Part shown: positions 1 through 64,000 of the stretch, one piece after another
Numbering within the stretch: position 1 is the first letter of the stretch
Layout of the letters: each line of letters begins with the position of its first letter
Source of the DNA: Natronorubrum sulfidifaciens JCM 14089
Lineage (GTDB): Archaea; Halobacteriota; Halobacteria; Halobacteriales; Natrialbaceae
DNA: 64,000 bases
Assembly: GCF_000337735.1 (NCBI RefSeq)
Contig: NZ_AOHX01000042.1
Location: 20,504 to 84,503 of the forward strand
Direction of reading: 5' to 3'
Program-made: the position numbers and the translations under genes
Notes under the pieces: model-generated
What the model saw: only the letters and a program-made list of their open reading frames with translations
Told to the model about the DNA's origin: nothing
Database searches by the model: none

Positions 1-102
1 GAGGAAGTGCTGTTCGTCCTTACCGGCACCGAGTACGACCTCTTCGACGCCCTCGACAAAGAACACGTACGCGCTGACGGCGGCCCTGACCACGAGCAGT
101 AA
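1..102 (+). CDS. C-terminal fragment of a gene truncated by the window edge (possibly Lhr-like helicase)
   Basis: Frame 1 is open from the first base to a TAA and gives the last 33 residues of a protein ending in LDKEHVRADGGPDHEQ. The composition is acidic, as in haloarchaea. The stop lies 3 nt before the GTG start of the phosphoesterase gene, so the two are probably co-transcribed. Phosphoesterases of the PdeM type are commonly encoded next to an Lhr-type ATP-dependent helicase, so that is the best guess for this protein. Nothing in the 33 residues themselves is diagnostic; the identity is inferred from context only. Confidence 0.4.
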   Translation, partial: EEVLFVLTGTEYDLFDALDKEHVRADGGPDHEQ

Positions 103-105
103 GCC

Positions 106-816
106 GTGACCCCCCGCGTCGACTGTCCTGTCTCGCCGATCGGCCGTGCACTCTTCGTCCCCGCAGCCGAGACGCTTGTCGTCGCCGACGTCCATCTCGG
201 TCGCGCGGCCGCCTCGAGTATCGACGCCCCGATCGACGACGGTGAGGTCGTTCGCGAGCGCCTCGAGTCACTCCTCGGTCGCACCGACCCGGAGACGGTC
301 GTCGTCGCCGGCGACCTCCTCCACGCGTTCGACACCATCCCTCGCGGTCTCGAGCGCGATCTGGCCGCCTTCGAGGACTGTGTCGACGCGGCCGATGCGT
401 CGCTCGTCGTCACGCCGGGAAACCACGATCCGATGCTCGAGACGGTGTTCGACGGAACCGTGACGAGCGAGTATCGACTCGCCGACGGCGAGACGGTCGT
501 CTGTCACGGCCACGAACCCCCACAAACGTCGGCGCCCCGGTACGTCATCGGGCACGACCACCCCGCCCTCTCCGTCGACGGGCGCAAACACCCCTGCGTT
601 CTGTATGGACCAGGCGTCTACGAGGGAGCCGACGTGTTCGTCTGTCCTGCCCTCTCGCCGCTTGCGGCCGGTGTGACCGTCAACGGGATGCGGACGCGAG
701 CGTTCCAGTCGCCGCTGGTCACCGACGCGGATGCGTTTCAGCCGGGCGTTTGGGACGACTCGAGCGAGGACGTACTGTGGTTTCCGCCGTTGGGGGGGTG
801 TCGGCGGCTGTTGTAG
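106..816 (+). CDS. PdeM-like calcineurin-type metallophosphoesterase
   Basis: 236-residue protein of the calcineurin-like metallophosphoesterase superfamily. All expected di-metal motifs are present: D28-V-H30, G69-D70 followed by LLH, G105-N106-H107-D108, H134-G-H136 and G149-H150-D151-H152. The short single-domain form matches the PdeM/PH1616-like group, putative DNA-repair nucleases or phosphoesterases often paired with Lhr helicase. The GTG start follows the upstream stop by 3 nt, which suggests translational coupling. The substrate is unknown. The family call is secure; a role in DNA repair is inferred from the usual gene neighbourhood. Confidence 0.8.
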   Translation: MTPRVDCPVSPIGRALFVPAAETLVVADVHLGRAAASSIDAPIDDGEVVRERLESLLGRTDPETVVVAGDLLHAFDTIPRGLERDLAAFEDCVDAADASLVVTPGNHDPMLETVFDGTVTSEYRLADGETVVCHGHEPPQTSAPRYVIGHDHPALSVDGRKHPCVLYGPGVYEGADVFVCPALSPLAAGVTVNGMRTRAFQSPLVTDADAFQPGVWDDSSEDVLWFPPLGGCRRLL

Positions 817-846
817 TGGCGTGCTGGCGGCACCGAACCGAGCTCA

Positions 847-1326
847 CTACTCGCCTTCCCAGTAGTCGACGTCGGCGTCGATTGGATAGTAGCCGTGAAG
901 CGACCGCTCCGCTCGACCGCCGGGCGGTGTGCCGACGAACACGCCCAGTTTCTCCGAATCCGGGTAGATCGTAACGTCCGGCTCGTTCATGGTCGAGACC
1001 ACGAGATAGCGAAGCGGCGCATCCGAGTCGTTGATCACCTTGTGGCCACCTGTTTCGTCGGCTGGAAAAGACACGTAGTCGCCCGCGGTAAGCGAGTGGG
1101 GTTCGTCGGCTAACCGTAGTGTTCCCCTGCCCGCGAGCACGTACATCGCCTCCTCGTTTGCGGTATGGTAGTGATAAGGCCACGATTCGTGGCCCGCCGG
1201 CAGTTCGTAGAGACTACAGCCGAGTTCGTCGCCGTCCGTTTGTTCTCCCAACTGTTTTCGCCGGACCCGCATCTCGCCGTGTTCCAGATTCGTCCACTCG
1301 AGATCAGCCTCGTTTATGAGACCCAT
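847..1326 (-). CDS. Cupin domain protein
   Basis: 159-residue single-domain cupin. The first metal-binding motif is visible as H52-Y-H54 followed by an acidic pair at 58-59, and the second motif contains the GGHKVIND stretch. The ATG giving MGLINEADLEW was chosen because an AT-rich box (AATAATAATA on the minus strand, about 1352-1361) lies about 30 nt upstream, consistent with a leaderless or nearly leaderless transcript; a longer reading adds only MRRIT. Cupins include sugar isomerases, dioxygenases and small-molecule sensors, so the substrate cannot be given. It is transcribed away from the phosphoesterase and stands alone. Confidence 0.75.
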   Translation of the reverse strand: MGLINEADLEWTNLEHGEMRVRRKQLGEQTDGDELGCSLYELPAGHESWPYHYHTANEEAMYVLAGRGTLRLADEPHSLTAGDYVSFPADETGGHKVINDSDAPLRYLVVSTMNEPDVTIYPDSEKLGVFVGTPPGGRAERSLHGYYPIDADVDYWEGE

Positions 1327-1401
1327 GGTGATTCTTCTCAATCAACGGCCATATTATTATTTCGTCCGAGAGCGTTCGATCCCTGCTATTTCAGAGAGAG
1401 G

Positions 1402-2694
1402 TCATTTCGACACGTCCTCGAGCACCGCCTGTGCCGCCACTCGCCCGCTTTCCATCGCGCCCTGGATCGACGACCAGCGGGTGTAATCACCGGCGAGGTA
1501 GACCGCACCCTCGGGATCGCGGGTGTCGGGAAGTCGGTCGTGGGTCCCCGGTGGCTGGTCGAACTGCGCGAACTCGATCCGGTCGGTCCGCAGCGTCTCG
1601 AGGGCCTCGAAGCGCTGGTCAGGATACCACGTCTCGAGCGCCAGCCGTGTGCGCTCGGCCAGTTCGTCGTCGCTCGCGGCTGGCTCGCCGAGATAGGTCG
1701 CACTGAGCAGCGTCGACCCGTCGGGGGCGTACGCCGGGGCGACCGCGCTGTGGGGGACGACGTGATTTGGCGCGTCGTCGTCGACCGCGTTGAGCAGCAG
1801 TCGCGTGCCCGTCTCGAGGTCCACCCCGGCTGGCAGCGTGTAGTACTGGGTCACGCAGGCCCGTGCGGCGGTCGGGATCGACTCGAGGTCGGTCAGCTCG
1901 CGCGCGGTCGGCGGATCGGTCGCAACGACGACCGCGTCGGCCGCAACCGTCTCGCCGTCGGTCGTCGTCACCGTCGCCGAGTTATCCGCACTCGAGACGG
2001 CCGTGACATCGACGCCGGTCTCGAGTCGTCCGCCGGCCGCTCGGACGCGGTCGGCGAGTTGGGCCGGAATCGCGCCCATCCCCGTGGCTGGAACGGCGGC
2101 CCCGCCTTCGGCGAGGGTGGCGAACGTGTACTCGAAGACGCGACTCGAGGTCGAGAGCGATCGGTCGAGGGTGATGCCGCCGTAGAACGGGGCGAAAAAG
2201 CGCTCGATGAACGGCTCGGAAAAGCCCCGTTTGCGGAGATAGCGCCCGATCGAACTGTCCGTTCGGTGGTCGTCCTCGAAAAACGCCGCCGGGTCGGTTC
2301 GGCGAAGCTCCCACCAGAGCCGGGCGAGCCGGAGTTGGTCACCCAGCGTCACGTCACTGTTCGCCAGCGTCGCGGGGAGCAGTTCCGGCCGCTGGCGCGG
2401 GTCAGCGAGCACCGTCCGGTGGTCGGTCCCGACGATGGTCGCCCCCGAAGTGAATCGACGCAACTCGAGGGCCTCGAGATCCAACTCTCGCTTGACTGCA
2501 GAATAGGCCGGGAAAAGCACCTGAAACCCGCGATCGAATCGATAGCCGTCCTGTTCGTGTGTTCGAACCCGGCCACCGACGGTATCACGACGTTCCAGCA
2601 CCGCGACATCAGCCCCGCCGTCGGCGAGATGGCGTGCTGCGACGAGTCCGGCGAGCCCACCACCGACAACGACGACCTGTGGAGTCGACTGCAT
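1402..2694 (-). CDS. FAD-dependent oxidoreductase (phytoene desaturase/amine oxidase-like)
   Basis: 430-residue flavoprotein. The N-terminus holds the dinucleotide-binding motif VVVVGGGLAGLVAAR (G11, G13, G16), followed by ERRDTVGGRVRT, the ADP-ribose-binding glycine/arginine stretch of the amine oxidase/protoporphyrinogen oxidase/phytoene desaturase superfamily. The C-terminus has YLAGDYTRWSSIQGA, the second FAD contact region. The ATG at 2694 (MQSTPQ) was chosen because the FAD fold begins within ten residues; the frame stays open upstream only through low-complexity, non-homologous-looking sequence. No carotenoid genes are adjacent, so a specific substrate is not assigned. It follows the same direction as the cupin gene, 75 nt apart. 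Confidence 0.8.
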   Translation of the reverse strand: MQSTPQVVVVGGGLAGLVAARHLADGGADVAVLERRDTVGGRVRTHEQDGYRFDRGFQVLFPAYSAVKRELDLEALELRRFTSGATIVGTDHRTVLADPRQRPELLPATLANSDVTLGDQLRLARLWWELRRTDPAAFFEDDHRTDSSIGRYLRKRGFSEPFIERFFAPFYGGITLDRSLSTSSRVFEYTFATLAEGGAAVPATGMGAIPAQLADRVRAAGGRLETGVDVTAVSSADNSATVTTTDGETVAADAVVVATDPPTARELTDLESIPTAARACVTQYYTLPAGVDLETGTRLLLNAVDDDAPNHVVPHSAVAPAYAPDGSTLLSATYLGEPAASDDELAERTRLALETWYPDQRFEALETLRTDRIEFAQFDQPPGTHDRLPDTRDPEGAVYLAGDYTRWSSIQGAMESGRVAAQAVLEDVSK

Positions 2695-2807
2695 GCACGA
2701 CTCATCGCAAGGAACGCACAAAGGCGTAGGGCCAAACACGGCCGAGCGGGACGCCGACACTGTCTGTATCGGGTCCCCGAAACGCGAGCGATACCGAAAG
2801 CCGTGTG

Positions 2808-2942
2808 TTACAGATCCGTCAGCAGCCGAAGGACGAGTCCGAGAAGTATCACGAGCACCCCGAGAATCGTCGCAACTGGCGGAATCGGGATCAGTAGCAA
2901 GCCGATACCGGCGAGAATCACGATCGTCGAAACTCTGACCAT
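2808..2942 (-). CDS. Small two-helix membrane protein (44 aa)
   Basis: A 44-residue reading frame that conceptually starts MVRVSTIVILAGIGLLLIPI and ends VLRLLTDL. It is almost entirely hydrophobic, with two membrane segments separated by a Pro-Pro turn (IPIPPVAT). Haloarchaea encode many such short hydrophobic proteins of unknown role. The gene lies in the gap between the FAD oxidoreductase (same strand) and the thioesterase. Codon third positions are G/C-rich as in real genes here, and the frame fills most of an otherwise empty gap. Function unknown; expression is not shown by the sequence. Confidence 0.55.
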   Translation of the reverse strand: MVRVSTIVILAGIGLLLIPIPPVATILGVLVILLGLVLRLLTDL

Positions 2943-3085
2943 GGGGTGTCGTCGTTGTGTGGACGGGTAGCGTTACGGCCGGCATTGACAGCGTACCGAC
3001 ATCGTCTCGAAAATCAGCGCCTGTCTCGATGCCCGCCATTGCCGTGGCCGGTACGGCTTTAGTGATTGCAACGGCGCTATGTTCT

Positions 3086-3541
3086 ATGGGAGCAACCGAC
3101 AATACTGGGCAGCCGGAGTTTCAGCCCGTCTTTGAGAACCGCGTCCGCTTCGCCGAAACCGACCAGCAGGGAATCGTCTTCTACGGCGAGTACTTCACGT
3201 TTCAGGACGAAGCCGTCTCCCAGCTGTTCCGGGAGATCGACTACGACTACGATCGGATGCACGAGGACGGCTGGCAGGTCCACGTCGCCAACACGGAACT
3301 GAACTACCGTAACGCGGCCGAGTTCGGTGATGTCATCAGCAACGAACTTCGCGTCGCAGAGATCGGCACGGCGAGTTTCACCGTGGAGTATCGGGCAAAA
3401 CGAGCAGCCGACGACCAACTCCTCGTCGACGGCAGCGTGACACAGGTCGCCGTCGACCTCGAGACCGAGCGACCGACTCGCGTTCCCGACGCCTTTCGAG
3501 AGGGTGTCGCGGCGTTTCAGGGCGGTCTCCCCGACAGCTGA
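3086..3541 (+). CDS. Acyl-CoA thioesterase, 4HBT/YbgC-like hotdog fold
   Basis: 151-residue hotdog-fold protein. The signature RFAETDQQGIVFYGEY matches the 4-hydroxybenzoyl-CoA thioesterase motif, with the catalytic Asp inside the T-D-Q-Q-G segment. Family members hydrolyse acyl-CoA thioesters in the cytoplasm. The ATG giving MGATDNTGQPEF was chosen because upstream in-frame sequence does not look like part of the domain. Likely a housekeeping or fatty acid/aromatic acyl-CoA thioesterase; the exact acyl chain cannot be told. No operon partner on the same strand. Confidence 0.8.
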   Translation: MGATDNTGQPEFQPVFENRVRFAETDQQGIVFYGEYFTFQDEAVSQLFREIDYDYDRMHEDGWQVHVANTELNYRNAAEFGDVISNELRVAEIGTASFTVEYRAKRAADDQLLVDGSVTQVAVDLETERPTRVPDAFREGVAAFQGGLPDS

Positions 3542-3601
3542 GGCTGCCGATCGAAACCAACGCGGCGCAATTTTCGCGTCCTGAAAACCCGTTCGGTCCG
3601 C

Positions 3602-4312
3602 TTAGTGTACGCCGACGTACGCCTCGCGAACGTACTCGTTGTCGTGGAACTCGTCGGACGTCCCCTCGAGTTCGATCTCGCCGGTTTCGATCAGCGAGAG
3701 GCGTTCGGCGTGGCGCAACGCGAACGTGGAGTTCTGTTCGGCCAGCAGGATCGTCAGCCCCTCGTTTTGCAGGCGCTCGATCGCTGCGCTGATGTCCTGA
3801 ATAATGACTGGCGCGAGGCCGATCGTCGGCTCGTCGAGCATCAGCATGTCGGGATCGCTCATCAGCGCGCGACCGATGGCGAGCATCTGCTGTTCGCCCC
3901 CGCTCATGGTTTCGGCTTCCTGTTCGCGGCGCTCGTCAAGCCGCGGAAACAGCTCGTACACCATCTCGAGGTCGTCGGCGACCCCATCGCGGTCGTCGCG
4001 GAACTGTGCGCCCATCAGCAGGTTCTCGTGGACCGAAAAGAACGGGAACAGGTCCCGATCTTCGGTGCAGTACACCAGACCGTCTCGGACGATCTGCTGT
4101 GAGGAGACCGCGGCTAGATCGGTGCCGTCGTAGGTGACCGTGCCGTCGTAGTCGACGAAGCCGGCGATCGCGTTCAGCATGGTCGTCTTGCCGGCCCCGT
4201 TGGGGCCGATCACGCCGTAGATCTCCCCTTTTTCGACCGACAGCGAGATCCCTTTGAGCGCGTGGGCTTTGCCGTAGCGGACGTGGACGTCCTGTAGTTC
4301 GAGGTGTGCCAT
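3602..4312 (-). CDS. livF: Branched-chain amino acid-type ABC transporter ATPase LivF
   Basis: 236-residue ABC ATPase, the usual LivF length. Walker A is GPNGAGKTT at residues 36-44, the signature is MSGGEQQML and Walker B is LMLDEP, followed by TIGLAP, typical of LivF. It is the last gene of a five-gene minus-strand operon: binding protein, LivH, LivM, LivG, LivF. Its start codon directly abuts the livG stop codon with no gap, so it is translationally coupled. It powers uptake through the LivH/LivM pore, at the cytoplasmic face. Substrates of this family include branched-chain amino acids, amides, urea and aromatic acids, so the true ligand is open. Confidence 0.9.
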   Translation of the reverse strand: MAHLELQDVHVRYGKAHALKGISLSVEKGEIYGVIGPNGAGKTTMLNAIAGFVDYDGTVTYDGTDLAAVSSQQIVRDGLVYCTEDRDLFPFFSVHENLLMGAQFRDDRDGVADDLEMVYELFPRLDERREQEAETMSGGEQQMLAIGRALMSDPDMLMLDEPTIGLAPVIIQDISAAIERLQNEGLTILLAEQNSTFALRHAERLSLIETGEIELEGTSDEFHDNEYVREAYVGVH

Positions 4313-5044
4313 CTATGTCTCCTCCGCGGTACCGAGGTATGCTTTCTGAACGCGCGGGTCTTCCGTGACCTGTGTCGGTGTGCCTTCCATGAGTTTGTCG
4401 CCGTTGTTGATGACGATCGCCCGATCAACCAAGTTCATCAGCCCGCCCATGTTGTGGTCGACGATGACGATCGTGATACCCTCCTCGCGAAACCGTTCGA
4501 ACGTCGCCGCGAGTTCGGTGATTTCGGCCTGATTCATCCCTGCGAAGGGCTCGTCGAGCAACAGCAGGTCCGGCTCGGTCGCGAGCGCTTTCGCGATCTC
4601 GAGGCGACGAACGTCCGCGTGTGGCAACTCGTCGGGCATCTCACGCAGTTTGTCTTCGATGTCGACGCGGGCCGCGTACTCGTAGATCTCCTCGTCGCTT
4701 GCACCGCCACGAAGCGAGGTGACGCTGTTGGGCAACGTAAACAGCTGAATGTTGCCGGCGACGGGCATCGACTCGATCGGGTTCGACTCCTGTGAGACGC
4801 GCGAGAGGCCGCTGTTGACGACCTCGTGCGTTCGGTGGTCGGTGATATCGGTTCCGTCGAAGGTGATCGACCCGTCGGTGACGTCGTAGATACTCATGAT
4901 GCAGTTGAACACCGTCGACTTCCCCGAGCCGTTTGGCCCGATCAGGCCAACGATCTCGCCGCGGTCGATCTCAAAGGAGACGTCGTTGACCGCGACTAGC
5001 CCCCCGAACCGCTTCGTGACGCCGTCGATCTCGAGTAAGCTCAT
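4313..5044 (-). CDS. livG: Branched-chain amino acid-type ABC transporter ATPase LivG, atypical signature motif
   Basis: 243-residue ABC ATPase of the LivG type. Walker A GPNGSGKST is at 36-44, Walker B is LLLLDEP with Glu165, and the H-loop is DHNMGG. Where the ABC signature should be (LSGGQ, commonly LAYGQ or LPYGD in LivG) this protein has L140-P-H-A-D144, followed by the normal VRRLEIAKAL. The highly conserved signature Gly is therefore Ala. LivF has an intact signature, so one of the two composite ATP sites could be degenerate. The start overlaps the livM stop by 4 nt (ATGA). Confidence 0.88.
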   Translation of the reverse strand: MSLLEIDGVTKRFGGLVAVNDVSFEIDRGEIVGLIGPNGSGKSTVFNCIMSIYDVTDGSITFDGTDITDHRTHEVVNSGLSRVSQESNPIESMPVAGNIQLFTLPNSVTSLRGGASDEEIYEYAARVDIEDKLREMPDELPHADVRRLEIAKALATEPDLLLLDEPFAGMNQAEITELAATFERFREEGITIVIVDHNMGGLMNLVDRAIVINNGDKLMEGTPTQVTEDPRVQKAYLGTAEET

Positions 5045-6099
5045 GGCTGGCCACCTCCGTATCGCTCGAGGGTGTGCCAGAGTTTGCGGAACAGTCCCTC
5101 ACGGACGAACACCAAGACGGCCAGTACGAGCCCCCAGAAGATCGTCCAGCGAGCCGGCGACGAGAGGCCTGCGAGATCGGTCAGGATGTAGTCTCGCAAC
5201 ACGATGAGGAAGAACGCACCGCCGAGCGGGCCGAGGATCGAACTCATCCCGCCGAGGACGGCCATCGCGATCATCTCGATGCTGCGGTCGACCACGATGA
5301 ACGTCGTCGGGTCGACGCCGCCGGTAAAGTGAACCAGCAACACGCCACCGATCCCCATCGGGATCGAACTCAGCGCGAACGAGAAGATCTTGAACTTCGT
5401 CGCATCGATGCCGGCCGCGTTGACTGCGGCTTCGTTCTCGCGGATCGAGACGAGAATCAAGCCGATGTTCGATCGAGCGATAACCGTGAGCACGACGGCG
5501 ATCACGAGCATCGGCACGATCATGTAGTAGTACCGGGCGATCGGATCGTACGTGAAAACCTCCACGGATTGAATCCCCGTTTCACCGCCAGTGTACGCAC
5601 TGAACGAGGGGATCAATCGGTAAAAGATCAACACGGCGACGAACGTGATCAACGAAAAGTACGGCCCGGAGAGGCGAAGCGATGGCAGGGCGATGAGCAG
5701 CCCCACCACGAGGGCGGCCAAAATCGAGACCGGAATCGTGATCGCCATCGACAGCTCCGGGTCAACGTTGTGGACCAACATCGCCGTCGTGTACGCCGCT
5801 GCCCCGGAGAGCACCGAGTGGCCGAAGCTGATGTACCCGGTGTAGCCGCTCTGGATGTCCCAGCTCATCGCGAAGATCGCCCAGATCGCGGCGACCGTCA
5901 TCGCTCTGACGAGCCCGAAGGTTCCCCAGAACGGAGCTGTCAACACCGCGGCGAGCGAACCGAAGACGAGTGCGAACTGCAGCCCGTTGAGCTCGCCGAC
6001 GTAGTCACCAACGAGCCGGTTGAAGCCATCCGCAAGCGGCTGGAGTGATTGATCGAGCCGGCCCGTCACCGTACTGAGCCGGTCCGTTGCGCTACTCAT
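5041..6099 (-). CDS. livM: Branched-chain amino acid-type ABC transporter permease LivM
   Basis: 352-residue polytopic membrane protein with roughly nine hydrophobic segments, for example FALVFGSLAAVLTAPFWGTF and the conserved SGYTGYISFGHSVLSGAAAY region found in LivM. The motif NEAAVNAAGID near residue 230 matches the LivM cytoplasmic coupling loop. It overlaps livG by 4 nt and livH by 8 nt, so all three are tightly coupled. The N-terminal 35 residues are a hydrophilic extension before the first membrane helix. It forms half of the translocation pore in the cytoplasmic membrane. Confidence 0.9.
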   Translation of the reverse strand: MSSATDRLSTVTGRLDQSLQPLADGFNRLVGDYVGELNGLQFALVFGSLAAVLTAPFWGTFGLVRAMTVAAIWAIFAMSWDIQSGYTGYISFGHSVLSGAAAYTTAMLVHNVDPELSMAITIPVSILAALVVGLLIALPSLRLSGPYFSLITFVAVLIFYRLIPSFSAYTGGETGIQSVEVFTYDPIARYYYMIVPMLVIAVVLTVIARSNIGLILVSIRENEAAVNAAGIDATKFKIFSFALSSIPMGIGGVLLVHFTGGVDPTTFIVVDRSIEMIAMAVLGGMSSILGPLGGAFFLIVLRDYILTDLAGLSSPARWTIFWGLVLAVLVFVREGLFRKLWHTLERYGGGQP

Positions 6100-6976
6100 G
6101 GACGAGCTCCCTCCCGTAGAGACCGTGTGGTAAGACGAGCAAGACGGCAGCGAGCACGATCAGCGAGAGCACTCCCTGAAAGCTCGGGCCGAGGATCTCG
6201 ATCGACGCCGTCTCGAGGTAGCCGATCAGGTACGCGGCGACGACCGAGCCCTTGATGCTGCCGATGCCGCCGATCACGACGATGATAAAGGCGAGCGCCA
6301 GCGGATTGAGCCACATCTCCGGGGTCGTCGACTGTAACGTCCCGATGAAGACGCCGGCGATCCCGGCGAACGCGCCGGCGATCAGCCAGGTTCGAGACTT
6401 GACCGTCCCGAGGTCGACACCGGTGAGTTCTGCCCCGCGCGTGCTCATCGACGTCGCGAGGATCGAGCGTCCTTCGTCGGTTTTGGTCACGTAGTACCAG
6501 AGCAGGCCGATCGCGATCCACGAGACGATGAACGCGACCAGTTCCACGTACCGGATGCGCGTGCCGACGGCCTCGAGGTAGATCGATCCCGGCACAACCG
6601 GGATCAGCTGTGACGGTTCGGCGCCGAACTGGATGATGATCAGTTCGGTCAGCAAGAGCGCGACGACGACCGTCGCCAGAAACGTGATCACGATGTTGTC
6701 TTCGATGTATGTGACGAGCCCTGCGTACAGCACGTACGACGCACCGGCAGTGATCGCGACTGCGAGGACGAAGCCGACGACTGGCGGCAGCGAGAGCGCC
6801 CCGGCGGACGACGTAAGCCCGAGGTAGGCGAACGCACCGATCATGATCAACGCGCCATGAGCGAGGTTCAGTACACCGCCGACGCCGAAGATCATCGTAA
6901 AGCCGATGGCGATCAGTGCGTAGACCGCACTGATCATCGCACCCAACACCAGTATCGAGAGTAATTGACTTATCAT
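6092..6976 (-). CDS. livH: Branched-chain amino acid-type ABC transporter permease LivH
   Basis: 294-residue, very hydrophobic protein with about eight membrane helices. The N-terminal stretch YALIAIGFTMIFGVGGVLNL and AHGALIMIGAFAY is the standard LivH signature. The loop SMSTRGAELTGVDLGTVKS corresponds to the ATPase-coupling loop, and IGGIGSIKGSVVAAYLIG is the conserved C-terminal region. The start lies 15 nt downstream of the binding-protein stop and its end overlaps livM. It pairs with LivM to form the membrane pore. Confidence 0.9.
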   Translation of the reverse strand: MISQLLSILVLGAMISAVYALIAIGFTMIFGVGGVLNLAHGALIMIGAFAYLGLTSSAGALSLPPVVGFVLAVAITAGASYVLYAGLVTYIEDNIVITFLATVVVALLLTELIIIQFGAEPSQLIPVVPGSIYLEAVGTRIRYVELVAFIVSWIAIGLLWYYVTKTDEGRSILATSMSTRGAELTGVDLGTVKSRTWLIAGAFAGIAGVFIGTLQSTTPEMWLNPLALAFIIVVIGGIGSIKGSVVAAYLIGYLETASIEILGPSFQGVLSLIVLAAVLLVLPHGLYGRELVHE

Positions 6977-6991
6977 TCGTTTCTGCGTCGG

Positions 6992-8341
6992 TCAGAGCCA
7001 CTCGGGTTCGACGTGGTCTGCAGTCGCATCCTCGCGCGGGTAGACACACTCGACGACACCGTCGTCCCCGTCTTCTTGCCACTGCGTGACCGGGAAGTTC
7101 GAGATAACTCCGTCCGCGGTTCTGGTCTCTCTGACGTCGTGTGGGTACTCCTCGTCCGGCCCGTAGAGCGACATCTCTCCAGCAGCGCCGGTGAACTCGA
7201 GGTCGAGCATGGCGTCGATGATGGCATCGAGATCGCTCTCGTAATCGACCGTGTCGGCGTTTGCGGCCGCCTCGGCGTAGAACAGCACCGCGTCGTAGGA
7301 GTTGAACCCCATGTACATCGGCTTGCTCGGCGGCCCCTCATCTTCGAACTCGGCTTCGTAGGCGTCGACGAAGTCCATCGTCCGATCCGTCAGGGGGGCA
7401 ACGCCACCGGCCCCGGACTGGGACGTCGTTTCGTACAGACAGGCTCCCTCGGTTGCGTCCCAGAACTCGGGGGACATGCCCGGCACGCTGACGCCCTCGA
7501 GTGCGAACGGGTACTCGTTTTGGGCCCAGGTGCTGGTGAAGCCTGCGGCACCACCATGGGCGATAAACCGGAAGACGACGTCGGCATCCGCATCGTCGGC
7601 GTCGTCGAGAAACGACGTGAAGTTGTCCGTTTCGACCGACATCCGGTCCTCGTGGACGACCGAGAGCCCCTCGGTCGCTTCGATCTGTTCCGGGAGGATG
7701 TCGCGAAACGACGTGGTCCAGGCGGCGTCGTCGGCCAGAATCGAGAAGTTATCCCAGCCGTACTCGTCGTTGAGGTGAGCCGCGTAGTCGGCCATGCCTT
7801 CGGCCTGCAGATCCGAGTTGATCGGCCCGGTTCGGAAGATGTTCTTGTAGTGGTCGTAGTCCTCGCCGTGATTCTGCGTGATCGTATCCGGGTCCGCAGA
7901 GCCGGTGATCAGGAACGGGACGTCCACCTCCGCGACGAAATCGATGATTCCCTGTGTGACCTCGCTGACGAACGTTCCAACGAGCAGGTCGACGTTGTCC
8001 TGTTGGACCAGGTTTTCGGCGACTCGCTCCCCCTCTGTCGGTTCGCCGCCGGTGTCCTCCGAGAGCAGTTCGACATCCCGTCCGAGTACACCGCCGTTGT
8101 CGTTCAGTTCGTCGACGGCGAGTTCTGCGCTTCGTGCAGCGCCACGCCCCATTTCCATCTCCGTCGGTCCGAGATGGCCGATTCGGAACACGTCGTCATC
8201 ATCGCCGCTGATCCCGCCGAGACAGCCGGCCAGCGATGTCGTTACCGCAGCCGCTCCCGTTGCCCCCAGAAACATCCGTCGCCCAACACTCCCTTTACCA
8301 CAGCTACTGGATTCAGCAGTATGATTATTTTCGTTAGTCAT
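6992..8341 (-). CDS. Periplasmic-type substrate-binding lipoprotein of the Liv transporter (Tat exported)
   Basis: 449-residue extracellular solute-binding protein of the LivJ/LivK (type I periplasmic) family. The N-terminus has a twin-arginine motif (G20-R21-R22-M-F-L) followed by a hydrophobic stretch and a lipobox L37-A-G-C40, so it is probably exported folded by Tat and lipid-anchored at Cys40, as is usual for haloarchaeal binding proteins. The mature part starts with FRIGHLGPTEMEMGRGA, the canonical beginning of the fold. It is the first gene of the liv operon and sets its specificity, but the ligand is not readable. A candidate promoter (TTTATTATGG, minus strand, 8388-8397) lies about 50 nt upstream. 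Confidence 0.88.
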   Translation of the reverse strand: MTNENNHTAESSSCGKGSVGRRMFLGATGAAAVTTSLAGCLGGISGDDDDVFRIGHLGPTEMEMGRGAARSAELAVDELNDNGGVLGRDVELLSEDTGGEPTEGERVAENLVQQDNVDLLVGTFVSEVTQGIIDFVAEVDVPFLITGSADPDTITQNHGEDYDHYKNIFRTGPINSDLQAEGMADYAAHLNDEYGWDNFSILADDAAWTTSFRDILPEQIEATEGLSVVHEDRMSVETDNFTSFLDDADDADADVVFRFIAHGGAAGFTSTWAQNEYPFALEGVSVPGMSPEFWDATEGACLYETTSQSGAGGVAPLTDRTMDFVDAYEAEFEDEGPPSKPMYMGFNSYDAVLFYAEAAANADTVDYESDLDAIIDAMLDLEFTGAAGEMSLYGPDEEYPHDVRETRTADGVISNFPVTQWQEDGDDGVVECVYPREDATADHVEPEWL

Positions 8342-8585
8342 TATAAGTCATTGAGTTACCGATACTCAGTCACATCTTCTGATTAGTCCATAATAAAGAT
8401 GAGGGATGTTACCAAACGATTCGTGAACAGTCCACATATACATCCGATCGCCCGCGCTGGCGATTGGCGGTACATCGTTTCAGGTGTTACTATAGACAAC
8501 TCGTTCAGCTGGCGCTCTCTACCAGTCCACTCTACGGACAAAAACAGACCAACTCGCCTCGAGGAACCGCTTTCCAGCCGGGTCG
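8342..8585. other. Intergenic region: liv promoter and decayed palindromic element
   Basis: 244-bp gap between the liv operon start and the end of gatB, both on the minus strand. Near the liv side is a TATA-like box for the operon (8388-8397, minus strand). At 8474-8495 lies one end of the repetitive element also found at 28121 and 29061. Minus-strand transcripts leaving gatB meet a T-rich stretch near 8540-8550 that could serve as an archaeal terminator. I see no convincing gene here. Confidence 0.55.
8474..8495 (-). repeat. Solo end or decayed copy of the palindromic repeat element
   Basis: ATCGTTTCAGGTGTTACTATAG matches, with one mismatch, the reverse complement of the left end of the copy at 29061-29145. 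The preceding bases GGTAC match the 28121 copy in reverse orientation. A GC-rich inverted repeat (CGATCGC...GCGATTG, about 8447-8466) lies just inside, where the other copies carry their central hairpin. The opposite terminal repeat was not recognised, so the copy is either degenerate or truncated. Confidence 0.55.
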
Positions 8586-10082
8586 TTACGCCTCGAGTTC
8601 GGCTCGCAACAGCTGGTTGACATCGCCGGGGTCGGCGCTGCCGCCGGTCTTTTGCATCACTTGCCCGACGAGGAAGTTGATCGCCCCGTCGTCGCCCGAT
8701 TCGTAGTCGTCGACGGCGTCGGGGTTCTCGTCGATCGCCTCGACGACGGCCTGCTGGACCTCGTCCTCGCCGGTTTTGCCCAGTCCTTCCCGATCGACAA
8801 TCTCGTCGGGAGCGTCCCCGTCGTCGAGCATCGACCGCAGTACGGTCTCGTGGGCGTTTTTCGCCGTAATTTCGTCGTCGGCGACGAGTTCGACGAGTCG
8901 GGTGATGTCCTCGAGTCGGCCCTCGAGATCCGTAATTTCCATATCGCGGTAGTTGAGTTCGCCCAGCAGGTTGTCTGCAACCCACGTCGCCGCCAGATCG
9001 GGGTCGAACTCGCCGGCGACGTCCTCGTAGAAGTCCGCGACCTGCTTCGTCGAGGTGAGCTTCGAGGCGGCTTCCTCACTCAGCCCATACTCGTCCTGGA
9101 ATCGCTCGCGACGTGCCGTCGGGAGTTCAGGAATCGAAATTTCGTCTTTCCAGCCCGAGACGCGAAGCGGCGGCAGGTCGGCCTCCTCGAAGTAGCGGTA
9201 ATCCTTTTCTTCTTCTTTCGAGCGCATCGAGACCGTGATCCCGCGAGACTCGTCCCAGTGGCGGGTCTCCTGTTCGACCGCGCGCCCACGCTGGATCGCG
9301 TTCTTCTGTCGGGTCTCCTCGTAGGCCAAGGCCTTCTCTGCGCCCTTGTGACTCGAGATGTTCTTCACTTCGGTTCGGTTCGCCGCGGCGAGTGCCTCGT
9401 CGCTGATCTCGGTGACGTCGTCGCTTTCGATCTCCTCTTCGGGGATAATCGAGAGGTTGGCGTCGATCCGCAGGCTGCCGTCGCGTTCGGCGTCGAAGAC
9501 GCCGAGATACTCGAGTACTTCCTCGAGTTCGGCCAAGAAGGCACGGACTTCGCCCGGACTGCGGAAGTCGGGGGCTGTGACGATCTCCATCAGTGGCGTG
9601 CCCGCGCGGTTGTAGTCGACGAGCGTGTAGTCGGCCGAATCGATGCCGCCACCGCCGCCGATGTGCTGGAGGCTGCCCGGGTCCTCCTCTAAGTGGGCGC
9701 GCTCGATCGTGACGGTTCGGCGCTGGCCCTCGACACTGATCTCGAGGTCGCCGTCCTGACAGATCGGCTCGTCGTACTGGGTGATCTGGAAGTTCTTGGG
9801 CAGGTCGGGGTAGTAGTAGTTCTTCCGGTGGAAGCGGGTCTCCTCGGGGATGTCGGCGTCGATCGCCTTGCCGATCTTGACGGCGGCTTCGACGGCGGCC
9901 TCGTTGAGCACCGGCAACGCCCCCGGCAGGCCGAGACAGACCGGACAGACGTTCTCGTTTGGCTCGTCAGTCTGGTCGGTCGAACACCCACAGAAGATCT
10001 TCGTGTCGGTCTCCAGCTGAACGTGGACCTCGAGGCCGATGACGGTCACGAGGTCGCCCTGCTGGACGGTCTGAGCAGTCAT
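8586..10082 (-). CDS. gatB: Asp-tRNA(Asn)/Glu-tRNA(Gln) amidotransferase subunit B
   Basis: 498-residue GatB. The start MTAQTVQQGDLVTVIGLEVH and the block FCGCSTDQTDEPNENVCPVC are characteristic, with paired Cys-x-Cys and Cys-x2-Cys zinc ligands. YYYPDLPKNFQITQYD and DYNRAGTPLMEIVT are strongly conserved GatB segments. The C-terminal 150 residues form the YqeY-like tRNA-binding domain. It converts mischarged Glu-tRNA(Gln) or Asp-tRNA(Asn) to the amidated form with GatA and GatC, which are not in this window. The ATG at 10082 was chosen because the family begins here; the longer reading adds about 96 residues without similarity to GatB. Confidence 0.93.
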   Translation of the reverse strand: MTAQTVQQGDLVTVIGLEVHVQLETDTKIFCGCSTDQTDEPNENVCPVCLGLPGALPVLNEAAVEAAVKIGKAIDADIPEETRFHRKNYYYPDLPKNFQITQYDEPICQDGDLEISVEGQRRTVTIERAHLEEDPGSLQHIGGGGGIDSADYTLVDYNRAGTPLMEIVTAPDFRSPGEVRAFLAELEEVLEYLGVFDAERDGSLRIDANLSIIPEEEIESDDVTEISDEALAAANRTEVKNISSHKGAEKALAYEETRQKNAIQRGRAVEQETRHWDESRGITVSMRSKEEEKDYRYFEEADLPPLRVSGWKDEISIPELPTARRERFQDEYGLSEEAASKLTSTKQVADFYEDVAGEFDPDLAATWVADNLLGELNYRDMEITDLEGRLEDITRLVELVADDEITAKNAHETVLRSMLDDGDAPDEIVDREGLGKTGEDEVQQAVVEAIDENPDAVDDYESGDDGAINFLVGQVMQKTGGSADPGDVNQLLRAELEA

Positions 10083-10149
10083 TGCGCCTCGATTCGGGCC
10101 GGGCCGGGTAAAACGTAACGGGACGGACTCGAGTCGCCAGCCGTCAGTC

Positions 10150-10827
10150 TCAATCGACGACGGTGATGCCACCGAACGCGGCGAACCCGGTGACGACGAG
10201 ATCGACCTCGTCGTGTTCTTCGGCCCGGCGTGGCCGTTCGTCCGCTGCACCGCCAAAGATTGGGAGGACATCGACCTGCACGTTCCAGTCAGTCGGGACG
10301 CGGACGTCGACGCCGCCGAACACGGCCGTTGCGTTGACTCGAGCCGGCCGATCGGAGACGGTTGCATCACGAAGGTCGAGATCGACGCCGCCGAACACGG
10401 CTGTCAGCTCGCCGCCGACGAATCCGGCAGTCGTCACCCGTCGGTCGGCTCCACCGAACAGCCCGACCGCCGTCACGAACGCGTCGCTGACCTCGTACGC
10501 CCGCGCCCGGTACCGGCCGAGGATCACAGAGAGGCCGAGCAAGACGATAAGCAGAGGCCAGAACGCCTCGAAGTCACGCCATTCGACGACTCCCAGCGTG
10601 GCGAGTTGCCAGCCGCCAGCGACGACGATGACGACCAGCGGGCCGGCGACGTTCCGGAGGCGACTCGAGACGAGCGCATAGATACCGGCAATCACGAACA
10701 GTGACGGGACGAACTGGAGGAGCTGTGTCGTATCGTACACGCCAGTGGTGTCGAGCAACAGAAAGAGACCGAACAGGACGATGAACCCGCCGAGGAGTGC
10801 CTGGGCGGAAAGACGGCGCGAAGACAT
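10150..10827 (-). CDS. LiaF-like membrane protein (DUF5668 plus LiaF C-terminal domain)
   Basis: 225 residues. The N-terminal half contains about four membrane helices arranged as two hairpins (residues about 8-28, 36-52, 60-80 and 88-105). The C-terminal half is a beta-rich region with repeated VFGGVDL, AVFGGVDV and PIFGGA motifs, typical of LiaF or cell-wall-active-antibiotic-response proteins. In bacteria LiaF inhibits an envelope-stress two-component system; whether this role holds in archaea is unknown. No kinase/regulator pair is adjacent. A TATA-like TTTTATTTATG lies about 28 nt upstream on the minus strand, consistent with a leaderless transcript. Confidence 0.7.
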   Translation of the reverse strand: MSSRRLSAQALLGGFIVLFGLFLLLDTTGVYDTTQLLQFVPSLFVIAGIYALVSSRLRNVAGPLVVIVVAGGWQLATLGVVEWRDFEAFWPLLIVLLGLSVILGRYRARAYEVSDAFVTAVGLFGGADRRVTTAGFVGGELTAVFGGVDLDLRDATVSDRPARVNATAVFGGVDVRVPTDWNVQVDVLPIFGGAADERPRRAEEHDEVDLVVTGFAAFGGITVVD

Positions 10828-10899
10828 ACATACAAACCAGACTGATCACATAAATAAAACTACGGATGAAGACGGCGATGACACTCGCGTCGGCGCTGC

Positions 10900-13800
10900 C
10901 TACTGCCGTTCGGCGAGCGCCGCAGCGACGACCTCGATCGGCGTCGGCGGCTTCTCGGTCGCACCGGGACGGTCCTCGAGTTGGGTCCGACAGGATGCGC
11001 CGGGAGCGACGACGCGCTCGGCCGTGCTGTCGTCGACCTGTTCGTAGAGGACCTCACCGATGGCCTTACTCATCGAGTAGTGTTCGACCTCGTAGCCAAA
11101 GGAGCCGGCCATTCCACAGCACGTCGAATCGAGCGGATCGACCGCGTAGCCGGCCCGTCGAAGAACGCCGACGGCGTGGTGGTCTTTCGCGTGGGCCTTC
11201 TGATGGCAGTGGCCGTGGTAGGCGAGGTGTTCGTCGGGGGCCGCGAACTCGATGTCGGCGTCGAGATCGAACTGATCGATGTACTCACAGACGCCGTAGG
11301 TGTTCGTGGCGACCGCCTCGACCTCCGGATGGTCGAACAGGTCGAGATAATCCGACTGGACCATGACGGCGTCGGAGGGCTCGATCAGGACGACGTCGTA
11401 CCCGTCCTCGACGTACGGCAGGAGTTCGTGGACGGTGTCGGTCGCGTCCTCAGCGGCCTGACCGAGCAGCCCCTTCGAGTACGCTGGCCGACCGACATCG
11501 CGTGGGTCAGCAATCTCGACGTGGACGCCTGCGGCCTCGAGCACTGCGAGGGCGGCCTCTCCGGCCTCGGGATACTCGTGGTTGGTGTAGACGTCGGGAA
11601 CGAGGACGACGCGACGGTCGGCCTCGCGGGCTGAGACGGCGGGTCGGTGGTCCGCGACGCGTTTTGCGAACGTGTTGCGCTGGAACGTCGGCAGGTCGCG
11701 CTCCCGGGAGATCCCCAGCAGTTTCTCGGTGAGCAGGCCGCTGCCGGGCAGATTCGCCGCCCAGTTCGAGACGGGCGCGGTGGCGGAGCCGACTTTCGCG
11801 AGCGTGTCGAAGTTCGTAAAGAACCGATCGCGAAGCGAGACGCCGTTTCGCTTGTGATGTTCGTAGGTAAGTTCGGCCTTCAGCTTGGCCATGTCGACCC
11901 CGCTCGGGCAGTCGTGCTTGCAGCCCTTACAGCCGATACAGAGGTCGAGGACCTCCTCGACGAACTCGTCGTCGAACTGCTCGTCGGGATCCAACTCGCC
12001 GCTCATCGCCGCCCGGAGCATGTTCGCGCGGCCGCGCGTCGAGAGGATCTCCTCGTCCTCGGCCCGGAACGTCGGGCACATCACGCCGCCGGTCGTGGAC
12101 TGCTCGCCGCGACAGCCGCCACAGCCGTGACAGAGTTCGGTCATCCCCTGAAAGCCCTGCTCGGTGTCCCACTCGAGGACGGGGTCGAAGCCGGCGTTGA
12201 ACTCGTAGTCGGGGCCGAAGCGGTGGTTTTCGGTCATGTCGGTCTGGTCACCGTCACGGCCCCGTGACGAGCCTCCGATCGCGTCGCTCGCGGAGACGCC
12301 GTCGCGGAAGACGACCTGCCCAGGGTTGAGCAGCCAGTCGGGGTCGAACGCCGTTTTGAGCTCCTGGAACGTCTCCCAGAGTTCCTCGCCGTACAGTTTG
12401 CGGTTCCACTGGGTTCGGGCGCGGCCGTCGCCGTGTTCGCCCGAAACGGAGCCGTCGTACTCGACGACGAGGTCGGTCACGGCGTCCGTGATCGACTCCA
12501 TGTCCTCGAGGCCCGCCTCGGTTTTCGTGTTCACGAGCGGGCGGATATGGAGGACCCCCGGCCCAGCGTGGGCGTAGAAGCTGGCGTAGGTGTCGTGGTC
12601 CTCGAGGACATCCTGGAAGTCGGCGACGAACGCACGGAGGTTCGCCGGTGGGATGCCGGTGTCTTCGATGAAGGCGACGTGTTTCTCGTCGGTCGTCCGC
12701 GAGAGCAAGATCGGAAGACCGGATTTGCGCAGCTTCCAGATCTTCGCGCGGCTGTCGGCGTCGTAGGCCTCGATGGTGTCGAACGCGAGCACGTCGCTCG
12801 CAGTGGCGACCCGCTCGTCCTCGTCGTCGGCGTCGCCTTCGGGATCGACGGTCGGACAGCGATCTGCGAGCAGGTTCGCGACCTTTCGTTTGCCGTCGGC
12901 GACGTCGTCGGCGTAAAACTCGACGATCAGGACCGCAGCTGTCCCGTCCGGTAGCATCTCGGTGACGGGCGCGAACTCGGGGGTATCTCGGGCGAGGTCG
13001 ATCATCACGTCGTCGAGTACCTCGACCGCCGCCGGATCGTGTTCGACGATCGGCTCGACGTCGTCCATCGCCTCGAGGACACTGTCGTAAGCGAGCAAGG
13101 CCATGCTCTTTTCTTCCGGAATGGGCTCGAGCGAGACGGTCGCCTCGGTGACGATCGCAAGCGTTCCCTCGCTGCCACAGAGCAGTTTCGCGAGGTTGAT
13201 CGTCCCGCCCTCGGCGTCGGGTTCGCCGATGCCGCGCTCGCCGCCGTAGGCGTCCTCGACGAGCCAGTCCAGATTGTACCCCGAGACGTTACGCTTCAGG
13301 TCGGGGTACTGCTCGTCGATCAGGTCGCCCTGTTCCTCTAAGATGCGTGCGACTTCGGCGTAGATCGCCGACTCGAGGTCGTCACCGTCTGCGAGTTCCA
13401 GGACTTCCTCGAGGGCGACCTCGCCGAAGGTGGTGACGGTGCCGTCCGCGAGCACGACCTCGACCTCCTCGACGTAGGCGTCGGTTTTGCCGTACTGCAG
13501 CGAGTGTGCGCCCGTCGAGTTGTTGCCGATCGCGCCGCCGAGCGCGCTCTTGTCGCCCCAGGCGGGGTCGGGTGCGAACTTCAGGTCGTGGGGGGCGAGC
13601 GCTTCGTTGAGCGAGCCGAGGTAGATCCCCGACTGGGCGGTCGCCCGCCGCTCGTCGGGGTCGATGTTCACGACGCCGTCCATGTACGTCGTGAAATCGA
13701 GGACGACAGCCTCGTTGACCGTCTGGCCGGCGAGGCTCGTCCCGCCGCCGCGCGGGAGAACGGGAATCCCCTGCTCGGCGCAGTAGGCGACGACGCTCGC

Positions 13801-14028
13801 GACGTCGTCGGTCGACGTCGGGAAGACGACACCGACCGGCGTCACGTCGTAGATGCTCGCGTCGGTCGCGTACATCCGCCTCGAGTAGCTATCGAAGCGA
13901 ACGTCGCCATCGACCCGGGCCTCGAGGGCAGCGAGCAGATCGGGTCGGTCGACATCGTCGCTCTGATAGTCGTAGTTCGCTTCGGGGTCGGCCGCTGGAT
14001 CGAGTCGGTTCGGTGGTGTGATTGTCAT
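10900..14028 (-). CDS. FAD-linked dehydrogenase fused to Fe-S/CCG module (D-lactate or glycolate dehydrogenase type)
   Basis: 1042-residue fusion. Residues about 60-270 are a FAD_binding_4 domain (GVVFPTSTDDVASVVAY, PRGGGTSLAGQTV); about 300-560 is the FAD-oxidase C-terminal domain ending SGEHGDGRA...LLNPGQV. About residue 632 begins CHGCGGC and about 697 CIGCKGCKHDCP, two ferredoxin-type clusters. The C-terminus has CCG-domain motifs CHQKAHAKDHH and TCCGMAGSFGYE (about residue 972). This is the GlcD-GlcF-like or Dld arrangement in one chain. It oxidises a 2-hydroxy acid and passes electrons via Fe-S centres, probably to the membrane quinone pool. It diverges from lutC-lutB, supporting D-lactate or glycolate as substrate; the choice is not decided by sequence. 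Confidence 0.85.
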   Translation of the reverse strand: MTITPPNRLDPAADPEANYDYQSDDVDRPDLLAALEARVDGDVRFDSYSRRMYATDASIYDVTPVGVVFPTSTDDVASVVAYCAEQGIPVLPRGGGTSLAGQTVNEAVVLDFTTYMDGVVNIDPDERRATAQSGIYLGSLNEALAPHDLKFAPDPAWGDKSALGGAIGNNSTGAHSLQYGKTDAYVEEVEVVLADGTVTTFGEVALEEVLELADGDDLESAIYAEVARILEEQGDLIDEQYPDLKRNVSGYNLDWLVEDAYGGERGIGEPDAEGGTINLAKLLCGSEGTLAIVTEATVSLEPIPEEKSMALLAYDSVLEAMDDVEPIVEHDPAAVEVLDDVMIDLARDTPEFAPVTEMLPDGTAAVLIVEFYADDVADGKRKVANLLADRCPTVDPEGDADDEDERVATASDVLAFDTIEAYDADSRAKIWKLRKSGLPILLSRTTDEKHVAFIEDTGIPPANLRAFVADFQDVLEDHDTYASFYAHAGPGVLHIRPLVNTKTEAGLEDMESITDAVTDLVVEYDGSVSGEHGDGRARTQWNRKLYGEELWETFQELKTAFDPDWLLNPGQVVFRDGVSASDAIGGSSRGRDGDQTDMTENHRFGPDYEFNAGFDPVLEWDTEQGFQGMTELCHGCGGCRGEQSTTGGVMCPTFRAEDEEILSTRGRANMLRAAMSGELDPDEQFDDEFVEEVLDLCIGCKGCKHDCPSGVDMAKLKAELTYEHHKRNGVSLRDRFFTNFDTLAKVGSATAPVSNWAANLPGSGLLTEKLLGISRERDLPTFQRNTFAKRVADHRPAVSAREADRRVVLVPDVYTNHEYPEAGEAALAVLEAAGVHVEIADPRDVGRPAYSKGLLGQAAEDATDTVHELLPYVEDGYDVVLIEPSDAVMVQSDYLDLFDHPEVEAVATNTYGVCEYIDQFDLDADIEFAAPDEHLAYHGHCHQKAHAKDHHAVGVLRRAGYAVDPLDSTCCGMAGSFGYEVEHYSMSKAIGEVLYEQVDDSTAERVVAPGASCRTQLEDRPGATEKPPTPIEVVAAALAERQ

Positions 14029-14228
14029 TGGATTTGGGGGAGGGTGTCCGGTGGTGTCGATCGAATACTACGTGAGAGCAGTATTGGAAGCCGATCCTTA
14101 TACTGCCAGCGACGGGTCAACGCGCCGTCGGGACGCGGACGGAGGCGGCAATCGTCGTCGGGAGTCCGCACCATTGCGTGGGCTTGTGTAGCACAACAGT
14201 AATATCCGTGGGGCTAAAGCCTCGAGGT
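14029..14228. promoter_or_regulatory. Divergent promoter region with inverted repeats (dehydrogenase / lutC)
   Basis: 200-bp region between two oppositely transcribed lactate-type operons. A perfect inverted repeat GCAGTAT (14078-14084) / ATACTGC (14100-14106), 15-nt spacer, overlaps a TATA-like CTTATAC that could serve the minus-strand gene. A second inverted repeat, AATACT (14064-14069) / AGTATT (14080-14085), interlocks with it. For lutC, AGTAATATCC at about 14197-14206 lies about 26 nt before the ATG, suggesting a leaderless start. The palindromes are candidate operators for a shared regulator; no regulator gene is adjacent. Confidence 0.5.
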
Positions 14229-14753
14229 ATGAGCGCCGAGACAGGGGCGATCCGGCGACGGTTCGAAGCGTCGCTCGCCGACCTCGACGTCCCCGTAACC
14301 AGCACGACCCCGGCCGCGTTCGAGTCGACACTCGAGACGATTGCGTCCGACCCAACCGTCGGAACGACGCTGCCTTTCGAGGGTGTGTCGCTGCCCGAGT
14401 GGGTCGACGACGAACCCACGCCGGCGACGCTCGAGAGGGCGACGACGAGTGTCACTGCGGCCTCGCTCGGGATCGCGGATTACGGCAGCGTCGTGTTGCC
14501 GTCGACGCCCGACGGCAGCGAGCAGGTGAGCCTCTTTCCGGACCTCCACGTCCCCGTGCTTCGGGAGGCGGATCTCGTCGCGGATATGCCGACGGCGATC
14601 GAACGGCTCGGCCCCCACCTTCGAGACGGCGAAAGCGCCATCGTCGCGACCGGTCCCAGCGCGACCGCCGATATGGGCGCACTCGTCAAGGGTGCTCACG
14701 GCCCGAAAGACGTCCACGTGCTCGTCCTCGAGTCCGAGGGTGATGACGAATGA
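14229..14753 (+). CDS. lutC: LutC-like LUD domain protein (lactate utilization)
   Basis: 174-residue LUD domain protein of the LutC/YkgG type. Visible features are LGIADYGSVVLPST in the middle, DLHVPVLREADLV, and the terminal segment VATGPSATADM followed by KGAHGPKDVHVL, which corresponds to the conserved LutC C-terminus. The ATG giving MSAETGAI was chosen; the open frame extends upstream only through promoter sequence. Its stop overlaps the start of the lutB gene (ATGA), so the pair is co-translated. In bacteria LutABC oxidises L-lactate to pyruvate. Present here with a LutB-LutA fusion, which makes a complete three-domain set. Confidence 0.82.
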   Translation: MSAETGAIRRRFEASLADLDVPVTSTTPAAFESTLETIASDPTVGTTLPFEGVSLPEWVDDEPTPATLERATTSVTAASLGIADYGSVVLPSTPDGSEQVSLFPDLHVPVLREADLVADMPTAIERLGPHLRDGESAIVATGPSATADMGALVKGAHGPKDVHVLVLESEGDDE

Positions 14754-16978
14754 GCGGGAACGCACGCGAACAGAAGGCCGACCACATCCGTCATCTCCTC
14801 GAGACCGAAGGCGACGCCGTCGAGGCGAACACGCTCGGCTTCAACGATGGCCGCTACGAGTCAGTGGCGGACCTCGAGGATTACGAGGGGTTGAAAAGTG
14901 AGGCCCGTGCGATCAAAGAGGACGCCATCGAGCGACTGCCGGCGCTGATCGACGAGCTGACCGAGACCGTCGAGGCAAACGGCGGCACGGTCTACATCGC
15001 CGACGACGCGGCCGACGCCAACCGATACATCCGCGAGGTCGCCAGCGAGAAAGAGGCCGAGCGACTCGTCAAATCGAAGTCGATGACCAGCGAGGAACTC
15101 GAGGTCAACGAGGCCCTCGAGGCCGACGGCGTCGACGTCGTCGAAACCGACCTCGGTGAGTGGGTCCTGCAGGTCGCAGACGAAGCGCCCTCCCACATCG
15201 TCGCCCCGGCGATCCACAAATCCCGCGAGGAGATTGCCCGCCTGTTCAACGAGCAGTTCGACCCCGACGAGCCGCTCGAGACCGCCGAGGAGTTGACGAT
15301 GTTCGCTCGCGACCGACTCGGCGAACTGATCCGGGAGGCCGACGTCGGGATGACCGGCGCGAACTTCATCACAGCCGATTCGGGCTCGCTCATGCTTGTG
15401 ACGAGCGAGGGCAACGCCCGAAAGTCGGCCGTCGTCCCCGATACGCACGTCGCGGTCGCGGGCGTCGAGAAGATCGTGCCGTCAGTCGAAGACCTCGCGC
15501 CGTTTATCGAACTGATCGGCCGCTCGGGAACGGGTCAGGACATCACCTCCTATATTTCGTTGCTGACGCCGCCGGTCGACTCGCCGGTCGTCGACATCGA
15601 CGATCCCGACGTCGCCTTTGCCGACCGTGACGATGACCGCGACTTTCACCTCGTGCTCATCGACAACGGCCGTATGGCGATGCGCGAGGACGATCAGCTC
15701 AAGGAGACGCTGTACTGCATCCGGTGTTCGGCCTGTGCGAACACCTGTGGAAACTTCCAGTCCGTCGGCGGCCATGCCTTCGGCGGCGAGACCTATACGG
15801 GCGGCATCGCGACCGGCTGGGAAGCCGGCGTCCACGGGCAAGACAGCGCCGCCGAGTTCAACGACCTCTGTACCGGCTGCTCGCGCTGTGTCGAGGCCTG
15901 TCCGGTCGAGATCGACATCCCGTGGATCAACACCGTCGTCAGGGACCGCATCAACCGCGACGGCGACGCCGGCCGCTTCGAGTTCGTCTACGACGAACTG
16001 GTCCCCGACGAGGAAGCGACCGGGAGCATCGGCCTCCAGAAGCGCCTCTTCGGCAACTATGAGACGCTGGCGAAACTTGGCTCGGCGACCGCGCCGCTGT
16101 CGAACTGGACCGCCGGCCTTGAGCCCGTCAGATCCCTCCTCGAGCGCACTGCCGGTATCGACCGTCGCCGCGCGCTACCCGCGTTCGAACGCGAGACGCT
16201 CGTCGACTGGTTCGAGGCGCGCGGCCCGCGCGTGTCCGCCGCCGACGCCGAACGCGAAGCCGTCCTCTACCCCGACACCTACACGAACTACATCGACGTC
16301 GACCGCGGGAAGGCGGCCGTCCGCGTCCTCGAGGCCATGGACGTCCACGTCCGGATTCCAGCGGTCAGCGAAAGCGGCCGTGCACCGCTCTCACAGGGGA
16401 TGATCGCGACCGCCGACGCGAAGGCAAGTCGCGTCTACGCCGCGCTGGCCGAACACCTCGATGCCGGCCGCGATATCGTCGTCATCGAGCCGAGCGATCT
16501 GGCGATGTTCCACCGCGAGTACGAGAAGCTCCTCCCCGAGGCCTCGTTCGAGCGCCTCCGTGCGGGCAGCTACGAGGTCATCGAGTACGTCTACGGCTGC
16601 CTCGAGAACGGAGCCAACGGGGCCCGACTGCGAACCGGCGACGGCGGGCCGGCGATCGCCTACCACTCCCACTGCCAGCAGCGGACGATGGGCGTCGATC
16701 GCTACACGCGGGCCGTCTTCGAAGCCCTCAACTACGACGTTCTCGAGAGCGATGTCGAGTGCTGTGGGATGGCCGGCTCGTTCGGATATAAACAGGAGTA
16801 CTACGAGCTGAGCATGGACGTCGGCGACCGACTCGCCGAGCAGTTCAGCGCACCCGAGGCGAAGAACCGACTGGTCGTCGCCAGCGGCACCTCGTGTGAG
16901 GACCAACTCGAGGACTTGCTCGAGCGCGACGCGTCCCATCCGGTCGAAGTGCTCGATCCGCGCTCGCGGCTTCGCTGA
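14750..16978 (+). CDS. LutB-LutA fusion: LUD, 4Fe-4S and CCG domain L-lactate oxidation protein
   Basis: 742 residues. The N-terminal 300 residues are the LUD domain of LutB (VGMTGANFITADSGSLMLVT, VAVAGVEKIVPS). CIRCSACANTC (about 323) and CTGCSRCVEACP (about 374) are two 4Fe-4S motifs. The C-terminal third is a LutA/CCG-like domain with YHSHCQQRTMG and ECCGMAGSFGYK (about 670). Separate LutA and LutB occur in Bacillus; here they are one chain. The C-terminal half (from ETLAKLGSATAPLSNW) is clearly paralogous to the C-terminal half of the divergent FAD dehydrogenase (DTLAKVGSATAPVSNW). Probable role: oxidation of L-lactate to pyruvate in the cytoplasm. Confidence 0.82.
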   Translation: MSGNAREQKADHIRHLLETEGDAVEANTLGFNDGRYESVADLEDYEGLKSEARAIKEDAIERLPALIDELTETVEANGGTVYIADDAADANRYIREVASEKEAERLVKSKSMTSEELEVNEALEADGVDVVETDLGEWVLQVADEAPSHIVAPAIHKSREEIARLFNEQFDPDEPLETAEELTMFARDRLGELIREADVGMTGANFITADSGSLMLVTSEGNARKSAVVPDTHVAVAGVEKIVPSVEDLAPFIELIGRSGTGQDITSYISLLTPPVDSPVVDIDDPDVAFADRDDDRDFHLVLIDNGRMAMREDDQLKETLYCIRCSACANTCGNFQSVGGHAFGGETYTGGIATGWEAGVHGQDSAAEFNDLCTGCSRCVEACPVEIDIPWINTVVRDRINRDGDAGRFEFVYDELVPDEEATGSIGLQKRLFGNYETLAKLGSATAPLSNWTAGLEPVRSLLERTAGIDRRRALPAFERETLVDWFEARGPRVSAADAEREAVLYPDTYTNYIDVDRGKAAVRVLEAMDVHVRIPAVSESGRAPLSQGMIATADAKASRVYAALAEHLDAGRDIVVIEPSDLAMFHREYEKLLPEASFERLRAGSYEVIEYVYGCLENGANGARLRTGDGGPAIAYHSHCQQRTMGVDRYTRAVFEALNYDVLESDVECCGMAGSFGYKQEYYELSMDVGDRLAEQFSAPEAKNRLVVASGTSCEDQLEDLLERDASHPVEVLDPRSRLR

Positions 16979-17228
16979 GAGCCGTCGATAGCAGCAATAA
17001 CAGTAGTCGGTATCACAGTTTCTTTATTCAGTGAGAGAGGTGAAACTCGTGCTCAGTAGAGAGGGTTCACGTAGCATATTGAGGTATTGGTGTTTTTTCA
17101 CCAGTCCGTATTGTCCAAATGTCAAGAGTATATGTGGTTCAATTGCCACTATTTTATATAGGGGTCTGACGTAGGATAGTGTGAGTCGACTGTAGCAGTT
17201 CTCCAACGCTCAAGAGAGGCAAGTAATC
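16979..17228. promoter_or_regulatory. AT-rich intergenic region with promoter of the small Tat protein
   Basis: 250 bp of distinctly lower GC than the flanks. It contains the left 14-bp inverted repeat (17019-17032), a small hairpin TGGTG-TTTTTT-CACCA (17088-17103) and a strong TATA-like TTTTATATAGG at about 17151-17161. Transcription from that box would start near 17185, leaving about a 45-nt leader with GAGAGG close to the ATG at 17229 as a ribosome-binding site. A 60-residue minus-strand frame here shows no protein-like features. Confidence 0.5.
17019..17032 (+). repeat. 14-bp inverted repeat, left arm
   Basis: TTTCTTTATTCAGT at this position is repeated exactly in reverse complement at 17652-17665, 619 bp away. 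The pair brackets a single small gene in an AT-richer stretch. The arms could be terminal repeats of a small mobile cassette or chance AT-rich sequence; no target duplication was recognised. Confidence 0.45.
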
Positions 17229-17540
17229 ATGAGCAACGATCCAAACAACACGACGGCAGATACCGAATCCGAGTCTATGCGGCCCACGCGCCGAACCGTA
17301 ATCCGTGGCGTAGGCGTCGCCGGTTTGCTCACAATGGGTGTCGGCAGTGCCAGCGCTCAACAAAATCCGACGAAACAAGCACGAACACAGCAAGCCCAAA
17401 CACAGGCCGCGAAGAAAACTCCAAAGGGTATTGAGAACGCGAAAACAAAAGTTCCATCATTCGTGAAAGACAAACTCGATATTAAATTCCCCGGCAGTGG
17501 CGGCGGTGGTGGCGATAACGGGGACGGAATCAGCGGTTGA
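17229..17540 (+). CDS. Small Tat-exported protein of unknown function
   Basis: 103-residue protein. A twin-arginine signal is clear: T20-R21-R22-T-V-I-R followed by the hydrophobic stretch GVGVAGLLTMGVG and a likely cleavage site after ASA (43). The mature peptide of about 60 residues is Gln/Lys/Thr-rich at first (KQARTQQAQTQAAKK), then basic, and ends in a glycine-rich tail. It is not acidic, unlike most haloarchaeal proteins, and the codons are more AT-rich than the neighbours. No known domain recognised. It sits alone between two inverted repeats; recent transfer is possible. Confidence 0.65.
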   Translation: MSNDPNNTTADTESESMRPTRRTVIRGVGVAGLLTMGVGSASAQQNPTKQARTQQAQTQAAKKTPKGIENAKTKVPSFVKDKLDIKFPGSGGGGGDNGDGISG

Positions 17541-17651
17541 GTAGCTGAACGGGCGACATCGGTTCCATTCCGGTTTCGGAGTATCCACAGCCATACAGTG
17601 ATCTGTTCGCAGACTTAATTCCGAATCGCTTGTTCCAGTTTCAGGTACGAG

Positions 17652-17665
17652 ACTGAATAAAGAAA
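17652..17665 (-). repeat. 14-bp inverted repeat, right arm
   Basis: ACTGAATAAAGAAA, the exact reverse complement of the arm at 17019-17032. It lies about 110 bp downstream of the small Tat-protein gene and about 60 bp from the end of the cupin gene. The flanking bases outside the two arms do not match. Confidence 0.45.
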
Positions 17666-17723
17666 TCGCGACACTATCTACTGATAAAAACGGAGTTGAT
17701 CGGCGGACGAGTGGATCGACTCG

Positions 17724-18212
17724 CTACTCGTCGCGTGGCTCGTCGCCCGCGGCGGGTTCGATTGTTATCTCCGCCGTTCCGAACGGCTCGAGTGGCTCTT
17801 CGAACGTCGCGGTCAGTTCGGCGGCCGGGAAGAACCCGATGATGTGGGCGGTCTCGTCGCCGGTGTTCTCGAGCCCGTGCGGTTCCATCTCGGGGACGAC
17901 GGCACACTGGCCCGCCTCGAGGGGAATCGTTTCGTCACCGACCGTCGCCTCGACCCGTCCCGAGGTCGCGACGAGGAGTTCTTCGTTGCTATCCCGGTGG
18001 CTGGGGAGGTAGTTGCCGGGCTCGAGTTCGATACAGACGAGCATCGATTCTTCCGCGCCGGCGTCGGTTCCATTCGGCATCCCGGGCGTCAGCGGGAAGT
18101 ATGCGCGTAGCTGGGCGTGTTCGTCGCCTTCTTGACTCACATCGGCCCCTTCGAACTGGTCGAGGTCGATGGCTCGAGCCGCTTCCGGTTGTTTCCGTGC
18201 TGTTGTTGCCAT
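17724..18212 (-). CDS. Cupin domain protein
   Basis: 162-residue cupin. The double-stranded beta-helix region includes YLPSHRDSNEELLVATSG (first motif: His plus a Glu pair, with Asp/Asn where a second His often stands) and AVVPEMEPHGLENTGDE (second motif). It resembles the small quercetinase/mannose isomerase-like cupins that bind one metal ion. It ends in an acidic tail typical of halophiles. It is not related closely to the cupin at 847-1326. Substrate unknown; the gene is monocistronic as far as the spacing shows. Confidence 0.75.
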   Translation of the reverse strand: MATTARKQPEAARAIDLDQFEGADVSQEGDEHAQLRAYFPLTPGMPNGTDAGAEESMLVCIELEPGNYLPSHRDSNEELLVATSGRVEATVGDETIPLEAGQCAVVPEMEPHGLENTGDETAHIIGFFPAAELTATFEEPLEPFGTAEITIEPAAGDEPRDE

Positions 18213-18396
18213 GTGCTCTCACCGTGGTGATTTCGGGTCGTCACGCGGCGGCATGAAAAGTGCCAACTCGATGCGGGGCGGCCTGAATCAAGTGCGCAAA
18301 CGCGCGCTCAGAGTATAACGATTTTTCACGGCGATGGGAGAGACTGATTCGGCGACAGGACGCCGACTATCGCGTCTTCGAGTGGCTCAAGCGGCG

Positions 18397-19368
18397 TCAG
18401 TTAAACGCCGCGGCCACGAGCAGCGGGAAGACGAGCGTCGCCTCCGCTTCGATCTGAGTGTAGTTCGTCTCGGCTTCCTTGATCTTGCCCCACGAGACGG
18501 CCTCGTTCGGCGGGGCACCCGACAGCGAGCCGTCGCCTTCCATCCCCGTCGAGATGTAGACGACGTAGTCCGCGCCGCCACGGAAGAGGTTCGTCATGAT
18601 CGCGTGGTGTTTCGGGACGCCGCCGCCGACGGCGATGAGGCCGGTCGTATCGGAGAGCAGGCCGTCTTCGATCAGCGAGTCGTAATCGTCCAGAATTTCG
18701 ATGCCGACCTCCGAATCGTACCCCTGTCGGTAGTAGTAGAGGAAGTTCCCGACTTCGGCGTCGGTCAGCGCCGGACAGTACACCGGCACGTCGTTGTCTG
18801 CGGCCTGTTTCAGGACCGAATCCTCGTCGTCGAGGGTCTCGCCGAGTTCGCGGGCGAACGCCGTCGGCGTTCGGACCTTCTCCTCCGCGAAGAAGTCGTC
18901 GAAGAAGTCATAGAGGTACTCCTCGAGCCAGACGTACCGGTCGGAGGGGACGAAGATGTTCCCGAGGCGGTTGATGCCGCGTTCGCGGAGTTCGGCCTCG
19001 TCTGCATCCCACTCGCCCATCTTGAACGGTTTTTCCGTTTTGATAACGTCCTCGGTCAGCGAGCCGGAGGTGGTGATCAACACGTCGACGTACCCCTTCC
19101 GGATGAGGGCGGCGACGACCTCGCGCAGTCCCGAGGAGATGATGTTCGAGGTGCACGTCAGGTAGATCGTTGCGTCTTCCTCTTGCATTCGTTCGGCGAT
19201 ATCGATCGCCTCTGCGAGCTGTGTCGCCTGAAAGCCAGTCGTCGCATAGGACTCGAGTAACTCGCCGAAATCGAACTCACCGCGGAAGTCGTAGCCACGA
19301 ACGTCGTCCGTCGACAGCGCCTCGTCGCTGCCCGGGACGACGTGGTCGTGGGACTCGTCGTCGGTCAT
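18397..19368 (-). CDS. dys: Deoxyhypusine synthase
   Basis: 323-residue deoxyhypusine synthase, which transfers the aminobutyl group of spermidine (in archaea possibly agmatine-derived) to the conserved lysine of translation factor aIF5A. The C-terminal NEAVSWGKI places the catalytic lysine at about K295. Other family blocks are LTCTSNIISSGLREVVA near the N-terminus, GGGVPKHH and GADYVVYISTGMEGDGSLSGA. The length is near the family norm. The protein is essential in studied archaea. It is transcribed with the same polarity as the acyl-CoA synthetase gene but separated by 105 bp. Confidence 0.95.
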   Translation of the reverse strand: MTDDESHDHVVPGSDEALSTDDVRGYDFRGEFDFGELLESYATTGFQATQLAEAIDIAERMQEEDATIYLTCTSNIISSGLREVVAALIRKGYVDVLITTSGSLTEDVIKTEKPFKMGEWDADEAELRERGINRLGNIFVPSDRYVWLEEYLYDFFDDFFAEEKVRTPTAFARELGETLDDEDSVLKQAADNDVPVYCPALTDAEVGNFLYYYRQGYDSEVGIEILDDYDSLIEDGLLSDTTGLIAVGGGVPKHHAIMTNLFRGGADYVVYISTGMEGDGSLSGAPPNEAVSWGKIKEAETNYTQIEAEATLVFPLLVAAAFN

Positions 19369-19473
19369 ATCCCTAGCTACCCGAGCAGGGCTTTGAATTG
19401 CTCGGGATCGATCGCGGTGTGCAGACTGGTATCGGTTGTCGAGGAATTGACTACCGCAAGCCCCTCGAGTCGC

Positions 19474-21501
19474 CTACCTCGCGTCCTCGAGGTTCTCGAG
19501 GGCGTCGGGGTTCTCGATACTGCTCATGTCGCCGAGGTCCTCGCCCGTATACGTGGCCTCGATAGCGCGACGGATGATCTTGCCCGACTGGGTTTTGGGA
19601 AACTCGTCGACAAACAGCACCTCGCGTGGCCGGAACGGCTTTCCGAGTTCCTCGCCGACCTGTGCGCGCAGTTCCCCACGGAGGTCGTCCGTTTCCTCGA
19701 CGCCGTCCTCGAGGACGACGTACGTGACAACGGCGGTACCGGTGGTGTCGTCGGGTGCCCCGATCGCGGCGGCCTGATTGACCGACTCGTGGTCGATGAG
19801 TGCGCCTTCGACTTCCGCCGGACCGACCTTCCGGCCCGCCACGTTCAGGGCGTCGTCGGCCCGACCGTGGAGGAACCAGAAGCCGTCTTCGTCTTTCTGG
19901 GCCCAGTCGCCGTGGTTCCACAGGTCATCGAACCGCGACCAGTACTCATCGAGGTAGCGTTCGTCGCCCGACCACAGTGACTTGGTCATCGAGGGACAGG
20001 AGTCGCGCGCGACGAGGTAGCCGCGTTCGTGGTCTTCTTTGACCGACTCACCCGATGCGTCGACGATGTCGATGTTCATCCCGAGGCCGGGACCACCCAG
20101 CGTACAGGGTTTCAGTGGCTCGGTCGGCATCGGCATCAGGAAACAGCCGCAGATCTCGGTCCCCCCCGAGATGTTGATGATCGGGGCTTCGCCGCCGCCG
20201 ACGTTCTCGTAGAACCACTGCCATGATTCGGGGTCCCACGGCTCGCCCGTCGAGCCGAGCAGGCGCAGCGAGGAGAGGTCGTGGCCCTCGAGCCAGTCAT
20301 CACCGTGCTTTCGGAGCGCCCGAATCGCGGTCGGCGAGATACCGAACTGCGTGAGTTTGTGGCGGTCGATCATCTCCCAGAACCGATCCGGCTGCGGGTG
20401 GTCGGGTGCCCCCTCGTACATGAATGCGGTGCCGCCGAAGCTGTGGGTGCCGATGAGCGTCCACGGCCCCATCATCCAGCCGATGTCGGAGACCCAGAAG
20501 AACCGATCCGACGGCTTGAGATCGAAGCCGAAATGCAGCTCTTTAGCACACTGCATCTGCACGCCTGCGTGGGTGTGAACGATGCCTTTGGGTTTGCCCG
20601 TGGTGCCCGACGAATAGAGGAGCATCGACTCCTGACTCGAGTCGAGCGATTTGCTCTCGTAGTCGTCGTCCTGGGATTCGACGGCGTCGGCCCACCACTC
20701 GTCGCGGTCGTCGTCCCACGGAACGTCGTGTTCTGAGTCAGCGTCGCTCGCGCCGAGTCTGTCGAAAACGATCGTCTCCTCGACGTAGCCGGCTTCCGCG
20801 ATTGCCTCGTCGGCAGCGCCCTTGAGATAGACCGGGCTGGCGCGACGGTAGAAGCCGTCACCCGTAAAGAGCACCGAACACTCCGAATCCGCGATCCGGG
20901 TCGCGGCCGCGTCGACGCCGAAGCCCGAGAAGATGGGCACGGCGATCGCGCCGACTTTGAAACAGCCGTAGAGGATCGAGACGACCTCGGGCACCATCGG
21001 CATGTAGAGGCCGACCGTATCGCCCGTCTCGATACCGCGTTCCTCGAGGGCGTTTGCGACCTGATTCGACTGGCGGTGGAGTTCGTGGTAGGTTATCTCG
21101 CGAACTTCGCCGTCTTCACCCTCCCAGATGGTCGCCACTTTGTTTCGTCGCTCGTTCTCGAGGGCGGCGTGGCGGTCCACGACGTTGTGGGCGACGTTGA
21201 GTTCCCCGCCGGGATACCAGTCGGTGAACTGCGGCCCCTCGCTGTCGTCTCGCACCGTGTCGTACTCCTCGTAGAACTCGATGCCGAGATAGTCGACGAG
21301 TTCGTCCCAGAACCAGTCGACGCCCGACGCCTCGACGCCCTCGAGGTCGGTCGTCGTGCGTTCGATGAGTTCGTCGTAGTCGTCGATCCCGTACGTCTCC
21401 ATGAACGCAGCGACGTTGGTCGATTCGACGAACGCCTCGCTGGGTTCGTGAACGATCTCGTCGACGTCCTCGAGACTCGGATCTGTTGTGTTTTCAGACA
21501 T
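19474..21501 (-). CDS. AMP-forming acetyl/acyl-CoA synthetase
   Basis: 675-residue member of the ANL adenylate-forming family. The P-loop SSGTTGKPKG is near residue 297, the A5-like block ISGGTEICG follows, and the C-terminal catalytic lysine motif PKTQSGKIIRR is near 640. DWYPGGELNVAHNVVDRHA near the N-terminus is characteristic of acetyl-CoA synthetase-like and acetoacetyl-CoA synthetase-like enzymes. It begins 2 nt after the stop of the upstream short-chain dehydrogenase, which strongly suggests one operon. Substrate could be acetate, propionate or acetoacetate; linkage with a dehydrogenase resembling 3-hydroxybutyrate dehydrogenase slightly favours a ketone-body type acid. Confidence 0.82.
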   Translation of the reverse strand: MSENTTDPSLEDVDEIVHEPSEAFVESTNVAAFMETYGIDDYDELIERTTTDLEGVEASGVDWFWDELVDYLGIEFYEEYDTVRDDSEGPQFTDWYPGGELNVAHNVVDRHAALENERRNKVATIWEGEDGEVREITYHELHRQSNQVANALEERGIETGDTVGLYMPMVPEVVSILYGCFKVGAIAVPIFSGFGVDAAATRIADSECSVLFTGDGFYRRASPVYLKGAADEAIAEAGYVEETIVFDRLGASDADSEHDVPWDDDRDEWWADAVESQDDDYESKSLDSSQESMLLYSSGTTGKPKGIVHTHAGVQMQCAKELHFGFDLKPSDRFFWVSDIGWMMGPWTLIGTHSFGGTAFMYEGAPDHPQPDRFWEMIDRHKLTQFGISPTAIRALRKHGDDWLEGHDLSSLRLLGSTGEPWDPESWQWFYENVGGGEAPIINISGGTEICGCFLMPMPTEPLKPCTLGGPGLGMNIDIVDASGESVKEDHERGYLVARDSCPSMTKSLWSGDERYLDEYWSRFDDLWNHGDWAQKDEDGFWFLHGRADDALNVAGRKVGPAEVEGALIDHESVNQAAAIGAPDDTTGTAVVTYVVLEDGVEETDDLRGELRAQVGEELGKPFRPREVLFVDEFPKTQSGKIIRRAIEATYTGEDLGDMSSIENPDALENLEDAR

Positions 21502-21503
21502 TG

Positions 21504-22361
21504 TCACTCGTAGGTTAGGGTCATGCCCCCATCAAACAACAGGTCGCCGCCGTCGAGGTGTCGGCCGAGATCGGAGAAGCCGAACAGGAAGAGATTGGCG
21601 ACGTCGATCGGCTCCATCATCTCCGTGACGCGGGAGTGGCCCAGCATGACGTCCTCGATCACCTCGTCGACGGAGATGTCGCGCTGTTCGGCGGTGTCCT
21701 CGAGTTGGTTCATCACCAGCGGCGTCTTTACGTAGCCGGTACTGACCGAGTAGGCGCGGATCTCGCCCTCGCCTTCGGCCGCGATCGACTGGGTGAGCCC
21801 CCGCAGTCCGAACTTCGAGACGTTGTAGCCGACCTTGTCGCTGGTCACGTAGTGGCCGTGGATCGAGCCCATGTTCCCCACACAGCCCTGCCCGTCCGCC
21901 GTCTCGCGGAAGTGGGGAATACAGCGCTTCGAGAGATACAACGGCGCACGAAGCATGATCTGGTGCATACGATCGTAGGTGTCCATGGGGAACTCCTCGA
22001 TCGAGTCGATGTGTTGCATCCCGGCGATGTTCGCGAGATACTTGAGATCGCCCAACTGCGCCGCCTCCTCGACGATCCGCTCGAGGTCTTCATCGCTGGT
22101 CAGATCACCCACGATCGACGTGATCGACCCCTCGAGGCCGAGTTCCTCGCCACGGTCGATCGTCTCCTCGAGGCCGTCGGCGTCGATATCCGTCGCCGCG
22201 ACGCTGAGACCGTTCCCGGCGGCGGCGAGTGCGGTCGCCCGACCGATCCCCGAGCCAGCCCCCGTTACGAGACAGACGTTTCGGCCGATAAACGAGTTGT
22301 CGTCGATCGACTGAATGTCCTCTCGCGTCACTGTCGGCGCCGTAAGCTGTGGTTCAGACAT
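21504..22361 (-). CDS. Short-chain dehydrogenase, 3-hydroxybutyrate dehydrogenase-like
   Basis: 285-residue SDR. The cofactor motif TGAGSGIG is at about residues 33-40, an N-A-G motif follows, and catalytic residues appear as GSIHG (Ser) and Y-N-V-S-K (Tyr and Lys, about 179-183). ADIA-like and GYVKTPLV segments resemble bacterial D-3-hydroxybutyrate dehydrogenase. It heads a two-gene minus-strand operon with the acyl-CoA synthetase and diverges from an HTH-10 regulator. Reaction is probably NAD-dependent oxidation of a 3-hydroxy acid; the substrate remains inferred. Confidence 0.8.
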   Translation of the reverse strand: MSEPQLTAPTVTREDIQSIDDNSFIGRNVCLVTGAGSGIGRATALAAAGNGLSVAATDIDADGLEETIDRGEELGLEGSITSIVGDLTSDEDLERIVEEAAQLGDLKYLANIAGMQHIDSIEEFPMDTYDRMHQIMLRAPLYLSKRCIPHFRETADGQGCVGNMGSIHGHYVTSDKVGYNVSKFGLRGLTQSIAAEGEGEIRAYSVSTGYVKTPLVMNQLEDTAEQRDISVDEVIEDVMLGHSRVTEMMEPIDVANLFLFGFSDLGRHLDGGDLLFDGGMTLTYE

Positions 22362-22553
22362 CTCGTGTTCTCAGTATACGTTTCCTCGAGACACGCTAAA
22401 ACACGACTGTTAACATATCAACAACGAGCCGACCGAAAGCCGAGAATCACGACCGGCTCTTGTTCACTCCCACCGGTCGATGTTCGAGAATATGCAGGAC
22501 TCTCAAGATAAACAGTGAAATATTAATACCTTGTATGTTACCTGGGACCTAGT
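22362..22553. promoter_or_regulatory. Divergent promoter region, dehydrogenase operon / HTH-10 regulator
   Basis: 192 bp between the SDR start and the regulator start. For the regulator, AAATATTAATACC (22517-22529) lies about 27 nt before the ATG, so the transcript is probably leaderless. In the centre is an inverted repeat: AACAACGAGCCG (22420-22431) opposite CGGCTCTTGTT (22454-22464), with one extra base in the left arm. This would be a fitting operator for the regulator gene encoded alongside. Confidence 0.5.
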
Positions 22554-23270
22554 ATGATCGACCTCGACATCGATATGCGACAGTACGACTGTCCGTTCAT
22601 CGACACGACTGACGATGTCGACATCGCCTTCTCGGCCGTCCAGTGGCAACTAGATACCGACGATGCGCAACTCGAGACGCGGTTGATCGCGAAAGGGGAG
22701 TCGACCGGTGCACTCGAGGCGGGGCTCCACGAACTCCGTTCACACCCGAACATGCGTGAGTGTTACATCCTCTCGAAGCGCGACGCCGTCGCCGAGATCG
22801 GAACGACGATCGAGGAGACGAACGCGATGCGGACGATTCAACACCACGGCGGCTACATCACCGGCCCCTTCCGGATCGAAGACGGCCGCGAACACTGGCA
22901 CGTCGGCTTCGACGACGACCGCGACGAGGATCACGCACTCGCCGAACTCGAGCGCCACAACGAGTTCACCGTCGAGGATCGCGACCAGGTCGGTCCGACG
23001 GCGCTGTTCGACTTACTCGAGAACTCCGACAGCGCGCTTCGACTGCTCGAGGGCTGTCGGTCGCTCACTGAGACCGAACGCGAGACGTTCGAGGTCGCCT
23101 CCCGAAACGGCTACTACGAGACCCCACGCGAGACGACACTCGACGAGTTGGCGGACCACTTCGACGTCTCGAAGACCGCCGTCTCGATGAACCTCCGCCG
23201 GGGCGAGCGAAAGGTCCTGAAAGCCGCCTTGGGGGCGCTCGAGGACATGGATGGGGCGCGCCACGTCTGA
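22554..23270 (+). CDS. HTH-10 (bacterioopsin activator-type) transcriptional regulator
   Basis: 238 residues with a C-terminal HTH-10 domain: LTETERETFEVASRNGYYET, then TTLDELADHFDVSKTAVSMN and LRRGERKVL. The N-terminal 160 residues form a small sensor-like domain without a recognisable PAS or GAF motif. This layout is common in haloarchaeal Bat-like regulators. It is divergent from the dehydrogenase/acyl-CoA synthetase operon, with an inverted repeat between them, so it likely controls that operon and perhaps itself. The effector is unknown. Confidence 0.82.
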   Translation: MIDLDIDMRQYDCPFIDTTDDVDIAFSAVQWQLDTDDAQLETRLIAKGESTGALEAGLHELRSHPNMRECYILSKRDAVAEIGTTIEETNAMRTIQHHGGYITGPFRIEDGREHWHVGFDDDRDEDHALAELERHNEFTVEDRDQVGPTALFDLLENSDSALRLLEGCRSLTETERETFEVASRNGYYETPRETTLDELADHFDVSKTAVSMNLRRGERKVLKAALGALEDMDGARHV

Positions 23271-23339
23271 GACGGACTGCGGTCGACACTGACCGCCGAC
23301 CCCGCCGCCGACAGCCGGAACCGAGGGCGAACCCCCGGA

Positions 23340-24239
23340 TTAGGCCTCGATGATCTCCTCGTCGTCGTCCGCCGGCACGGCGAGCGAACCGTCGAGGACG
23401 GTCACACCGCGACCGCCGACCCGGACGTCACCGTCGACGCGAACGCGGACCAGCCCCGGCCGGTCGACGTAGTGGCCCTGCTCGAGGCGCAGTTCCTCGG
23501 GGAAGTCGTCGTCGAACGCGCCGAAGTGGTCGAGATACGCGCCGACGGCACCGCTTGCGGTCCCCGTAACTGGATCTTCGGGCACGCCGGCCCCGGGTGC
23601 GAACATCCGCCCGTGGAGCGTCGATTCTCGCTCGAGAGCGTCGAACGTAAAGAGATAGACGCCGGTCACGTCGAGCGCGTCGGTCAGTTCCTCGATCGTC
23701 TGCATCTCGGGGGCGGCACTCCCGAGATCGGAGAGATACGTGATCGGGACGACCAGAAACGACAGGCCAGTCGAGGCCACCGCGAGCGGAATGTCGTCGC
23801 TCGCGCCCTCGAGGGCGGCCTGCTCGACCCCGAGCGCGTCGGCGACGCGGTCGTAGCCGATGTCGACCTCGCGAACCTCAGGTCGTTCCTGTGTCATCCA
23901 GACCGTGCCGTCGTCCTCGAGGGCGATCTCGAGGTCGCCGACGTTCGTCTCGAGCGTCGTCGTGCCGGGCTCGAGACCCTCGTCGTAGAGGTGGGCAAAC
24001 GAGCCGATGGTCGCGTGCCCGCAGAGATCGACCTCCTGAGTCGGCGTGAAGTAGCGAATCCGCCGATCAGCGCTTTCGCTCGAGCGCAAGAAGGCCGTCT
24101 CACTGACGGCCATCTCGGCGGCGATCGCTTGCATCTGTGCGTCCGAGAGGTCGTCCGCGTTCGGGACGACGCCGGCCGGGTTGCCAGTCAGGGGTTCGTC
24201 GGTGAAGGCGTCGACCTGTAAGACTCGAGTCGTCTGCAT
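23340..24239 (-). CDS. PhzF family isomerase-like protein
   Basis: 299-residue member of the PhzF/DAP-epimerase-like superfamily. The N-terminus has VDAFTDEPLTGNPAGVV, and AVSETAFL and EVDLCGHATIGSFAHL follow, the classic PhzF blocks; the C-terminus carries EDPVTGTASGAVGAYL. Despite the name, most members do not make phenazine; they isomerise small cyclic or dicarboxylic compounds. The ATG giving MQTTRVLQVDAF was chosen since the fold begins there. The partner enzyme and substrate are unknown. It follows thiC on the same strand after 57 bp and may be co-transcribed. Confidence 0.85.
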   Translation of the reverse strand: MQTTRVLQVDAFTDEPLTGNPAGVVPNADDLSDAQMQAIAAEMAVSETAFLRSSESADRRIRYFTPTQEVDLCGHATIGSFAHLYDEGLEPGTTTLETNVGDLEIALEDDGTVWMTQERPEVREVDIGYDRVADALGVEQAALEGASDDIPLAVASTGLSFLVVPITYLSDLGSAAPEMQTIEELTDALDVTGVYLFTFDALERESTLHGRMFAPGAGVPEDPVTGTASGAVGAYLDHFGAFDDDFPEELRLEQGHYVDRPGLVRVRVDGDVRVGGRGVTVLDGSLAVPADDDEEIIEA

Positions 24240-24296
24240 ACGCCATCGGTCGGCCGAGTGACGTATCAATCCTCGGTCGTCGGCTGGACGGGCGAC

Positions 24297-25739
24297 TCAG
24301 TCGTCTCCGGCTTCTTCGACCGACCGATCGGTCCACGTCTCATCCGACGGCAGCATGGCTGACTCGTGGGTTCCGACAGGGGGACGGTTCACCTCAGCGG
24401 CTGGCGACGACTCGAGGTCGATTCCGGACTCGAGGCGGTCCATCTCACCGTCCGCACGGTCTCGGGCGTCCTGATCGATCCGCATCGAGCAGAACTCGAC
24501 GCCGCACATCGAGCAGAAACGGGCGTCTTTGTAGTTGTCTTCGGGCAGCGTCTGATCGTGATACTCGCGGGCGCGGTCGGGATCGAGCGCGAGGCGGAAC
24601 TGCTCGCGCCAGTCGAACGCGTAGCGGGCCGACGAGAGGGCGTCGTCCCAGTCTCGAGCGCCGGGGTGGCCGCTTCCCACGTCGCCCGCGTGGGCGGCGA
24701 TCCGGTAGGCGGCGAGGCCGTCGCGGACGTCGTTCTCGTCGGGGAGACCGAGGTGTTCTTTGGGCGTGACATAACACAACATCGCCGCGCCAGCCTGGGC
24801 TGCCATCGCGGCCCCGATGGCGCTCGTGATGTGGTCGTAGCCGGGCGCAACGTCGGTCACCAGCGGGCCGAGCACGTAGAAGGGCGCGCCGTCACAGACC
24901 TCCTGCTGGCGCTCGACGTTCTCGGCGACTTTGTTCATCGGGACGTGGCCCGGTCCTTCGACCATCACCTGTACCCCGCGGTCCCAGGCGCGCCGGGTCA
25001 ACTCGCCGAGCGTGTCGAGTTCGGCGTACTGGGCCTCGTCGCAGGCGTCGGCCAGACAGCCCGGTCGCAGGCTGTCGCCGAGGCTGAACGTGACGTCGTG
25101 GTCGGCGAATATCTCACAGATCTCGTCGTAGATCTGAAACAGCGGGTTCTGCTCGCCGTGGGTTTCCATCCACGTCGCCATTATCGAACCGCCACGCGAG
25201 ACAATCCCCGTCGTGCGACCGTCGGTCAACGGCAGGTGTTCCGCCAGAATCCCCGCGTGGATCGTCATGTAGTCGACACCCTGCTTGGCTTGCTTCTCGA
25301 TAATCTCGAGTAACAACTCAGTCGTGATTTCCTCGGGACTCCCCGCCTGCTTGACGGCCTCGTACAGCGGCACCGTTCCAATTGGCACCGGTGAGTGGTC
25401 GATGTGGGTCTCGCGGATTTCGTCGAGATCACTGCCGGTGCCGAGATCCATCACCGTATCAGCCCCGTAGTGAACCGCCGTGTGCAGTTTCTCGAGTTCC
25501 GTCTCGGGGTCGCCCGTCGTCTCGCTGTTGCCGATGTTTGCGTTGACTTTCGTCGCGAACTCCCGGCCGATTATCATCGGATCGAGTGCCTCGTGATAGG
25601 CGTTCGCTGGGATCACGGCTTGTCCGTCGGCGACCTGCTGTCGGACGAACTCCGGATCGCGGTTTTCGCGGTCGGCGACGTGTGCCATTGCCTCGGTGAT
25701 CGTTCCCTCACGGGCGGCTTCGAGCTGGGTTTGCACCAT
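24297..25739 (-). CDS. thiC: Phosphomethylpyrimidine synthase
   Basis: 480-residue radical-SAM type HMP-phosphate synthase, converting aminoimidazole ribotide to the pyrimidine moiety of thiamine. The C-terminal Cys motif C-S-M-C-G-V-E-F-C (CX2CX4C) holds the 4Fe-4S cluster. [15 protein letters not shown] and [14 protein letters not shown] are strong ThiC blocks. The N-terminal extension found in bacterial ThiC is absent, as in archaeal forms. A TATA box (25764-25770, minus strand) sits about 27 nt before the ATG, so the transcript is essentially leaderless and there is no room for a TPP riboswitch. Two palindromes lie beside the TATA box. Confidence 0.95.
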
Positions 25740-25890
25740 TTACAACTAGGTTGTATTACTAAGTTATATAGCACTTGTGCTACTCGCTTCGAGGAGCGAT
25801 ACGAGCGTCTCGAGACACGGTGGTCGGTCCCCGGGATCGGTTTCAGCCCACTTATGAGGGTCGCGTCCCCTCACTCGAGTAGATAGCACC
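25740..25890. promoter_or_regulatory. thiC promoter with two palindromes; promoter of the phosphoribosyltransferase
   Basis: For thiC (minus strand) the TATA box is at about 25764-25770. Beside it is an exact 6+6 palindrome TAGCAC-TT-GTGCTA (25769-25782), on the upstream BRE side. Between the TATA box and the start codon is ACAAC-TAG-GTTGT (25742-25754). The placement suits repressor binding that blocks TBP/TFB or polymerase. Haloarchaeal ThiR has been reported to repress thiC; assigning either site to it is inference. For the plus-strand gene CACTTATGA at 25849-25857 is a TATA-like box. Confidence 0.5.
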
Positions 25891-26589
25891 ATGTCCGATC
25901 TACCGGACGACTTCGACTGTACGATCACCAACTGGGAGTATATTTACGGCCTGTGTCGCGACGTCGGCGACGAGGTTCGCGACGACGCGTTCGAACCCGA
26001 CGTCGTCGTCGCGCTCGCCCGCGGAGGCTGGTTTGCGGGCCGTTGTCTGTGTGACTTTCTCGGACTCGACGATCTGACGAGTCTGAAGATGGAACACTAC
26101 GTCGGGGCCGCAGAGAAAAGCGACGAGCCGACCGTTCGCTACCCCATGCCGGAAGGTAGCGTCGCAGGGAAAGACGTCCTCATCATCGACGACATCGCCG
26201 ACACCGGCGGCTCGATCGAGCGCGCCCACGAGTACGTCACCGACCGTGACGCCGGCGAGGTTCGGACCGCAACCCTCCAACTGCTCGGCACCAGCGAGTA
26301 CGAGCCCGACTACGTCGGCGAGCATCTCGAGGAGTGGACGTGGGTCGTCTACCCGTGGAACTTCATCGAGGATATGATCGATCTCATCTCGAGTGTGATG
26401 GCACAAGCCGATCAGGAGTCGTTCACCCGGACGGAGATCCGCCACTATCTCGCCGCGTTCCACGGCGTCGATCGCATCGAAATGGAGATCGCCCAGCCCG
26501 ATCGGATTCCCGAAGTGCTCTCCGAGATGGAGCGACGAGACGTGCTCGAGTCGGCCGGCCCCGGCGAGTGGAAACTGGCTGACGACTAA
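25891..26589 (+). CDS. Purine-type phosphoribosyltransferase
   Basis: 232 residues. The PRPP-binding motif VLIIDDIADTGGS (about residues 106-118) and the VVALARGGWFAGR loop near residue 42 mark a type I phosphoribosyltransferase similar to haloarchaeal xanthine/guanine or related purine enzymes. A C-terminal extension of about 70 residues (FTRTEIRHYLAAFHGVDRIEME...) looks like a small winged-helix or dimerisation region beyond the catalytic fold. It salvages a free nucleobase to the nucleotide with PRPP. The exact base is not readable from the sequence. Confidence 0.8.
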   Translation: MSDLPDDFDCTITNWEYIYGLCRDVGDEVRDDAFEPDVVVALARGGWFAGRCLCDFLGLDDLTSLKMEHYVGAAEKSDEPTVRYPMPEGSVAGKDVLIIDDIADTGGSIERAHEYVTDRDAGEVRTATLQLLGTSEYEPDYVGEHLEEWTWVVYPWNFIEDMIDLISSVMAQADQESFTRTEIRHYLAAFHGVDRIEMEIAQPDRIPEVLSEMERRDVLESAGPGEWKLADD

Positions 26590-26602
26590 CTCGGTTTCGC
26601 CG

Positions 26603-28051
26603 TTACTCTGTGACGGAGTCCGTCTCGGTCGGCGCTGCCTGTTCCGGCCCCGAACCATCGTCGTCGACCAGCGACTTCTTCCATGTCCCACGGGTAAACC
26701 ACACGACAGCAGCGAGTGCACCGACGATGTCGCCGACGACGACGCCGGTCCAGATACCCGTGGTGCCCCAGCCGGCGACGAAGATCAGATAGTAAGTGAC
26801 CGGAACGCGGACGATCCACAGCCCCAGCACGGAAAAGACGAGCGCCGTCTTCGTGTTCCCGGCACCCCGAAACGCCCCCAGCATGACTTGCATGATACCC
26901 ATGAAGACGAACGCGACCGCGGCGAACTGGAGATACGTGACGCCGTACGCGAGGGTTTCGGCTCGTCCGGCTGTCTCGGCCGTGAGGAACACCGCAACGA
27001 ACGGCTCGGGAAAGAGGATGGCGAGCGCACCGGCGACGGCCATGATCCCGCCGATCACACCCGAGGCAAGCCACGTCGCCTTCGCTGCCCGATCGGCCCG
27101 CCCAGCGCCGAGATTCTGGCCGACGATCGAATCCGTCGCCTGCCCCATCCCCATCGCGGGTAGGAATGCAAGCGAGATCAGCCGGTTACCCAGCCCGTAG
27201 GCCGCGACGACCGCCGGCGGGAAGGTGACGACGATCGCCGTCATCGCAACCATCGCCAGCGCCGTCATCGACTGCTCGAGCGCCGTCGGCACGCCGAGTC
27301 TGGTGATCTCGGTCACGTACTCGAGGCGCGGGCGAAAGTGGGCAATCTCCATGGTGGGGCCGGTCGTCGTGTAGTACAGCAGATAGAAGCCGATCACCGT
27401 GGCGAGCCCTCTCGAGACGACGGTCGCGACGGCAGCGCCTTCGATCTCGAGTCGGGGAAACGGTCCGACACCGAAGATGAGCAGCGGGTCGAGTGCGAGG
27501 TTGACGACGACACTGATGACCATCACCCGCATTGGGGCACGGGTGTTGCCGTAGCCGCGCATGAGTGCCGCGAAGATGAAAAACCCAAAAACGAACGGAA
27601 CGCCGAGGAAAAAGATCCGTAGATAATCCCCAGCAAGCGGGAGGATTGCGGCCTGCGTGTCGCTATCGGCGGGGAGTGCGGCGAGCATCGGGTCCGTCGC
27701 GACGTAGCCCACGATTCCGAGCACGATCGCGAGCAACGAGATAAACGAGATCGTCTGACCGGCGATCAACCCGCCCTTGCCGCTTTCGGCACCCGTATGC
27801 TGGGCGATCAGGATCGCCCCTGCGGTGGTGAAGCCGGCCCCGACCGCGATCACCAGAAACAGCAGTGGAAAGGCGAGGCTCACCGCGCCGACGGCGTCTG
27901 GTGAGAGTGCGCCCAGCCAGAACGTATCACCGACGTTGTAGGCGACCTGTAACAGTTGGATGACCACGAGTGGCCAGGCCAACTGGAACATCGGTCGGAC
28001 GAGGCTCCCTTCCGTGAGGTTGCTCTCGTCCGACACCTCGCCGGAGGACAT
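26603..28051 (-). CDS. MATE family efflux transporter
   Basis: 482-residue integral membrane protein with about twelve helices in two homologous halves (for example LVVIQLLQVAYNVGDTFWLG at the start of the first and LEQSMTALAMVAMTAIVV in the second). The first half begins PMFQLAWPLVVI, typical of MATE exporters, and the internal YGLGNRLISLAFLPAMGMGQA region matches the family. It likely exports cationic organic compounds in exchange for Na+ or H+. The length is normal. It converges tail-to-tail with the phosphoribosyltransferase gene, 13 bp apart. Confidence 0.88.
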   Translation of the reverse strand: MSSGEVSDESNLTEGSLVRPMFQLAWPLVVIQLLQVAYNVGDTFWLGALSPDAVGAVSLAFPLLFLVIAVGAGFTTAGAILIAQHTGAESGKGGLIAGQTISFISLLAIVLGIVGYVATDPMLAALPADSDTQAAILPLAGDYLRIFFLGVPFVFGFFIFAALMRGYGNTRAPMRVMVISVVVNLALDPLLIFGVGPFPRLEIEGAAVATVVSRGLATVIGFYLLYYTTTGPTMEIAHFRPRLEYVTEITRLGVPTALEQSMTALAMVAMTAIVVTFPPAVVAAYGLGNRLISLAFLPAMGMGQATDSIVGQNLGAGRADRAAKATWLASGVIGGIMAVAGALAILFPEPFVAVFLTAETAGRAETLAYGVTYLQFAAVAFVFMGIMQVMLGAFRGAGNTKTALVFSVLGLWIVRVPVTYYLIFVAGWGTTGIWTGVVVGDIVGALAAVVWFTRGTWKKSLVDDDGSGPEQAAPTETDSVTE

Positions 28052-28435
28052 ACTTCAACACAGTTGCTCGTCGTACTTCATGGCTCGTGAGATGTGATAG
28101 CTGTGGTCAGTATCCATGTATTATCGTAACAACTGAACCGATGTACACACAGCTATCGTGCGAGTTGATGTGCAGTGACTTACAGTGGCTACTCTATCTG
28201 TCGCCACGCTCAGATCCAATCGACACGCCCTCGAGCGACCGATCGTTCGGGCGGCCGCCGTCCAACCGTCGACCATCCCATTTCCTTGGCCGACATTCAG
28301 TCTGACGAAAGCGTACCGATTCGACATATTTCTGCCGAGAATAGACTATTCTTCTGAAATGGAATAAAAGCACAAAGGAATCTCTGCATATGGAAAGGTT
28401 TACATCATTATGAAAACCTGCTCCGAGTAACGCGT
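28052..28435. other. 384-bp intergenic region with palindromic repeat and regulator promoter
   Basis: The gap separates the MATE start from the regulator gene. It contains one repeat copy (28121-28197), then about 150 bp with no recognisable gene and several short open frames in every phase, then an AT-rich promoter segment. TTTACATC at about 28399-28406 is a TATA-like candidate about 30 nt before the ATG. It is nested in the inverted repeat AGGTTT (28396-28401) / AAACCT (28414-28419), a possible autoregulatory operator. Confidence 0.5.
28121..28197 (+). repeat. Palindromic repetitive element (MITE-like), copy 1
   Basis: 77-bp stretch beginning TTATCGTAACAACTGAACCG and ending AGTGGCTACTCTAT. 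The ends form an imperfect terminal inverted repeat (GTAACAACTGAA against TACAGTGGCTAC). It aligns with the element at 29061-29145 in the same orientation, with differences mainly in the central hairpin. No coding capacity. Related palindromes near transposon-rich regions of haloarchaea behave like non-autonomous elements; that assignment is by analogy. Confidence 0.6.
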
Positions 28436-29047
28436 ATGAGTCCCCAGTCATCCCTCCCTTCTCGTCATTCGGACGATCCCTCCAGCGGCTCCGCTTCGGA
28501 GGGACCACACGAACTCTCTCAGGACGAAATCTTTCATCTTTTACAGACCAATCGCCGGCGAGATACCATCCGTTATCTGCTCGAGTTGGACGATGAGTCC
28601 GTCAGAATGCGCGACATCGCAGAGCACGTCGCCGCGCTTGAACACGAGACGACGGTTCGGGAGTTGACATCCGCTCAGCGCCAGCGCGTGTACATCCCGT
28701 TGTATCAGTCACATCTGCCGAAACTCGATAAGAAAGGCGTCATCGAGTACAACAAATCGCGTGGTATCGTCCGATCCACCGACCGACTGGAGATTTTCCG
28801 GCCACATCTCGAGCCGTACGACGATGCTGCGTCGGCGGACGCCGATCGCTCGATCGCCGTTCATTTCGTCAACGATTACTACGCGACGGCAATCGCGGCG
28901 AGTACGAGCTTGCTGGTCGCCTCGATGCTGGGTCTGCTTGCACTCCCCGGCGTGATGCTCGGCACGATCATCACCATTCTCTTCGTCCTTGCGACGATCG
29001 GAACGAGCTACGGCTACTCGTTTCCATGGGCTCGAACGACGGAGTAG
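28436..29047 (+). CDS. Membrane-anchored winged-helix regulator, DUF7344-like
   Basis: 203 residues. Residues about 30-115 form a winged-helix domain of the DUF7344 type: IFHLLQTNRRRDTIRYLLEL, IPLYQSHLPKLDKKGVIEYN. Residues about 145-190 are two membrane segments (ATAIAASTSLLVASMLGLLA and IITILFVLATIGTSYG), so the DNA-binding part would be tethered to the inner face of the membrane. The N-terminus is Ser/Pro-rich and disordered-looking. It is bracketed by two direct copies of a palindromic element, raising the possibility that the gene moved or was inserted as a unit. Target genes unknown. Confidence 0.75.
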   Translation: MSPQSSLPSRHSDDPSSGSASEGPHELSQDEIFHLLQTNRRRDTIRYLLELDDESVRMRDIAEHVAALEHETTVRELTSAQRQRVYIPLYQSHLPKLDKKGVIEYNKSRGIVRSTDRLEIFRPHLEPYDDAASADADRSIAVHFVNDYYATAIAASTSLLVASMLGLLALPGVMLGTIITILFVLATIGTSYGYSFPWARTTE

Positions 29048-29060
29048 CTCGTCGGCTGCG

Positions 29061-29145
29061 TTATAGTAACAACTGAAACGATTTACACACTGACCGCACA
29101 GCCGTCGTGCAGTCAGGTGTGCAGTGACTTCAGTGGCTACTATAG
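29061..29145 (+). repeat. Palindromic repetitive element (MITE-like), copy 2
   Basis: 85 bp beginning TTATAGTAACAACTGAAACG and ending CAGTGGCTACTATAG. Terminal inverted repeats TATAGTAACAACTGAA and TTCAGTGGCTACTATA pair over 16 bp with two mismatches. The inside is a second, nested inverted repeat (CACACTGACCGCAC against GTGCAGTCAGGTGTG), giving a long cruciform or hairpin. It is non-coding, and in the same orientation as the copy at 28121, 860 bp upstream. Confidence 0.65.
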
Positions 29146-29170
29146 CGTCTCGGTTTCGTCGAGTCGGCGA

Positions 29171-30118
29171 TCAATCAGCGATCGCTTCGCTCGAGTCCGT
29201 CTCGACTGTCGCGTCTTGCACCCAGAGATCACCGAACAGTTCGTCCTGCTCGAGGCGGATTCGACCCCGGTGGGAGAGAAACAGCAACGCCAGATACGTC
29301 ATCACGCGTGAGCCACCAACGGCTTCGATTTCAGCGAACAACACTTCATCGCGGCCCTGCTCGTACTGGCTTGCAAGCGCATCCTCGACGGTGTCGATGA
29401 CCGTCTCGATATCCTCCTCGTGGGTCGTGTGCGTGACATCGTCGCTGGTCGGCTCGTCGTCGACCCGGAAGTCGTCGTCCGAGTGGTAGTTCAGCTCCTG
29501 CATCCCGCGGTCGTACCCGCGTGGCGAGTCGCTCGTGTCGTAACTCCGGGACTCTTTCCATCGCGTATCGCGTTCGGCGCTGCGGAGCTCCCGAACCAGT
29601 TCGTCGAGCGTCTCCGGCTTCCCGCGAGCGTGTTTGCGCTCGAGGCGACGTTCCATCTCCGCCTCGAGGCTCTCGATGGGATCGAAGCCGGGTGCCGGCC
29701 CGCCGCCGTCACCCCCGTCCACTGGCCCCTCGTCGGCAAAGGGGGCTTCCCACGGCGGCAGCTCCTCTTCGTCGGGCTCGTCCGGCGTGAACAGCTCGTC
29801 GCTTTTCATCCGCAGGAGGACGCTCGCGTAGAACAGCGCCCGGCCGGAGGTCCGCAGGTCGGCGTCGTCGAGCGCCTCGAGGAACTTGTCGGTCACGGCG
29901 ACGATGTCGATATCCCACGGATCGATCTCGCCGTCTTCGGCGAGTTGGACCAGCAGTTCGACGGGTTCGACATCGTCGCCCCCCGCTTCGTTGTCGCCAC
30001 TGTCGCCGTCGTGTTCGTCGCCTTCTGAAAACTCGAGAACTGTCGACTCGTCGGCTCCCGGTCGCTCGCGCTCGTCGTGGCCGGCGATCTGCAGTGGGAT
30101 GTCGTCGTCCTCAGTCAC
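29171..30118 (-). CDS. scpA: Segregation and condensation protein A
   Basis: 315-residue kleisin of the ScpA family. The SMC-neck-binding N-terminal region is PVELLVQLAEDGEIDPWDID at about residues 46-65, and the C-terminal winged helix VMTYLALLFLSHRGRIRLEQ contacts the SMC head. The middle is long and acidic. The GTG giving MTEDDDIPLQIAGHDE was chosen: it overlaps the smc stop by 8 nt and matches the conserved N-terminus, whereas an ATG seven codons upstream lies inside smc. Together with SMC it forms the archaeal condensin. No scpB was found in this window. Confidence 0.88.
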   Translation of the reverse strand: MTEDDDIPLQIAGHDERERPGADESTVLEFSEGDEHDGDSGDNEAGGDDVEPVELLVQLAEDGEIDPWDIDIVAVTDKFLEALDDADLRTSGRALFYASVLLRMKSDELFTPDEPDEEELPPWEAPFADEGPVDGGDGGGPAPGFDPIESLEAEMERRLERKHARGKPETLDELVRELRSAERDTRWKESRSYDTSDSPRGYDRGMQELNYHSDDDFRVDDEPTSDDVTHTTHEEDIETVIDTVEDALASQYEQGRDEVLFAEIEAVGGSRVMTYLALLFLSHRGRIRLEQDELFGDLWVQDATVETDSSEAIAD

Positions 30119-33100
30119 TTGCTGGCACCTCCTCGCCATCGCCGTCGCTGCTGAGATCGATCCCGGTCACCGCGCTCACGTTGTCCTGTTGCATTGTGAC
30201 CCCGATCGCCCGTTCGGAGCGGTCGAGCATGGCCGAGCGATGCGAGACGACGACGAACTGCGCCTTCTCGGAGAGTTCGTCGACCATCTGGCCGATCCGT
30301 TCGGCGTTGACGGCGTCGAGGAAGGCGTCGACCTCGTCCAGTGCGTAGAACGGGGCCGGGTTGTGGCGCTGGATCGCGAAGATGAAGGCCAGCGCCGTCA
30401 GTGACTTCTCGCCGCCGGACATCGCATCGAGTCGCTGGATCGGCTTGTCGCCGGGTTGGGCTTTCATCGTCAGCCCGCCGTCGAACGGATCGGCCTCGTT
30501 CTCCAGATGGAGCGTCCCGGTCCCCTCCGAGAGCTTCTCGAAGATCTCCGTGAACTGCTCGGCGATCTCGTCGTAGGAGTCCATGAACGTCTGTTTTTTC
30601 AGCGTCTCGTACTGCTCGATTCGGTCGCGAATCCCCTCGCCCTCCTCGACCAGCGTCGCCTTCGCGTCCTCGAGGTCCTCGAGATCGTCTCGCACATCGT
30701 CGTACTCGTCGATCGCGAGCATGTTCACCGGCTCCATCGCCTCCATATCCGCTTGCAACACCTCGATCATCTCGAGGACCGTCTCGTGATCGGGCACGTC
30801 CTCGGGATCGTAGTCGCCGACCTCGGCCTCGAGGCTCTCGATCTCCCACTCGAGGTCGCGCAGCCGGCTGCGTGCGTCCTCGAGTTTGCTCTCGACGGCG
30901 TTGACCCGATCCTGTTGCTGGTCGCGTTCGGTTCGGGCCGTGGAGAGTTCCTCTTTGAGGTCGCTGCGCTCGGCTTTGAGTTCGGTGAGTTCGTCCTCGA
31001 GTTCCGCGACGGCCTCCCGTTTGTCCTCGAGGCTCTCGCGTTTCTCAGCGATCGCGGCCTCGCAGTCCTCGATCCGGGCTTCCTGTTCGGCTTTCCGGTT
31101 TTGGGCCGTCTCGATGTCGTCGTGGAGGTCCTCGATCGCGTCCTCGGCGTACTCCTTTTCCAAGCTCAGTTCGTTGAGTGTGCTGTCGAGATCCGCGATG
31201 CGATCCTCGCGGTCGTCGATCTCGTCCTCGATCTCCTCGATCTCGGCGGTGAGTTCGGGAATCTTCGAGTCGGCGAGTTCGGTCTCGAGGTCGTCGATCT
31301 CGGCTTCGATCTCCTCGACTTCGGCCGTCTTCGTCTCGATCTCGCGGGAGAGTTCGGTCATCCGCTCGTCGACGGACCCCCGCTCGGTCTCGAGGTCGTC
31401 GAGGTCGTCTCGGAGTTCGTCGATCTCGGCTTCGATCGACTCGCGTTCGTCCGCGAGGCTCTCGAGTTCGGTTTCGATCGAGCGCACCTCGTCGGCCGCA
31501 TCGGTCTTGCGGTCGCGGGCGTCGTCGAGGCGTTCTTCGACGCCACGAAGCTCCTCGCGAAGGGAGTCGCGCTGGTCTTGCAACTCGGTGATCTGTTTCG
31601 CGACGCGCTCGAGTTGGCCCTCGCCGCCGCCGGTAAAGGAGTACCGCGAGCCGCCGCCAGAGCCGCCGGTCATCGCGCCGCTTTTCTCGACCAAGTCGCC
31701 GTCGAGCGTGACCATTCGGTAGTCGCCCATGTACGAACGAGCGGTCTCTAAGTCTTCGACGACCAGCGTGTCGCCGAGGACGTACGAGAAGACGTCGGCG
31801 TACTGCCCGTCGAAGTCGACGAGGTTGTACGCGAAGTCGACCACGCCGGGATCGCTCGGCGCGTTGGGCAGCCGGCGCTTGTGCATGTCCGTCATCGGGA
31901 GGAACGTCGCCCGGCCTGCGTTGCGCGATTTGAGGTGGTCGATACACTGCTGGCCGACGACGTCGTCGTCGACGACCACGTTCGCGAGTCGCCCGCCTGC
32001 GGCCGTCTCACAGGCGACGGCGTACTCGCCGGGGACGGTCCCAAGCTGGGCGACCGCGCCGCGGACGCCGTTGATCCCTGCGTTCAGAATCGTCGTCACC
32101 GCACGGCCGAACGAGGAGTCGCCGCTTTTGCCCGCGTTGGCCTCGAGTTCGGCGTACTCCTGTTGTTTCGCCTGAATCGTATCGTCGACGTCGTCGAGAT
32201 CCGACTGGAGCCGGCGCTTTTCACGTTTGAGGTCGTCGACGACGCCCGCGATGTTCTCGCGGTTTTTCTCGGCCTTCTCGAGTTCGCGCTCGAGGTCGGC
32301 CCGTCTGTTTTCGATCTCGGGGAGGTCCTCACGGCGTTGTTCGATCGTCGCCTCCTTTTCGCTGATCTCGTTCGAGCGCCGCCGGGCTTCGTCTAACAGG
32401 CGGTCCTGTTCGCGCTGGAGGTCGTTTTTCTCGGTTTTGACCGCCTCCAGCTCGTCTTTTCGCTCGGCGAGGTCGGCTTTCAGCTCGTCGAACTCGGTGT
32501 CGACGGCGTCGATCTCTGCTTCGAGTGACTCGCGTTCGGCCTCGCGGTCCTGAATCTCGCTTTTGACCTGTGCTTTCTCGAGTTTGTGCTCGCGGATCTC
32601 GCCGGCGAGGTCTTCGATCCGTTCCTGTTTGCGATCGATTTTGACGAAGGCCTCGCGGCGCTTCGATTCGGCGTCTTCGATCGCGTCCTCGCTGGTCTCG
32701 ATTTTGTCCTCGAGCCGTGAGATGTCGCCTTTGATCTCCTCGATCTCGCTTTTGATCCGGAGCTGTTCGTCCTCACCTTTGCGCTCGATTTCGGCGTTCA
32801 GATCTTCGAGGTCTTCTTGCAAGCGGACGACTTTCCCCTGTCGTTCGTCGAGTTCACGCTGGAGGTCGGTCAGTTCCTCCTCGAGGTCTTCGACACGCGT
32901 CTCGGCGCTCGCGAGTTCGTCGCGTTTCTCCTCGAGTTCGCTGGCCTTCTTGTAGCCCTCGTACTCCTCCTTTTCATGCCGCAGCCGTTGGTATCGAAGG
33001 GCTTCCTGGCGTTCGTCCTCGAGTTGGGTGAGTCGGTCGCGTTTCTCCTCGATACGGAGTTCGGCCTCGTCGATCCGCTCTTCGACGACCTCGAGTTCCT

Positions 33101-33695
33101 CGAAGGCGTCTTCCTTTTTGGCGTCGAACTCCGCGACGCCGGCGATCTCGTCGATGATCTCCCGGCGGGCATGGGGCGTCATGTTGATGATCTCGGTGAC
33201 GTCGCCTTGCATGACGACGTTGTAGCCCTCGGGCGTGACCCCCGCCTGTGCGAGCAGGTCCTGAATGTCCGAGAGGTTGACCGAGCGATCGTTCAGATAG
33301 TAATAGGAGTAGTAGTTGTCCTCGGTCTCTTTGACCCGCCGACGGATGCGAATCTCATCGGCGTCACCAACGTCGTCGCTGCCAGCGGCGTTGACGACCT
33401 GCGAGCGCGTCAGCGTTTCGTCGCTGTTGTCGAGAATCACTTCGACGGTCGCCTCGCGCGGGCCGGTCGAACGGTTGCCATCCTCGTGGCCGGGATTGTA
33501 GATCAGGTCGGTCAACTTCTCGGCGCGAATACCGCGCGTGCGAGCCAGTCCGAGCGCGAAGAGGACGGCGTCGATGATGTTCGATTTACCGGAGCCGTTC
33601 GGCCCGGTGACGACGGTGAAATCCTCGTAAAATGGGATCTTCGTCTTGCGGCCAAAGCTCTTGAAATCGTCCAGAATGAGTGCCTTGATATACAT
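30111..33695 (-). CDS. smc: Chromosome segregation ATPase SMC
   Basis: 1194 residues, normal SMC length. Walker A GPNGSGKS is at residues 31-38; near the C-terminus are the ABC signature LDAMSGGEKSLTALAF and Walker B FYALDEVDAFLDAVN. Two coiled-coil arms of about 330 residues each (highly charged Glu/Lys/Arg) flank a globular hinge at about 520-670. It organises and separates the chromosome by ATP-driven loop handling and works with ScpA, encoded in the overlapping next gene. A conventional, complete gene. Confidence 0.95.
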   Translation of the reverse strand: MYIKALILDDFKSFGRKTKIPFYEDFTVVTGPNGSGKSNIIDAVLFALGLARTRGIRAEKLTDLIYNPGHEDGNRSTGPREATVEVILDNSDETLTRSQVVNAAGSDDVGDADEIRIRRRVKETEDNYYSYYYLNDRSVNLSDIQDLLAQAGVTPEGYNVVMQGDVTEIINMTPHARREIIDEIAGVAEFDAKKEDAFEELEVVEERIDEAELRIEEKRDRLTQLEDERQEALRYQRLRHEKEEYEGYKKASELEEKRDELASAETRVEDLEEELTDLQRELDERQGKVVRLQEDLEDLNAEIERKGEDEQLRIKSEIEEIKGDISRLEDKIETSEDAIEDAESKRREAFVKIDRKQERIEDLAGEIREHKLEKAQVKSEIQDREAERESLEAEIDAVDTEFDELKADLAERKDELEAVKTEKNDLQREQDRLLDEARRRSNEISEKEATIEQRREDLPEIENRRADLERELEKAEKNRENIAGVVDDLKREKRRLQSDLDDVDDTIQAKQQEYAELEANAGKSGDSSFGRAVTTILNAGINGVRGAVAQLGTVPGEYAVACETAAGGRLANVVVDDDVVGQQCIDHLKSRNAGRATFLPMTDMHKRRLPNAPSDPGVVDFAYNLVDFDGQYADVFSYVLGDTLVVEDLETARSYMGDYRMVTLDGDLVEKSGAMTGGSGGGSRYSFTGGGEGQLERVAKQITELQDQRDSLREELRGVEERLDDARDRKTDAADEVRSIETELESLADERESIEAEIDELRDDLDDLETERGSVDERMTELSREIETKTAEVEEIEAEIDDLETELADSKIPELTAEIEEIEDEIDDREDRIADLDSTLNELSLEKEYAEDAIEDLHDDIETAQNRKAEQEARIEDCEAAIAEKRESLEDKREAVAELEDELTELKAERSDLKEELSTARTERDQQQDRVNAVESKLEDARSRLRDLEWEIESLEAEVGDYDPEDVPDHETVLEMIEVLQADMEAMEPVNMLAIDEYDDVRDDLEDLEDAKATLVEEGEGIRDRIEQYETLKKQTFMDSYDEIAEQFTEIFEKLSEGTGTLHLENEADPFDGGLTMKAQPGDKPIQRLDAMSGGEKSLTALAFIFAIQRHNPAPFYALDEVDAFLDAVNAERIGQMVDELSEKAQFVVVSHRSAMLDRSERAIGVTMQQDNVSAVTGIDLSSDGDGEEVPASD

Positions 33696-33776
33696 ATGTT
33701 AGCCAGCCCTCCGTCTCGTCAGGGAATCGTGACCAGTCGTTCGCGAATCGAGTGGGGCCGCGACGCTGCCACGCAG

Positions 33777-34082
33777 TTATGCGACAATAATGTCGTCGCT
33801 ACCTGAGTCTTCCGTTTCGTCGGTGGAAGTCTCCTCGTCGGCGTCCGCATCGGCCGTCGCTTCGGCGACATCGTCGGGCGCTGCTTCCTGTGTCGTTTCG
33901 GCGTCTTTCTCTGCCGTCGCGCTGCGTCGCTCGGGAACGCGAGTCGGCGTCTCGGTATCGAGTTCGGCCTCAAGGACGCGAATGCGTTCTTTCGCCTCGA
34001 TGAGTTCCTCCGTCAGCCCTTCGACCGTCGACTCGAGTTCTGCGACTGTCGACTCGAGTTGCTCGACACGGTTTTTCGACAT
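33777..34082 (-). CDS. Small coiled-coil protein with acidic tail (DUF7518-like)
   Basis: 101 residues. The first 45 form a heptad coiled coil, MSKNRVEQLESTVAELESTV onward through EELIEAKERIRVLEAELD. The remaining half is a low-complexity acidic tail (DDVAEATADADADEE and similar) with a short hydrophobic end, DDIIVA. The shorter ATG was preferred: the upstream one adds only MFMWADEPLDD. It lies 81 bp upstream of smc on the same strand, so it may belong to the smc-scpA transcript. Function unknown; a role in condensin binding is only suggested by position. Confidence 0.6.
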   Translation of the reverse strand: MSKNRVEQLESTVAELESTVEGLTEELIEAKERIRVLEAELDTETPTRVPERRSATAEKDAETTQEAAPDDVAEATADADADEETSTDETEDSGSDDIIVA

Positions 34083-34270
34083 ATCATCTAGCGGTTCGTC
34101 CGCCCACATAAACATACGTCAGACACAGCTAACCGTTCTGGTACGTTCACGCTGTGGACCGTACTCGTCATGGAATCGAATGAGAAAGACTGTTGGACCG
34201 ATCGCCAGTCACGGATCGGCGACCGGTGGTCACTGCCGACAGCAATCCCTATGAGCAGCCGGTCTGCAGA

Positions 34271-34579
34271 TCAGTTGTCGTCTTCGCGCCACTTGTGTTC
34301 ACACTCGGTGCAGATGAAAAAGCGCGTCTCGGATTCGTCGGCCGATCGGATCTGTTGCATATACCAGTGGGCGCGGTCGTTTCCACACTCGGGACAGTGG
34401 GTGTCGGTCTCCGGCAGCGACGTCTCGCCGGAGGACTCGATGACCTCACTCGCTTCCTGATCGTCCGTGACGGTGTAGTCGGACGTGTCGCCTTTCGGTT
34501 TCGTATAGCCACAACTGCCACACTCCCAGAGCCCGTCGTTGGCTTTCATCATCGAACCGCATTCGTCACAAAATTCCAT
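34271..34579 (-). CDS. tfs: Transcription factor S (TFS/TFIIS-like zinc ribbon protein)
   Basis: 102 residues with two zinc ribbons. The N-terminal ribbon uses the paired cysteines FCDECG and WECGSCGY; the C-terminal TFIIS-like ribbon has HCPECG and FFICTECEHKW. QQIRSADESET is the acidic hairpin loop that enters the RNA polymerase active site and triggers transcript cleavage. Length matches archaeal TFS. A TATA-like CTTAAGTC on the minus strand about 30 nt upstream indicates a leaderless transcript. It rescues backtracked RNA polymerase and improves fidelity. Confidence 0.92.
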   Translation of the reverse strand: MEFCDECGSMMKANDGLWECGSCGYTKPKGDTSDYTVTDDQEASEVIESSGETSLPETDTHCPECGNDRAHWYMQQIRSADESETRFFICTECEHKWREDDN

Positions 34580-34790
34580 CGTTGTCCGGGCTACGTCTGC
34601 CAAGTGACTTAAGCGGAGCGTTTAACGTCAACTGCCTCGGGGTCAAGTCCCGTGGCATCCGCCTCGCAATTCTGTGAACGGCCACCCGAGTTACAACCGT
34701 CCGAGAGTGGTCACAGTGGGCACCGTCTCGGTCTCAGTGTGTTGGACGGGATTCTGATTTTTATATACCCACTCGTACTATCCCTCGAGC

Positions 34791-36119
34791 ATGTTCGGAA
34801 CGAGCGGTATTCGCGGCGAAGTCGGTTCGGAAGTGACGGCCGAGTTGGCGCTGTCGGTCGGTCGAGCGCTCGCCTCGGAGGGGTACGAACGCGTCGTCGT
34901 CGGCCGTGACGTCCGCGAGAGCGGGACGATGTTGGCCGACGCACTCGCCGCCGGTGTTCGAGAGTGTGGCGGCGACGTGGTCGACGTCGGCGTCGCGCCG
35001 ACACCGACCGTTGCCCGCGGCGTCGACTGGCTCGAGGCCGACGCGGGAGTCGTGATCACGGCCTCGCACAACCCGGCCACGGACAACGGGATCAAACTCT
35101 GGTCACCGAGCGGGCAGGCCTTCGACACCGAGCGTCGGGCGGCGATCACCGACCGCGTCGAGAACGAGCGCTACGACCTCGAGGACTGGACCGGTATCGG
35201 CGACCGCAGTCACCACGACGGCGTGCTCGAGCGCCACGTCGAGACGATTGTCGACAGTGTCGAGGGCCTCGAGGGTCTCGAGGTCGTCGTCGACGTCGGC
35301 AACGGAGCCGGCAGCGTCACGGCGGACGCACTGGTCGAACTCGGCTGTCACGTCCGGACGCTCAACGCCCAGCCCGATGGGCGGTTCCCGGGGCGACCCA
35401 GCGAACCCAACGCGGAGACGCTGACGGATCTCCAGCAACTTGTCGGGGCGACGGATGCCGACCTCGGCATCGCTCACGACGGCGACGGTGACCGGATGAT
35501 GGCTGTCGACGAGCGCGGTGAGTTCGTTCCGAAAGACCTCCTGCTGGCGCTGTTCGCTCGCGAGGCGGCGGGCGACGGTGAGCAGGTCGCCGCCCCGTTG
35601 AACACCAGCCTCGCCGTCGACGACGCGCTCGCAGCCGTCGGCGCAAGCGTCACACGCACCGCCGTCGGCGACGTTTACGTCGCAGAGCGAGCAACCGACC
35701 CCGGGGTCGTCTTCGGCGGTGAACCGAGCGGCGCGTGGATCTGGCCCGAGGAAACGCTCTGTCCCGATGGTCCGTACGCGGCCTGTACGCTCGCCGCGAT
35801 GGTCGCTCGAGACGGCCCGCTCGGAACGGCGGTCGACGCCCTCGAGACGTATCCGATCCACCGGACCGCGATCGACGTCGAGAACAAGGCTGCCGTGATG
35901 GATCGTGTCGAGGCGACGGTCCGCGAGCGCGATCTGGCGTTCGATGCGCTCGATGGCGTTCGCATCGAGTACGACGACGGCTGGACACTCGTCCGGCCCA
36001 GTGGCACCGAGGCACTCGTCCGCATCACCGCGGAAGCACGCGATCCACAGCGCGCCGAGGAACTGTTCGCGGACGCTCGTGCGATCGTCGCCGACGCGGC
36101 CGACGCGGGGACAGAATAA
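34791..36119 (+). CDS. glmM: Phosphohexomutase (phosphoglucosamine mutase-like)
   Basis: 442-residue alpha-D-phosphohexomutase. The phosphoserine loop TASHNPATDN places the catalytic Ser at residue 92, the metal-binding loop is HDGDGDRMM, the sugar loop is FGGEPSGAW, and the phosphate-binding loop near the C-terminus is RPSGTEALVRI. The sequence starts at the active domain (MFGTSGIRGEVG), and TTTTTATATACC about 28 nt upstream suggests a leaderless transcript. In haloarchaea such proteins are usually called phosphoglucosamine mutase or phosphomannomutase, feeding glycan and glycoprotein precursors; the symbol is best taken as a family label. Confidence 0.85.
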   Translation: MFGTSGIRGEVGSEVTAELALSVGRALASEGYERVVVGRDVRESGTMLADALAAGVRECGGDVVDVGVAPTPTVARGVDWLEADAGVVITASHNPATDNGIKLWSPSGQAFDTERRAAITDRVENERYDLEDWTGIGDRSHHDGVLERHVETIVDSVEGLEGLEVVVDVGNGAGSVTADALVELGCHVRTLNAQPDGRFPGRPSEPNAETLTDLQQLVGATDADLGIAHDGDGDRMMAVDERGEFVPKDLLLALFAREAAGDGEQVAAPLNTSLAVDDALAAVGASVTRTAVGDVYVAERATDPGVVFGGEPSGAWIWPEETLCPDGPYAACTLAAMVARDGPLGTAVDALETYPIHRTAIDVENKAAVMDRVEATVRERDLAFDALDGVRIEYDDGWTLVRPSGTEALVRITAEARDPQRAEELFADARAIVADAADAGTE

Positions 36120-36157
36120 GCCGGCCTCGAGCACGAACTGCCGCGGTTGGCCAGTCC

Positions 36158-37372
36158 TTATCGTTCGCCGGCCAGCGCGGAAAAGAGCCGGTCTTCGAAC
36201 TCGACGCCGCTGATCCCCTCGGAAGGGCCGATCCCTTCCATGTGATCGACCGACACCTGCCCGCCGCCCATCCGGGCGTGGCCGCCCGCGTTCGCCATTG
36301 GAATGTCGCTGACGGCGTGGCGGAGGGTCTCGCCCATATGGACCCGGTCGTCTCGAGAGCGACCCGAGAGATGGATCGTGCCGTCGTGTTCGCCGTAGAC
36401 GACGACTGCGGTAACGCCCTCTAACTGCATGAGTTCGTCTGCGGCCTGTGGAATCGCGTCGACGTTCGAGAGTTCGCCGACGTCACAGACGGCAAAGGGA
36501 CCCTCGACGCGTTTCTCGGTGATCGCCGTCGCTTTGATCTGTAAGACGTCGTCGCTGACCTGCGGGTTGGCGATTCGGTCCAGCAGATCCTCGTCGATAC
36601 CCGGAAAGAGCGTCGCACAGGCGTCGAACTCCGCGCTCGAGCAGCCGTTGGTCAGATGGTTCGTATCCGAAAGAACACCGTAGAGCAGCCCGGTCGCGAG
36701 TTCGTCCGAGACCTCGAGGGCAGCCTCCGCGTCCGGGTCGACCGTCGCATCGAGTTCGTCGAGATACTCGACGAGAATCGTCGATGCCGCCCCGTACGCC
36801 GTTCTGACGTCGGTAAACTCCGTCCCCGTCCCGTTTCCGGGGTGATGGTCGACGACCGCGATCGGTTCGATGGATTGAGAGCCCGCAAACCCACGCGGCG
36901 TGTTGTGGTCGACGAGCACGACGGCATCAGCGGCGAGCTGTGAACTCGCCTCGATCGACTCGAGGTCGACGTCGAGGACGGTTCGAAACGCCCGGTTTTC
37001 CTGATGGCGGATCTCGCCGGCGTACTGGAGGGTGGTGTCGGTGCCGACGGCGGCCGCGATGTCCGCGACCCCCATCGCACAGGCCATGGCGTCGGGGTCC
37101 GGGTTCGGATGCATGAGGACCGCGACGTCGTCGTACTCGCCGAGCAGTCGCTGGAGGTGGACGCCGGGTGGTCGACGAAACCAGCGCACGACCCACCAGC
37201 TTCCGACGCCGACCGACGCGATCGCCAACACGACGAGTGACAGGACAAGCGGCTCGAGCGATCGTGCCGTATCGACGACTGGCTCGAGCGATCGGGCTGC
37301 ATCGACGGCGGGATCGATCGCTGCGACGTCCACCTCGAGCGACGGCTCGCTCGAGATGGTCCGGGTTCGCAT
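36158..37372 (-). CDS. Membrane-anchored DHH-DHHA1 family phosphoesterase
   Basis: 404 residues. One N-terminal membrane segment (about residues 40-62, LVLSLVVLAIASVGVGSWWV) is followed by a DHH domain with AVLMHPNPDPDAMACAMG, AVVLVDHN and AVVDHHPGNG, then the DHHA1 domain ending in the GG-rich motif ANAGGHARMGGGQVSV. The family includes RecJ-like exonucleases, nanoRNases and c-di-AMP phosphodiesterases. The membrane anchor resembles nucleotide second-messenger hydrolases, but there are no PAS or GGDEF domains. A 30-bp tandem duplication (37251-37310) encodes part of the segment before the membrane helix. Converges with the upstream gene. Confidence 0.75.
   Translation of the reverse strand: MRTRTISSEPSLEVDVAAIDPAVDAARSLEPVVDTARSLEPLVLSLVVLAIASVGVGSWWVVRWFRRPPGVHLQRLLGEYDDVAVLMHPNPDPDAMACAMGVADIAAAVGTDTTLQYAGEIRHQENRAFRTVLDVDLESIEASSQLAADAVVLVDHNTPRGFAGSQSIEPIAVVDHHPGNGTGTEFTDVRTAYGAASTILVEYLDELDATVDPDAEAALEVSDELATGLLYGVLSDTNHLTNGCSSAEFDACATLFPGIDEDLLDRIANPQVSDDVLQIKATAITEKRVEGPFAVCDVGELSNVDAIPQAADELMQLEGVTAVVVYGEHDGTIHLSGRSRDDRVHMGETLRHAVSDIPMANAGGHARMGGGQVSVDHMEGIGPSEGISGVEFEDRLFSALAGER
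37251..37310 (-). repeat. 30-bp tandem duplication in the DHH protein N-terminus
   Basis: Two adjacent 30-bp units, both beginning GGCTCGAGCGATCG, encode the near-identical decapeptides VDAARSLEPV and VDTARSLEPL just before the membrane segment. They differ at a few positions, so the duplication is not very recent. Effect on the protein is a longer, charged juxtamembrane linker. Confidence 0.65.
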
Positions 37373-37426
37373 ATCACACAATTATATCGAATCCTCAAGA
37401 AATTTCCCCCGCAGGTGATGGCCCCG

Positions 37427-38329
37427 TTATTCGCTGGTGGCGTCGGCGACGAACGCGTCGACCGCATCCCGGTACCCCTCTCGATACGTCGGATACGCGA
37501 ACTCGTAGCCCAGTTCGCGCAGTTTCTTGTTGGCACAGCGTTTACTCGTCAGCAGTCGTCGCCGCGCGGCTTCCGAGAGGTCGTCGTCCGCGAGTCGCGC
37601 TTCTTTCGTCCGCTTTGGCGGCTGCTCGACGCCTGCGGCGTCAGCCAGCCAGTCGGCAAAGACCCACTTGTCCGCGGGTTCGTCGTCGACGACCTGCACG
37701 ACCGCACCGCGGGCGAGGTCCTCCTCGAGCAGGTAGCGGACGGCTCCCGCGGCGTCGTCGCGATGGACCATGTTCAGGTAGCCCTCGACGACGGGGCCCT
37801 CGAGATAGCGCTCGAGGCGGTAGCGGCCGGGACCGTACAGTCCCGCAAAGCGAGCGACAGTGCCCTCGTAGCCGTACTCGGGTGGCAACTCGCGGGCGAT
37901 CCGCTCGGCCTCGGCGAGCACTTCGGTCTTCTCAGTTGTGGGCTCGAGGGGCGTCTCCTCGTCGACCCAGCCGCCGTCGTGGTCGCCGAGAACCCCCGTC
38001 GAGGAGGTGTACAGTAGTCGCTCGGGTGTGTGCTCGCGCTCGCCGAACTGTTCAATCGCCGTTTGCAGCCCCTCGACGTAGACCTCGCGGGCCGCCTCGG
38101 CACCGCGGCCGCCGCTGCTGGCGGCGAAGACGATGGCATCGACATCCGGCACGGCCTCGAGTCCGGCTGGATCGGTGATATCGGCCGTGACGGCCGCGAA
38201 GCCGGCGTCTTCGATCGCCTCGATACCCTCCTCGGATCGGCGAACGCCGATCACATCGTGGCCGCGAGCGGTGAGCTGTCGGCCCAGCTCGAGGCCGACG
38301 TGTCCACAGCCCAAAATTGCAACGTCCAT
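37427..38329 (-). CDS. NAD-dependent epimerase/reductase (extended SDR-like)
   Basis: 300 residues. Starts MDVAILGCGHVGLELG, a glycine-rich Rossmann motif, followed by the SDR-like block YTSSTGVLGDHDGGWVDEET and, later, RFAGLYGPGRYRLE. It resembles YeeZ-type NAD(P)-dependent sugar or nucleotide-sugar epimerase homologues. A canonical YxxxK catalytic pair is not obvious (the region around 140-160 reads EKTEVLAEAERIARELPPEY), so catalytic status is uncertain. The ATG matching MDVAIL was preferred over the GTG two codons upstream. No operon context helps. Confidence 0.65.
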   Translation of the reverse strand: MDVAILGCGHVGLELGRQLTARGHDVIGVRRSEEGIEAIEDAGFAAVTADITDPAGLEAVPDVDAIVFAASSGGRGAEAAREVYVEGLQTAIEQFGEREHTPERLLYTSSTGVLGDHDGGWVDEETPLEPTTEKTEVLAEAERIARELPPEYGYEGTVARFAGLYGPGRYRLERYLEGPVVEGYLNMVHRDDAAGAVRYLLEEDLARGAVVQVVDDEPADKWVFADWLADAAGVEQPPKRTKEARLADDDLSEAARRRLLTSKRCANKKLRELGYEFAYPTYREGYRDAVDAFVADATSE

Positions 38330-38408
38330 GCCCACAGTCGCGCCTGAACGAGTATAACTACCCTGCTCGCAGCGAGACTGGCTGGCACCGGTTGATCGTC
38401 GCCTCGAG

Positions 38409-38834
38409 TCAGGGCGCGCCGTCGGCGATCACGTACTGAATGTGGACGAACTCGGCGAACGACATTGGGGAGCGCTGTTCGATCTTCTGTTGGATCTCTT
38501 TCGCCTCGAGGTCGATGTCGATGTGGCTCTCGATCGCCTCGACGTCGAGGACGGCCGTCGACATGCCCAACAGGAGATGTTCACAGGCGATGGTCACGAT
38601 CTCGTCGGCGTCGGGTTCGCCGTCCTCGAGCGCCAGAATCTGGGCCGCCTCGGTGAGCGTGAGGTCGGGCGACTCGCCCTCGAGTAGCGCCTCGAGGGTG
38701 TCGTGGGCGACGTCAGTCGCTTCGGCGACCTCGTCGGGGCCGTGCTGTTCGATCACCGACCGGAGGTCGGCGTCGTACTCCGCACGGAGGTCAGCGGGCG
38801 AGTCGGGAACGGTCATCCGCTGTTCGTAGAACAT
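38409..38834 (-). CDS. DUF5791-like conserved haloarchaeal protein
   Basis: 141-residue acidic protein of unknown function, mostly helical in appearance, with blocks AEYDADLRSVIEQHGPDEVA, TDVAHDTLEALLEGESPDLT and EIVTIACEHLLLGMSTAVLD. These resemble the small conserved haloarchaeal family called DUF5791. The N-terminal MFYEQRM start was chosen since upstream in-frame sequence is not protein-like; MTVPDSP six codons later is the alternative. No catalytic motif seen. The gene is monocistronic and diverges from cetZ across 158 bp. Confidence 0.6.
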   Translation of the reverse strand: MFYEQRMTVPDSPADLRAEYDADLRSVIEQHGPDEVAEATDVAHDTLEALLEGESPDLTLTEAAQILALEDGEPDADEIVTIACEHLLLGMSTAVLDVEAIESHIDIDLEAKEIQQKIEQRSPMSFAEFVHIQYVIADGAP

Positions 38835-38992
38835 GCCAGAGAACACGGGTATCGCGCTGAAAGGTATTGCTATCGTCGCCACTTCTTGCGGTGGGACGGC
38901 TGTCACTCGAGGCCGATCCGAACAACCGATCAGTCGGCGAGAAACACTCGCTCACCGGAACGTTCAACAGGCTACCGTTACATACACGTGAC

Positions 38993-40075
38993 ATGAAAGT
39001 CGCCCTGATCGGTGTTGGACAGGCCGGCGGCAAAGTAACCGAACGACTCGCCCGATTCGACGCGGAGATGGGTTTTGGAGCCGTTCAAGGGGCGTTGGCC
39101 GTCAACTCCGCGAAACCAGACCTCCAGTCGCTCGAGTACGTCGACACCCAACTGATCGGCGCGGACCGAGTCAACGGCCACGGCGTCGGCGGCGACAACG
39201 AACTCGGCACCGAAGTCATGCAGTCGGACATCCAGCAGGTGCTGGGCGCACTCGACGGGCGTGTCACCTCGAGTGCCGAAGCGATCTTCGTCGTCGCGGG
39301 ACTCGGCGGCGGCACCGGCAGCGGCGGTGCGCCGGTGCTCGTCCACCACCTCCAGCAGGTCTACGACGTGCCCGTCTACGCGCTCGGTATCCTGCCGGGG
39401 CGCAACGAAGGGGCGCTGTATCAGGCCAACGCTGGCCGCTCGCTGAAGACGATCATCCGCGAAGCCGACTCGACCCTGCTCGTCGACAACGACGCGTGGC
39501 ACGAGCAGGGCGAAAGCGTCGAAGGAGCCTTCGAGACGATCAACGAGCGGATCGCCAAGCGCGTTGGGCTGTTGTTCGCCTCCGGCGAGGCCGTCGAGGG
39601 CGTCGGCGAAAGTGTCGTCGACTCGAGCGAGGTCATCAACACGCTTCGAGCCGGCGGCGTCGCTGCGCTCGGCTACGCCACCGAACTCGCGAGCGAGGAC
39701 AGCGCCGAGAACATCCGAACCGCGATGAGCGTCTCGCGACAGGCGCTGTTGACGGGGACGAGCCTGCCCGACGCGACGACAGCTGACTCGGCCCTGCTGG
39801 TGATCGCCGGCGACCCCGACCGAATCCCCCGCAAGGGCGTCGAGCGAGCCCGCCGCTGGCTCGAGGACGAAACCGGCAGCATGCAGGTTCGCGGCGGCGA
39901 CTTCCCGCTCGAGAGCGATCGTCTCGGCGCGCTCGTCTTGCTCGGCGGCGCCGAACGCTCCGAGCGCGTACAACAGTTCATGGAGCGCGCACGCGAGGCG
40001 AAACGCGCACGTGAGGAAGAGCAGACGGACCACGCCGCGCAGTTCGCCGACGACCGACTCGAGGACCTCTTTTAG
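38993..40075 (+). CDS. cetZ: CetZ, archaeal tubulin-superfamily protein
   Basis: 360 residues. The tubulin signature GGGTGSGG occupies residues 105-112 and the nucleotide-binding start is ALIGVGQAGGK. Sequence between (QGALAVNSAKPDLQSL, DRVNGHGVGGDNE) is characteristic of CetZ, which in haloarchaea shapes rods and influences motility, rather than of the division FtsZ. The C-terminus is charged and coiled (RAREAKRAREEEQTD). The ATG at 38993 gives the conserved N-terminus; the longer reading is promoter-like. A second tubulin homologue, FtsZ1, lies at 60.6 kb in this window. Confidence 0.9.
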   Translation: MKVALIGVGQAGGKVTERLARFDAEMGFGAVQGALAVNSAKPDLQSLEYVDTQLIGADRVNGHGVGGDNELGTEVMQSDIQQVLGALDGRVTSSAEAIFVVAGLGGGTGSGGAPVLVHHLQQVYDVPVYALGILPGRNEGALYQANAGRSLKTIIREADSTLLVDNDAWHEQGESVEGAFETINERIAKRVGLLFASGEAVEGVGESVVDSSEVINTLRAGGVAALGYATELASEDSAENIRTAMSVSRQALLTGTSLPDATTADSALLVIAGDPDRIPRKGVERARRWLEDETGSMQVRGGDFPLESDRLGALVLLGGAERSERVQQFMERAREAKRAREEEQTDHAAQFADDRLEDLF

Positions 40076-40486
40076 CGACGGCTTTCGATCAGCCGACGGG
40101 TCGGTGGTCGAACTCGGTTCAACTGTCTGTGTCGGAACTGAACGAGAGCTCGACCGGCTCCGTGTATTTATATATCGTCGCCGAACCCGTGTCACGGCCC
40201 AACACAGCCGAGGACGGCCGTGTCAACCGTTTTCAGGGGTTTTGGTACCGGTACATTTAAATTGAAGGCGACAGTAGAGATGAGTACCAGAACGCCACCG
40301 GGGCGCGTATCGCTCGACGATCGATGACAGGAAATCTTATTCACCGAGGTTTCGCAGATTGTGAGCGCACGCTGTTCACTGTCGCGTCTCCCACCGATGG
40401 ACTGACCCCCGAGCGACGGGTGTCGACTCCGTTCGAGACGCCGATCGCCCCCCGGTGCGGGTATGGCACAGAGGTTTGACTAACAC
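40076..40486. promoter_or_regulatory. 411-bp intergenic region with several promoter-like boxes and a hairpin
   Basis: The gap follows cetZ. Elements seen: TATTTATATATC (40165-40176), a strong TATA-like box; an inverted repeat CACGGCC (40193-40199) / GGCCGTG (40216-40222) followed by T-rich CCGTTTTC; a 10-bp palindrome GTACCGGTAC (40245-40254) next to ATTTAAATT, another AT box; and ATCTTATTC near 40334. Together this suggests a long leader for the downstream coiled-coil gene, more than one promoter, or a small non-coding RNA. No convincing ORF is present. Confidence 0.45.
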
Positions 40487-41368
40487 ATGGTAGACGAATC
40501 ACAGAACATCGAACTTACAGAGGACGACCTAGAAAACAAATCGAAAGGCCAGCTTATCAAGATGGCCGGGCAGCTCCGAGACCGGCGAAACGATCTCAAT
40601 CAGATGGCCTCCGAGCGGGCTTCCAACCGTGACGACTTAAACGCTGAGACGCGCGAGAAGGTCGACGAAGCCCAGGAACACCGCGAAAAGCGTGACGAGC
40701 TCAACGAGCAGGTCCAGGAACACAAGGACAAACGCAACGAGCTCAACGCCGAGGCCAACGAACTCTTCGACAAAGTCGAACAGCTCAAGTCGGACATGGA
40801 ACTCGACGAGGGCAAAGACTTAGAGGAGCTCAAAGAGGAGATCGAGCAACTCGAGTTCAAACAGCAGACGGAAGTTCTCTCGAGTGAAGACGAGAAAGAG
40901 CTGATCGAGAAGATCGAGTCCAAGCGCGAGGAGTACGAAGAGCGCAAGCAGAAACTCGACCAGAACGAGGACCTCGAGGCGCTCGTCGAGGAAGCCGAGG
41001 AAGTGCGTTCGGAAGCCTCGAAACACCACCAGAAAGTCACGGAGCTTGCGGACAAGGCCCAAGAACATCACAACCAGATGATCGAGGCCTACCGCGAAGC
41101 CGATGACATCCGTGACGAGGCCGACGAGATGCACGAATCCTTCGTCGAGGCTCAGGAGGCCGCCGACCGCCACCACGAAGACTTCGTCCGCGTCCAGAAG
41201 CGTCTGCGCGAACTGGACAAGAAAGAAGAAGAACAGCGCAAGTCCCAGCGCGACAAGAAGAAGGAAGCGGCCAAAGAAGAGGCCGAAGAGATCTATCAGA
41301 AGTTCAAGGAAGGCGAGACGCTCGACACCGAGGACCTGATGAAGCTCCAGAAGACGGGGCTGCTCTAA
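40487..41368 (+). CDS. Long coiled-coil protein of unknown function (DUF7121-like)
   Basis: 293 residues, almost wholly helical coiled coil rich in Glu, Lys, Gln and Asp, beginning MVDESQNIELTEDDLENKSK and ending in a short basic-acidic tail with LMKLQKTGLL. Conserved homologues without known function occur in haloarchaea and methanogens. Less acidic and more Lys-rich than neighbours, hinting at a nucleic acid or structural partner. GAGG about 15 nt before the ATG is a possible ribosome-binding site, after a long leader. T-rich sequence downstream (41389-41406) may end transcription. Confidence 0.75.
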   Translation: MVDESQNIELTEDDLENKSKGQLIKMAGQLRDRRNDLNQMASERASNRDDLNAETREKVDEAQEHREKRDELNEQVQEHKDKRNELNAEANELFDKVEQLKSDMELDEGKDLEELKEEIEQLEFKQQTEVLSSEDEKELIEKIESKREEYEERKQKLDQNEDLEALVEEAEEVRSEASKHHQKVTELADKAQEHHNQMIEAYREADDIRDEADEMHESFVEAQEAADRHHEDFVRVQKRLRELDKKEEEQRKSQRDKKKEAAKEEAEEIYQKFKEGETLDTEDLMKLQKTGLL

Positions 41369-41388
41369 CTCGGTTCGTCCACCTGTGT

Positions 41389-41406
41389 CTTTTTGCGGTT
41401 TTTCTC
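41389..41406 (+). terminator. T-rich probable terminator of the coiled-coil gene
   Basis: CTTTTTGCGGTTTTTC follows the stop codon by about 20 nt. Two runs of five T on the coding strand are what archaeal RNA polymerase uses for intrinsic termination. No strong hairpin is needed or seen. Confidence 0.5.
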
Positions 41407-41511
41407 CACCGGCGTGAGCGACTGCGCTGGCCTCGAGTCACTCAGGAGTGTGAACACGTACGCTTAACTCGCCAGCAGCCACAGATGCTGGCATGATTCG
41501 AGGTGGTGACG

Positions 41512-42507
41512 ATGGCTAGCGGTCGTGGGATCGCACGTCTGTTGATCGTCGTGGTCGGAGCTGCGGTGTTCGCCGTGATTGGAGTCTCGTTGTTCGTCGT
41601 GTATCCGGCGTCGATGGCCGATCTGGCTGGCGTCCTCGTGGCGCTCGTCGTCGTCGTTGCCGGGATTCGAATCGCCGGCAGCGTCGCTGGCTCGCTCTTT
41701 CCGGGCTACGACGTCGCCGAGGTCGCCGTCGAGGGGCCGATTACCCGCGACGGTGGCGGGGGGCGACTTCCCTCGAGTCCACGGGGGACGCCGGCTGACG
41801 ACATCGTCGATCAGATCGACCGGGCCGACGAGGACGACAACGTCGACGCATTGCTGCTGAAGCTGAACACGCCGGGTGGCGAGATCGTTCCAAGCGACGA
41901 CATTCGGCTCGCTGCCGAACGGTTCGACGGCCCGACGATCGCCTACACGACCGACGTCTGTGCAAGCGGCGGCTACTGGATTGCAAGCGGCTGTGATGAG
42001 CTCTGGGCTCGCGACGGCAGTATCGTCGGCTCAATCGGCGTCATCGGGTCGCGCGTGAACGCGAACGACCTCGCCGAGAAAGTCGGCCTCTCGTACGAGC
42101 GACTCGCGGCGGGCGAGTACAAAGACGCCGGCACGCCGCTGAAAGAACTCGAGGACGACGAACGGGAGTACCTCCAGGGGTTGATCGACGACTACTACGA
42201 GACGTTCGTCGAACGAGTCAGCGACGGCCGCGACTTAGAACCCGAGTTCGTCAGAGACACCGAAGCACGGATTTACCTCGGCGAGGAGGCCTACGAGATG
42301 GAGCTGGTCGACCACCTCGGCACACGTCGTGAACTCGAGGACGAACTGGCGGATCGACTCGACAGGGACGCCGTCGCGGTCGAAGCGTTCGAACCCGAGC
42401 GACCGCTGATGGCTCGGATTGGCACCGGTGCCCAGCAACTCGCCTACGCCTTCGGGGCCGGCATCGCCGGTATCGCGGAGGATCGAGAGTTTCGGCTGCG
42501 GCTGTAA
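41512..42507 (+). CDS. sppA: Signal peptide peptidase A (SppA), S49 family
   Basis: 331-residue membrane protease. Two hydrophobic segments at the N-terminus (LLIVVVGAAVFAVIGVSLFV and LAGVLVALVVVVAGIRIAGS) anchor it, followed by the S49 domain. The serine nucleophile lies in VCASGGYWIA and the conserved lysine in AGEYKDAGTP. The half-size single-domain form, as in archaea and Bacillus, is used. It degrades cleaved signal peptides in the membrane. GAGGTG spaced 6 nt before the ATG supports this start; CGCTTAACTC about 50 nt upstream is a TATA-like box. Confidence 0.88.
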   Translation: MASGRGIARLLIVVVGAAVFAVIGVSLFVVYPASMADLAGVLVALVVVVAGIRIAGSVAGSLFPGYDVAEVAVEGPITRDGGGGRLPSSPRGTPADDIVDQIDRADEDDNVDALLLKLNTPGGEIVPSDDIRLAAERFDGPTIAYTTDVCASGGYWIASGCDELWARDGSIVGSIGVIGSRVNANDLAEKVGLSYERLAAGEYKDAGTPLKELEDDEREYLQGLIDDYYETFVERVSDGRDLEPEFVRDTEARIYLGEEAYEMELVDHLGTRRELEDELADRLDRDAVAVEAFEPERPLMARIGTGAQQLAYAFGAGIAGIAEDREFRLRL

Positions 42508-42579
42508 CCCGTCTGTCAACGCTGGCACCGTATCGAACGAGTGAGTGGTTTTATCGTCACACAGCATGGAACGGATATC

Positions 42580-43848
42580 GTGACAACGCTGGTCGTCTGT
42601 CTCGATCGAACCGACGACGTGGGCCGCAAGACCGGCCTTCGGTCGCCCGTCGTCGGCTGGGAAGCCGTCCGCGCGCTGGTGACCGACGTCGGACTGGCTG
42701 ATCCGGAGGACTCGGGAGTGAACTCCCTGCTCGAGACGCTGCGCGTCGCCCAGGACTTACGAGACGAGAACGAAGACGTCGTCGTCGCGGTCGTCTCGGG
42801 GGACCGAGAGTCGATGGTCTCGGCGGATCGGGCGGTCGCCCACCAGCTCGACGAACTCGTCGCCGAGTACGATCCCGACTCAGCCGTCGTCGTCATCGAC
42901 AGTGCGGAAGACGAGCGGCTGGTACCGATCGTCGAGAGCCGTATGCAGGTCGACTCGGTCGACCGTGTCGTCGTCCGACAGGCTCGAGACATCGAATCGA
43001 CGTACTATCTGCTCAAGCAGTTTCTCGCCGACGAGGAGCTCCGACAGACCGTGCTGGTCCCCATCGGACTCACGCTGTTGGTCTTCCCGATGCTTGCGAC
43101 CCTTGCCGGGCCTGCTGAGGGTGCCGCGGCGATCACGACCGTGATCGGTGTTTTCCTGCTGTATAAGGGCTTCAACATCGACGAACTCGTCACCGGACTC
43201 GCCCATCAGGCACGCGAATCGCTGTACTCCGGGCAGGTGTCGGTCGTTACCTACGTCGTCGCCGCCGGCCTCACGTTCGTTGGGCTCTTTGCGGGCGCAC
43301 TGGGTGTCTCGAGTCTCGAGCACACCGCGGGCGTAGTGGTTCCGGCGATGCAGTTCGCCTTCGACAGCGTGCCGTGGCTCGTGATGGCTGCGCTAACGGC
43401 GAGTGCCGGGCGGCTCCTCGACGAAGCGATTAGCGACGAGCCGATCCGCAGTTCGTATCTGAGCTTGCCCTTTATTGTCGTCGCGGTCGGGCTGGCCGTG
43501 CGTGGCTTTTCGGCGTACGTCCTCGAGCAACAGGGCGTCATCGACCCGTTCGTCGTCCCGGCCGCCGAGTTCGGTGCGCTCTCGAACGAGAGTTTCGTCG
43601 TGACCGCGGGCGAACGACTCGCCTTGTTCGTCGTGACCGCGATCGTGATCAGTCTCATCGGTGCACGGGTCGCATCGTCCGTCAGCGAGAACGGGCCCGA
43701 CGAAGAACCCGACGGCAGTGCTGAGTCCGACACGGGCACTGAGCCGGACGCCGCGCTCCGTCCACAATCGGAGCTGACCGACGGCGGGCCGACGGAACCG
43801 CCCGCAGACGGATCGGACAGCAGCCGTGCGGATGGGCACAACGAGTAG
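42580..43848 (+). CDS. DUF373 family membrane protein
   Basis: 422 residues. The N-terminal soluble domain is TTLVVCLDRTDDVGRKTGLR onward, followed by about six membrane helices between residues 150 and 370, then a long acidic/Ser-rich tail. This is the archaeal DUF373 family of unknown function. The GTG giving MTTLVVCLDRTDD was preferred over the longer frame because GGTTTTATCG about 27 nt upstream is a TATA-like box for a leaderless transcript and because family members start there. The N-terminal domain shows regular DxxD and GRKTG patterns but no catalytic set I can name. Confidence 0.75.
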   Translation: MTTLVVCLDRTDDVGRKTGLRSPVVGWEAVRALVTDVGLADPEDSGVNSLLETLRVAQDLRDENEDVVVAVVSGDRESMVSADRAVAHQLDELVAEYDPDSAVVVIDSAEDERLVPIVESRMQVDSVDRVVVRQARDIESTYYLLKQFLADEELRQTVLVPIGLTLLVFPMLATLAGPAEGAAAITTVIGVFLLYKGFNIDELVTGLAHQARESLYSGQVSVVTYVVAAGLTFVGLFAGALGVSSLEHTAGVVVPAMQFAFDSVPWLVMAALTASAGRLLDEAISDEPIRSSYLSLPFIVVAVGLAVRGFSAYVLEQQGVIDPFVVPAAEFGALSNESFVVTAGERLALFVVTAIVISLIGARVASSVSENGPDEEPDGSAESDTGTEPDAALRPQSELTDGGPTEPPADGSDSSRADGHNE

Positions 43849-43899
43849 CCCGATCACCTGACTCGGTACGCATTTACCCCTGTGCGCTCACTGACGACC

Positions 43900-44625
43900 A
43901 TGAGCGACGCAGACGGGACGTGGGTAAGTCTCTTTTCCGGCGGTAAAGACTCCGTGTGGGCGCTGTATCGAGCCCTCGAGGACGGCCTCGACGTTTCACA
44001 CCTCGTCACCGTCCACCCGGAGGGCGACTCCTACATGTATCACGTCCCTGCGACGGATCTCGCGGCACTGGCCGCAGAAAGCACCGGCATTCCGCTTGTT
44101 GATGTCAACCCCGGCGATTTCGAGGCGGCCAAGGCAGCCGACTCGAGCACACAGGGTGACGACGAACTCGAGCCACTCGAGGCCGCACTGGTCGACCTCG
44201 ACGACCGACTCGAGGGGGGGATCGCCGGCGTGACAGCAGGGGCCGTCGAAAGCGAGTACCAGACGAGTCGCATTCAGGAGATGTGTGACCGACTGGGCTG
44301 TGAGCTGTTCGCGCCGCTGTGGCAGGAAGACCCGCGGGCGCTGGCCGAGGCGATGCTCGAGGCCGGGTTCGAGATCACGATTATTCAGGTCGCTGCCTAC
44401 GGCCTCGATGACTCGTGGCTCGGCCGCACCCTCGACCACGAGGCGCTTGCCGAACTGGAACGACTCAACGAGGAGTACGGCGTCCACATCTTGGGCGAGG
44501 GCGGCGAGTTCGAGACGCTGGTGGTCGATGGGCCACACATGGACCGACGCATCGCCCTCGAGTACGACACCGAGTGGGACGGAACCCGTGGACGGATACG
44601 GATCACGGACGCCCGACTCGAGTAA
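43900..44625 (+). CDS. dph6: Dph6-like ATP pyrophosphatase (diphthine-ammonia ligase family)
   Basis: 241 residues. The PP-loop SLFSGGKDSVWAL (SGGKDS) binds ATP, and conserved segments TAGAVESEYQTSRIQEMCDR and LGEGGEFETLVVDGP match the Dph6/MJ0570 family. It would perform the final amidation of diphthine on elongation factor aEF2. The ATG giving MSDADGTWVS was chosen, six codons after the longer start. The gene stands between DUF373 and the sugar nucleotidyltransferase (convergent, 15 bp). Confidence is high for the family, good for the role. Confidence 0.85.
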   Translation: MSDADGTWVSLFSGGKDSVWALYRALEDGLDVSHLVTVHPEGDSYMYHVPATDLAALAAESTGIPLVDVNPGDFEAAKAADSSTQGDDELEPLEAALVDLDDRLEGGIAGVTAGAVESEYQTSRIQEMCDRLGCELFAPLWQEDPRALAEAMLEAGFEITIIQVAAYGLDDSWLGRTLDHEALAELERLNEEYGVHILGEGGEFETLVVDGPHMDRRIALEYDTEWDGTRGRIRITDARLE

Positions 44626-44640
44626 CGGAGACCGGTCGGC

Positions 44641-45615
44641 TCACTGTGGCGACCCGTTTTTGATCGTCGTGTGAGCACCGATGAGTGCACCCGCGAGATC
44701 GAGTTCGTCGAGGTGGGTCCCTTCGTCGATGATCGAGTGACGAACGTCGGCGTTTCGAACCGTCGCCGATGGGAAGATCACCGCGTGGTCGAGCGTCGTG
44801 TTCTCGAGGGTAACGTCGTCCATTACGTGGACGTTGTCGCCGATCGAGACGTTCTCGAGGGTCGCCGAGTCGGCGACGATCGACTCCCCGTCGAGATGCC
44901 AGGACACGGCGTCGAGGTAGCTTTCGGGCGTTCCGATATCGAACCACGCGTCTTCGAAAGTGTAGGCGTACGTCGGCTCGCGGTTCTGGAGCCACTGGAC
45001 GAACCAACCCGGCTCGTCCGGGTTGTTACCGTCCTCGAGATACGTCGGCAGCAGCGATAACGAGTCGGCGGGGAACGCATAGCAGGCAATCGAGACGAGC
45101 GTACTCTTCGGGTTGTCAGGTTTCTCCTGAAAATCGACGACACGGTCGCCCTCGAGGTCGACGAGGCCGTAGGATTTGGCCTTCTCACGGGAGCCGACGT
45201 CGTAGGCGGCAAGCGTCGGGGCGTCCTGTTGCTCGAAGTACTCGAGAAAGTCTGCGATGTCGAAGCTGATCAGATTGTCGCCAGCGATGACCAGCAGGTC
45301 GTCGTCGACGTCCTCGCGGTCGATCAGCTGTGCGAGTGCGCCGACGACGCCGAACTTGCCCTGTTCTTTGGACGTTTCCTCCACCGACAGCCGCGGCTTC
45401 TCGAACTCGCTCGCGTCGAGGTGGGCCTCGAAGTCAGCCGCGAACCGCTCGTTCGTGCTGACGTAGACCTCATCGATCCGGTCGTCAGACTCGAGGGCGT
45501 CGAAGATGCGGTCGATGACGGTCGACTCACCGATCGGGAGAAACATTTTGGGTCGATGTTTCGTGATCGGCCACATCCGAGTCGCGTACCCGCCGGCAAG
45601 GACGACGGCTTTCAT
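44641..45615 (-). CDS. Sugar-phosphate nucleotidyltransferase with beta-helix C-terminus
   Basis: 324 residues. The N-terminus VVLAGGYATRMWPITKHRPK is the nucleotide-binding signature of RmlA/GlmU/AglF-like NDP-sugar pyrophosphorylases, and IAGDNLISFD and FDIGTPESYLDAVSWHL are typical middle motifs. The C-terminal 70 residues show left-handed beta-helix repeats (VSIGDNVHVMDDVTLENTTL and so on). It makes an NDP-sugar, probably for glycoprotein or polysaccharide synthesis. The ATG was chosen at the domain start; GACTTACC about 28 nt upstream on the minus strand suggests a leaderless transcript. Confidence 0.85.
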   Translation of the reverse strand: MKAVVLAGGYATRMWPITKHRPKMFLPIGESTVIDRIFDALESDDRIDEVYVSTNERFAADFEAHLDASEFEKPRLSVEETSKEQGKFGVVGALAQLIDREDVDDDLLVIAGDNLISFDIADFLEYFEQQDAPTLAAYDVGSREKAKSYGLVDLEGDRVVDFQEKPDNPKSTLVSIACYAFPADSLSLLPTYLEDGNNPDEPGWFVQWLQNREPTYAYTFEDAWFDIGTPESYLDAVSWHLDGESIVADSATLENVSIGDNVHVMDDVTLENTTLDHAVIFPSATVRNADVRHSIIDEGTHLDELDLAGALIGAHTTIKNGSPQ

Positions 45616-45744
45616 GACTCGAGGTTCACTTGCCCATGGTAAGTCGTTTGTCCTTTCATAGGAACTGCTGTCGGCCGTGACCGCCGGTCGACGGCTGCCG
45701 GCCGTGTCACACAGTATAAATCCCCGACGCCCCTTTCTCGAGCC

Positions 45745-46041
45745 ATGCGCGAGGCCGACGAAACAACACGACAGCGACTTGCCGACGCGCTCCGTGTCGA
45801 ACCCGCCACACCCAGCGAACTTGCGGTTTCCCTCGATCTGACGCCTGAGTCGGTGCTCCGGCACGCCGAACACGTCTTTCGCTCGGTCGACGGAGCCGAG
45901 ACGGACGAACAGTTGCTTGTCGCACCACCAACGTGTACGGACTGTGGGTTCGACGACTTCGACGACCTGTTGAACCTCCCCTCGCGGTGTCCCAACTGTA
46001 AAAGCGAGGCCGTCTCTGAGCCGACACTGACGATCGAGTGA
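45745..46041 (+). CDS. Small HTH plus zinc-ribbon transcriptional regulator
   Basis: 98 residues. Residues 1-50 form a helix-turn-helix (ETTRQRLADALRVEPATPSE, ELAVSLDLTPESVLRHAEHV). Residues about 60-90 are a zinc ribbon with PTCTDCGF and PSRCPNCKS. This HTH-plus-Zn-ribbon layout is a conserved archaeal regulator type. CAGTATAAATCC (45712-45723) lies about 28 nt before the ATG, so the transcript starts at the codon itself (leaderless). It lies beside the sugar nucleotidyltransferase in divergent orientation. Target unknown. Confidence 0.75.
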   Translation: MREADETTRQRLADALRVEPATPSELAVSLDLTPESVLRHAEHVFRSVDGAETDEQLLVAPPTCTDCGFDDFDDLLNLPSRCPNCKSEAVSEPTLTIE

Positions 46042-46237
46042 GCCGAAGCCACCGCTTGACGATTGCGACGTGTCCGACTCGAGGACGGACAGTCATCGAT
46101 CACGATGTACCCGTTGCAGTGACTATCTCGTTCCGCTGACAACCTGAAACAGATTCGATACTAATATTTACTGGGGAGGCGAGAAACCGATACGAACTCT
46201 CGAGCACGCTGGCGTCCAGCATGTGATCCCAGTACCG

Positions 46238-46268
46238 CCTGTCACCGTCTTCGTCTCCACCTGACAGG
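46238..46268 (+). promoter_or_regulatory. Leader hairpin upstream of the 46305 regulator gene
   Basis: A perfect inverted repeat CCTGTCA (46238-46244) / TGACAGG (46262-46268) with a 17-nt loop. A TATA-like ACTAATATTTAC at about 46160-46171 would place transcription start near 46195, so the hairpin would sit in the roughly 110-nt leader of the downstream gene. It could modulate its translation or stability. Confidence 0.4.
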
Positions 46269-46304
46269 GGATGCGTTCGCTTCGAGAGATTATGGAGGAT
46301 ACGA

Positions 46305-46667
46305 ATGACTGCCACGCCCCATCCCGAGTCCGACTGCGTCGAGTTCGTCCTGTCGGTTCTCGAAACCCTCGATACGTGCGAGGCATCGGCTGAAACGATC
46401 GACGACGCGTTCGGGTTGCTCGCCGACCAGCGCCGACGGCTCCTGCTCGAGGTGATGCGCACCTACGGAGAATCGCTAACGCTCCCGGACGCCGCCGAGG
46501 AGGTCGCCGTCCGCGAAACCGGTCGGCAGATGCAAAACATTTCGGCCGAACACGTCCACGAGGTCTATCTCTCCTTGTACCACGATCACCTCCCGCGACT
46601 GACCGATGCCGGACTGCTCGAGTACAATCAGGAACGGGATATGGTCGCGCCGACCGGACTCCCCTGA
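46305..46667 (+). CDS. DUF7344-like winged-helix regulator
   Basis: 120 residues. The core DDAFGLLADQRRRLLLEVMR and VYLSLYHDHLPRLTDAGLLE match the DUF7344 fold also seen at 28436 and 55445. There is no membrane segment or extra domain. A good Shine-Dalgarno sequence GGAGG lies 6-8 nt before the ATG, and a long leader with a hairpin is present, so this gene is translated with a leader, unlike many neighbours. It is a probable DNA-binding regulator, targets unknown. Confidence 0.75.
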   Translation: MTATPHPESDCVEFVLSVLETLDTCEASAETIDDAFGLLADQRRRLLLEVMRTYGESLTLPDAAEEVAVRETGRQMQNISAEHVHEVYLSLYHDHLPRLTDAGLLEYNQERDMVAPTGLP

Positions 46668-46732
46668 GACGGGTTGTGGTCTCGAGTACGGGCGGTGCGC
46701 GGTGGGCCCGTGATTCTCGCAGTCTGAATGTG

Positions 46733-47161
46733 CTATATTTTGACGTTCGACGTCGACGTGAGATCGTCGTCGTCATCGATCGGACCGTCGCCGACGTACG
46801 TGTAGTCGTCATCGGTCAGATACACCGCTTCGTCTGCGACCGTCACCTCGAGGCCGGTGAGATACGCCCCCTCACAGGGGCCGTACGTACACACGCCGGA
46901 GTCAGCGTCGAAGTACGCGCCGTGGTTCGCACAGACGAGTTCACCGTCGCGCATCGGCGCACCCGACCCTTTGTCGATTTTGATATGGGTGAGATGCTGA
47001 CAGTAGTTGAGCCAGCAGGCGAGGTCCGGTTCGCTGTCGCCCGACTCGTTTGCGACGAGAACCGCCTCTCGGAGTTCGTCGGCCGCGTTCGTGACACGAA
47101 AGAGGACCGTCGAATCAGTCGACACTGCCTCGAGTGCAGTAATCCGTTGGGACGCGTCCAT
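46733..47161 (-). CDS. Rieske-type 2Fe-2S protein
   Basis: 142 residues. The cluster ligands are C-Q-H (in NYCQHLTHI) and C-A-N-H (in LVCANHGAYF), the Rieske pattern with about 20 residues between the two boxes. GPCEGAYL follows as in Rieske ferredoxins of ring-hydroxylating or nitrite reductase-like systems. No signal peptide or membrane anchor is present, so it is a soluble electron carrier. The ATG giving MDASQRITALE was chosen two codons below the longer ATG. The redox partner is not encoded next to it. Confidence 0.82.
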   Translation of the reverse strand: MDASQRITALEAVSTDSTVLFRVTNAADELREAVLVANESGDSEPDLACWLNYCQHLTHIKIDKGSGAPMRDGELVCANHGAYFDADSGVCTYGPCEGAYLTGLEVTVADEAVYLTDDDYTYVGDGPIDDDDDLTSTSNVKI

Positions 47162-47252
47162 CGTCATCTCGGTTTTCGATCACCGACCCTGAACGTTCCG
47201 GTATGCCGGATGTCTGACGCAACTTTAACCGCCTGAACGCCAAACGACAGCT

Positions 47253-48371
47253 ATGGACTCCCTTCTCATCTACGGCTCGTATGGCTATACCGGCCGGCTG
47301 ATCGCCCGCGAGGCCGTCTCCCGAGGAGGGTCGCCGGTCGTTGCCGGCCGTAATGCTCGTGAAGTGACACGGCAGGCCGACGAACTCGGCGTCGAAGGGC
47401 GGACGTTCGAACTCACCGATGACGTTTCAGCGACCCTCCAACGGTTCGATGCCGTGGTGAACTGTGCTGGGCCGTTCGTGAAGACGGTCGACCCGATCGT
47501 CGACGCCTGCCTCGAGACCGGGACCGACTATCTCGATATCACCGGCGAGTTTCGGGTGTTCGAGCGACTCCGCCAGCGCGACGACGAGGCACGTGCGGCA
47601 GGTGTCACCCTGCTTCCGGGCGTCGGATTCGACGTGGTCCCGTCGGACTGTCTGGCCGCGTTCCTCTCCGAACAGCTCCCGTCGGCAACGACACTCTCAC
47701 TCGGCATCAAAGCACGCGGGCCGCTGTCGCGAGGAACCGCCAGAACTGCCCTCGAGCAGTTCGGCAGCGACGGTGTCGTTCGTCGAAACGGTCGGCTGAT
47801 CAAGGTGCCACCCGCCTTTCGGACCCGCGAGATCGACTTCGGGGTCGGCCCCGAACACGCCGTCACGATCCCGTGGGGAGACGTCGTCACAGCCGCCCGC
47901 AGCACGGGGATCGAGTCGATCGAAGTCTACGCAGCGATGCCGTCGTGGCTGACACGAGCGATGGCGACGACCGACTCGCTCGGGTGGCTCGTCGATCGCC
48001 GCCCCGTCAAACCCCTCTTGGAGCGGCTGATCGACACCCGTGTCGACGGTCCCGACGCACGAGAACGGGCTCGAGACACCGCGGTCGTCTGGGGGGAGGC
48101 CGTCGACGAATCGACGGGGCAACGGGCCCGCGCTCGAGTGCGAACACCGAACCCCTACACGCTGACGGCCGAGGCTACCGTCAGCGCCGCCGAACGCATT
48201 CTCGACGGACGTGATCGGACACACGCGCCGGTTCCAGCCGGCTTCCAGACCCCGTCGTCGGCGTTCGGCCCCGAGTTCGTCCTCGAACTCGAGGGGACAA
48301 CACGCGAGGTTCTCGAGACGCCGGTTGCGGTCGACGAGGCCGATCGATCGCCGGTCGAATCGGACGACTGA
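47253..48371 (+). CDS. Saccharopine dehydrogenase-like / trans-acting enoyl reductase-like protein
   Basis: 372 residues. Starts MDSLLIYGSYGYTGRLIARE with a GxxGxxG Rossmann motif, then DAVVNCAGPFVKTVDPIVDA and YLDITGEFRVFERLRQR, the hallmarks of the saccharopine dehydrogenase-related family of which mycobacterial trans-acting enoyl reductase is a member. It probably reduces an enoyl or imine intermediate using NADP(H). No lipid or polyketide genes lie near, so the substrate is open. No close operon partner; its ATG is preceded by AACTTTAACC as a TATA-like box. Confidence 0.75.
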   Translation: MDSLLIYGSYGYTGRLIAREAVSRGGSPVVAGRNAREVTRQADELGVEGRTFELTDDVSATLQRFDAVVNCAGPFVKTVDPIVDACLETGTDYLDITGEFRVFERLRQRDDEARAAGVTLLPGVGFDVVPSDCLAAFLSEQLPSATTLSLGIKARGPLSRGTARTALEQFGSDGVVRRNGRLIKVPPAFRTREIDFGVGPEHAVTIPWGDVVTAARSTGIESIEVYAAMPSWLTRAMATTDSLGWLVDRRPVKPLLERLIDTRVDGPDARERARDTAVVWGEAVDESTGQRARARVRTPNPYTLTAEATVSAAERILDGRDRTHAPVPAGFQTPSSAFGPEFVLELEGTTREVLETPVAVDEADRSPVESDD

Positions 48372-48555
48372 GACGGATTGCTGTACCGCGTTTTGGCCAC
48401 AGTCGAACGACCGATCGTCGAATCGTGCTGTCTGACAGTATGACGTGCTGATGTCGGCGGTCTCGAGGAACGCCGCCAGTGGCGTCGGCGCGGTGTTTCT
48501 GTCGTCTCGAACGGCGACCATATCTCGTATGTTGCTCGAGTGAGAACAATCACCC

Positions 48556-48846
48556 ATGTCGAGTCACTGGGCACTCGCCGGAGCCGGGCTGCTCCTGAGC
48601 AGCGGCGTCCTCGCGGCGCTGATCGCGATTTCGTTCCCTGAACTGCCGCTCTCGTCGTGTACCGATGTCGGGTACGTCGGTGACGAGCCGCCCGGTGGCT
48701 TCGTCTACTACGAGTTCTACCTGGGCTGGCTCGGGTACTCGCCGGACGGGGGCGTCAATCGGTGCGATACACCGATCGTCACGATCGCCCTCGGACTCCT
48801 CGCGCTCGGAAGCGCGATGCTCGGCCTCGAGCGCTGGAAACGGTAA
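48556..48846 (+). CDS. Small membrane protein, two helices with cysteine-bearing loop
   Basis: 96 residues. Helix 1 is WALAGAGLLLSSGVLAALIA and helix 2 IVTIALGLLALGSAMLGLE. The loop between them is Gly/Tyr-rich, extracellular by the charge pattern, and has two cysteines (SSCTDVG and VNRCDTP) able to form a disulfide. The end (ERWKR) is positively charged. No family recognised. Codon use is ordinary, so I take it as a real gene. Function unknown. Confidence 0.6.
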   Translation: MSSHWALAGAGLLLSSGVLAALIAISFPELPLSSCTDVGYVGDEPPGGFVYYEFYLGWLGYSPDGGVNRCDTPIVTIALGLLALGSAMLGLERWKR

Positions 48847-48875
48847 CGTTGCGTGGCGACCATGACCCTCCAAAA

Positions 48876-49766
48876 TCACTCCTGATAGCAGGCTCGCTCG
48901 ACGCGTTCGTCGTACGCCCTCGAGAGCCGCTCCGTCACCGGGCCGCCACCGAGCTTGTGGCCGTCGAGCGTCTCGATCGGGCGCAGTTCCCACGTGCGGT
49001 TCGTGAGAAACGCTTCGTCGGCTGTGAGTACGGTCTCGAGGTCGTAGCGGCCTTCGCGAACTGAGAGTCCGGCCTCGGCGGCGAGTTCGAGGACGATCGC
49101 CCGCGTAATTCCCGGCAACACGGGACCGTCGGTCGTCGGTGTATGTACGACGCCGTCGCGGACGAACCAGAGGTTGCTCGTCGCGCCTTCGGCAACGTGG
49201 TCCTCGCAGTCGAACATAAGCGCCTCGTCCGCGCTTGGCTGGCCGTCTTCGTCCCGAAGCTCCGCGCGGGCCAGAATTCCGTTGAGATAGTTGTGCGTCT
49301 TCGCTGCGGCCGGTATCGCGTCGGCGGGGATTCGGCGCGTGTCGACCGTTCGCACGGTCGCCGGGTCGTCCCAGACCGAGTCGCCGTCGACGCCACCACG
49401 GGGCAGCGGTTTCACGTAGATGACGACCGTCGGGTCGATGTCGGGTTGGGGCGTGAGTTTTCCCGGCTGGACGCCGCGCGTGATCGAGAGCCGGACGTAG
49501 GCGTCCTCGAGGTCGTTCGCTGCGAGCGTCTCGTCGATTCGACCCCGGAGGTCGTTTGCTGCGAGGCCGTGAGCCAACGACAGGGCGTCACAGGTTCGCT
49601 CGAGGCGCTCCATGTGGGCGCCCCACGCGAAGACCGTGCCGCCGTAGACGCGCATGGTCTCGAAGGCGGCGTCGCCGTAGCGAAAGCCGCGGTCGTCGAC
49701 GCTCACTGTGGCTTCGCTCGCGGGGACGAGGTCGCCGTCGACGTGGTAGAGCACGTCGTCGCTCAT
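48876..49766 (-). CDS. pabC: Aminodeoxychorismate lyase-like class IV aminotransferase
   Basis: 296-residue fold-type IV PLP enzyme. The N-terminus VSVDDRGFRYGDAAFETMRV and the PLP-lysine region AAAKTHNYLNGILARAE with catalytic Lys are visible; EGATSNLWFVRDG and PVLPGITRAIVLELA are class IV blocks. Because its start overlaps the end of pabA by 4 nt and pabB follows, it is most likely the 4-amino-4-deoxychorismate lyase that releases pyruvate to give 4-aminobenzoate. A branched-chain or D-amino acid aminotransferase remains possible on sequence alone. Confidence 0.85.
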   Translation of the reverse strand: MSDDVLYHVDGDLVPASEATVSVDDRGFRYGDAAFETMRVYGGTVFAWGAHMERLERTCDALSLAHGLAANDLRGRIDETLAANDLEDAYVRLSITRGVQPGKLTPQPDIDPTVVIYVKPLPRGGVDGDSVWDDPATVRTVDTRRIPADAIPAAAKTHNYLNGILARAELRDEDGQPSADEALMFDCEDHVAEGATSNLWFVRDGVVHTPTTDGPVLPGITRAIVLELAAEAGLSVREGRYDLETVLTADEAFLTNRTWELRPIETLDGHKLGGGPVTERLSRAYDERVERACYQE

Positions 49767-50437
49767 TCGTGGTCTGCCCCGGACTGTTCGCCGGTTTCGG
49801 CGGCGAATCGGCAGAAGTTCGCGATCATCCGTTTGCCGACCGCAAGCGAGATCCCGTCGCCGTCCGCGGCGTCTTCGTGGCGACGCGTCAGAATGCTCTC
49901 GGGGTGGAACTGGACGCCGATGTGGGGCTTCTCGCGGTGGCGAACCGCCATCAACACGCCGCGTTCGTCGGTCGTCCGTGCGGTCTCGGCAAGCGAGTCG
50001 GGGAGGTCGTCACGTTCGACGGCGAGCGAGTGATAGCGGCCGACCTGAAACGTCGGCGGCAGACCGCTGAAAAGGCCCTCGCCGTCGTGGCTGACCGTCG
50101 AGGGTTTGCCGTGGACGACGTGGGGGGCGTGGACGACCCGTGCGCCGTTGGCTGCACACAGCGCCTGATGGCCGAGACAGACGCCGAGAATTGGATACTC
50201 GGTTTCGGCGAACAGCGGGATCGAGATGCCGGCTTCCTGTGGGGTTCCCGGCCCCGGCGAGACGATGATTCCGGTCGGATCGATTTCATCGACGGCCGCG
50301 AGATCGAGTTCGTCGTTGCGCCGGACGATTACCTCGTCTGCCAGTTCGCCGACGTACTGGACGAGGTTGTACGCGAAGGAGTCGTAGTTATCGACGACGA
50401 GAATACGGACGTTTTCGGTCGGCGTCGCCTCACTCAT
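49763..50437 (-). CDS. pabA: Aminodeoxychorismate synthase glutamine amidotransferase subunit
   Basis: 224-residue class I glutamine amidotransferase. The catalytic Cys is in [10 protein letters not shown], the His/Glu pair in HPESILTRR, and [15 protein letters not shown] is the standard N-terminus. It channels ammonia to PabB. It overlaps pabB by 8 nt and pabC by 4 nt, so all three are translationally coupled on the minus strand. Anthranilate synthase component II (TrpG) is the alternative, but the pabC linkage favours the folate pathway. Confidence 0.85.
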
Positions 50438-52082
50438 GGCTCTCACCCTTTGTCTCGAGGGCCATCGCGGCTCGTTCACCGAGCGCGTCGTCGACGGCTG
50501 CAATCAGCGCGCGGGCCTTGTCGAGCGTTTCGTCGTACTCGCGTTCGGGGTCGGAGTCGTGGACGATCCCGGCCCCCACGCGGAGGTGATACTCGTTGGC
50601 GTGGCGAACGAGCGTCCGAATCACGATATTGAGCGTCGCCCGACCGTCGTAGCCGAAGATCCCGACACTGCCCGTGTAGGGGCCTCGCTGAGTCGCCTCG
50701 AGTTCGTCGATGATCGCCATCGTCCGGGGCTTTGGCGCGCCCGTGATCGTCCCGCCCGGGAAGACGGCTGCGATCGCGTCGGCCAGCGTCTCGCCCTCTC
50801 GAAGCCGGCCCGTGACGTTCGAGACGAGATGCATCACCTCCGCGTAGCGGTCGATCCGTCGATACTCGGCGACGTCGACGGAGCCGTATTCACAGACTTT
50901 CCCGAGATCGTTTCGCTCGAGGTCGACCAACATCGCGTGTTCGGCGCGCTCTTTCTCGTCGGTTCGAAGGTCGTCCTCGAGTGTCGCGTCTTCTTCCGGC
51001 GTCGTCCCACGAGGCCGCGTCCCCGCGATCGGCTCCGTCCGGAGGAAGTCGCCACCGTGGCCCTCGGACGGCTCGCGCTCGAGGAGCAACTCGGGGCTGG
51101 CGCTCACCAGATCCGTGCTGGGGAACTCGAGCAGACACGAGTACGGCGCGGGGTTGACCCGACGGAGGGCGTCGTAGGCCGCGACGGGGTGGACTGCCGC
51201 CGGGGCGACCAGCCGTTGTGACACGTTCGCCTGAAACGTCTCACCGTCGTGGATGTACGATTTCGCTCGGCTGACGCGCTCGGCGAAGGCCGCACGTCCG
51301 CAGTCGCTTTCGAACGTCGCTTCGGTCGTTGCCGCCGGTGGTTCACCGACGGCTGGCTCGCCCTCGAGTGTCGCCCGTGCGAGTTCGAGCGCTCGCTTGC
51401 GGCCACGGTCGTAAGCCGCCTCGAGCGCCGCGTCCGAAACGCCGCCGTCGACTGGCTCGGCCTCGAGCGCCGCGTCCGAAACGCCGCCGTCGACTGGCTC
51501 GGCCTCGAGGCGCGGACAGGCCGTGATCCGCAGCGTCACGTCGTCGCCGTCGGTGGGTTCTTCCCACGCTGCGAGCCGGTCGTAGACGCCGACCTCGAGT
51601 CGGGGCAGGCCGCGGTCGTCGACGGCAGACTCGGGGAGGCTCTCGAGTTCGCGGGCGATGTCGTAGGCGAGCCACCCGATCGCGCCACAGGGGTAGGGGA
51701 CGTCACAGTCGCCACGAATCAGGTCGTCACCCTCGAGCAGTCCCTCGAGTGCGGCGAGCGTCGGCGAACCGGTGTCCGCTTGCGAGCGCGGGACTGCATC
51801 GGGTGTCACGGTCAGCCGATCGACTGGATCAACACCGAAATAGCCCCAGCCGGGCTGGCCGCCAGTCGTCTCGAGGAACGCCCCGCCACGGGCGTCGGCC
51901 GGTCGGGCGCGGCGGTAGGCCAAAAATGGATCGTCGACGGTCACTCGAACTTCGATCGGGAGTCGAACGGCGGTGGGGCGCGTCGTCGAGTCAGTGTCAA
52001 TCGTGGTGTCGCGCTGTGTGAGCCACTCGTTGGCGGTGGCTCGGAACGACGCGAACGACGTGACGACGCGCGGGTCGCGCAT
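50430..52082 (-). CDS. pabB: Aminodeoxychorismate synthase component I
   Basis: 550 residues, chorismate-binding family. Conserved blocks include [35 protein letters not shown] and the C-terminal [14 protein letters not shown], followed by [16 protein letters not shown]. With PabA it converts chorismate and glutamine to aminodeoxychorismate. In the middle (about residues 193-220) the 14-residue unit [14 protein letters not shown] occurs twice in tandem, matching an exact 42-bp DNA duplication at 51421-51504. The start was chosen at the ATG giving [12 protein letters not shown]. First gene of the pabB-pabA-pabC operon. Confidence 0.87.
51421..51504 (-). repeat. Exact 42-bp tandem duplication inside pabB
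   Basis: The unit starting TCGAGCGCCGCGTCCGAAAC at 51421 is repeated immediately at 51463 without a mismatch that I can see. 42 bp is in frame (14 residues), so the protein stays open and gains one extra copy of an acidic loop segment. An exact repeat indicates a recent slippage or unequal recombination event. Confidence 0.85.
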
Positions 52083-52196
52083 GTGCTCAGGGAGGGAGTG
52101 GGTGCCTAATCCTCTTGCGGTTTCGGGCGTGTCAGCGACCTGAACGCAGACCGTCGGCGGTAGAGAAGAGAACGCGCGGGCAGGATGGAACGGGAA

Positions 52197-52841
52197 TTAT
52201 CGGAGTTCGGCGCGGTCGATCCAGCCCTGAATGCGCTTCTCGGAGATATCGGTCCCCTCAGCGAGTTCGGCGGCGTCCGCGGCGGCGAGTTCGGCGACGG
52301 TTTCGACGCCCGCCGACGCGAGCCGATCCGCATAGGCAGGCCCGATTCCCTTGATCGAAGTGACGGGTTCCTGCGTCGTCGGATCGACATCCTGCTCGTC
52401 GTCGGCTGGGGTCTCGTCGACAGCGCGCTCGGACTCGTCGGCGTCGGTCGCCGGTGTGGCCTCCTCGAGTTCGCTATCGACCTCGTCTGCGGGTTGGGAC
52501 TCGGCTTCCTCGACTGGAGACACGTCCGTCGTCGTGGGACCGGTCGCCTCCACCGCGGCGTCGGAGTCGTCTGTGGGTTCGATCACCGAGTCCGTCGACT
52601 CGTCGGCGGTGGGCGTCGGTTCGGGCTCGGTGTCGGTGGCCGCTTCAGTTTTCGACCCGGCTGTTGCGCTTGCCGGTGCCGGTGGTTCTGTTCCGGTTGC
52701 TGTCGAGGCCGATTTAGCGTTGCGGTCACCCTCCTGTGACCCTTCCCGCTCGACCGTTACCCCGACCTCGCGAGTCTGTCCTCGCTCCGACTCGGTGTCG
52801 CCGAGTCCGAGGAGCGATTTCAGCTTCTGGAGGAGTGCCAT
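52197..52841 (-). CDS. Helix-hairpin-helix protein with long acidic linker
   Basis: 214 residues. The N-terminal MALLQKLKSLLGLGD can form a short amphipathic helix. Residues about 20-155 are a low-complexity Thr/Glu/Asp/Pro linker with no domain. The C-terminal 55 residues form a helix-hairpin-helix domain: SIKGIGPAYADRLASAGVET and AAELAEGTDISEKRIQGWID. This fits DNA binding or a partner-docking unit tethered by a flexible arm. The start was set at MALLQ because upstream sequence is GC-rich noise. Homologues of unknown role occur in haloarchaea. Confidence 0.7.
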   Translation of the reverse strand: MALLQKLKSLLGLGDTESERGQTREVGVTVEREGSQEGDRNAKSASTATGTEPPAPASATAGSKTEAATDTEPEPTPTADESTDSVIEPTDDSDAAVEATGPTTTDVSPVEEAESQPADEVDSELEEATPATDADESERAVDETPADDEQDVDPTTQEPVTSIKGIGPAYADRLASAGVETVAELAAADAAELAEGTDISEKRIQGWIDRAELR

Positions 52842-52921
52842 TGTGCCGATATAGTTGGCACCATCACTTAAATTCGCCTGATAACCGGATGTATCGTCCC
52901 GACGGTCGATTCGGCCGACAG

Positions 52922-53731
52922 CTACAGCTGCGACCGAAGCGCCTCGTTCATCGCGTCGACCGGCGGCTCCTCGCCGGCCCACAGTTCGAACGCCTCGACG
53001 CCCTGATAGAGCAACATCCACGCGCCGTCGACGGTCGTCGCCCCGACGGCGGCCGCGTCTTGCAGCAGTCGCGTCTCGAGTGGCTGATAGACGGCGTCCA
53101 TCACGGCCAACTCCCCGTGGAGCGCGTCGGCGGGCACCGGCGTCTCGTCTGATTCCATGCCGACGCTCGTCGCGTTCACGAGGATGTCGGCCTCGGCGAG
53201 CAGGTCGGCGAGCGCGCCGGCCTCGAGGCCGTGGCCCGTCGCCCCCGGAACCGCCTCGGCGAGGTCGTGGGCCGTCGACTCGGTTCGGTTAGCGATCTCG
53301 ACCGTCGCACCCGCATCCGCAAGCCCGAACGCGATCGCCCGGCCGGCCCCACCGGCACCGACGACGACGGCGTCTGCACCCTCGAGCGTGACGTCGTGGT
53401 CGCGCAGGGCACGCATCGCGCCGACGGCGTCGGTGTTGTGGCCCGTTGGCGTTCCATCCCCCGTGAAATCGATCGTGTTGACCGCGCCGATCCGGGTCGC
53501 TAACTCGTCGGCGTCGACGAACTCGAGGACGTCCTGTTTGAACGGGATCGTCACGTTCAGCCCCGTGATCCCGAGCGCGTCGGCTCCGTCGATCGCGGCC
53601 TCGAGGGCCGCCGGCTCGGGTTCGAACGTGACGTAGCGGGCGTCGAGCCCGAGCTGGTCGTAGGCCGCTTCGTGCATCGGCGGAGACAGCGAGTGTCCGA
53701 CCGGGTTGCCGAGCAACCCGAAGATGTCCAT
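52922..53731 (-). CDS. aroE: Shikimate dehydrogenase
   Basis: 269 residues. The N-terminus [20 protein letters not shown] and [13 protein letters not shown] are the shikimate-binding blocks; the NADP motif is [11 protein letters not shown] and the C-terminus [20 protein letters not shown] is typical. It reduces 3-dehydroshikimate to shikimate in the aromatic amino acid pathway. The pab genes, which draw chorismate from the same pathway, lie a kilobase further on. A TATA-like GTATATATCC about 35 nt before the ATG indicates a nearly leaderless transcript. Confidence 0.93.
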
Positions 53732-53946
53732 AGCCATACGCCACACTCGAGGCGGTGGGGATATATACTGCCCGACAGGATGCCGGTGTGAGACGGTCTG
53801 CTGTGCCCGTGTTCCATCAATTGCCGCCCCTGTCGCCCGTGATCGGCGGGCCGTGACGCCAGTCGTCCGTCTGCGCGGGGCGGGCCCGTTACCAGCGACT
53901 GGGGTATGTCCCGGTCACTTATGGCTGGGTCGGCCCATGTCTCGAT

Positions 53947-54363
53947 ATGGACATTCTGGTTCCGATCGACGACTCGGAGACGGCACGGGCGGCACTCGAG
54001 CACGCCGTTGACAGGTATCCCGAGGCGACGATCACGGTGCTTCACGTTATCGACCCCAGCGTCTCGAAGTACGGCAACGGCGGGATCTACGCCTACGAGT
54101 CGATACTCGAGACGCGCAAAGACGCCGCAGCGGAGCTGTTCGACGACGTGACCACGCTCGTCGCTGCCCACGAGGGCGAGGTCATCACGGAGACCGTCGT
54201 CGGAAGCCCGGCTCGAGAGATCGTCACGTACGCGGACGATCACGGGAGCGATCACATCGTCATGGGGAGTCGCGGTCGCTCGGGTGCAAGTCGAGTGTTG
54301 CTTGGCAGCGTTGCCGAACGCGTCGTCCGTCGTTCACCCGTCCCGGTGACGATCGTTCGCTGA
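53947..54363 (+). CDS. Universal stress protein (UspA family)
   Basis: 138 residues, single Usp domain. Starts MDILVPIDDSETARAALEHA; the ATP-binding motif GSRGRSGASRVLLGSVAERV (G-2x-G-9x-G-S) is present, so it is the ATP-binding type. Such proteins bind ATP/ADP and respond to salt, starvation or oxidative stress in haloarchaea. CACTTATGG (53917-53925) about 26 nt upstream indicates a leaderless transcript. Monocistronic. Confidence 0.88.
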   Translation: MDILVPIDDSETARAALEHAVDRYPEATITVLHVIDPSVSKYGNGGIYAYESILETRKDAAAELFDDVTTLVAAHEGEVITETVVGSPAREIVTYADDHGSDHIVMGSRGRSGASRVLLGSVAERVVRRSPVPVTIVR

Positions 54364-54449
54364 GACGGAGTTTTCGTGTCCCGTCTGCATCAGTTGACGC
54401 CGTGTTCGGTTCCGGGCTCCTTTTGCCCTGCTGTGCAGTAGCGGTCGTC

Positions 54450-55394
54450 ATGCTCTCCGGACCGGCGTTCGCTCTCGTCCTCCTTGCGGCCGGCATCGTC
54501 GCGCTCTATGGCGGTGCCGAGTTGCTCGTCGCCGGAGCCGGCCGGCTCGCACTGGGTGTCGGACTCCGGGCTGCAACCGTCGGCGTGACGGTGATCGCCT
54601 TCGCGACGACCGCCCCGGAGCTGTTCGTCGCGACTATCGGTGCGGTGAACGTCTCGACCGATATCGGTCTCGGTGCCGTCCTCGGCTCGAACATCGCCAA
54701 TATCGGGCTCGTGCTCGGCGTCGCCGCGCTCATCAAGCCGTTGCACATCAGCCAGACGGCGATGCGGCGTCACGTGCCGTTCATGCTCTTTGCAGTGGTC
54801 TTACTCGTCGCGCTCGGCATGGACGGAACGATCGGCCGACTCGAGGGGGCGGTCTTTCTGCTGGTCCTCGGCGGCTTTACGGCGTATCTGATCTCCTCCG
54901 CCAACACCAATCCGGCACCGGCGGATGACCGTCCCGGCGCTGGCGACGGCATCACGCTGCGAGCTGTTGTGCTCGTCCTCGGTGGGTTGCTGGCGCTCGT
55001 GCTCGGCTCGCGATGGCTGGTGTCGGGTGGCACTGCGTTGCTGTCGGCACTCGGCGTGTCGGATCTAGTGATCGGGCTGACGGTGCTCGCACTCGGCACC
55101 TCGTTGCCGGAGCTTGCGGCGTCGGCCGTCGGTGCCGTCCGCGGCGAGACCGAGTTCGCCATCGGCAACGTCGTCGGCTCGAACATCTACAACATCCTCG
55201 CCGTCCTCGGGATCGTCGCCCTGATTACGCCGATCGAGATCGCCTCGAGCACGCTGTGGTTCGAAGTCCCCCTCGTCGCCGTGTTTACGGTCGTTCTCGT
55301 CGGGATGATGGCGTATGGCCGAACGCTCACCCGATTCGACGGTGCCGTCCTCGTCGGCGGCTACGTCGTCTTTCTCGCGCTGCTCGCTTCCTGA
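54450..55394 (+). CDS. Calcium/sodium antiporter (CaCA family)
   Basis: 314-residue membrane protein with about ten helices in two inverted-topology halves. Both alpha repeats are visible: TVIAFATTAPELFVATIGA with VLGSNIANIGLVLGV, and LTVLALGTSLPELAASAVGA with VVGSNIYNILAVLGI; the conserved Glu of each is the ion ligand. It exports Ca2+ in exchange for Na+ or H+ across the cytoplasmic membrane. The ATG giving MLSGPAFALV was preferred over a longer frame because the first membrane helix begins there. A T-rich box about 27 nt upstream could support a leaderless start. Confidence 0.87.
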   Translation: MLSGPAFALVLLAAGIVALYGGAELLVAGAGRLALGVGLRAATVGVTVIAFATTAPELFVATIGAVNVSTDIGLGAVLGSNIANIGLVLGVAALIKPLHISQTAMRRHVPFMLFAVVLLVALGMDGTIGRLEGAVFLLVLGGFTAYLISSANTNPAPADDRPGAGDGITLRAVVLVLGGLLALVLGSRWLVSGGTALLSALGVSDLVIGLTVLALGTSLPELAASAVGAVRGETEFAIGNVVGSNIYNILAVLGIVALITPIEIASSTLWFEVPLVAVFTVVLVGMMAYGRTLTRFDGAVLVGGYVVFLALLAS

Positions 55395-55444
55395 TCGAGT
55401 CGAACACCGCGACCGGAACAGGGGCGTCGACGAAAGGTAGCGAG

Positions 55445-56719
55445 CTATAACGGCAGTGGCGTCGCCTGTTCGTGTTCCCGGCTCGCATCGGCACAGCGGG
55501 CTTGCAACTGATCCAGTCGTGGGCCGATGTGCTCGCGAACGAGTTTGACGAGCGCGTTTGCCGGCCCATCACCGGTGATCGCACTCGCACAGTCGTCCGC
55601 ATCGTCGGCCGTCACGAGCATCACACGTTCGCGGTCGGCAAAGACGATGCGCCCGTGGTGGATGTCGTCGACCGGGAAGTTCAGCCAGTCGAACTGTGGC
55701 TTACAGACCGTCGCCTCGGGGACGGCCGACCGAACGGTGTCTCGCACACGTGGTGAGCGCGAGCCGATATAGACATCGACGCCGCGCTCCGTGGCGGCCT
55801 GCCAGCGCTCGAGACAACACTGCCGAGTCATCTCTTCGTCGGGAGCCGTCACGAACAGCTCTTCGTCGGCGCTGTCGGCGATCTCGTGGCCTCGTTCGAT
55901 GACACGTGCGCCGCCGTCGATCGTCCAGTACGTGCCTGTCCCACCCTGTTCGGCGTTCGTCTCGCGCTCGTCTCCGTCGCTTCCAGCCTGTTTTTGCATC
56001 GCCTCGAGTCCCACGACGACCTCGCGAAGCGGACTCGCGGTCAGCCAGTCGGCCCGCCACGTCGCCGCCTCGGCGTTGAGCGAGACGGTTTCGCTCGAGT
56101 GGTCGTACTCGACGAGGTCGGCTGCCGCAAGCGAGGGCAGGTAGTTGTGTCGCAGCGCCGTCGCCACGGGCCGCCAGTCCGACTCCTCGAGGTCGACGAG
56201 GCGACACTCCTCCTCGTGGGCCGTGATCATCGCGGCCAGATCGGCGACGGCGAGTTCGCCACGCTGTCGCGCCAGGATGGCACAGCTCAGCCGGCAGCGT
56301 GCGGGCTGGAGTGCATCGAGCAGTCGGTCGAGCGACGCGTCGTCGATGGCTGCCCCACCAGATGGGTCCGCGAGGACGTCGCTGACCCACTCGGTCTCGA
56401 GGATCGGATGCTCGGCGAGAGCGATCCGTCGTGTGTCACCGTCGTCGCGTTCGGTTACCAGCCCGACATCGAGAAGCCGCGGGACGTGATGGTGAACGAG
56501 TTCGATGTGTGCCGCGTGACACTGCTCGTCAGTAACGATCGGACAGCCGTGGTCACGAACGGCGACCTCGGTTGCAAGCGTCTCGACCGAGAGCGGCTCC
56601 GACTGGCTCCCGGCTGGTTCCATCCGCTCGAAAAGGATCGAGAGCAGATATCGCCGGCGGGGATCGGCGAGAACGTCGAACGCTGTGGTCGTTCGTTCGG
56701 CAGTCAGGCTGGAACTCAT
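55445..56719 (-). CDS. Double winged-helix regulator (two DUF7344 domains) with TrmB/PLD-like C-terminal domain
   Basis: 424 residues. The first domain has AFDVLADPRRRYLLSILFER and AHIELVHHHVPRLLDVGLVT, the second LLDALQPARCRLSCAILARQ and LRHNYLPSLAAADLVEYDHS, giving two DUF7344 modules in tandem. The C-terminal 170 residues resemble the TrmB effector/PLD-like sensor region (IADSADEELFVTAPDEEMTR, DVYIGSRSPRVRDTV, GRIVFADRERVMLVT). The second module reads PARCRL where the first reads DPRRRY. It is followed by the PAS/GAF/HTH-10 gene on the same strand, 87 bp upstream, so both may be co-expressed. Target genes unknown. Confidence 0.75.
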   Translation of the reverse strand: MSSSLTAERTTTAFDVLADPRRRYLLSILFERMEPAGSQSEPLSVETLATEVAVRDHGCPIVTDEQCHAAHIELVHHHVPRLLDVGLVTERDDGDTRRIALAEHPILETEWVSDVLADPSGGAAIDDASLDRLLDALQPARCRLSCAILARQRGELAVADLAAMITAHEEECRLVDLEESDWRPVATALRHNYLPSLAAADLVEYDHSSETVSLNAEAATWRADWLTASPLREVVVGLEAMQKQAGSDGDERETNAEQGGTGTYWTIDGGARVIERGHEIADSADEELFVTAPDEEMTRQCCLERWQAATERGVDVYIGSRSPRVRDTVRSAVPEATVCKPQFDWLNFPVDDIHHGRIVFADRERVMLVTADDADDCASAITGDGPANALVKLVREHIGPRLDQLQARCADASREHEQATPLPL

Positions 56720-56806
56720 TGCCTGAAGAAGACGACGAATGCCGGAAAGGAGTGTACCAGCATACTCTGGTATGGTCGGTCGAGACCGGCCGCCGACGCG
56801 CGCCAC

Positions 56807-58915
56807 TCAGTCCGATCGCTCGCCGTTGACGGCGGTGCGGTCTTCGAAATACGTCGTCAGGAGCTTCGCCTGTGCGACCCGGAGATGCTGGTGGAACGTC
56901 TGCCGAGCGATCCCGAGTCGCTCGGCGATTTCGCTGGCGTCACTGTTTCGCGTCGGCCACTCGAAGTAGCCGCCGTAGTAGGCCGCCTCGAGGGCGGCTC
57001 GCTGTTTGTCGGTCAGCCTGTCTTGTACGCGTCGCCGGAAGTCACCGCGAGTTTCGACTGGCCGTTCGACGGTGCGTTTCGAGAGCAGTTCCGTCTCGGG
57101 GTAGGTCTCCGAAATCGCGGAGACCAGTTCCCGAACGGCGACGTCCGGGCTGGCCTGAACGACGATGCTCGAGACGCCGTCGTCGATGATCTGCGATCGC
57201 ATCCGCGCGCCGTAATCCGCGAGCAGGCTGGTGATCGTCGGGCCGTAGACCACGAGCTCCCAGTAGCTCTCGTCCCCGCTGGTGTCGATATGGCGAACCT
57301 CACCGATCTCGGCGTGCTCGTCGGTGAACGTCTGGACTGTGTCCGGATCGATGCCGGTGACGGAGACGTAGTAGACGAACACCTCTTCGGTCAGTGGCAA
57401 GACGTGATCGAGACTCAGTCGACACCCCAGCGTCGACGAAAGCTCCGTACAGACGTCCCTGTGATCGGTCGACTCGAACTCGAGTTCGACGGCGGTGTCG
57501 AGATAGAGCAGTCGACGGACGGCCATCGCGTTGAGCGCATGCCCGACCGTCGCGCCGAACTCCTGGAGGACTTCCCGTTCTCGGTCGGCAAACGCGACCG
57601 CGTCCTTCGCAGCGACGAGGAGGACGCCGAACGTCCGGCCACTCGCCGTGATCGGAACGGCCGCAACCGAGCCGTAGTCGCGCTCGCGAGCGTCGGCTCG
57701 CCAGCGGTCGATCGAATGCTCTCGAAGCGAGTGATAGCACTGGACGGTCTCCGTTTCGAACGGTGACGCGCCCGGGCCATCGGCCGGCGGCTCGACGAAC
57801 GTCGAGAGCATATCGGCAGCGCCGGCCGCATCAGTCCCGGCCCACGAACGCGGCTCCAACGGCTGTGTGCCGCCGGTCGAGGCGATATCACCCTGCCCGA
57901 TAACGGCGAACTGGTAGGGGTCAGCAGCCGCGAACGCGTCGACGATTGCGGTCTCGACCGCTTCGCGGGTCTCCGCCGTGACCATCGTCTCGTCGATCGT
58001 CCGGATCGTCGCGTTGAGGCGCTCGAGGCGCTCGAGTTCTCGCTCGCGGGCTTTGCGATCGCTGACGTCACGCCCGACGCCCGTAAAGCCGAAGACGATC
58101 CCGTCCGCCCCGGTGATCCGTGCGCTGTTGAACTCGAAGGGGATTCGACGGCCGTCGCTCGTCAGCACCCGCCCTTCGGCAGTGACCCGGTCGCCGTCGT
58201 GCAGGACTCGGTCGATCGCATCACGGATGTGCTCGCGGTCTTCCGGGACGATGAACTCGAGAGCACGCTTTCCCTCGAGGTCGTCGGCGTCGTAGCCCGT
58301 CACCTGTTCGAATCGCCCGTTCCACTGGACGAGATTCCCGTCCGTACCGAACGCATACAACAGGTCGGGCTGGGCCTCGAAGATGCTCTCCGTGAGTGCT
58401 TTCTTCTCGCGGAGTTCGCGTTCGCGTTTGTACTCGTCGGTCCGATCGTGGAGAATGCGGAGATAGCCCCAGAGCGGGGCGGGCTGCCCGTCGGCGTCAG
58501 CCTCGCCGACGTGTCCGAGATCGAGCCCATGGTCGTGGTCTCGGATCGGAACGAGTACTTCCCGGACCCAAAACCGACTCCCGTCGGGGCGGACCCGCCA
58601 CCCTTCGTCTTCGGCTCGGCCGTCGGTACGCGCCTGCTCGAGCAGGTGGGCTGGGTGGCCAGCCTCGCGTTTCGCTGGGGGAAAGAACGTCCGATACGGC
58701 GTCCCCTCCAGTTCGTCGTCGCCCGTCAGCTGACTGTCATGGTCGTTCCATCTCACGAGTCGGCCGTCGGCATCGAGTATGGAGACGGCGTACTCGCTAA
58801 CGAGATCGGCGAGCTGTCGGACGTCGAGACTGAACGTCGACGGGATGTCGACGCCACTCGACCGGGGTGGCGATTCCTCCGAGTCGTCGCTGTCATCCGG
58901 GAATAACGGAGTCAT
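56807..58915 (-). CDS. PAS-PAS-GAF-HTH-10 (Bat-like) sensor regulator
   Basis: 702 residues. Two PAS domains span about residues 20-150 and 175-290, the second with WNGRFEQVTGYDADDLEGKR. A GAF-like domain follows at about 310-480 (FAAADPYQFAVIGQGD, VAAVPITASGRTFGVLLVAA). A bacterioopsin-activator-type linker precedes the C-terminal HTH-10 domain LTDKQRAALEAAYYGGYFEW and ASEIAERLGIARQTFHQHLR. It is a one-component cytoplasmic sensor, perhaps for redox, light or oxygen as Bat proteins are. An inverted repeat AACAGG/CCTGTT lies just upstream. Confidence 0.87.
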   Translation of the reverse strand: MTPLFPDDSDDSEESPPRSSGVDIPSTFSLDVRQLADLVSEYAVSILDADGRLVRWNDHDSQLTGDDELEGTPYRTFFPPAKREAGHPAHLLEQARTDGRAEDEGWRVRPDGSRFWVREVLVPIRDHDHGLDLGHVGEADADGQPAPLWGYLRILHDRTDEYKRERELREKKALTESIFEAQPDLLYAFGTDGNLVQWNGRFEQVTGYDADDLEGKRALEFIVPEDREHIRDAIDRVLHDGDRVTAEGRVLTSDGRRIPFEFNSARITGADGIVFGFTGVGRDVSDRKARERELERLERLNATIRTIDETMVTAETREAVETAIVDAFAAADPYQFAVIGQGDIASTGGTQPLEPRSWAGTDAAGAADMLSTFVEPPADGPGASPFETETVQCYHSLREHSIDRWRADARERDYGSVAAVPITASGRTFGVLLVAAKDAVAFADREREVLQEFGATVGHALNAMAVRRLLYLDTAVELEFESTDHRDVCTELSSTLGCRLSLDHVLPLTEEVFVYYVSVTGIDPDTVQTFTDEHAEIGEVRHIDTSGDESYWELVVYGPTITSLLADYGARMRSQIIDDGVSSIVVQASPDVAVRELVSAISETYPETELLSKRTVERPVETRGDFRRRVQDRLTDKQRAALEAAYYGGYFEWPTRNSDASEIAERLGIARQTFHQHLRVAQAKLLTTYFEDRTAVNGERSD

Positions 58916-58923
58916 AGAGCGGA

Positions 58924-58951
58924 AACAGGGTCGTCAATAGTTGTTCCTGTT
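58924..58951. promoter_or_regulatory. Inverted repeat upstream of the Bat-like regulator
   Basis: AACAGG (58924-58929) and CCTGTT (58946-58951), 16-nt spacer, a few bases above the ATG (58915). The spacer carries the AT-rich CAATAGTTG, a possible promoter box. Spacing is compatible with a dimeric regulator, perhaps autoregulatory. Confidence 0.35.
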
Positions 58952-59092
58952 GCCAGTTACCATTCGCAGGACTGAAAAACCGACGGTACCCATCACCTAG
59001 ATTTTCACATATGTTCCGATCAGGGTCGGGCCACACTCGAGTCGGCGTCGAGAACCGACGGCGTTACCGGGTCCCGGCCCACGCATTCGAGT

Positions 59093-60451
59093 ATGACTGC
59101 GCTCGCGATCGTCGAGAGCCGGGCCGACCGCGCGTCGGTCCACATCTGTGAGCAGCTTCGCGACCTCGCCGACTGGGACGCCCTCGAGGACGAGACCCGA
59201 CCCGCAGCCGACGGCGGCGGCACCTATTACCGACGAGACGGCGTCGAGTTGCGGTCGTTCGACGACTTCCATCTCGACCTCGAACACCCTGCCGAGGCGT
59301 TCGACTGCGACCCCGACCTGCTCGTTTTCGCCTCGCGTCACTCGGGCGATACGGGCCCGCTGCTGACGGGCCATTTCACGGGCAACTTCGGCTCGGCGGA
59401 GTTCGGCGGCGAGGCCGATGCCGTCGCTGAGGCCTGTCCGAACGCCCTCACACAGCTGCTCGAGGCGTTCGACGAGTACGCCCCCGAGGGCTACGACGTC
59501 GGGATGGAGTGTACCCACCACGGCCCCACCGACGTCGGCTGTCCGTCGCTGTTTGCGGAACTCGGTAGCGGCGACGAGCAGTGGGACGACCCCGACGGCG
59601 CGGCGGCCGTCGCTCGCGGCATTCTCGCGCTTCGGGACGTCTCACCCCACCGCAGTACCCAGGTGGTCGGCTTCGGCGGCAACCACTACGCCCCCCGCTT
59701 TACGCGCATCGTCCGCGAGACGCCGTGGGCTGTCGGTCACATCGCCGCCGACTGGGCGCTCGAGGCGATGGGCCATCCCGACGCCCACCGTGACGTTCTC
59801 GAGGCGGCGTTCGACGCGAGCGAGGCCGAGATGGCCGTGCTCGACGGCGAGTGGCCGGTGCTCGAGGAGACGCTCGAGGAGTTCGGTGTTCGGCTCGTCA
59901 GCGAGACGTGGCTGCGCGAGGTCGGTGATCGATCGCTCGAGACCGTCGACGCCGTCGAATCCGCCCTCGGAGCAGTCGACGACGGGGTTCGCTTCGGCGA
60001 CCGACGGACCGAGTCGATTGCCGTCGTTGACCTCCCGACCGAACTGGTCGACGCTGCAAACGGACTCGATCCGGCGGCGGTGCGACGGGTCGTCGAGGCG
60101 AACACCGTCGCTTTCACGACCGACAACGGCGGGAGTCGAGTCGGCGCACGCGCTGCGATCCCCGATTCGCACGCGGGGTCGTCGGATTCGACGGGGACAG
60201 CGTCTGCCAGCGCGACGATCATCGAGGGGCTTTCGCGTGTCCTCGAGGAGAAGTACGAGACGGTCACGCTCGAGGACGACGCCGTCGTCGCCGAGCGGAC
60301 GAGTTTCGATCCGTCACTCGCTCGTACGCTCGGCATTCCTGAGGGACCGAAGTTCGGCGCGCTGGCAAACGGCGAGTCCGTGACGGTCGACGGCGAAACA
60401 ATCAGCCCCGAGACAGTTCGAAGCCAGCAGACGGATCGGTTTCCGATCTAG
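59093..60451 (+). CDS. dtdA: D-aminoacyl-tRNA deacylase DTD2
   Basis: 452-residue DTD2 (GEK1-like) enzyme that removes D-amino acids from mischarged tRNA. The N-terminal two-thirds contain FASRHSGDTGPLLTGHFTGN, MECTHHGPTDVGCPSLFAEL and GFGGNHYAPRFT, the conserved histidine-rich active-site blocks. The C-terminal 150 residues are a haloarchaeal extension containing a Ser/Thr-rich loop. It is a proofreading enzyme restricted to archaea and plants. The start gives MTALAIVESR at the domain boundary. It lies immediately upstream of ftsZ1, 154 bp apart. Confidence 0.9.
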   Translation: MTALAIVESRADRASVHICEQLRDLADWDALEDETRPAADGGGTYYRRDGVELRSFDDFHLDLEHPAEAFDCDPDLLVFASRHSGDTGPLLTGHFTGNFGSAEFGGEADAVAEACPNALTQLLEAFDEYAPEGYDVGMECTHHGPTDVGCPSLFAELGSGDEQWDDPDGAAAVARGILALRDVSPHRSTQVVGFGGNHYAPRFTRIVRETPWAVGHIAADWALEAMGHPDAHRDVLEAAFDASEAEMAVLDGEWPVLEETLEEFGVRLVSETWLREVGDRSLETVDAVESALGAVDDGVRFGDRRTESIAVVDLPTELVDAANGLDPAAVRRVVEANTVAFTTDNGGSRVGARAAIPDSHAGSSDSTGTASASATIIEGLSRVLEEKYETVTLEDDAVVAERTSFDPSLARTLGIPEGPKFGALANGESVTVDGETISPETVRSQQTDRFPI

Positions 60452-60537
60452 CGACCTCGAGACGGCGGCGTACCTTCCGTCTGCCGTCTCGAAAACGGAA
60501 TCCGGCGACGCCGTCCGCTGGCGGGCCCGCGCCGGGC

Positions 60538-60559
60538 GACGTCAGACAGTCGTCTGACG
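60538..60559. promoter_or_regulatory. Perfect 22-nt palindrome between dtd2 and ftsZ1
   Basis: ACGTCAGAC-AGTC-GTCTGACGT: exact 9-bp arms around a 4-nt centre. It lies about 11 bp above the ftsZ1 TATA-like box GGTAATTATGC (60568-60578). As DNA it is a candidate operator or activator site for ftsZ1; as RNA it could form a hairpin ending dtd2 transcription, but no T-run follows, which favours the DNA interpretation. Confidence 0.6.
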
Positions 60560-60605
60560 TGTAGGGGAAAGGTAATTATGCTCCATCTTTTAGAAGGTGC
60601 CAAGA

Positions 60606-61775
60606 ATGGACTCCATCATCGACGACGCCATCGACGAGGCCGAAAACGGGGAGCCGGCGACGGCCCCCGACGACGCCACCTCACAGAACGGGCAGTCGCC
60701 GGACGGAGACGAATCGACCACCCAGCGGACGGGAACGATGACCGACGATCAACTCGAGGACGTACTGCAGGACCTCCAGACGGACATTACGGTCGTCGGC
60801 TGTGGCGGTGCCGGCGGCAACACCGTCAACCGGATGCACGAGGAAGGGATTCACGGCGCGAAACTCGTCGCCGCCAACACCGACGTCCAACACCTCGTCG
60901 AGATCGAAGCCGACACGAAGATCCTGATGGGCGAGGAGAAAACCGGCGGCCGCGGTGCCGGCTCGCTCCCACAGGTCGGCGAGGAAGCCGCTCTCGAGAG
61001 CCAACAGGACATCTACGACGCCATCGACGGCTCTGACATGGTCTTCGTCACGGCCGGCCTCGGCGGCGGCACCGGTACCGGCTCCGCCCCAGTCGTCGCC
61101 AAAGCCGCCCGCGAGGCTGGCGCGCTGACGATTTCGATCGTCACGACGCCGTTTACGGCAGAAGGAGAGGTCCGCCGAACCAACGCCGAAGCCGGCTTAG
61201 AGCGCCTGCGTGACGTCTCCGACACCGTCATCGTCGTCCCCAACGACCGTCTGCTTGACTCGGTGGGCAAACTGCCCGTCCGACAGGCGTTCAAAGTCTC
61301 CGACGAGGTGCTCATGCGCTCGGTCAAAGGGATCACCGAACTCATCACGAAACCCGGCCTCGTCAATCTGGACTTCGCCGACGTTCGCACCGTGATGGAA
61401 CGCGGCGGCGTCGCCATGATCGGCCTCGGCGAGTCCGACTCCGAAGCCAAAGCGCAGGATTCGGTCAAGACCGCGCTTCGCTCGCCGCTGCTCGACGTCG
61501 ACATCTCCGGCGCGAGTTCCGCGCTGGTCAACGTCACCGGTGGCAACGACATGGCCATCGAAGAAGCCGAAGGCGTCGTCGAGGAGATCTACGACCGGAT
61601 CGACCCCGACGCGCGTATCATCTGGGGGACCTCCATCGACGAGAGCCTCGAGGGCAGCATGCGGACCATGATCGTCGTCACGGGCGTCGAATCACCGCAG
61701 ATCTACGGTCGTCAGGACGGCGAGGCCGTCCAGCCCGCGGGCGCAGGCGGCGACGACATCGACTTCGTCGACTAA
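60606..61775 (+). CDS. ftsZ1: Cell division protein FtsZ1
   Basis: 389 residues. The GTP-binding tubulin signature [10 protein letters not shown] begins at residue 153, and the T7 loop NLDFADVR spans 254-261 with Asp256 and Asp259 for GTP hydrolysis. The N-terminal extension ([15 protein letters not shown] and on) precedes [16 protein letters not shown], a pattern seen in haloarchaeal FtsZ1, which assembles the division ring together with FtsZ2. The ATG at 60606 is preceded 6 nt upstream by AAGGTG; GTG at 60597 is the alternative. TATA-like GGTAATTATGC is near 60568-60578. Confidence 0.93.
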
Positions 61776-61908
61776 CGCCGGTCGACTCACCTTGCTGTCG
61801 GACCACAGCGACCGATGGAGTCCATCGTTCACCGTTCGTTGATCCCGTGTCCCGACTGTGCTTGGCCGCGCCGGAACTGACTTACAGCCACCGTCGTGAG
61901 GTGAGGGT

Positions 61909-62658
61909 ATGCAATCAAACGGCCACGCGGGTGACTCGAGCGAGCCGATCGCCGGGCAGACGATTCGACACGGGACCGGGGTGACGGCGACCCGTGCGTT
62001 TCCGACGAACGCGTATCCGTCGAATCTCGACCCGTTCGTCCTGTTCGAGCGCTTTTTCATCGACCCGAACGAGGGGTTCCCAACCCATCCCCACCGCGGC
62101 TTCGAGATCGTCTCCTATATGCTCGAGGGCGGAATGGAACACGCGGATTCGCTTGGCGTGTCCAACACCGCAGCCACAGGCGATGTCATGCGAATCACGA
62201 CCGGGAGCGGCATCGAACACTCGGAGTTTCCGGCCGACGATGCGGCCTGTAACGGGCTGCAGCTCTGGATCAATTTGCCACGCGACAGGAAAGCGATCGA
62301 CCCCGAGTACGTCGATGCGGCTGCCGACGAGCTACCGACGGCGACGGACGACGGGGCAACCGTCACGACCGTCGTCGGTGCTGGCTCGCCGATCGACCTC
62401 GAGACGCCGATGGAGTACCTCGACGTTCGCGTGAGCGAGTCGTGGACGTGGTCGATTCCCGATGGCTGGTCGGGCTTTTGCTACGGCGTTGCCGGCTCGG
62501 GTCTCGTCGACGGCGACGCCTTCGGCGAGGGGGACGTGCGTCCGGTCACCGACGGTCGGTCCGTCGAGATCCGAAGCGAGGACGGCCTCCGCGTCGTCGC
62601 CGTGTCGGGCCAGCCACACGGCGAGCCGATCCGCCAGCGTGGGCCGTTCGTACTGTAA
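61909..62658 (+). CDS. Pirin family protein
   Basis: 249 residues with pirin cupin motifs: FPTHPHRGFEIVSYMLEG and GMEHADSLG in the N-terminal barrel (metal-binding His), and ITTGSGIEHSEFP after it. DPFVLFERFFIDPNEGFPTH is the typical entry. The second barrel is present and shorter. Members act as quercetinase-like dioxygenases or redox sensors; the substrate is not known. ACTTACAGCC about 27 nt before the ATG suggests a leaderless transcript. Confidence 0.87.
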   Translation: MQSNGHAGDSSEPIAGQTIRHGTGVTATRAFPTNAYPSNLDPFVLFERFFIDPNEGFPTHPHRGFEIVSYMLEGGMEHADSLGVSNTAATGDVMRITTGSGIEHSEFPADDAACNGLQLWINLPRDRKAIDPEYVDAAADELPTATDDGATVTTVVGAGSPIDLETPMEYLDVRVSESWTWSIPDGWSGFCYGVAGSGLVDGDAFGEGDVRPVTDGRSVEIRSEDGLRVVAVSGQPHGEPIRQRGPFVL

Positions 62659-62709
62659 CGATCGGTGACGATCGGTTTCGAACAGTCGCCGTGCCGACAA
62701 CAGTCCGTC

Positions 62710-63042
62710 TCAGTCGTCAGCAGGCGTTCCAGCACACGACCCGCCAGCGAGATCGCCCTCGATGCTCGGCGGGTACTTGCCACGCTCGAGTTTCAGATCC
62801 GACTGGGGCCGTGCCATACAGGTGAGCGCGTAGCGTTCGGCCTCTTCCTCCGTCAGACCGCGCGCTGCGGGCTGGGTGACCTCTCCCTCGAGGATCTCCG
62901 CCGAACAGGCCAGACACATCCCGACGCGACAGGAGTACTCCTGGGCGATCCCCGCCTCGAGACAGCGACTCAGAATCGTCTCTTTGTCCGAACAGGTAAT
63001 CGTCTCACCCGTCCCGACGAACTCGATCGTGTACTCGGTCAT
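62710..63042 (-). CDS. Plant-type 2Fe-2S ferredoxin
   Basis: 110 residues. The cluster-binding motif is SCRVGMCLACSAEI (C-x4-C-x2-C) with a distant fourth Cys in YALTCMA, as in plant/cyanobacterial-type ferredoxins. It is close to the shorter haloarchaeal ferredoxins lacking the long N-terminal insertion. The ATG giving MTEYTIEFVGTG was chosen; the frame's eight extra residues above it are not conserved. A minus-strand box GAAATAAAG about 35 nt upstream fits a near-leaderless promoter. It diverges from the geranylgeranyl-reductase-family gene and could be its electron donor. Confidence 0.88.
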   Translation of the reverse strand: MTEYTIEFVGTGETITCSDKETILSRCLEAGIAQEYSCRVGMCLACSAEILEGEVTQPAARGLTEEEAERYALTCMARPQSDLKLERGKYPPSIEGDLAGGSCAGTPADD

Positions 63043-63231
63043 ACCGTTCGGTACGGCCGACCTCACTAAAACTCTTTATTTCACCGTATCGAGACGAGGC
63101 TGCGAGGTCGACTGACGGCGTCGCCGCCCGGTCGACAGTCCGTCGACGGTCCCCGGATCGTGAAATTGTTACCGACAATCCGACGAACCGACCATAAAAC
63201 GTTTTCTTCCTCTGGTGACCATCTTGTTGGT

Positions 63232-64000
63232 ATGAGTACGCAGGAGCAGTCGGCCGCCCCCACGACGCAGACCCAGTCGCCGGACGTGGTCGTCGTCGGT
63301 GCCGGAACGGCGGGCTGTTATGCCGCCGCGACTATCGCACGAGCAGGCTACGACGTCGTCATCCTCGAGCGCAAGACCGAGGACGAAGCGGGCCATATCG
63401 CCTGTGGCGACGCACTGAAAGGCGCTGATGCCTTCCCCGAGGCGATCCCCAAATCGAAACTCGAGCCCGCGTTTACGAACACGGGCGTCGACCACGGCCG
63501 GTTCGAAATCCCACAGGAGGATACCGTCCTCGAGATCCCGATTCCCGGTGAACTGGCCGTCATCGACCGCTGGGAGTACGGCCGACGCATCATCGAGGGA
63601 GCCGAATCCGTCGGTGTCGACTTCCACTACGATACGGTCGTCAACGACGTCACGCAGGCTGATGACGGCCGCGTGACGGGTGTCGAAGCGATCCGGAAAG
63701 GCGAGCCCCGAACCTACGAAGCGGCGGTCGTCATCGACGCCGCCGGCTCGCTCTCGGTGCTTCAAGATCACGTCGACTTCTCTGAGTCGACGTTCGATAC
63801 GAACGTCAACTACAGCCACTTCTGTTCGGCCTACCGCGAAATCGTCCACGTCGACGAACCCGTCGAGTGGGACGACGCCCTCGTGTTCAAGCCAACCGAA
63901 CGCGCGGCGGGCTATCTCTGGTATTTCCCCCGCACCGACACCGAAATCAACGCCGGACTGGGCTTCCAGATGACCGAAGAGCCGATGAAACTCGTCGACG
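63232..64000 (+). CDS. Geranylgeranyl reductase family FAD protein (partial, runs off window)
   Basis: 256 codons seen with no stop before the window ends. The flavin motif DVVVVGAGTAGCYAAATIAR begins at about residue 18, followed by ERKTEDEAGHIACGDAL and GADAF, the blocks seen in archaeal geranylgeranyl reductases that saturate lipid isoprenoid chains. RWEYGRRIIEGAESVG and AAVVIDAAGS fit the FAD-oxidoreductase superfamily. The start is the ATG after a TATA-like ACCATAAAACG (63191-63201). Membrane lipid saturation is the likely role; a different digeranyl or menaquinone substrate is possible. The 2Fe-2S ferredoxin gene is divergent beside it. Confidence 0.8.
   Translation, partial: MSTQEQSAAPTTQTQSPDVVVVGAGTAGCYAAATIARAGYDVVILERKTEDEAGHIACGDALKGADAFPEAIPKSKLEPAFTNTGVDHGRFEIPQEDTVLEIPIPGELAVIDRWEYGRRIIEGAESVGVDFHYDTVVNDVTQADDGRVTGVEAIRKGEPRTYEAAVVIDAAGSLSVLQDHVDFSESTFDTNVNYSHFCSAYREIVHVDEPVEWDDALVFKPTERAAGYLWYFPRTDTEINAGLGFQMTEEPMKLVD

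Follow-up and report, generated by a model that had tools for sequence, protein, structure and literature searches.

The two short palindromic repeats that flank a DUF7344 gene in the window (the 64,000-nucleotide stretch of Natronorubrum sulfidifaciens JCM 14089 DNA analysed here) are very probably non-autonomous MITEs of the IS630/Tc1-mariner type, each about 80 bp long, that were inserted separately beside a resident gene. Both belong to one repeat family with defined ends and a defined structure, and empty sites in relatives reveal 2-bp target duplications. The MITE-like origin suggested in the preliminary description is supported by the copy number, the inverted-repeat ends, the lack of coding capacity, the empty sites and the matching outer ends of an IS630-type relative, whereas the composite movement of the enclosed gene that it proposed finds no support at the sister loci.

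The repeat copies and their family in the genome

Copy 1 occupies positions 28124-28194 of the window on the plus strand, with a core from GTAAC to GGCTAC at 28126-28192 (67 bp). Copy 2, which is near full length, occupies 29064-29142 on the same strand, with its core at 29066-29140 (75 bp). These coordinates include the terminal TA and bear out the earlier observation of two repeats with common ends in the same orientation; the copies are 940 bp apart with the DUF7344 gene between them. Putative target duplications (TA) lie at 28122-28123, placed by means of the empty sites described below, and at 28195-28196 around copy 1, and at 29062-29063 and 29143-29144 around copy 2. The inverted repeats, given previously as 16 bp in the second copy, extend over 14 bp, two of them mismatched (TAGTAACAACTGAA / TAGTAGCCACTGAA), and over 16 bp when the flanking TA is included. 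The nested central hairpin ascribed to copy 2 is also supported, with a predicted RNA folding energy of -35.3 kcal/mol, compared to -14.3 kcal/mol for copy 1, whose inner hairpin is partly deleted and whose terminal TA has become TC at both ends.

In the whole genome, pattern searches allowing up to three mismatches found 67 left ends and 77 right ends, whereas reversed control patterns gave no match, so the counts are far beyond chance. Pairing of the ends yielded 62 elements, that is, at least 62 copies, and the distance from GTAAC to GGCTAC is exactly 76 bp in most of the 62 pairs, which is the family norm. The family is thus a short, multi-copy repeat without coding capacity, and its terminal inverted repeats are asymmetric, with 12 of 14 bp complementary. 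About fifteen elements form a long class of 92-364 bp (the longest single element is 364 bp), in which a G+C-rich, partly tandem insert is placed in the hairpin loop; nearly all genome matches of this insert fall inside long-class elements. Examples in this genome (G000) include C26:290516, C37:235856, C29:194707 and C2:65665. One end pairing of 1,186 bp results from the joining of the ends of neighbouring copies. Copies adjacent head to tail were observed in this and two other genomes (G000 C47:19338-19495, G058 C49:27969-28145 and G139 C36:43217-43393), perhaps because the ends of the element themselves offer a TA target.

A search of the repeat against haloarchaeal genomes, as the preliminary description had suggested, was positive in 60 of the 145 Halobacteria species sampled, representing 26 of 58 genera (covariance model, with copy counts taken from the best 30 matches per genome). 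No match was obtained outside the same order in a sample of 197 genomes of the phylum. The family is also present in 50 haloarchaeal plasmid records, mainly where no gene is annotated. Phage or viral spread was rejected, as phage records gave no match to the family and an exact 25-mer of the repeat was absent from viral contigs.

Target site and the IS630-type relative

The flanks of the copies in this genome read C(0.55)TATA on the left and TATAG(0.66) on the right, with C in 36 and G in 43 of 65 copies, and both bases are significantly enriched (p 4e-5 and 6e-9, respectively). The implied word CTAG is about sevenfold depleted in the window, where it occurs 12 times against 83 expected from dinucleotides. 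Since TATA is palindromic, the target duplication is unreadable from the flanks alone, and filled sites were therefore compared with empty ones. On pHH400 of Haloarcula hispanica, the filled site reads CTTCTATAGTAACAATTG...CAATGGCTACTATAGCTCC (shorter form CTTCTATAG...CTACTATAG), and the same site is empty in H. sinaiiensis and H. marismortui (CTTCTAGTTTCG, CTTCTAG). From this comparison, a TA within CTAG was duplicated, and the element itself reads TAGTAAC...GGCTACTA. Four of six such filled/empty pairs fit a 2-bp (TA) duplication in length, one at an exact CTAG and the others at CTGG (H. hispanica, 363664), CTAC (Halomicrobium mukohataei, 80963) and CCAG (Halomicrobium sp. LC1Hm, 99636); in the remaining two, the empty sister site falls 4 bp short of the length expected from a TA duplication. 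On the homologous large plasmids of Haloarcula, nine strong copies were found in H. hispanica and no copy in H. sinaiiensis or H. marismortui (NZ_CP073369.1 and NC_006395.1 vs NC_015944.1; L175, L176, L172).

TA duplication is a hallmark of the IS630/Tc1-mariner group, and IS630 itself prefers CTAG. A purified transposase of the IS630 family (ISY100) inserts almost exclusively at TA, which it duplicates (PMC2170065). A search for DDE_3 genes revealed a 1,055-bp haloarchaeal IS630-type element at more than a dozen loci in many genomes (e.g. L178, L182 and L185). Its ends are TAGTAACCGTTAGAA and TAGTAG(G/A/T)CGTTAGAA, and, as in the MITE, the outer ends read TAGTAAC and TAGTAG and the flanking TA is part of CTA..TAG. 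Compared with each MITE end, 11 of 15 aligned positions are identical, the outermost seven (left) and six (right) bases are the same, and in both elements the left end departs from the right end at the same position, giving the same asymmetry. On the other hand, the 1,055-bp element encodes a transposase, and the inner parts of its ends and all of its internal sequence differ from those of the MITE. In one genome (G063), this element is nested inside a MITE copy, at the CTAG present in some MITE variants (L178, C3:209633-210049 with flanks, locus 1364-2501), and its transposase is split into two overlapping frames.

The relatives within insertion sequences anticipated by the preliminary description were thus found in part: the outer six or seven bases are shared with the 1,055-bp element, but no partner with identical ends was found in the 292 genomes searched. 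A pattern that excludes MITE interiors gave only 16 matches there, whose letters look like right-end MITE variants, and yielded no IS-like candidate with full MITE ends. In the genome of the window, the DDE_3 search returned a single match, which belongs to another element type and is not surrounded by MITE-like ends, and no intact IS630-type candidate; several MITE-rich genomes had no DDE_3 match at all. As neither a partner with identical ends nor an intact local candidate was found, the acting transposase is assigned by class rather than by identity, and this class and a cut-and-paste mode of movement are suggested by the duplicated TA and by the ends in common with IS630. An IS630-type transposase probably acts in trans on TAGTAACAACTGAA and TAGTAGCCACTGAA and excises the element, which would then be pasted into a TA, preferably inside CTAG, with duplication of that TA. 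The two copies in the window would have arisen by independent insertions of this kind, one in each of the gaps that border the DUF7344 gene.

Hairpin covariation, other readings of the repeats and the DUF7344 locus

A hairpin model built on forty 76-bp copies consists of an outer helix, an internal loop and a central stem. Two-sided changes number 45, compared to 16 in shuffles, with the majority in the central stem, and a single pair occurs as UA, AU, GC and CG, which indicates that pairing is conserved while the sequence changes. This covariation fits selection on the hairpin, although palindrome correction driven by replication could have the same effect. Only sub-threshold Rfam matches were obtained, and a known RNA family was rejected.

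One reading is that the repeat was spread by a transposase long ago and is now kept for function, as an RNA or DNA hairpin that acts as a terminator-like structure, a processing site or a protein-binding palindrome. In addition to the covariation, the position of copy 2, about 16 bp past the stop of the DUF7344 gene and 28 bp past that of scpA in a convergent gap, is consistent with such a role, as is the presence of many copies in several genomes that have no DDE_3 transposase. However, the sites are not conserved, since relatives lack copies at the orthologous positions and two homologous plasmids of Haloarcula have none at all, and template switching during replication can also produce paired changes in a palindrome; the chance that function now maintains the repeat is therefore small. 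A bolder extension of the IS630-type reading, which we consider rather unlikely, is that the hairpin is selected as an RNA or DNA signal, that its loop takes up tandem G+C-rich cargo, and that the MITE thereby gives rise to new 3'-UTR hairpins or binding sites throughout Halobacteria.

It is improbable that the family is of the same type as the SMR of Haloquadratum, a small mobile repeat with inverted ends unrelated to transposons, no target duplication and an unspecified mobiliser. That the search of 292 genomes gave no autonomous element whose ends are identical, and that two empty sites do not fit TA, would agree with this reading, but the four sites that fit a 2-bp duplication and the end sequences and asymmetry that match the IS630-type element argue against it. 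The 2-bp duplication at four of six sites, together with the IS630-like ends, does not fit the definition of SMR.

The gene between the copies was confirmed as a DUF7344 gene by a profile match (E 4e-26); it lies at 28436-29047 on the plus strand, encodes 203 amino acids and is syntenic in relatives. Its neighbours, likewise conserved in synteny, are a MATE efflux family gene on the left (26603-28051, minus strand) and scpA on the right (29171-30139, minus strand), with smc adjoining. In a structure prediction made without an alignment, the C-terminal hydrophobic helical region of the protein is confidently predicted; the model, with a mean pLDDT of 50, is otherwise too poor to vouch for the winged helix given in the preliminary description. 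DUF7344-like matches number 18 in this genome and up to 29 in relatives, making this a large haloarchaeal family.

Two congeneric species (G002 and G007) keep the order MATE-DUF7344-ScpA, with a DUF7344 protein that is 77-80% identical and neither repeat at the locus. In another genus (G011), a DUF7344 gene also lies beside scpA without either repeat. Because the spacers are poorly alignable, presence or absence can be read from these loci but not the exact junctions. Sister loci lacking the whole 28.1-29.1 kb segment, as composite movement would predict, were not what was found: the gene is there and only the repeats are absent. What is fixed at this site in the sister species, and stands beside scpA in the other genus, is the gene and not the repeats, which implies that the repeats did not carry it along. 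On these comparisons of sequence, the DUF7344 gene is a resident and not cargo, and the two MITE copies are best read as separate insertions in the flanking gaps.

The proximity of the copies agrees with this picture. For 63 copies in a genome of 3.46 Mb, chance alone predicts about 1.1 pairs no more than 1 kb apart, and three were counted, so that two copies bracketing one gene need no explanation. The copies differ by one deletion and base changes (76-93% identity in aligned blocks) and are therefore not a matched recent pair. That they are the ends of a larger transposon carrying the DUF7344 gene, as their common orientation and 940-bp spacing around a gene first suggested, is scarcely credible given this divergence, the expected chance pairs and the gene kept without repeats in G002, G007 and G011, and a composite transposon was rejected.

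Significance and related repeat systems

Based on the results presented above, a repeat that is very common in Halobacteria and is situated mainly outside annotated features can now be identified as a probable IS630-type MITE. Annotation, the dating of insertions and the avoidance of false cargo claims may all draw on its covariance model, its TA target and the sequences of its ends, and the Haloarcula plasmids with nine copies or none offer a natural system for dating the arrival of the MITE. Two of its properties are testable, namely, the preference for CTAG, a word strongly depleted in the genome, and the covarying central hairpin. This covariation and the long class of 92-364 bp with its G+C-rich loop insert are apparently unreported. 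No published description of the sequence (searched with the 12-mer GTAACAACTGAA) or of a haloarchaeal IS630 MITE was found in the open-access literature, which is not proof of absence.

The MITE, SMR and PATE of Haloquadratum walsbyi are transposase-free mobile haloarchaeal repeats, and, in the sections of that description considered here, none of them is an IS630-type MITE (PMC3119063). In the same sections, PATE is described as having no inverted ends and SMR as making no target duplication (PMC3119063), whereas the present MITE has terminal inverted repeats and a 2-bp duplication at four of six sites. PATE, which derives from IS200/IS605 and carries near-terminal palindromes, was ruled out by the terminal inverted repeats.

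By comparison of their features, the closest in kind appear to be two bacterial systems. The repeat unit of pneumococcus (RUP) is a 107-bp intergenic element with about 100 copies and a TA target, and its ends resemble the ends of an IS630-family element that is presumed to mobilise it (PMC2229807). The haloarchaeal MITE is likewise short and mostly intergenic with a TA target and IS630-like ends, but RUP is bacterial and of other sequence, and the haloarchaeal autonomous element shares only the outer part of its ends with the MITE. The Correia or NEMIS elements of Neisseria are short, with inverted ends, a terminal TA, a target duplication and hairpin-forming transcripts, and fall into two size classes, the longer one with an internal insert (PMC2229807). 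Inverted ends, terminal TA, hairpin and two size classes all recur in the haloarchaeal MITE; the Neisseria elements differ in that they are bacterial and, within the comparison made, show no sequence relationship, whereas the haloarchaeal insert is repeat-rich and sits in the loop of the hairpin.
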